From: Candidatus Eiseniibacteriota bacterium
Lineage (GTDB): Bacteria; JAFGKV01
Length of the DNA: 16,833 nt
Reading direction: 5' to 3'
Assembly: GCA_025453925.1 (NCBI GenBank)
Contig: JALOPK010000031.1
Location: 1 to 16,833 of the forward strand
Shown: positions 1 through 16,833 of the stretch, piece after piece
Layout: every line of letters starts with the position of its first letter
Numbering within the stretch: the stretch's first letter is position 1
Notes under the pieces: model-generated
The model's database searches: none
The model's input: the letters and a program-made list of their open reading frames with translations, nothing else
What the model was told of the DNA's origin: nothing
Position numbers and translations under genes: made by a program

Positions 1-394
1 AGAGACGGTTGGCGATGGAGAGCTCATAGCCACCCAGGCTGACGCCGCGATTCAGGCTCTCCAGGAGCGCCCCCGATGCCTCGTGCCATTGCGGTGCGCT
101 GCCCGGAATGTGGAGCACCTGCGCCATCTCCTGCGCCGTGACCCCCGCAGCCCCGGCGTAGGTCATGCTCAGTGCAGTCGCGATGCTGTAGGGTGACATG
201 AAGAGGTTACCAGGCTCGGAGCACACCGCACAGTACAGGTCACACGCGAACTCGTTGTTCGCTGCTACGACCTCATCGGCCGCCCCTCTCAGATCCTCGG
301 GAATAGCGCGGACCTGGAATGGATCCGGTTCAGTGGCGTTGTCACACGCGAGAATGAGGAGAAGGATCGCCAGGAGCATTCGTGTTGCAGCCAT
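1..394 (-). CDS. Serpin-family protease inhibitor, lipoprotein, N-terminal part (cut by window edge)
   Basis: Serpins inhibit serine or cysteine proteases by a suicide conformational change. Only the first 131 codons are in the window. Residues 1-16 form a hydrophobic signal ending in a lipobox-like ILAC, with Cys17 as the probable lipidated residue, so the protein is probably anchored outside the cytoplasm. The following part carries serpin hallmarks: an N-x-FA-x-x-LY helix, then N-L-F-x-SPYSIATALSMTYAGA at about residues 67-84, followed by GVTAQEMAQVL. The start is supported by a GGGAGGG ribosome site just upstream. The reactive-centre loop lies off the edge, so target protease and inhibitory capacity cannot be judged. 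It is transcribed leftwards, away from the FlgD-like remnant. Family assignment is firm; function is inferred. Confidence 0.88.
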   Translation of the reverse strand, partial: MAATRMLLAILLLILACDNATEPDPFQVRAIPEDLRGAADEVVAANNEFACDLYCAVCSEPGNLFMSPYSIATALSMTYAGAAGVTAQEMAQVLHIPGSAPQWHEASGALLESLNRGVSLGGYELSIANRL

Positions 395-593
395 GTGCCC
401 TCCCTGTTGTGGCCTTCTCAGGCACAACGCGCGGAGCCCTGTGCACGCGTTCCAATATACACTCATGCTCGGCCGGGAGCTGCTGCTTGCGCGCCCCCCA
501 CCCCAGCAGGCTGGGTGAGCCCACCGTAACTCGGGAACCTCTGGGGAGTATGCTCGCTTGGGCCAGGGTACCCATCCACCCTCATCCAGCCGC

Positions 594-618
594 TGTGGGA
601 GCGACTTCAGTCGCGATC
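594..618 (+). repeat. REP-like hairpin (diverged copy)
   Basis: The element begins TGTGGGAGC and has a stem GCGAC (601-605), loop TTCA and stem GTCGC (610-614). The layout (a G-rich foot, a TTCA loop and a following GAT) matches the two better copies flanking the transposase at 1015-1527. The stem bases differ but compensate, which suggests an old copy kept as a hairpin. Confidence 0.6.
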
Positions 619-754
619 GAAAGAGAATATTGGCCGCCATGGTCTGTCGTGGCTGAAGACCACTCCCACTATGGTATCCACATCGCCGCACACCCTGCAA
701 TCGAGTCGGCAGCCCCCGCGATGGCACGTGGGCTGGCCGGGGCTACCGGAACCC

Positions 755-874
755 GGCGATGTCGTGTGGAGTGGGACCGATGACGCAGGAGACCCGGTTG
801 CCCCCGGCACCTACACCTGCCGTGCCGAGTGTGACGGTGGAATGCAGACAGCCAAGGTGGTCGTCGCGAGGTAG
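755..874 (+). pseudogene. FlgD-like Ig C-terminal tail remnant
   Basis: The frame ending in TAG at 872-874 encodes a stretch reading D-V-V-W-S-G-T-D-D-A-G-D-P-V-A-P-G-T-Y, then a Cys/Arg-containing strand and TAKVVVAR at the very end. This is the pattern of FlgD-like Ig domains used as C-terminal tails of secreted proteins in FCB-type bacteria (W-x-G-x-DD-x-G-x-x-V-x-x-G-x-Y, then KVV near the stop). No coherent protein is visible upstream in the frame, and a REP-like hairpin sits there, so I read it as the surviving 3' end of a decayed secreted-protein gene. It could instead be the tail of a short unrecognised protein opening at 671. Confidence 0.5.
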
Positions 875-967
875 CGCGGTCAGCACAACCGGAGCGCGAC
901 TCGCTGAAGAGCCGGGGTTCTCCGCAGCCGTTGGTGGCTGAGCACAGCCAGGGAGTTGAAGGGACCC

Positions 968-1020
968 CTGTGGGAGCAGCCAGGCGCTGTACGAGCGGCT
1001 TCAGCCGCGACCTCCTACCA
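968..1020. repeat. REP hairpin at the 3' end of the RAYT gene
   Basis: The hairpin has stem GCGGC (995-999), loop TTCA and stem GCCGC (1004-1008). It is bounded by TGTACGAG on the left and CCTCCTAC on the right, so the minus strand reads GTAGGAG into the hairpin; GTAG at the foot of the hairpin is the tetranucleotide RAYT enzymes recognise. The 27 bp at 988-1014 are identical to 1588-1614, exactly 600 bp away on the other side of the transposase gene. A second, partial foot (TGTGGGAGC, 969-977) lies directly to the left, suggesting nested insertions. Confidence 0.8.
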
Positions 1021-1527
1021 AACAGACTCCCAGCCGAGCAGCCTCTCCCGGTTATCCTCTCCCGCACTACTGAAGCCATAGCCGGCGGCCGTCGTGGCGA
1101 GTCCTCTTCGGATGGGGTTGCTCTCAATGTACAGGGCCACATTTCGAAGATCCTCGTCATGGCGGATGGCATGATCATAAAACCCGGCTTGCCACAAAGG
1201 ACCGCTCCTTGCCAGCACGAGGTTGATCTCTCGTGCCGCGGCCCCCTTCCACCTTCCGAAGGTCTGGGAGAGATCACTGAGCTTCCCAAGAGTCGCGAGA
1301 ACATGCACATGTTCCGGCATGACCACGTAGGCCATGAGGAGAAGGATGCCCTTATCCTGGAAGCGGTAGAGCGCGCGGACAGCGCAGGAGGCTGCGCAGC
1401 CGACCAGAATCGGGCGTTTCCCCGCCACCGTTGTGGTGATGAAGTACGGTCGGCCCGTCTCGGAGCAACGGCCACGCCGAAGCGCCCTATGACCGGGCGT
1501 ACTTCTTCCCGTGCCGGTCCGGTCCAT
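1015..1527 (-). CDS. REP-associated tyrosine transposase (RAYT, Y1/HUH nuclease)
   Basis: RAYTs are single-strand DNA nucleases of the IS200/IS605 Y1 superfamily that act on REP hairpins. With the start at 1527 the product has 170 residues. A GRPYFITTTV strand is at 25-34, the HUH motif is in VVMPEHVHVL (His73 and His75), WKG at 93-95, LWQAGFYDHAIR at 111-122, and the probable catalytic Tyr133 in ALYIESNPIRRGL. The start at 1527 is preferred over 1587 because it follows a GGGAGAGGGA ribosome site and the longer version would begin at the edge of a REP. Its stop codon TAG (1015-1017) is supplied by the GTAG foot of the flanking REP. All catalytic residues are present, so it may be active. It is a domesticated REP-processing gene or a recent arrival. 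Confidence 0.9.
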   Translation of the reverse strand: MDRTGTGRSTPGHRALRRGRCSETGRPYFITTTVAGKRPILVGCAASCAVRALYRFQDKGILLLMAYVVMPEHVHVLATLGKLSDLSQTFGRWKGAAAREINLVLARSGPLWQAGFYDHAIRHDEDLRNVALYIESNPIRRGLATTAAGYGFSSAGEDNRERLLGWESVW

Positions 1528-1587
1528 TCCCTCTCCCTGTCGGGCTACAGCATGAATGCGTGCAGCACCGCACGAGCGGTCTCTCAT

Positions 1588-1665
1588 TGTACGAGCGGCT
1601 TCAGCCGCGACCTCATGTCGGACCGCATGTCGGGCCTCATGTCGGGCCTGAAGGCCCTCCTACAA
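1588..1665. repeat. REPIN-like inverted pair of REP hairpins
   Basis: The left half (1588-1614) has stem GCGGC, loop TTCA and stem GCCGC and is identical to the copy at 988-1014. The right half has stem GGGCC (1644-1648), loop TGAA and stem GGCCC (1653-1657), followed by TCCTACAA. Read on the minus strand it is TTGTAGGAG leading into the hairpin, so the two hairpins face each other. Two inverted REPs separated by a short spacer is the REPIN arrangement. The spacer is made of 12-bp tandem repeats. Confidence 0.75.
1614..1649. repeat. Three 12-bp tandem repeats between the REP hairpins
   Basis: The unit is CATGTCGGGCCT, with copies at 1614-1625 (ending GGACCG), 1626-1637 and 1638-1649. The last two are identical. 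The final copy runs into the right REP stem. Confidence 0.8.
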
Positions 1666-1691
1666 CACAACCACAGCTCCGCGGAATCAAA

Positions 1692-1895
1692 TCAGTCGTC
1701 CAGAACGAAACCGACCTTCGGGAAGACGCGATACTCGACGATCTTGCCGTTCTCGACGCTGACCTTCTAATCCTTCACCCAGGCACCCTTGACATTGCGC
1801 AGGGTCTTGTTGGCGCGCTCGACACCAATCCGTACGGCTTCCTCGAAGCTCCTGGTTGACGTTGCGCTGGTCTCGGTGATCCGTGCGACTGCCAT
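1692..1895 (-). pseudogene. Dodecin family gene interrupted by one in-frame amber codon
   Basis: Dodecins are about 65-70 residue proteins that form dodecameric shells binding flavin or CoA. The frame has 67 sense-codon positions plus a stop and an AAGGAAGG ribosome site before the ATG. Residues 1-42 carry family hallmarks: MAVARITE, SFEEAV, ANKTLRNVKGAWVKD, with the conserved Trp39. Codon 43 (1767-1769) is TAG. The frame then continues KVSVENGKIVEYRV and FPKVGFVLDD to a TGA. Relatives usually have Gln or Glu-Gln at this place, so a single CAG-to-TAG change explains it. Truncation at 42 residues would remove two beta strands and abolish the fold. TAG is the ordinary stop in other genes here (for example the TSUP gene), so code reassignment is unlikely. 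Sequencing error is the main alternative. Confidence 0.85.
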
Positions 1896-2274
1896 GAGAA
1901 TCCTTCCTTCGGTTGGAGCGGCACAAGTTGCGGATGTGCATGGGCCAGCCCGTGCACACTGCGGGCATGCTGTTCGCGTGTCGTGCCGGAGGGCATGTGA
2001 GGGCCCGGTTTCACGTGGTTCCCACGGTGACGGAAACCGCCGGTCCCTCCGCATAAGGAACAAGATTGGCGAGAGAAGCCGGCCGACTCAAACTTGTGGT
2101 CATGACATGCACCGATCCTTGCTTTTGCTGCGCGGTGTGGAACGATAGATTCCGCGTGGTTCACGATGGAGGACACGCCGTCTGCTTCGGGGCGAATCAC
2201 CGAGGTGTTCCTGAGGCCATGCCAGGGGTCCATTCGAGACGCGCGATGAAGAAGACACACGCCGGGAGGACGAC
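1896..2274. other. Non-coding gap with two hairpins
   Basis: I see no gene here. A hairpin of GTGCATGGGC (1936-1945) with GCCCGTGCAC (1948-1957) lies about 40 bp upstream of the dodecin start. A second lies at 2007-2038: GGTTTC and GAAACC arms enclosing CGTGG-TTC-CCACG. They could be RNA structures in the dodecin leader or unrelated; there is no U-tract to call a terminator. Confidence 0.4.
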
Positions 2275-3315
2275 GTGCCGCAGGACAAGGCATTCACGAG
2301 ACAGCGGTTATCCGATTTCTGGTCACGCGGCGATCTTCCCGTCCTTGATATTGCCGCCCACCGCTTTGCCGTTCTGAGCGACTTCCATCTGGGCAACGGC
2401 CGACGGGCTGATGACTTCCACCATAATGAGGAGACCCTGTCCGCCGCCCTTGCGTATTACCACCAGGACGGCTACTCGCTTATCCTCCTGGGCGACATCG
2501 AGGAACTGTGGCAGTTCGACCTGACAGATGTCCTTGGCACGTATGGGGAAACTATCTACGAGCGACTCCGATGTTTCGGACAGTCACGCATCCACCGCGT
2601 CTTCGGGAACCACGACATCGATTTGGCCTCGATGTCGGATCCACTCTGGGCAGGGACCGACCAATCGGCCGTCCCCGAGGCCATCAAACTATCCGACGAG
2701 AGGGGCGTGCCGAGAATCCTGCTCGCCCACGGCCACCAGGGCAGCGCCGAGTCCGACAGGTACAGCCGCCTGAGCAGGTCGTTCGTCCGCGCGTTCCGAT
2801 TCGTTGAGCCGTTCGCAAGGAGCCTCGGCCTCTACAGAAACCCCATCACCGCAACCTCGCAAATCGCCAAGACCTACGAGAAGATCATGCACGAGTGGGC
2901 AAGGGATGCCCGTGTGCTCTTGGTGTGCGGGCATTCCCACCGGGCGCTCTTTGCATCGCGATCCTACGCCGATCGCATCAGGGAGAGAATCGTCAAGATC
3001 CAGACACGAGTGGCAGCGGGCGAGGACGAGCAGCGGCGCACGCTGGATAAACTCCAACGGGAACTCCGTGACGAGATCCGCAAGGGGAGAGACATCGAGC
3101 CGACTGAAGACGGCTTCCCGCTCCCCTGCTACTTCAACTGTGGCTGTGGCCTCTACACCGACGGGATTACCGCGTTGGAGATCGACACCGGCGAGATCCG
3201 ACTCGTGAAGTGGAACCGTGATCAGGCGGTCACGCCCCGACGCGAGATCTACCAGCGAGGCAACCTCTTCGATTTCCTCGCCCAGATTGAACGGGCGAGT
3301 GGAACCGTAGCGTGA
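2275..3315 (+). CDS. Calcineurin-like metallophosphoesterase (LpxH/UDP-diacylglucosamine hydrolase-like)
   Basis: This is a dinuclear-metal phosphoesterase of 346 residues, probably cytoplasmic. All family motifs are present in order: D36-x-H38 in LSDFHLGN, GD at 73-74 in LLGDIEELW, GNHD at 111-114, AHGHQG with His152 and His154, and CGHSHR with His220 and His222. The SDFHLG and GDIEELW forms resemble LpxH-like pyrophosphatases, but the length and the charged, probably coiled segment at about 233-272 differ from LpxH, so the substrate is open. The GTG start follows GGGAGGA at 2264-2270. No operon partner: the next gene starts 139 bp on. A lipid-A precursor pyrophosphatase or a nucleotide/phosphoprotein phosphatase are the main options. 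Confidence 0.88.
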   Translation: MPQDKAFTRQRLSDFWSRGDLPVLDIAAHRFAVLSDFHLGNGRRADDFHHNEETLSAALAYYHQDGYSLILLGDIEELWQFDLTDVLGTYGETIYERLRCFGQSRIHRVFGNHDIDLASMSDPLWAGTDQSAVPEAIKLSDERGVPRILLAHGHQGSAESDRYSRLSRSFVRAFRFVEPFARSLGLYRNPITATSQIAKTYEKIMHEWARDARVLLVCGHSHRALFASRSYADRIRERIVKIQTRVAAGEDEQRRTLDKLQRELRDEIRKGRDIEPTEDGFPLPCYFNCGCGLYTDGITALEIDTGEIRLVKWNRDQAVTPRREIYQRGNLFDFLAQIERASGTVA

Positions 3316-3405
3316 GCACCGACCCCGTGGCCAAGGTCTCCCCTGTCTTCGCCCCCGCCAAGGATCGGATTCGCCATTTCGAGCTACGTCGCTGGATCGT
3401 CGCGT

Positions 3406-3433
3406 TTCGGATTTCGCGCTTCGGATTTCGCGC
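3406..3433. repeat. Two exact tandem copies of a 14-bp unit
   Basis: TTCGGATTTCGCGC occurs at 3406-3419 and again at 3420-3433, between the phosphoesterase and TSUP genes. Similar TTCGGATTTCG strings also start the preceding stretch in weaker form. Short repeats of this kind occur between genes in several environmental lineages. No function is evident. Confidence 0.7.
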
Positions 3434-3454
3434 TTCCGGCGGTACTCGCCGGCC

Positions 3455-4210
3455 ATGACCGCCCCGACCCTGATCCTGCTGGGCCTCGCCGGAACCCTGG
3501 CCGGGTTCATCGACTCCATTGCCGGCGGTGGCGGCATCATTACGGTGCCCGCGCTGCTCTCGGCCGGCCTTCCGCCGCATCTGGCACTGGGCACGAACAA
3601 GCTCCAGTCGAGCTTCGGCAGCCTGACGGCCACGCTTCGCTACCGGCATGGGAAACTGGTGAAGATCCGTCGCACGCTCCCTGGGATTCTCTTCACCACC
3701 ATCGGGGCCACGGTGGGGACGCTCACCATCCAGCGCATCTCTCCGGGATTCCTCCAGAAGGCCATTCCCATCCTGCTGCTGGCCGTGTTCGTCTACATGC
3801 TCTTCTCGCCGAAGGCCGGGGCGAAACGAAACCGCTCGATGCTCACTCCCCTACCCTTCTATGTCCTCATGGGCCTCGGCATCGGGTTCTACGACGGCTT
3901 CTTCGGGCCCGGCACGGGTTCATTCTGGACCGTCGCCTTTGTCGTGCTGCTGGGTCAGGAGCTCAAAGAGGCAACCGCCCACACCAAAGTCATGAACTTC
4001 ACCAGCAACGTCGTGGCGCTGGCAACATTTGCCATCGGCGGTCACGTCGTGCTCGTGCCTGGCCTGGCGATGGGTGCCGGAGAGGTGCTGGGGGCCTACA
4101 TGGGTTCGCACCTGGTGATCCGGCGAGGCGTCGGCTTCATCCGCGTCTTCTTCCTGACCGTGGTGGCCGTGACCTTAGCTCGGCTGGTGTATGTGACGTA
4201 CATCGGGTAG
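3455..4210 (+). CDS. TSUP family permease (TauE/SafE/YfcA-like sulfite or organosulfur exporter)
   Basis: An inner-membrane protein of 251 residues, a normal length for the family, with about eight hydrophobic segments. The N-terminal half holds the signature FIDSIAGGGGIITVPALL (about 19-36) and LALGTNKLQSSFGS (43-56). The inverted-repeat second half holds GFYDGFFGPGTGSFW (about 144-158) and TAHTKVMNFTSN. TSUP proteins move sulfite, sulfoacetate, taurine-derived anions or similar compounds; substrate cannot be told from sequence. The ATG at 3455 has only a weak ribosome site, but the signature helix begins soon after, so little can be missing. It stands alone, with no sulfur gene beside it. 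Confidence 0.9.
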   Translation: MTAPTLILLGLAGTLAGFIDSIAGGGGIITVPALLSAGLPPHLALGTNKLQSSFGSLTATLRYRHGKLVKIRRTLPGILFTTIGATVGTLTIQRISPGFLQKAIPILLLAVFVYMLFSPKAGAKRNRSMLTPLPFYVLMGLGIGFYDGFFGPGTGSFWTVAFVVLLGQELKEATAHTKVMNFTSNVVALATFAIGGHVVLVPGLAMGAGEVLGAYMGSHLVIRRGVGFIRVFFLTVVAVTLARLVYVTYIG

Positions 4211-4380
4211 GCTGAATTCGCGTCCGCTCACGCGACGCGAACCAGGCCCCAAGGTTGATCAGTTCGGAGATCGCGGGCGTTCGGTGTCGCCGTTGACGAT
4301 AGGGGACGGTCGGTGCTTCATTCAGGCTCGACTCCCATCTGCGCGCCGATCTGATCACCACCGTCAGGAGGTCTGGATAG

Positions 4381-4791
4381 ATGAGCATGCACTTGAAGCT
4401 CGCCGTGAAGTGCCCCGCGTGCGGGAAGTCCCTGATGCACCCGGACGTCCTCATTGACGACCTGCCCTCCATCCACCTCGCGGTACGTACCGCGGGCGAG
4501 ACCGGAGACGTGTACCTGAGCCAGGTCTACGGCAGCTACGCCAAGCGATTCGAAAACGTCGCGGATGTGCCGGGATCCGTGACCCCATTCTGCTGTCCAC
4601 ACTGTGACGCGAGTTTCGAGGCCCATCATCCATGCGAATGCGGCGCTGCGATGATCTGGGTACAGCTCACCATGGGTGGTTCGATCAACTTCTGCACGCG
4701 CAACGGCTGCACCCGCCACTCCTTGGAGTTCGATGACCCCGACGAAGCCTTCATCCTCTTCCAGTCCCAGGACGAGACCGGACTAGGGTAG
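4381..4791 (+). CDS. Conserved Cys-rich zinc-ribbon protein of unknown function
   Basis: A 136-residue soluble protein with repeated metal-binding Cys motifs. CPAC (Cys11, Cys14) and CPHC (Cys72, Cys75) probably form one zinc ribbon. Cys85 and Cys87 in CECG and Cys105 and Cys110 in CTRNGC probably form a second. The acidic tail after TRHSLEFDDPDEA is reminiscent of small proteins I have seen in delta-proteobacteria-type genomes, none with a known role. AGGAGG at 4366-4371 is 9 bp before the ATG at 4381, so that start is preferred over the second ATG six bases later. It is followed by a convergent gene, so it is probably monocistronic. A role in metal or RNA/protein binding would be guesswork. 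Confidence 0.8.
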   Translation: MSMHLKLAVKCPACGKSLMHPDVLIDDLPSIHLAVRTAGETGDVYLSQVYGSYAKRFENVADVPGSVTPFCCPHCDASFEAHHPCECGAAMIWVQLTMGGSINFCTRNGCTRHSLEFDDPDEAFILFQSQDETGLG

Positions 4792-5112
4792 GTGACGGCG
4801 CAGGGATAGCTACGTCAGATCACACGTGCCGGTCCTCCCGGGCCCCAAGGCGCCGGGTGCAGCCGGATCGGGCCGTGGCCGCATCTCAATTGATACGTCG
4901 CAGGTTCGGCAGGGTCTGGAGCAATGCAGGGGCACGGGGATTCAGCAGAACCCGGATGTAGAGGATCTTCGTGTACGACCCCCAAGTCGCTCGGGGAGAC
5001 GGTGTCGACATCCCTTGCGGATGGTGGCGAGCGATCAAGGTGATGGACACACCGCTCCGTCGGCCGTTTCGCAGTTGGTGGCCTTCATTACGATAGGCTC
5101 TCGAGTACGGAG
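4792..5112. other. Convergent intergenic gap without a recognised gene
   Basis: This lies between the 3' ends of the zinc-ribbon gene (plus) and the SAM-hydrolysing gene (minus). Open frames exist on both strands but show no family motif, ribosome site or sensible composition. No strong terminator hairpin with a T-run was seen. Confidence 0.4.
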
Positions 5113-6039
5113 TCAGCCTGCTGCGGGCGTCTCCGGGGAGCTCATCGCGGGCGCCAGGCTCACCTGATCACCTGCCCGCACGCCGCAGAGGGACGAGGCG
5201 CTCGCCATGTTGGCGGCGACTTCGACCACGCCTTCAGCATTCACCAGCACCACCAGTTCTCGCTCTCGAACGTCGCCATATGTCATGCCAACTCTCACAG
5301 GAAACGCCACATTGCCGACGACCATGGTGAATTCGTCACGCGCATGAAGGCTGGCCGCCATCGCGGCGGGGATATTGCTGATGAGGTTGCCGTAGCGGTC
5401 TACATGCACAACCTCTCCGGTGAGCGTGTCGCCGCGAACCGCGGGCGCAGTCTCATCCAGCCGCACGAGAGTCGCGGGATCAAACGACGGCCCGACGGCC
5501 GCCGGATCAAGCCCACGACCGAGGTGGGCGGCGATCGGCCCGAAGATGTCCCGGCCGTGGAAGGTCGCGGACTCGGGCCGCACCAGTTCGCCGTTGGTGA
5601 TCTCGTAGGCGGAAGAGATATCCATCACGTGCATGACCTTGGTGAACAGGCCGTTGTCCGGCCCCACGAACAGAGTGCCATCGGTCGCCCGAAGGACGAC
5701 CGGCCGCCGCGCCGTCCCCACTCCCGGATCGACGATGGTCACGAAAACGGTACCAGCGGGATACGCTGGGGCGGCTTGGGCGAGCAGGTAGGAACCTTCC
5801 CGAATGTCGAACGGCTCGACCTCGTGGGTGATCGTGGATATGTGCGCCTCCGGATCGATCCGCAGGATCGAACCCTCCAGCACGCCGGCGTAGAAGTCCC
5901 GGGTGCCATAGTCGGTAATGACGGCAATCACGTGGGGAGGTTCGGCATCCGTACGGCAACCTGCGCCAAGCGCAAGCAGTCCCCACGCGAGGGTGGTAGA
6001 CGAGAGACAGCGACGCACTCGTGAGGAGTGACCGGCCAT
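5113..6039 (-). CDS. SAM hydroxide adenosyltransferase (DUF62; SAM hydrolase) with N-terminal export signal
   Basis: The family splits S-adenosylmethionine with hydroxide to adenosine and methionine; relatives are the chlorinase SalL and the fluorinase. The 308-residue product shows [16 protein letters not shown] (38-53), [13 protein letters not shown] with Arg80, TIVDPGVGT (101-109), [10 protein letters not shown] (123-132) and [15 protein letters not shown] with His161, followed by a C-terminal barrel domain with [17 protein letters not shown]. Residues 1-28 look like a signal peptide: Arg-rich start, hydrophobic [14 protein letters not shown], then Cys28. The lipobox is imperfect (Leu at -4), so lipidation is uncertain. 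The start at 6039 follows GAAGGGAG; the longer frame to 6156 reads unlike protein. It is divergent from nikR. An exported version is odd because SAM is cytoplasmic. Confidence 0.88.
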
Positions 6040-6220
6040 GCGGCTCCCTTCTGGCAAGGGGGGGCGATACCCCGAATCGAAGCGAAGCGGCGCTCGCCGG
6101 AGCAATCGGCACGGCGCCTGCCTCCGCCATAGTGGGGCGAGAGGAATGGAGGACACAAAGTCCGCATTGATGCCGAGGGCCGCAAGCAGAGAGGAGCAGA
6201 CACCGTCTCGACCGCGGCGA

Positions 6221-6256
6221 TTGACAACCTTCGATCGGTGCCGTTATGAACGGCAC
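6221..6256 (+). promoter_or_regulatory. Sigma-70-type promoter of nikR with a palindromic operator candidate over the -10 box
   Basis: The -35 is a perfect TTGACA (6221-6226) and the -10 is TATGAA (6245-6250), with an 18-bp spacer. An exact inverted repeat, GTGCCGTT (6238-6245), 3-bp centre, AACGGCAC (6249-6256), covers the -10. A repressor bound there would block transcription. NikR autoregulation is the natural guess, but known NikR sites are longer and split by about 13-16 bp, so another regulator is possible. Confidence 0.6.
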
Positions 6257-6295
6257 GGACTGAGGCAGAGCCGAGATGAGCCAAGGAGGTCGCCG

Positions 6296-6718
6296 ATGAA
6301 GACAGAACAAGAGACCGTCAGGTTTGGCGTGTCGTTGCCGCAGGAGTTGCTTCGCGAACTCGATGAACGGATTGTAGCCCGGGGTTACTCGTCCCGCTCT
6401 GAATTCATCCGGGATCTGATACGGGCTCAGCTCGTCGAGGAGAAGTGGCGGACCGGGTCTGAGCCCGTGGTAGGCGTGCTCTCCATCGTGTATGACCACC
6501 ACCAACGTGACCTGGTGAATCGGATCATGGACGCGCAACACGCCCATTACGTGCAGACCGTCTGCACGACCCACGTCCACCTCGATCACGACAACTGCCT
6601 CGAGGTCATCATTATCCAAGGCAAGGCCGAAGAGATCGAGAGACTCAACATCGAGATCAGCGGGCTTCGGGGGGTGCGGTTCGCCGAGCTGACTCGCGCG
6701 TCCAAGGTCGAGATATAG
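6296..6718 (+). CDS. nikR: Nickel-responsive transcriptional regulator NikR
   Basis: NikR is a tetrameric ribbon-helix-helix repressor that senses Ni(II), usually controlling nickel uptake. The product has 140 residues, a normal length. The N-terminal ribbon-helix-helix is [19 protein letters not shown] with [14 protein letters not shown] after it. The ACT-like metal domain keeps all four square-planar ligands by spacing: His82 in AQHAHY, His93 and His95 in THVHLDHDN, and Cys101. The start follows AAGGAGG (6283-6289) at 6-bp spacing. The promoter and palindrome are just upstream. The nearest candidate targets are its own promoter, the divergent SAM hydrolase and the metal-uptake operon from 8902, though no classical NikR operator was found there. 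Confidence 0.95.
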
Positions 6719-7005
6719 CCCCGCTCCCATCCGGCGGCGGCCCCCGGGCGCTGATGCCTGGCCCGAGCCTCGCTTCGATCAAGATCCGTGCTCCGGTAGG
6801 GCCGATCCGCGTCGGCGCCATCGGGCGAGAGAAGGCACACTCCTCCTGAGCGATTCGTCGGGCATGGCCGCAGGCCGTCCGAGCCTGCATGTGATGCCAT
6901 CTGCTGCACCGACCTTGTCGAGCCCGTCGATCAAAGGTATTCTTCCCGCTGAGTCTCAAGGGCTCCTCCTGCGAGCTGGCAAATCTCGCTTGAAAGGCGG
7001 CTACG

Positions 7006-8457
7006 ATGAAGTCCGGGGTTCTCTTCCGTTTACCTCCGAAGCATCTTCAGCCGATTGTGACGCGCCTCCTCGTTCTGGTTCTGCCGCTCACCCTCCAGGC
7101 GCAGCCCCCCGGATGGGAGGTCGAAACCGTCGATGGGCCTGACAGCACCGGATATGAGACGTCACTGAGACTCGACGCAACCGGCCATCCTCACGTGGCC
7201 TATCGCGGATGGGGAGGCATGAACGTGCGGTACGCTCACAAGGATCCGGCGGGCTGGCACGTCGAGGCAGTCGACACGGCGGGAACAGCAACCGCGCTGG
7301 CTCTGGGTCCGGACGGGACCTGCCACGTCACCTACGGTCATCTCACCCTCCCCTTGCCCGAAGTCAGCTTCGTGAAGCATGCCGAGCGCGACGATTCGGG
7401 CTGGACGATTGAGACGGTGGACACGGAGGAGTATGTGGGACTTGGCACGTCTGTCGCATTGGATGACGGGGGAAACCCCCACGTCGGCTACTGCCGCTCG
7501 GCGTGGACCCCGAATGGATATGTCCCCCAAGACCCCAAGTACGCCTGGCGAGACGGGCGCGGCTGGCACATCGAGGCAATTGACGACGGAGGTAGCTCAG
7601 GGGCCTACGCGTCGGTCGCACTGGAGCCGTCTGGCGTCGCCCACATGGCCTACTGCACGATGATCAGCTACGCGTCCATCAGCGTGCCGGACCGGCTCAG
7701 GCATGCGACGAGAACCGCATCCGGGTGGGTCGTGGAGACACTCACCCCCGAGTTGTACTCGCGATGCGAGTCACCCTCCTTGGCGCTGGACGCAGCGGGT
7801 GCACCGCATATCGCCTACACGCGGGGCGGCGAAAGCCTCTGGTATGCAGTGAAAGGGCCCGCGGGGTGGGTCTTCGAGGTGGCGGACGATTCACCCGCAA
7901 CGGACTATCTGGGGTACGTCTCGTTGGCCCTTGATCCTGCGGGCTTTCCCCATATCTCCTATTACCGGAGTTCCCAGGGTCTCAAGTACGCCTACCGCGA
8001 TCCCGCCGGATGGCATGTCATCATCGTCGACACGACGGGTGAGGTGGGCCTCTGCGCCTCGATTCAACTCGGGCCGTTGTGCCGCCCCCGCATCAGCTTC
8101 TGGGACTGGACGAACTTCGACCTGAAGTACGCCCAGGGCCCGCCCACCATGCCCCTTGTGGGAGCGATCAGCGGTGGCCAGTTCGACCTGTGGTGGATTC
8201 CGGCGGATGAGGCAGCCGCGTTCTGGCTGTTCGGGGCGCCAAACGATGCCCACTTCGTCGCCGGGACGGCGCCGGACTTTGAACATCGCCTGGCGGTGCT
8301 GCCTCCCTCAGTAGCCGCCTGGTCCAGTCCGAATGGCGTGTACGACCCGGGCAACGAGTGGACCTACCTTCTCATCCCCGTCGACGCGGCGGATCAGGAA
8401 ATCACCCGTTCGAACCGGCTTGGCGAACGGGACACTGAGTGGGAGATACCATGGTAG
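7006..8457 (+). CDS. Secreted seven-bladed beta-propeller protein with C-terminal FnIII-like domain
   Basis: A 483-residue protein of unknown function. Residues 14-33 form a hydrophobic signal peptide ending LQAQ. From about 35 to 377 a unit of roughly 50 residues repeats, with pattern GW-x-VE-x-VD, then S-x-x-LD-x-x-G-x-PH-x-x-Y, then L-x-YA. I count seven copies of the PH-x-x-Y motif, at about residues 62, 107, 158, 212, 267, 315 and a degenerate one at 361, consistent with seven blades. Residues 378-475 resemble a fibronectin type III or Ig-like domain common at the end of secreted proteins in such bacteria. The ATG at 7006 has a modest AAAGG upstream. It stands alone. Binding partner unknown; extracellular display or polymer binding would be inference. 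Confidence 0.82.
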   Translation: MKSGVLFRLPPKHLQPIVTRLLVLVLPLTLQAQPPGWEVETVDGPDSTGYETSLRLDATGHPHVAYRGWGGMNVRYAHKDPAGWHVEAVDTAGTATALALGPDGTCHVTYGHLTLPLPEVSFVKHAERDDSGWTIETVDTEEYVGLGTSVALDDGGNPHVGYCRSAWTPNGYVPQDPKYAWRDGRGWHIEAIDDGGSSGAYASVALEPSGVAHMAYCTMISYASISVPDRLRHATRTASGWVVETLTPELYSRCESPSLALDAAGAPHIAYTRGGESLWYAVKGPAGWVFEVADDSPATDYLGYVSLALDPAGFPHISYYRSSQGLKYAYRDPAGWHVIIVDTTGEVGLCASIQLGPLCRPRISFWDWTNFDLKYAQGPPTMPLVGAISGGQFDLWWIPADEAAAFWLFGAPNDAHFVAGTAPDFEHRLAVLPPSVAAWSSPNGVYDPGNEWTYLLIPVDAADQEITRSNRLGERDTEWEIPW

Positions 8458-8589
8458 GAGACCGACTGTGGAACGCACTTGACGCTGAGGATGTCACAGA
8501 CGGTGTCGTCAGCTGAGTGCTCGGTTTCATGAGTATGGTCACGTATCGAGAGCGTCGGGGCGACCGGCTAGCGGGCGCGCAAGGAGGTC

Positions 8590-8609
8590 AGATATCCGCT
8601 GTGATATCT
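8590..8609. promoter_or_regulatory. Inverted repeat AGATATC-N6-GATATCT, operator candidate
   Basis: Exact 7-bp arms (8590-8596 and 8603-8609) are separated by 6 bp, a geometry fitting a dimeric regulator. It is AT-rich in a GC-rich background, 293 bp ahead of the first operon gene. An AAGGAGGT lies just before it. The regulator is unknown. Confidence 0.35.
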
Positions 8610-8777
8610 AACCGATCTAGCAGCATAGCTGGCCGGGGATGCAACGACGATCGAATACGATCGCATTTGTGAATCCGAGTACCAAGTGCGGCTTGGATGG
8701 CGGTGACAGGCGCACCCGTGCTCGCGCCTCCCAACACGGGACGCGCCTACTCACGTAGGGTTCTGGATGAAAGCACC

Positions 8778-8809
8778 CCTTCTCCGAGGGAGAAGGCAGG
8801 GTTGAGGGG
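8778..8809. repeat. CCTTCTCC/GGAGAAGG hairpin of a widespread dispersed-repeat type
   Basis: CCTTCTCC (8778-8785), GAG, then GGAGAAGG (8789-8796) form a perfect 8-bp stem, followed by CAGGGTTGAGGGG. The combination of a CCTTCTCC hairpin with a trailing GGGTTGAGGGG is a common interspersed element of many bacterial genomes. There is no T-run to make it a terminator. Confidence 0.6.
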
Positions 8810-8901
8810 GCCAGCGCACCTTTCGTAACACGAAGTTGACGAACGTGCCACGGACCATTCCTTCTCCTGCTTGTATTCAGTGGCTACCAGGAGATCATGC
8901 A

Positions 8902-9513
8902 ATGGAACGTGTTCGGTTTTTCGATGATCTTGCGGATCGCTGGGATGACGTCTGTGACATCAAACGCGTGGCGGCATCCATCCGGGCGGGATTGGCCGGA
9001 ATGGGCATCCGTCCCTCGGAATGCATTGTCGACATCGGCTGCGGCACAGGAACGCTGCTGCGCTGCCTGCTTGATGTACTTGGCCCGGAGGGCCGAGTTC
9101 ACGCCGTTGACATCTCGCCGAGGATGATCGAGAGGGCCAGGGCAAAGATCGTTGACCCGCGGGTGTCGTTCACCGTCACATCTGCTGACCGTCTACCGGT
9201 CCCCGACGCTTCGGTTGATCGCGTCTTCTGTTTCTCATGCTGGCCACACATCGACCAGCCCGAACCTGTCCTCGCGGAGTTTGCGCGGGTGCTCCGGGCG
9301 GGCGGCACGGTCTCCATCTGGCATGCGGACGGCAAGGAGATCATCAACGGAATCCACCAGAACGCCGGCGAAGCCGTGGCCAGCGATGTTCTGGAGCCCG
9401 GGGAGGAGCTGGCGGGCCTTCTGCGTGACCGGGGATTCGACGTCCGCGAAGTGATTGATGTGCCCAGCGAGTATCGCGTGTCCGCGACGCGGGGCGCGGG
9501 ACGGAAGCCGTGA
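8902..9513 (+). CDS. Class I SAM-dependent methyltransferase, first gene of the metal-uptake operon
   Basis: A 203-residue Rossmann-fold methyltransferase. Motif I is VDIGCGTG (43-50), the acidic loop is AVDISPRMIERAR (68-80), and ADRLPVPDASVDRVFC (95-110) is the adenine-side region. The C-terminal part has HADGKEIINGIHQ (141-153), with two His that may bind substrate or metal; Cys110, Cys113 and His116 cluster after motif IV. The ATG at 8902 has AGGAG 8 bp upstream; a TTG-initiated longer form from 8836 adds residues without family likeness. It overlaps the ECF T gene by 4 bp (GTGA), so translation is coupled and a shared task is likely. Methyl acceptor unknown; modification of a small chelator or precursor is speculation. 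Confidence 0.85.
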   Translation: MERVRFFDDLADRWDDVCDIKRVAASIRAGLAGMGIRPSECIVDIGCGTGTLLRCLLDVLGPEGRVHAVDISPRMIERARAKIVDPRVSFTVTSADRLPVPDASVDRVFCFSCWPHIDQPEPVLAEFARVLRAGGTVSIWHADGKEIINGIHQNAGEAVASDVLEPGEELAGLLRDRGFDVREVIDVPSEYRVSATRGAGRKP

Positions 9514-10286
9514 CCTGCGGCGCGATGGCGTCTCGGGATTCACCAGGCGGGATGCCGCGATCTCCCCTTCGAACGATCGATGCCCGGGCTAGAATACTCG
9601 CGTTCTCTCTCTCGCTGATCGTCGCCGTGAGTGCCGTGGGCAGCTCGCCTGTCACTCTTGCAGCCCTGTGTGTGTTTCCGACCCTTTTGATCCTCGTGGC
9701 GCGGGTGCCATGGAAGACCATCCTCCGCCGCCTCTCGTTCGTCGGGGCGTTCATCGTGTTGGCGGGGGTATTCACCTTCGTGGTTCCTCTCACCGCGCGA
9801 CCGTCCCCCGCGCGTTTCTGGTTTCTCCTCTTTGGCAGCCTGTTCGCCGTGATCAGTACCGCGACAGTCGCATACTCCACCACGGCCACCGAAGCCATGG
9901 AAGCGCTTCAACGGCTCCGGATCCCGCACCACGTGATCTGGACCGGCGCTCTCGGCCTCCGCTATCTGCCCCTGGTGTTCGGTGAGGGCAAGAAGGTCCA
10001 CCGAGCCGCACAGGCCCGCGGCTGGGGTCAGGGAGTGACATGCGCCACCGGGAGGTCTGTCACATGTCACTCCCTAACCCCAATCGGATGGATGACTGCA
10101 TCCCTGATGTCGCGGGGCTTCGATCGGGCGTTGCGGACGGGCGAGGCCATGGAAGCCAGGGGGTTCGGGTCTAACAAGGTGGTCCTTGAGCCATGCCCCC
10201 TGAAGGCCCGTGACTGGGTGGTCATGGCAGGATACCCCGGGGTATTGCTGGCAGTACGACTGCTGCTGCATGGGGTCGCGTCGTGA
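9510..10286 (+). CDS. ecfT: ECF transporter T component (CbiQ/EcfT family)
   Basis: This is the inner-membrane coupling subunit that joins the substrate-binding S protein to the ATPase pair. It has 258 residues and about five hydrophobic helices, with RYLPLVFGEGKKVHRAAQARG (ARG at 169-171) and a second coupling motif, AMEARGF (ARG at 216-218). The GTG start overlaps the methyltransferase stop; in-frame ATGs at 9525 and 9552 are alternatives that keep the DARARILA opening. Between the two ARG motifs residues 172-191 are encoded by a 58-bp hairpin (10024-10081), replacing the usual hydrophilic linker. The frame stays open through it, so the protein is probably made. It overlaps the ATPase gene by 4 bp. 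Confidence 0.9.
   Translation: MTCGAMASRDSPGGMPRSPLRTIDARARILAFSLSLIVAVSAVGSSPVTLAALCVFPTLLILVARVPWKTILRRLSFVGAFIVLAGVFTFVVPLTARPSPARFWFLLFGSLFAVISTATVAYSTTATEAMEALQRLRIPHHVIWTGALGLRYLPLVFGEGKKVHRAAQARGWGQGVTCATGRSVTCHSLTPIGWMTASLMSRGFDRALRTGEAMEARGFGSNKVVLEPCPLKARDWVVMAGYPGVLLAVRLLLHGVAS
10024..10081. repeat. 58-bp hairpin element lying in frame inside the ECF T gene
   Basis: GGGGTCAGGGAGTGACATG (10024-10042) is the reverse complement of 10063-10081 except for one base, so 18 of 19 positions pair; the loop is 20 bp. This size and long arms look like a small mobile palindrome (REP- or MITE-like) rather than a coding accident. It encodes about 19 residues with no stop. No other copy is seen in the window. 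Confidence 0.8.
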
Positions 10287-11068
10287 CCCAGCCTTCCCTC
10301 GCCATCAACGGCGTCAGCTTCACCTACCCTGACGGCACGCGTGCCCTCGACAACCTCTCCGTGACGGTTACGTCCGGTGACCGGGTCGCCATCCTGGGCC
10401 CCAATGGTGCGGGCAAGTCGACCTTGCTCCACGCCGTGCTGGGCTTCCTGTCGCCCGCCGAAGGCTCGATCGAGGTCCACGGGCTACCGGTCGACCGTTC
10501 GAACCTGGCCGAGATCCGACGGCGAGTCGGCATCGTGTTCCAGGATCCCGACGATCAGCTCTTCTGCCCAACGCTTCTGGACGACATACGGTTCGGCCCC
10601 CGGAACCAGGGGCTCTCCGGTGCCGAGCTGGATGGGCGGGTGCATGCCGCCCTGGACGCCGTGGGGTTGGGAGACCGTCGTGACCGGCATCCCCACCACT
10701 TGAGCGTCGGCGAAAAGAAACGCGGCGCGCTGGCAACGGTGCTGGCCATGCGGCCCGAGATACTGCTGCTCGATGAGCCCTCGGCCCATCTTGATGGTCC
10801 CTCGCGGCGTGGGTTGAGCGAGGTGCTCTCCCGATACGGGGGCACGATCGTGCTCGTCAGCCAGGATCTGCCATTCGTCGGTGCGCTATGTACCCGGGCC
10901 GTGGTTATCGAGTCGGGCCGCCTCGCGCTCGACGTTCGCGTGGATGACCTGCTCAAAGACCCGAAGCGTCTCGAGCAGCTTGGGGTGCCGGCCTTGGAGC
11001 TCTGCGCTCTCTGCGCCGCGCACGGCTGGAATCGCCCGAGGGAGGAGTTCAATGGCCCCTGTGCATAG
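10283..11068 (+). CDS. ecfA: ECF transporter ATPase (CbiO/NikO-like)
   Basis: This is the energising ABC ATPase of the ECF module. It has 261 residues: Walker A GPNGAGKST (39-47), Q-loop VFQDPDDQLFCPT with Gln87, signature LSVGEKKR (140-147), Walker B ILLLDEP (160-166) and D-loop SAHLD. The DPDDQLF and GEKKR forms are typical of metal-type CbiO/NikO proteins. The switch (H-loop) histidine, expected in a V-T-H-D sequence, is Gln194 here (LVSQDLPF). With only one ATPase gene in the operon, a homodimer would lack both switch His, which may reduce turnover. The GTG start overlaps the T gene stop by 4 bp, and the 3' end overlaps the S gene by 17 bp. Confidence 0.93.
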   Translation: MTQPSLAINGVSFTYPDGTRALDNLSVTVTSGDRVAILGPNGAGKSTLLHAVLGFLSPAEGSIEVHGLPVDRSNLAEIRRRVGIVFQDPDDQLFCPTLLDDIRFGPRNQGLSGAELDGRVHAALDAVGLGDRRDRHPHHLSVGEKKRGALATVLAMRPEILLLDEPSAHLDGPSRRGLSEVLSRYGGTIVLVSQDLPFVGALCTRAVVIESGRLALDVRVDDLLKDPKRLEQLGVPALELCALCAAHGWNRPREEFNGPCA

Positions 11069-11570
11069 CGCCCGCGAGGTCGCCATCGGCGGCCTCTTCC
11101 TCGCTTTGGCCCTGGCGCTCCCCCCGCTCTTCCATCTCATGGGTTTGGGGTCGGTCTTCCTGCCCATGCTGCTGCCCGTGATCAGCGTGGGCTTTCTCAC
11201 GAGCTGGCGGATCGCCGTGACAGTGGGCTTCCTCGCGCCTCTGATTTCCGGCATGATCACGGGAATGCCGCCCTTCGTGCCACCCATCGCGTTCATGATG
11301 ATGGTCGAGCTGTCGATGCTCGGGCTCATTCCGTCGCTCCTCTACCGCACGCTCCGATGGAACTTCTGGATCGTGCTGGTGCTCACGCTGGTAATCAACC
11401 GAGGCGTCGTGTTTCTCCTTCGCTTCGTCGTCGCCGAGTTCTTCTCCATCCCCGGCATCGCCTACAGCCTCGCCACCGTTACCGCCGGTCTCCCCGGAAT
11501 TGCCCTCATGCTCATCGCCGTGCCCCTGATCGTGAAGACGATTGAACGCGGGACTGCAGGTCGGCGGTAG
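11052..11570 (+). CDS. ECF transporter S component, substrate unassigned
   Basis: This would be the membrane substrate-capture subunit of the ECF module. It has 172 residues and five or six hydrophobic helices. Conserved-looking features are HLMGLGSVFLPMLLPV (28-43), LISGMITGMPPFVPP (64-78) and an ELSMLGL helix. The MHIMEG/MHIPDG N-terminus that carries the metal site in NikM and CbiM is absent, so it is not a classical Ni/Co S protein; the pattern fits the general ECF S fold (PF12822-like). The start follows GAGGGAGGAG. Operon context suggests a metal, a metal complex or a chelator precursor as substrate. Assignment as an S component is fairly secure; substrate is not. Confidence 0.82.
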   Translation: MAPVHSAREVAIGGLFLALALALPPLFHLMGLGSVFLPMLLPVISVGFLTSWRIAVTVGFLAPLISGMITGMPPFVPPIAFMMMVELSMLGLIPSLLYRTLRWNFWIVLVLTLVINRGVVFLLRFVVAEFFSIPGIAYSLATVTAGLPGIALMLIAVPLIVKTIERGTAGRR

Positions 11571-11637
11571 GAACACTCCCGCTCCCTTGCCTGCCCTGCG
11601 TGTGATGCGTAAACTCGACGCCCGAAAGGGCTTCACC

Positions 11638-11907
11638 ATGAGAAACGGCCTCACGTTCACGCTGGCACTGCTGCTCATCGGTGTGGTGGGTGTTGCCATA
11701 CCCCTCCACCACCACGCAGACGGCGAATCGCACGATGACTGTCCGGTCTGCGCGCTACAGGCCGTCGCAGCAGTCCCTGCCATTGCGCCCGCCCTCGCGG
11801 CGGCGACGATCTGCCAGCTCATCAGCGCCCTTCTCCCCGCTCCTCTCCTCCGCACGTTACCTCTCGCCCTCTACGAGGCTCGCGCTCCTCCACTTCTCCC
11901 GGTCTGA
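11638..11907 (+). CDS. Small membrane protein with HHH-x-D-x3-H-DDCPVC motif (DUF2946-like)
   Basis: An 89-residue protein. Residues 4-22 form a hydrophobic segment, directly followed by PLHHHADGESHDDCPVC (23-38): His24-26, Asp28, His32, Asp33-34, Cys35 and Cys38 are all possible metal ligands just outside the membrane. A second hydrophobic stretch covers about 43-72, and the end is short and proline-rich. AAAGGG sits 8 bp before the ATG. It resembles small proteins near metal and TonB uptake genes (DUF2946-type), whose role is not known. It lies 67 bp after the S gene and 65 bp before the porin-like gene. A periplasmic zinc or copper handoff is plausible but unproven. Confidence 0.75.
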   Translation: MRNGLTFTLALLLIGVVGVAIPLHHHADGESHDDCPVCALQAVAAVPAIAPALAAATICQLISALLPAPLLRTLPLALYEARAPPLLPV

Positions 11908-11972
11908 CCACTCGTTCCTGCCCATCCCGCGCAAATCTGCGGGTCGCGTCTCATTTCACATGGAGGAGACTC

Positions 11973-13061
11973 ATGCGAGCATCTCTTGCTCTTCTTGCCG
12001 TCATTGTGTTCTCAACCAGTTCACCTGCCCAACAGATCGGTTCCGCCTTCGGCTACTCAGCGGAGAACCCCGGCATCTCCGCCGTGGGCGAGATCCTGGC
12101 CCGTTACGAGGCCGGGGAGTGGGGTGGCGGCCTTGGCAATGCCGAGTTGGGCTTCCAGGCCCCTATCGACCCCTTCGGTCGCGCCGACATCTTGCTGCAC
12201 TATGCCTCCGGGGTGCTCCACGCCCACCATGAACATGAAGACGAGGAGGAGGAAGCCCACGAACATGGCACCGGTTTCGCCGTCGAGGAAGCACTCATCA
12301 CGCTCACGTCGCTCCCCGGCAAGACCCAGCTTTCCGCCGGCCGCATGCGTTCCCGCATCGGGCTGCTCAATGTGGTGCACCTTCACGATTTCTCGTTCAT
12401 CGAGTACCCCCGCATCATCACCGACTACTGGGGTGAGGAAGGGCTCTCGGTGGACGGCTTGCGCCTCTCGTGGCTCGCGCCGCTGCCATTCTGGACAGAG
12501 GTCGTCGCCGAAGGCCAGCGGACCGGTGTCGAGGATGCGACCAGCTTCGGCACCGGAGGGCTGCACCTCTTCTTCCCCATGGGGGAGAGCGTCGGTCTTG
12601 GCCTGACGGGCTTCGGATACATGGACAAGCCGGCACACGAAGAGACAGAGAACAATGAACCCCAGGACTGGGGACTGAACGGCTGGGGCACGGGATTCCG
12701 CCTCAAGTGGGTGCCGCCGGAACGGGCGCTCTACACGCATGTTCTGCTGCAGGCCGAGCTGATGTCACGGGCCGTCCATGAAGACGATCTCTTCGGCTTC
12801 TACGCCATGACCGAATACAAGTTCACCCGCCGATGGGCGGCGGGGGCCATGTTCGAGCACAATGAACACCTTCACCAGCACGGCGAGGAGACCGAGACGG
12901 AAGAACAGTCATGGGGTTCGCTGGCAGTCTCCTACCAGCCGAGCGAGTTCCAGCGCATGCGGGCGCAGTTCGATCTCCCGGTGGACGTCGAAGAGGCCGA
13001 TAGCCGGGTGACATTGCAGTGGACTTTCCTGATCGGCCCCCACAAGCCGCATTCGTACTGA
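11973..13061 (+). CDS. His-rich outer-membrane porin-like protein
   Basis: A 362-residue exported protein, probably a beta-barrel. Residues 1-19 are a signal peptide ending SSPAQ. Many alternating aromatic/glycine strands follow, and a final VTLQWTFLIG strand precedes the terminal PHKPHSY. Two polar insertions look like metal-binding loops: HAHHEHEDEEEEAHEHG (83-99, six His) and HNEHLHQHGEE (296-306, four His). Further His lie at 136, 138 and 222. The start has GGAGGAG 5 bp upstream. It sits 10 bp before the metal-binding protein gene, so it very likely serves the same uptake path, either as an ion-gathering porin or as a surface metal trap. Sequence family beyond porin-like is not recognised. 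Confidence 0.75.
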   Translation: MRASLALLAVIVFSTSSPAQQIGSAFGYSAENPGISAVGEILARYEAGEWGGGLGNAELGFQAPIDPFGRADILLHYASGVLHAHHEHEDEEEEAHEHGTGFAVEEALITLTSLPGKTQLSAGRMRSRIGLLNVVHLHDFSFIEYPRIITDYWGEEGLSVDGLRLSWLAPLPFWTEVVAEGQRTGVEDATSFGTGGLHLFFPMGESVGLGLTGFGYMDKPAHEETENNEPQDWGLNGWGTGFRLKWVPPERALYTHVLLQAELMSRAVHEDDLFGFYAMTEYKFTRRWAAGAMFEHNEHLHQHGEETETEEQSWGSLAVSYQPSEFQRMRAQFDLPVDVEEADSRVTLQWTFLIGPHKPHSY

Positions 13062-13071
13062 GGCTGGCCCG

Positions 13072-13965
13072 ATGAAGTTCGCGGCGGTTCTCCTGCTCCT
13101 GCTGGCTGTCCCGGGCGTAGCCAAGCCTCTGGTGGTGGCGACCACGGAGGACCTTGCCTCCATCGCCACAGCCATCGCGGGCGACGAACTGGCGGTCGAT
13201 TTCCTGGCTCCCGGCTCGGCCAACACTCATGCCATCGAACTGAAGCCCTCGTACGCCATGAAGCTGGTCAAGGCCAGGGCCGTCATCAGGATGGGCCTTG
13301 GGCTCGACAACTGGGTTCTGTCTCTCATCGACAATGCTCGCAACCGCGCACTGGTGCCCGGTGCCCCGGGCCACATCGACGCCTCGGAGGGCTGCTCGAT
13401 TCTCGACGTGCCCACGGATGCGGTGGATCGCTCCATGGGCGACGTCCACCCATTCGGCAACCCCCACTACCTGCTGGACCCGGCCAACGGTCTGGTGGTG
13501 GCGCGGAACCTCTCGCAACGTTTCTCAGCCCTCTTTCCCGCCTCGGAGGCCGCCTTCAGGAGAAACCTCGCTGCATTCGAGGTCGCCTACGAGGCGAAAC
13601 AACAGGAATGGGGGCCGATGGTCGCACAACTGCGTGGCGTCAAGGTCGTCACCTACCATCGAATGTGGGGATACTTCGCCCGGTTCTCGGGAATCGATCC
13701 AGTGGCGGAGATTGAGCCCAAGCCGGGGATTCCTCCGACTGCCAGCCATACACGCCAGGTCATCGATCTCATGAGGGCGCAGGCCGTGAAACTGATCGTT
13801 CGATCCCCGTTCTATGAGTCCAAGACACCCGAGTCCATGGCTGCCCAAACCGGCGCGAAGGTCGTCACCTTGGCGCCACAGGTCGGCGCGCTGCCGGAGG
13901 TGACCGACTACTGGGCAATGTTCGACATCAACCTGAGGCGGCTCGTGGGAGCCCAGGGAGGTTGA
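13072..13965 (+). CDS. Cluster A-I metal ABC transporter substrate-binding protein (ZnuA-like)
   Basis: This is the periplasmic receptor of the ABC importer. It has 297 residues with a signal peptide (1-17, ending PGVA). Likely ligands are His53 in NTHAIELKPS, His132 in GNPHYLLDP (His126 is nearby) and His196 in TYHRMWGYF. The usual fourth ligand, the Asp of an L-D-P motif near the C-terminus, reads L-A-P here (Ala268); Asp279 in TDYWAMFD may take over. There is no long His-rich loop as in Gram-negative ZnuA; the His-rich segments are on the neighbouring porin-like protein instead. Zinc is the most likely metal, manganese second. The gene starts 10 bp after the porin-like gene and ends 7 bp before the ATPase gene. 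Confidence 0.9.
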   Translation: MKFAAVLLLLLAVPGVAKPLVVATTEDLASIATAIAGDELAVDFLAPGSANTHAIELKPSYAMKLVKARAVIRMGLGLDNWVLSLIDNARNRALVPGAPGHIDASEGCSILDVPTDAVDRSMGDVHPFGNPHYLLDPANGLVVARNLSQRFSALFPASEAAFRRNLAAFEVAYEAKQQEWGPMVAQLRGVKVVTYHRMWGYFARFSGIDPVAEIEPKPGIPPTASHTRQVIDLMRAQAVKLIVRSPFYESKTPESMAAQTGAKVVTLAPQVGALPEVTDYWAMFDINLRRLVGAQGG

Positions 13966-13972
13966 GAACGCC

Positions 13973-14680
13973 GTGATCGAGCTTCGCGACGTCACGTTGG
14001 GGTATGGCTCCCATGTTGTCGTCGCCGGGGTGTCATTTCGCGTGGAGCGCGGCGAAATCGCCGCGCTCCTTGGCCCCAATGGCGCTGGCAAGACCACGTT
14101 GTTGCGGGCGCTCCTCGGAGAGCTCAAGCCCCGCTCAGGCCATGTGGTGAGGGATCCCAAACTACGAATCGGCTATGTGCCTCAGGTTGACGTCGAGGGC
14201 AGCTTCTGGCCGATGAGGGTGCGGGATTTCGTCAGGCTCTTCTCCCGGGACGACGTGGCCGTTGAGACCGCATTGGCAGGTGTGGGCATCAGCGAACTCG
14301 CCGACAGAGACCTACAGGATCTGTCCGGCGGGCAACGCCAGAAGGTTCTCCTCGCCAAGGCTTTGGCCAACGAACCGAACGTGTTGTTGCTCGACGAGCC
14401 TACCCAGGGCATGGACGTGGCATCTGAATCGGACTACCTCGACCTCCTGGAGGACCTACACCGAAGCGGCATGACCATCGTGCTCGTCACCCATCTGCTG
14501 CACGTGGCGCTGTCCGTTGCCCGCATCATGGTACTAGTCGACCGCGGCCAGACCCGTGTGACCAGCGTGCGCGAAATCATTGATGGGAAAGTGCTGGATG
14601 CGATCTACGGAAGGCCATTCTCCGGCGCGTCGTTGGGGAACAGCACGGTGCTTGTTCCCGACCGGAGGCCCCGTGACTGA
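13973..14680 (+). CDS. znuC: Metal ABC transporter ATPase (ZnuC-like)
   Basis: A 235-residue ATPase that powers the ABC importer. It carries Walker A GPNGAGKT (34-41), Q-loop YVPQ with Gln71, signature LSGGQRQK (117-124), Walker B VLLLDEPTQGMD (137-148) and switch His174 in VTHLLH; every catalytic element is intact, unlike the ECF ATPase in this operon. The GTG start follows GGAGGTTGAG. The 3' end overlaps the permease gene by 8 bp. Confidence 0.93.
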   Translation: MIELRDVTLGYGSHVVVAGVSFRVERGEIAALLGPNGAGKTTLLRALLGELKPRSGHVVRDPKLRIGYVPQVDVEGSFWPMRVRDFVRLFSRDDVAVETALAGVGISELADRDLQDLSGGQRQKVLLAKALANEPNVLLLDEPTQGMDVASESDYLDLLEDLHRSGMTIVLVTHLLHVALSVARIMVLVDRGQTRVTSVREIIDGKVLDAIYGRPFSGASLGNSTVLVPDRRPRD

Positions 14681-15464
14681 CTTCTTCTCCTATCCGGGCG
14701 CCATGGGCGCCATCGTAGTCGCGGTACTCACCGGGGTGTTCCTATCCCTTCTGGGCATTCCCCTCGTACTGCGCCGCCGTTCCTTCACGGGCGTTGCCTT
14801 AGCCGAGACCGCCGCGTTGGGTGGTGCCCTGGGCGCATGGATGGGCGCCCCGCGGTATGTGACACCATTGCTGCTGGCGGCGGGCGTCCTTGTGCTCCTT
14901 GAGTTGGTGCGAAGCAGGCGGACCGGCGAGGATGGGCCGGTGGCGCTGTGCTATCTTGCCGCTGCCTCCGGCGCCACGCTGTTCGTCTCCAAACTGCCGG
15001 CCGGTGAGGCGGACATGATGTCCCTCCACTTTGGCAACGTCCTTTCCATCAATTCCTCGGATGTGCTGGTGAGCATCGTCGTTGCGGCGGCGGGAATCGT
15101 GCTCTTCTCACTTTGCGCCCGATGCCTGCTGGCGACCCTGAACGACCCCGTCAGCGCCCGGGCAACAGGATTACGGCCCCCTCGCGTGCGGCTTGCGTAC
15201 GCAGCGCTCCTGGCGGTCGGCGTCACGTTCGGGCTGTCGGTTCTTGGCGTGGTGCCGGTGGTGGCCTACCTCGTGGCACCGGCATTCGTGGGATTGCGAG
15301 TGGCGGCGACGGTGCGCGGGTGGGGCATCGCCGCGGCGCTCACGGCCAGCCTCGCTTCGTGCGCTGGCCTGGTGGGATCGTTCGCGCTGGACTTCCCGCC
15401 TGGCCCCTTCGTCGCCTGCCTGCTGGCGCTGGTCGGGTTCGCCGCCTGGGCGGTGAGACGGTAA
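14673..15464 (+). CDS. znuB: Metal ABC transporter permease (ZnuB/ABC-3 family)
   Basis: The inner-membrane channel of the ABC importer, 263 residues with about eight hydrophobic helices, typical of the family. Recognisable parts are RRRSFTGVALAETAALGGALG (35-55), matching the ABC-3 RR-x-SF-x-GDALSHA loop but with Glu-Thr in place of Ser-His, and HFGNVLSINSSDVL (119-132), matching the FGN-x-L-x-x-x-x-x-D signature. The GTG at 14673 is chosen because GGAGG precedes it and the protein family begins there; upstream codons belong to the ATPase gene in another frame. It is the last of the tightly packed genes; the receptor gene follows after 168 bp. Confidence 0.92.
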   Translation: MTDFFSYPGAMGAIVVAVLTGVFLSLLGIPLVLRRRSFTGVALAETAALGGALGAWMGAPRYVTPLLLAAGVLVLLELVRSRRTGEDGPVALCYLAAASGATLFVSKLPAGEADMMSLHFGNVLSINSSDVLVSIVVAAAGIVLFSLCARCLLATLNDPVSARATGLRPPRVRLAYAALLAVGVTFGLSVLGVVPVVAYLVAPAFVGLRVAATVRGWGIAAALTASLASCAGLVGSFALDFPPGPFVACLLALVGFAAWAVRR

Positions 15465-15556
15465 TGCGCACGTCCCGGTCGGCTGACGGCGCGAGTGGCG
15501 CTCTGTAGAGCACGCTTCGTCCTACTTGACCTCCTGCAGCGGCTTCGTTTCCTTTG

Positions 15557-15583
15557 GTGGCACGATTCTGATTTTCGTGCTAC
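15557..15583 (+). promoter_or_regulatory. Stem-loop in the leader of the TonB-dependent receptor gene
   Basis: GTGGCACGA (15557-15565), a 9-base loop, then TCGTGCTAC (15575-15583) pair over 9 bp with one G-U. It ends 50 bases before the ATG. There is no T-run after it, so it is not an obvious terminator. I looked for the B12-box features of a cobalamin riboswitch, common before such receptors, and did not find them. Confidence 0.45.
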
Positions 15584-15632
15584 TGCTCTGCCATCACCGT
15601 AGTCGACATCCAGTCTTTTCGGGAGGTTCCGT

Positions 15633-16833
15633 ATGCTACTCGCTCTCGTTTCCGTTCCCATGCTGCTACTGGCCGGCTCATACCCCGGTGAAATCGACTC
15701 CACGCGGGTGTATGCCATGGATCCGATCGTGGTGACGGGAACGCGGATCGCCACGTTGCGCTCCGAGATCCCCCAGATCGTCTCGGTACTGGGACGGGAG
15801 GAGATCGCGTCCAGCGGCGAATCCAATGTGCTTCCGGCGCTGGGAGAGAGGATTCCCGGCCTCTTCGTGACGGAGCGAGGCGTCACCGGCTTCGGCGTGG
15901 CCGGAGGAGCGGCAGGTGGGATCAGCATCCGCGGTGTCGGCGGCAGCCCGAATACCCAGGTGCTGGTCCTTATCGATGGTCATCCTCAGTTCATGGGGAT
16001 CTTCGGGCATCCTTTGCCCGACGCCTATGTGGCATCCGACATCGAGCGGGTCGAGGTGATCCGCGGCCCCGCGTCCGCGCTCTATGGAACCGGTGCGATG
16101 GGGGGTGCCATCAACCTGATCACGCGCGGCGCAACCGCGGAAGGTCTCGGCTTCGACGGCCGCATGTCACTCGGATCATACGGCACGCAGAAGTACTCAG
16201 GCGGTCTCGGCTACAGGCGGGAGTCCTTCAGCATCCTCGGATCGCTGAATCATGACCGTACCGACGGGCATCGCGGCAACGACGAGTTCGAGATCACCAA
16301 CGGGTATGCGAAGGCCGGCTATGACCTGCGCCCGGGACTGCGGGTCGTTGCCCAGGGAAGCCTGGCCGCGTTCGAGACGAATGACCCAGGCCCGGCAAGC
16401 TCGCCCTATCCGGACAGTACAGTCCATTGGGTGGATATCCAGCGAGGCGAAGCCTCACTCAGCGTGGTCAATGCAGCCTCCCGGATCAACGGAGAAGTGA
16501 AGCTCTTCGGGAACTTCGGCGAACACGAAATCTACGACGGCTTCCATTCGACGGACAGCAATCTCGGCGTCATGGTGTTCCAGGGGCTCAGACTGCTCCC
16601 GAACAACACGGTCACCGTAGGGCTCGACTACAAACACTACGGTGGCGAGGCGGAGAACACCCTCTCGGCTACGCAGATCGGTGATCACACCGTTGACGAA
16701 ATCGGAGGCTATGCGTCAATCCACCACAGCTTCCCCAAGCGACTGGCGCTGAATGCCGGCATCCGCTTCGAGCATCATACCGAGTTCGGCACCGAGACGG
16801 TACCTCAGGCGGGAATAGCCTTACATCCGACCG
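15633..16833 (+). CDS. TonB-dependent outer-membrane receptor, N-terminal 400 residues (cut by window edge)
   Basis: These receptors import scarce metal complexes or cofactors using TonB energy. The start has GGGAGG 6 bp upstream, then a short signal peptide (1-16). A TonB-box-like DPIVVTGTR lies at 30-38. The plug domain (about 40-165) contains ALGERIPGLFVTERG, GGISIRGVGGSPNTQVLVLIDG (96-117) and the signature SDIERVEVIRGPASALYGTGAMGGAINLIT. Barrel strands follow to the edge. Its place after a ZnuABC-like transporter, on the same strand, suggests delivery of the same metal or a metal-chelator complex. Substrate cannot be read from this part. The plug resembles BtuB/CirA-type receptors in general layout, so a cobalamin or siderophore receptor is an alternative. 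Confidence 0.93.
   Translation, partial: MLLALVSVPMLLLAGSYPGEIDSTRVYAMDPIVVTGTRIATLRSEIPQIVSVLGREEIASSGESNVLPALGERIPGLFVTERGVTGFGVAGGAAGGISIRGVGGSPNTQVLVLIDGHPQFMGIFGHPLPDAYVASDIERVEVIRGPASALYGTGAMGGAINLITRGATAEGLGFDGRMSLGSYGTQKYSGGLGYRRESFSILGSLNHDRTDGHRGNDEFEITNGYAKAGYDLRPGLRVVAQGSLAAFETNDPGPASSPYPDSTVHWVDIQRGEASLSVVNAASRINGEVKLFGNFGEHEIYDGFHSTDSNLGVMVFQGLRLLPNNTVTVGLDYKHYGGEAENTLSATQIGDHTVDEIGGYASIHHSFPKRLALNAGIRFEHHTEFGTETVPQAGIALHPT

Follow-up and report, generated by a model that had tools for sequence, protein, structure and literature searches.

Organization of the locus

The window, a stretch of 16,833 nucleotides, is an entire contig (G000:C309) of a 502-contig MAG, and a check of its open reading frames places ten genes on the forward strand between positions 8902 and 16833. 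The first four encode a SAM-dependent methyltransferase (MT, 203 aa, 8902–9513; Pfam Methyltransf_25/11), the CbiQ-type transmembrane coupling subunit EcfT (9510–10286; PF02361, 64 bits), the ABC ATPase of the ECF module, EcfA (10283–11068; ABC_tran, 112 bits, with ECF ATPases as top NCBIfam matches), and EcfS (11052–11570), an S component of a NikR-associated family carrying the motif FH...FLPM..P...TGMPP...E. After a spacing of 67 bp there follows a zinc-type block (11638–15464), consisting of a small secreted His/Cys protein (LHHHADGESHDDCPVC; 11638–11907, weakly matching PF11162, DUF2946), a porin-like outer-membrane protein with a His/Glu-rich loop and without Pfam match (11973–13061), a ZnuA-like substrate-binding protein (13072–13965; PF01297, 149 bits), a ZnuC-like ATPase (13973–14680; top NCBIfam match AztA/ZnuC, below cut-off) and a ZnuB-like ABC-3 permease (14673–15464; PF00950, 106 bits). 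The last gene, incomplete at the contig end, encodes a TonB-dependent receptor (15633–16833) recognized by NCBIfam TonB matches and by an orthologue in the congener G001, a member of Candidatus Fermentibacteria.

A preliminary description of this DNA had listed nine same-strand genes; the shared strand and the overlaps (4 bp for MT/EcfT, 4 bp for EcfT/EcfA, 17 bp for EcfA/EcfS and 8 bp for ZnuC/ZnuB) stand, while the count becomes ten. Its view of a locus for metal uptake, with two inner-membrane importers that are independent of each other, is borne out by the CbiQ, ABC ATPase, ZnuA and ABC-3 profiles. The gene set is nevertheless not one operon-like unit, since a separate leader of 168 bp, containing a candidate NikR operator, precedes the TonB receptor. 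Further upstream on the same strand (6296–6718) lies the gene of a NikR-type nickel-responsive repressor of 140 aa, identified by NF001884 (196 bits, cut-off 119), NF003381 (156 bits, cut-off 105) and an above-cut-off match to NikR_C (PF08753), of which it is the sole copy in the genome. It was overlooked earlier, lying outside the region then described.

The S component and its family

EcfS scores 22 bits against PF12822, below the cut-off of 30.7, and all 44 relatives scanned match that profile. Its AlphaFold2 model (pLDDT 93.6) was aligned by Foldseek with ThiT, RibU, FolT and BioY at TM 0.6–0.7, with a probability of 1.0 to ThiT and RibU, identifying an S fold that, with the T (PF02361) and A (ABC_tran) subunits, completes an ECF module. 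A family alignment revealed invariant residues F27, H28, G33, FLPM (36–39), P42, M72, P73, E86 and R117, and the helix order of the predicted model suggests that the invariant His, Met and Glu share the outer face of the protein. As had been noted earlier, EcfS does not belong with NikM/CbiM, PF01891 having no match in this protein or anywhere in the genome.

Relatives of EcfS number at least 509 in GTDB contigs from several phyla, and include proteins of the culturable genera Acetobacterium, Tissierella and Clostridium. The window's S component belongs to a supported clade (100/98), comprised mostly of NikR, TonB receptor and MT neighbourhoods of Calditrichota and KSB1, and clostridial S loci often stand beside DUF1893/DUF3842. 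With these clostridial neighbours, and with no NikR close by in 78 of the 92 S loci, cargo may vary within the family. A literature search found no description of the EcfS family and no paper on DUF1893, DUF3842 or the S–MT–NikR combination.

Candidate NikR operators

Two candidate NikR operators were located in the window, GTAACAC-N13-GTGCCAC at 8825–8851, 50 bp upstream of the MT start and overlapping a TTGACG hexamer, and GTGGCAC-N13-GTGCTAC at 15557–15583, upstream of the TonB receptor. Both resemble the delta-proteobacterial NikR box in its reversed form, GTAACAC-N13/14-GTGTTAC, for which both orientations have been published (PMC545781). Although they deviate from the strict consensus by two and three bases, respectively, they keep a GTRRCAC form that is conserved in G001, where the boxes occupy orthologous places (8708–8734 and 11455–11481 of locus L018); perfect matches to the derived pattern number only two per genome in the window's genome and in G001, and are these very pairs. 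With a NikR gene and a published-type box upstream, the locus has the sequence-level makeup of a NikR regulon, and NikR would be expected to bind at the predicted boxes.

The wider family points the same way. Dyads with at most one mismatch occur 25 times in the 92 S loci (1.26 Mb), all but one heading the S operon, the receptor or NikR, and the strict GTGTTAC half-site has 11 matches, all of them immediately ahead of S-operon genes, a zone that makes up 5% of the sequence. Across whole genomes, with one mismatch allowed, the GTGTTAC form is found no more often than a reversed control, so that the case for NikR boxes rests on their position. In 14 of the 92 loci NikR itself is found no more than 4.5 kb from S, compared to 0.08 expected from random placement. 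It could be argued that boxes and NikR adjacency reflect a general clustering of metal genes with no bearing on the S component, and the concentration of NikR adjacency in one clade agrees with this. However, boxes also mark the start of S operons in loci of Bacillota and Armatimonadota where no NikR gene adjoins, and 20 permuted half-sites yielded no in-zone match, leaving this explanation with hardly any credibility.

The zinc-type block

The second block shows the composition of a ZnuABC/AztABC importer, with PF01297 and PF00950 above cut-off alongside a ZnuC-type ATPase. Its metal is a matter of family resemblance, because the NCBIfam zinc equivalog cut-offs are not reached (AztC 84 of 350, AztA 163 of 220, AztB 91 of 280 bits); as the top NCBIfam match of ZnuA is the zinc protein AztC, albeit below cut-off, zinc is named here as the putative cargo. 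Porin homologues were found in 28 of 145 genomes, adjoining ZnuA in all 16 testable loci, and the porin–ZnuABC block recurs without ECF-S in other phyla. Several relatives (L146, L151, L158 and L160) also have a similar small ORF ahead of the porin.

Only in the window's genome does this block stand between EcfS and the receptor. G001 has the order MT–EcfT–EcfA–EcfS–TonB receptor with no zinc genes between, and the porin is missing from its genome. The preliminary description had inferred joint action of the genes in one system and a zinc cargo, and in its fullest form this would be a single zinc-uptake island in which the ECF module, ZnuABC, porin, small His protein, MT and TonB receptor are jointly zinc-controlled. 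Common strand, tight spacing and His-rich proteins are in line with such an island, as are the failure of a consensus scan to find a terminator after EcfS and the clostridial locus L095, which also has Znu genes near EcfS–MT. Against it, the otherwise identical locus of the congener contains no Znu genes, the zinc block recurs elsewhere without ECF-S, and NikR boxes precede MT and the receptor with none before the zinc block. ECF–Znu adjacency was also discarded as a conserved link, because reading the sequence of L095 shows a separate Znu operon with its own Fur-like gene after it and a further gap of 200 bp ahead of EcfS, and because L046 has divergent Znu genes. Synteny and operators thus led us to reject one zinc system, and a single zinc island appears very unlikely. 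S and MT homologues elsewhere occur without Znu genes and lie beside NikR, FmdE or TonB receptors. The neighbouring ECF and ABC-3 importers are therefore best seen as a one-strain juxtaposition, given a congener without Znu genes, a zinc block that recurs alone and boxes that skip it. Adjacency of metal importers in one operon-like run does not imply a shared cargo.

An operator search had been proposed earlier, and while it yielded the NikR boxes, the gap between EcfS and the zinc block (11570–11638) contained no convincing palindrome that might serve as a zinc operator. Neither did consensus scanning reveal a promoter or terminator match there that would split the two. Conceivably, the block was captured by the nickel operon and shares transcripts that begin at the NikR-controlled promoter of MT, its Znu-like importer serving nickel or being induced by nickel scarcity. 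The short gap devoid of such signals fits this notion, as does locus L158, in which this block adjoins CbiM and ECF genes. However, most promoters of such phyla escape consensus scans, ZnuA belongs to a zinc-type family, and the receptor retains its own NikR box, and we regard this scenario as fairly unlikely.

A proposed nickel module

Observed gene content, synteny, candidate operators and the separability of the two parts in the congener point to a juxtaposition of two independent metal importers, a nickel module and a zinc-type block, with NikR control, and we consider this reading probable. The nickel module would comprise NikR (6296–6718), MT–EcfT–EcfA–EcfS (8902–11570) and the TonB receptor (15633 onward). 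When nickel is scarce, NikR would dissociate from the two boxes (8825 and 15557), allowing expression of the module genes. The receptor would then allow nickel or a small nickel complex through the outer membrane, the vitamin-type EcfS would capture this cargo with its outward-facing invariant His, Met and Glu, EcfT and EcfA would power import, and the cytosolic MT may have the cargo or its ligand as substrate, or aid metal release. The small His protein, porin and ZnuA-C-B would constitute a separate zinc-type module that is widespread and, in this lineage, landed between EcfS and the receptor.

MT adjoins EcfS in 39 of 92 loci, a count that excludes the window as well as G001, in both of which EcfT and EcfA intervene. 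Alignment of 39 MT homologues showed H116, H141 and H152 to be invariant, and the window's protein scores 68.6 bits against NF045667 (the DVU_1556 family), short of the cut-off of 155. The window's receptor is 75.8% identical to a 614-aa receptor directly after EcfS in G001. Against the BtuB profile TIGR01779 it reaches 71 of 600 bits, truncated as it is by the contig end, and the complete receptor of locus L021 reaches 137 of 600.

The BtuB-like top profile match of the receptor, the S fold nearest ThiT and RibU, the tendency of S relatives to be vitamin carriers and the companion methyltransferase all raise the prospect of an organic cargo for the NikR-controlled S component (a corrinoid, or a vitamin or cofactor precursor that nickel enzymes need) in place of nickel or a nickel complex. 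A corrinoid or B12 cargo was rejected, since no riboswitch, cobalamin included, was found in the window or its relatives (nine loci scanned), and NikR is present instead. The invariant His, Met and Glu of EcfS and the NikR and FmdE neighbours also argue against an organic cargo; FmdE proteins have been reported beside metal transporters, and one bound Zn/Ni. In addition, S seems to replace CbiM/NikM rather than accompany it: CbiM/NikM occurs in 1 of 15 S-carrying genomes compared to 42 of 145 overall (p = 0.03), a mutual exclusion that is suggestive only, with p = 0.12 for the 11 strongest S genomes. Matches to NiFe-hydrogenase (PF00374), many of them probably complex I subunits, occur in 75 of 145 genomes and are not clearly enriched with S, so that they tell nothing about co-occurrence with nickel enzymes. 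On balance an organic cargo is unlikely, and Ni(II) or a small nickel complex is the presumed cargo of EcfS. A broader proposal, that a vitamin-type S component importing a small nickel complex, an MT processing its ligand and, in double-membraned bacteria, a TonB receptor constitute an undescribed multi-phylum nickel route, is offered tentatively.

Relation to known transport systems

Nickel is required by many anaerobes, among them acetogens, hydrogen metabolisers and uncultured phyla, some of which have no known nickel importer. Surveys have likewise noted nickel users lacking an identified transporter (PMC2667541). The S component and MT provide an unannotated nickel-importer candidate with a testable operator, extending over the 509 or more genome contigs mentioned above.

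The module shares CbiQ/CbiO-type T and A subunits and candidate NikR boxes with NikMNQO/CbiMNQO systems under NikR, and its operator half-sites are of the same form as those of delta-proteobacterial nikMQO (PMC545781). It differs in having an S component unrelated to NikM/CbiM, in the absence of NikN, NikL and NikK, and in the addition of MT and a dedicated TonB receptor. With the PF12822/S-fold vitamin S components ThiT, RibU, FolT and BioY, EcfS has the six-helix S fold in common, but it is set apart by its invariant FH, FLPM, TGMPP and E, by candidate NikR regulation and by the lack of a known vitamin context. Some B12 systems pair a BtuB TonB receptor with an ECF S component of the BtuM/CbrT type. 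These resemble the window in combining a TonB receptor with an ECF route and no periplasmic binding protein, whereas the window has candidate NikR operators in place of cobalamin riboswitches. The second block corresponds to ZnuABC/AztABC in its ZnuA, ZnuC and ABC-3 permease, but starts with genes for a small His/Cys protein and a porin-like protein, and lies outside the proposed nickel module.

Modular composition of the metal-uptake island

The island at 8902–16833, initially described as one metal-uptake system with zinc as cargo, consists of two modules. The window, which spans contig C309 in full, belongs to a 502-contig MAG that is 82% complete, and a re-check of the ORFs returned the same reading frames and overlaps as before. 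Family searches agree on the SAM-dependent methyltransferase (MT, 8902–9513), EcfT (9510–10286), EcfA (10283–11068), ZnuA (13072–13965), ZnuC (13973–14680), ZnuB (14673–15464) and the TonB receptor (15633 to the contig end), and the map is completed by the S component EcfS (11052–11570), a small His protein (11638–11907) and a porin-like protein (11973–13061). Overlooked previously was a gene for the nickel-responsive repressor NikR (6296–6718, same strand, above NCBIfam cut-offs), the only one found in a genome-wide search.

In the congener G001, a Candidatus Fermentibacteria genome (JAFGKV01), the order is MT-EcfT-EcfA-EcfS-TonB receptor, EcfS being followed by the receptor without an intervening gene, with identities to the window of 72% (EcfT), 75% (EcfA), 88% (EcfS) and 76% (receptor). 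This genome lacks the porin, and its ZnuA is a distant homologue (24% identical) on a different contig; the window's genome likewise has a second, distant ZnuA outside the locus. Of the 145 genomes sampled, 28 carry a porin homologue, and in all 16 loci on contigs long enough for the test ZnuA adjoins the porin or sits a few genes away, often with a small Cys/His protein preceding the porin, while an S component of the EcfS family is absent from all 16. Since the G001 locus lacks the zinc genes, and the porin-ZnuA block recurs elsewhere without the S component, the two are separable, contrary to the one-system view. Zinc is the probable cargo of the Znu-type block. The gap between EcfS and this block measures only 67 bp and holds no recognisable terminator or zinc operator, so that the block could have been captured into the nickel operon. 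The small His-porin-ZnuABC block also lies beside CbiM and ECF genes in locus L158 (G069:C45), a second instance of this block next to a nickel/cobalt ECF locus.

In the window, a 60-bp imperfect inverted repeat within EcfT (10023–10082) produces an 11-residue in-frame insertion not present in EcfT of G001. Adjoining NikR divergently is a DUF62-type (R)-S-adenosyl-L-methionine hydrolase (5116–6156, minus strand), with no homologue near other S loci, and directly upstream of the nickel module lies a 483-aa protein (7006–8457) with internal repeats of ~70 residues (HVAYR/HVTYG motifs), whose sole Pfam match, to DUF7393, is weak.

The S component and its neighbours

EcfS scores 22 bits against PF12822, short of the 30.7-bit cut-off, and this family is matched by all 44 relatives scanned. 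The structure predicted for EcfS by AlphaFold2 (pLDDT 93.6) shows the S fold, nearest ThiT and RibU. EcfS is not of the NikM/CbiM kind. Invariant in the 44 relatives are F27, H28, G33, FLPM36–39, P42, M72, P73, E86 and R117; S components open at the outer face, and helix order suggests that H28, M39, M72 and the E86 region face outward.

One pattern scan over the GTDB contigs yielded at least 509 confirmed relatives, a family for which no description was found in the open-access literature. Neighbours at 92 distinct S loci include MT (39), NikR (14), TonB receptor (13), EcfA (13), DUF3842 (10), DUF1893 (8) and FmdE (6); for NikR some 0.08 loci would be expected by chance, a rough figure as loci share descent. 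The window's S component falls in a 15-member clade (support 100/98) from Calditrichota, KSB1 and others, most members having NikR, TonB receptor and MT in the typical order NikR-[EcfT-EcfA]-receptor-EcfS-MT, and NikR neighbours are found in separate Bacillota branches too. FmdE genes are reported to adjoin metal-ion transporters in most cases, and a mixture of zinc and nickel was bound by one member (PMC2954224), so that FmdE neighbours agree with a metal role. CbiM/NikM is present in 1 of 15 S genomes versus 42 of 145 overall (p = 0.03, a small sample), as expected if S replaces it. Proteins of the DUF1893 and DUF3842 families, whose function is not known, often flank clostridial S components (L045, L062, L066, L075, L076, L101, L111 and others) and may point to a subfamily whose cargo or partner is a different one.

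In the companion MT, H116, H141 and H152 are invariant among 39 proteins, two of them directly following the fourth and fifth strands, which line class I methyltransferase active sites. Its nearest relatives with solved structures, plant phosphoethanolamine methyltransferases, are related at family level only.

Candidate NikR boxes and likely cargo

A 27-bp dyad, GTRRCAC-N13-GTGYYAC, lies upstream of both MT and receptor in the window and in G001. The pattern derived from these four sites matches perfectly only there, twice per genome, a measure of specificity and not an independent discovery. Its half-sites are those of the delta-proteobacterial NikR box, GTGTTAC-[N13/14]-GTAACAC, for which the reversed form GTAACAC-[N13/14]-GTGTTAC is given in Desulfotalea (PMC545781). 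Scanning 1.26 Mb of S loci in both orientations with up to one mismatch gave 25 matches, 24 of them where an S operon, its NikR or its receptor begins, including Bacillota loci without adjacent NikR and Armatimonadota loci in which a pseudopilin-like gene comes first. With the strict half-site, all 11 matches lie upstream of S-operon genes, a zone that makes up 5% of the sequence, and none of 20 permuted versions of the half-site matched there. Genome-wide, the GTGTTAC form with one mismatch is no commoner than the reversed control, and the argument thus rests on position. No NikR box precedes the zinc block. NikR probably binds these candidate boxes.

Nickel scarcity releases NikR-controlled genes, and would here derepress MT-ecfTAS and the receptor; receptor, S component and ECF motor would then form a full path that includes no periplasmic binding protein. 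Nickel is the likely cargo of the ECF module. Given the vitamin-type fold and the methyltransferase, a nickel complex is a plausible ligand of EcfS as an alternative to Ni(II). No riboswitch, cobalamin type included, was found in nine loci.

The pseudopilin-like protein (GFTLIELLVVIAIIAILAAILFPVF ... CPSRPxLPWYYGHGYN) is encoded between NikR box and EcfS in Armatimonadota, Sumerlaeota and unclassified loci (L048, 7230–7946; L053, 7255–7986; L096, 141–812; L106, 1544–2212; L034, 7146–7790), several with FmdE downstream, and is possibly an extracellular component of the nickel regulon.
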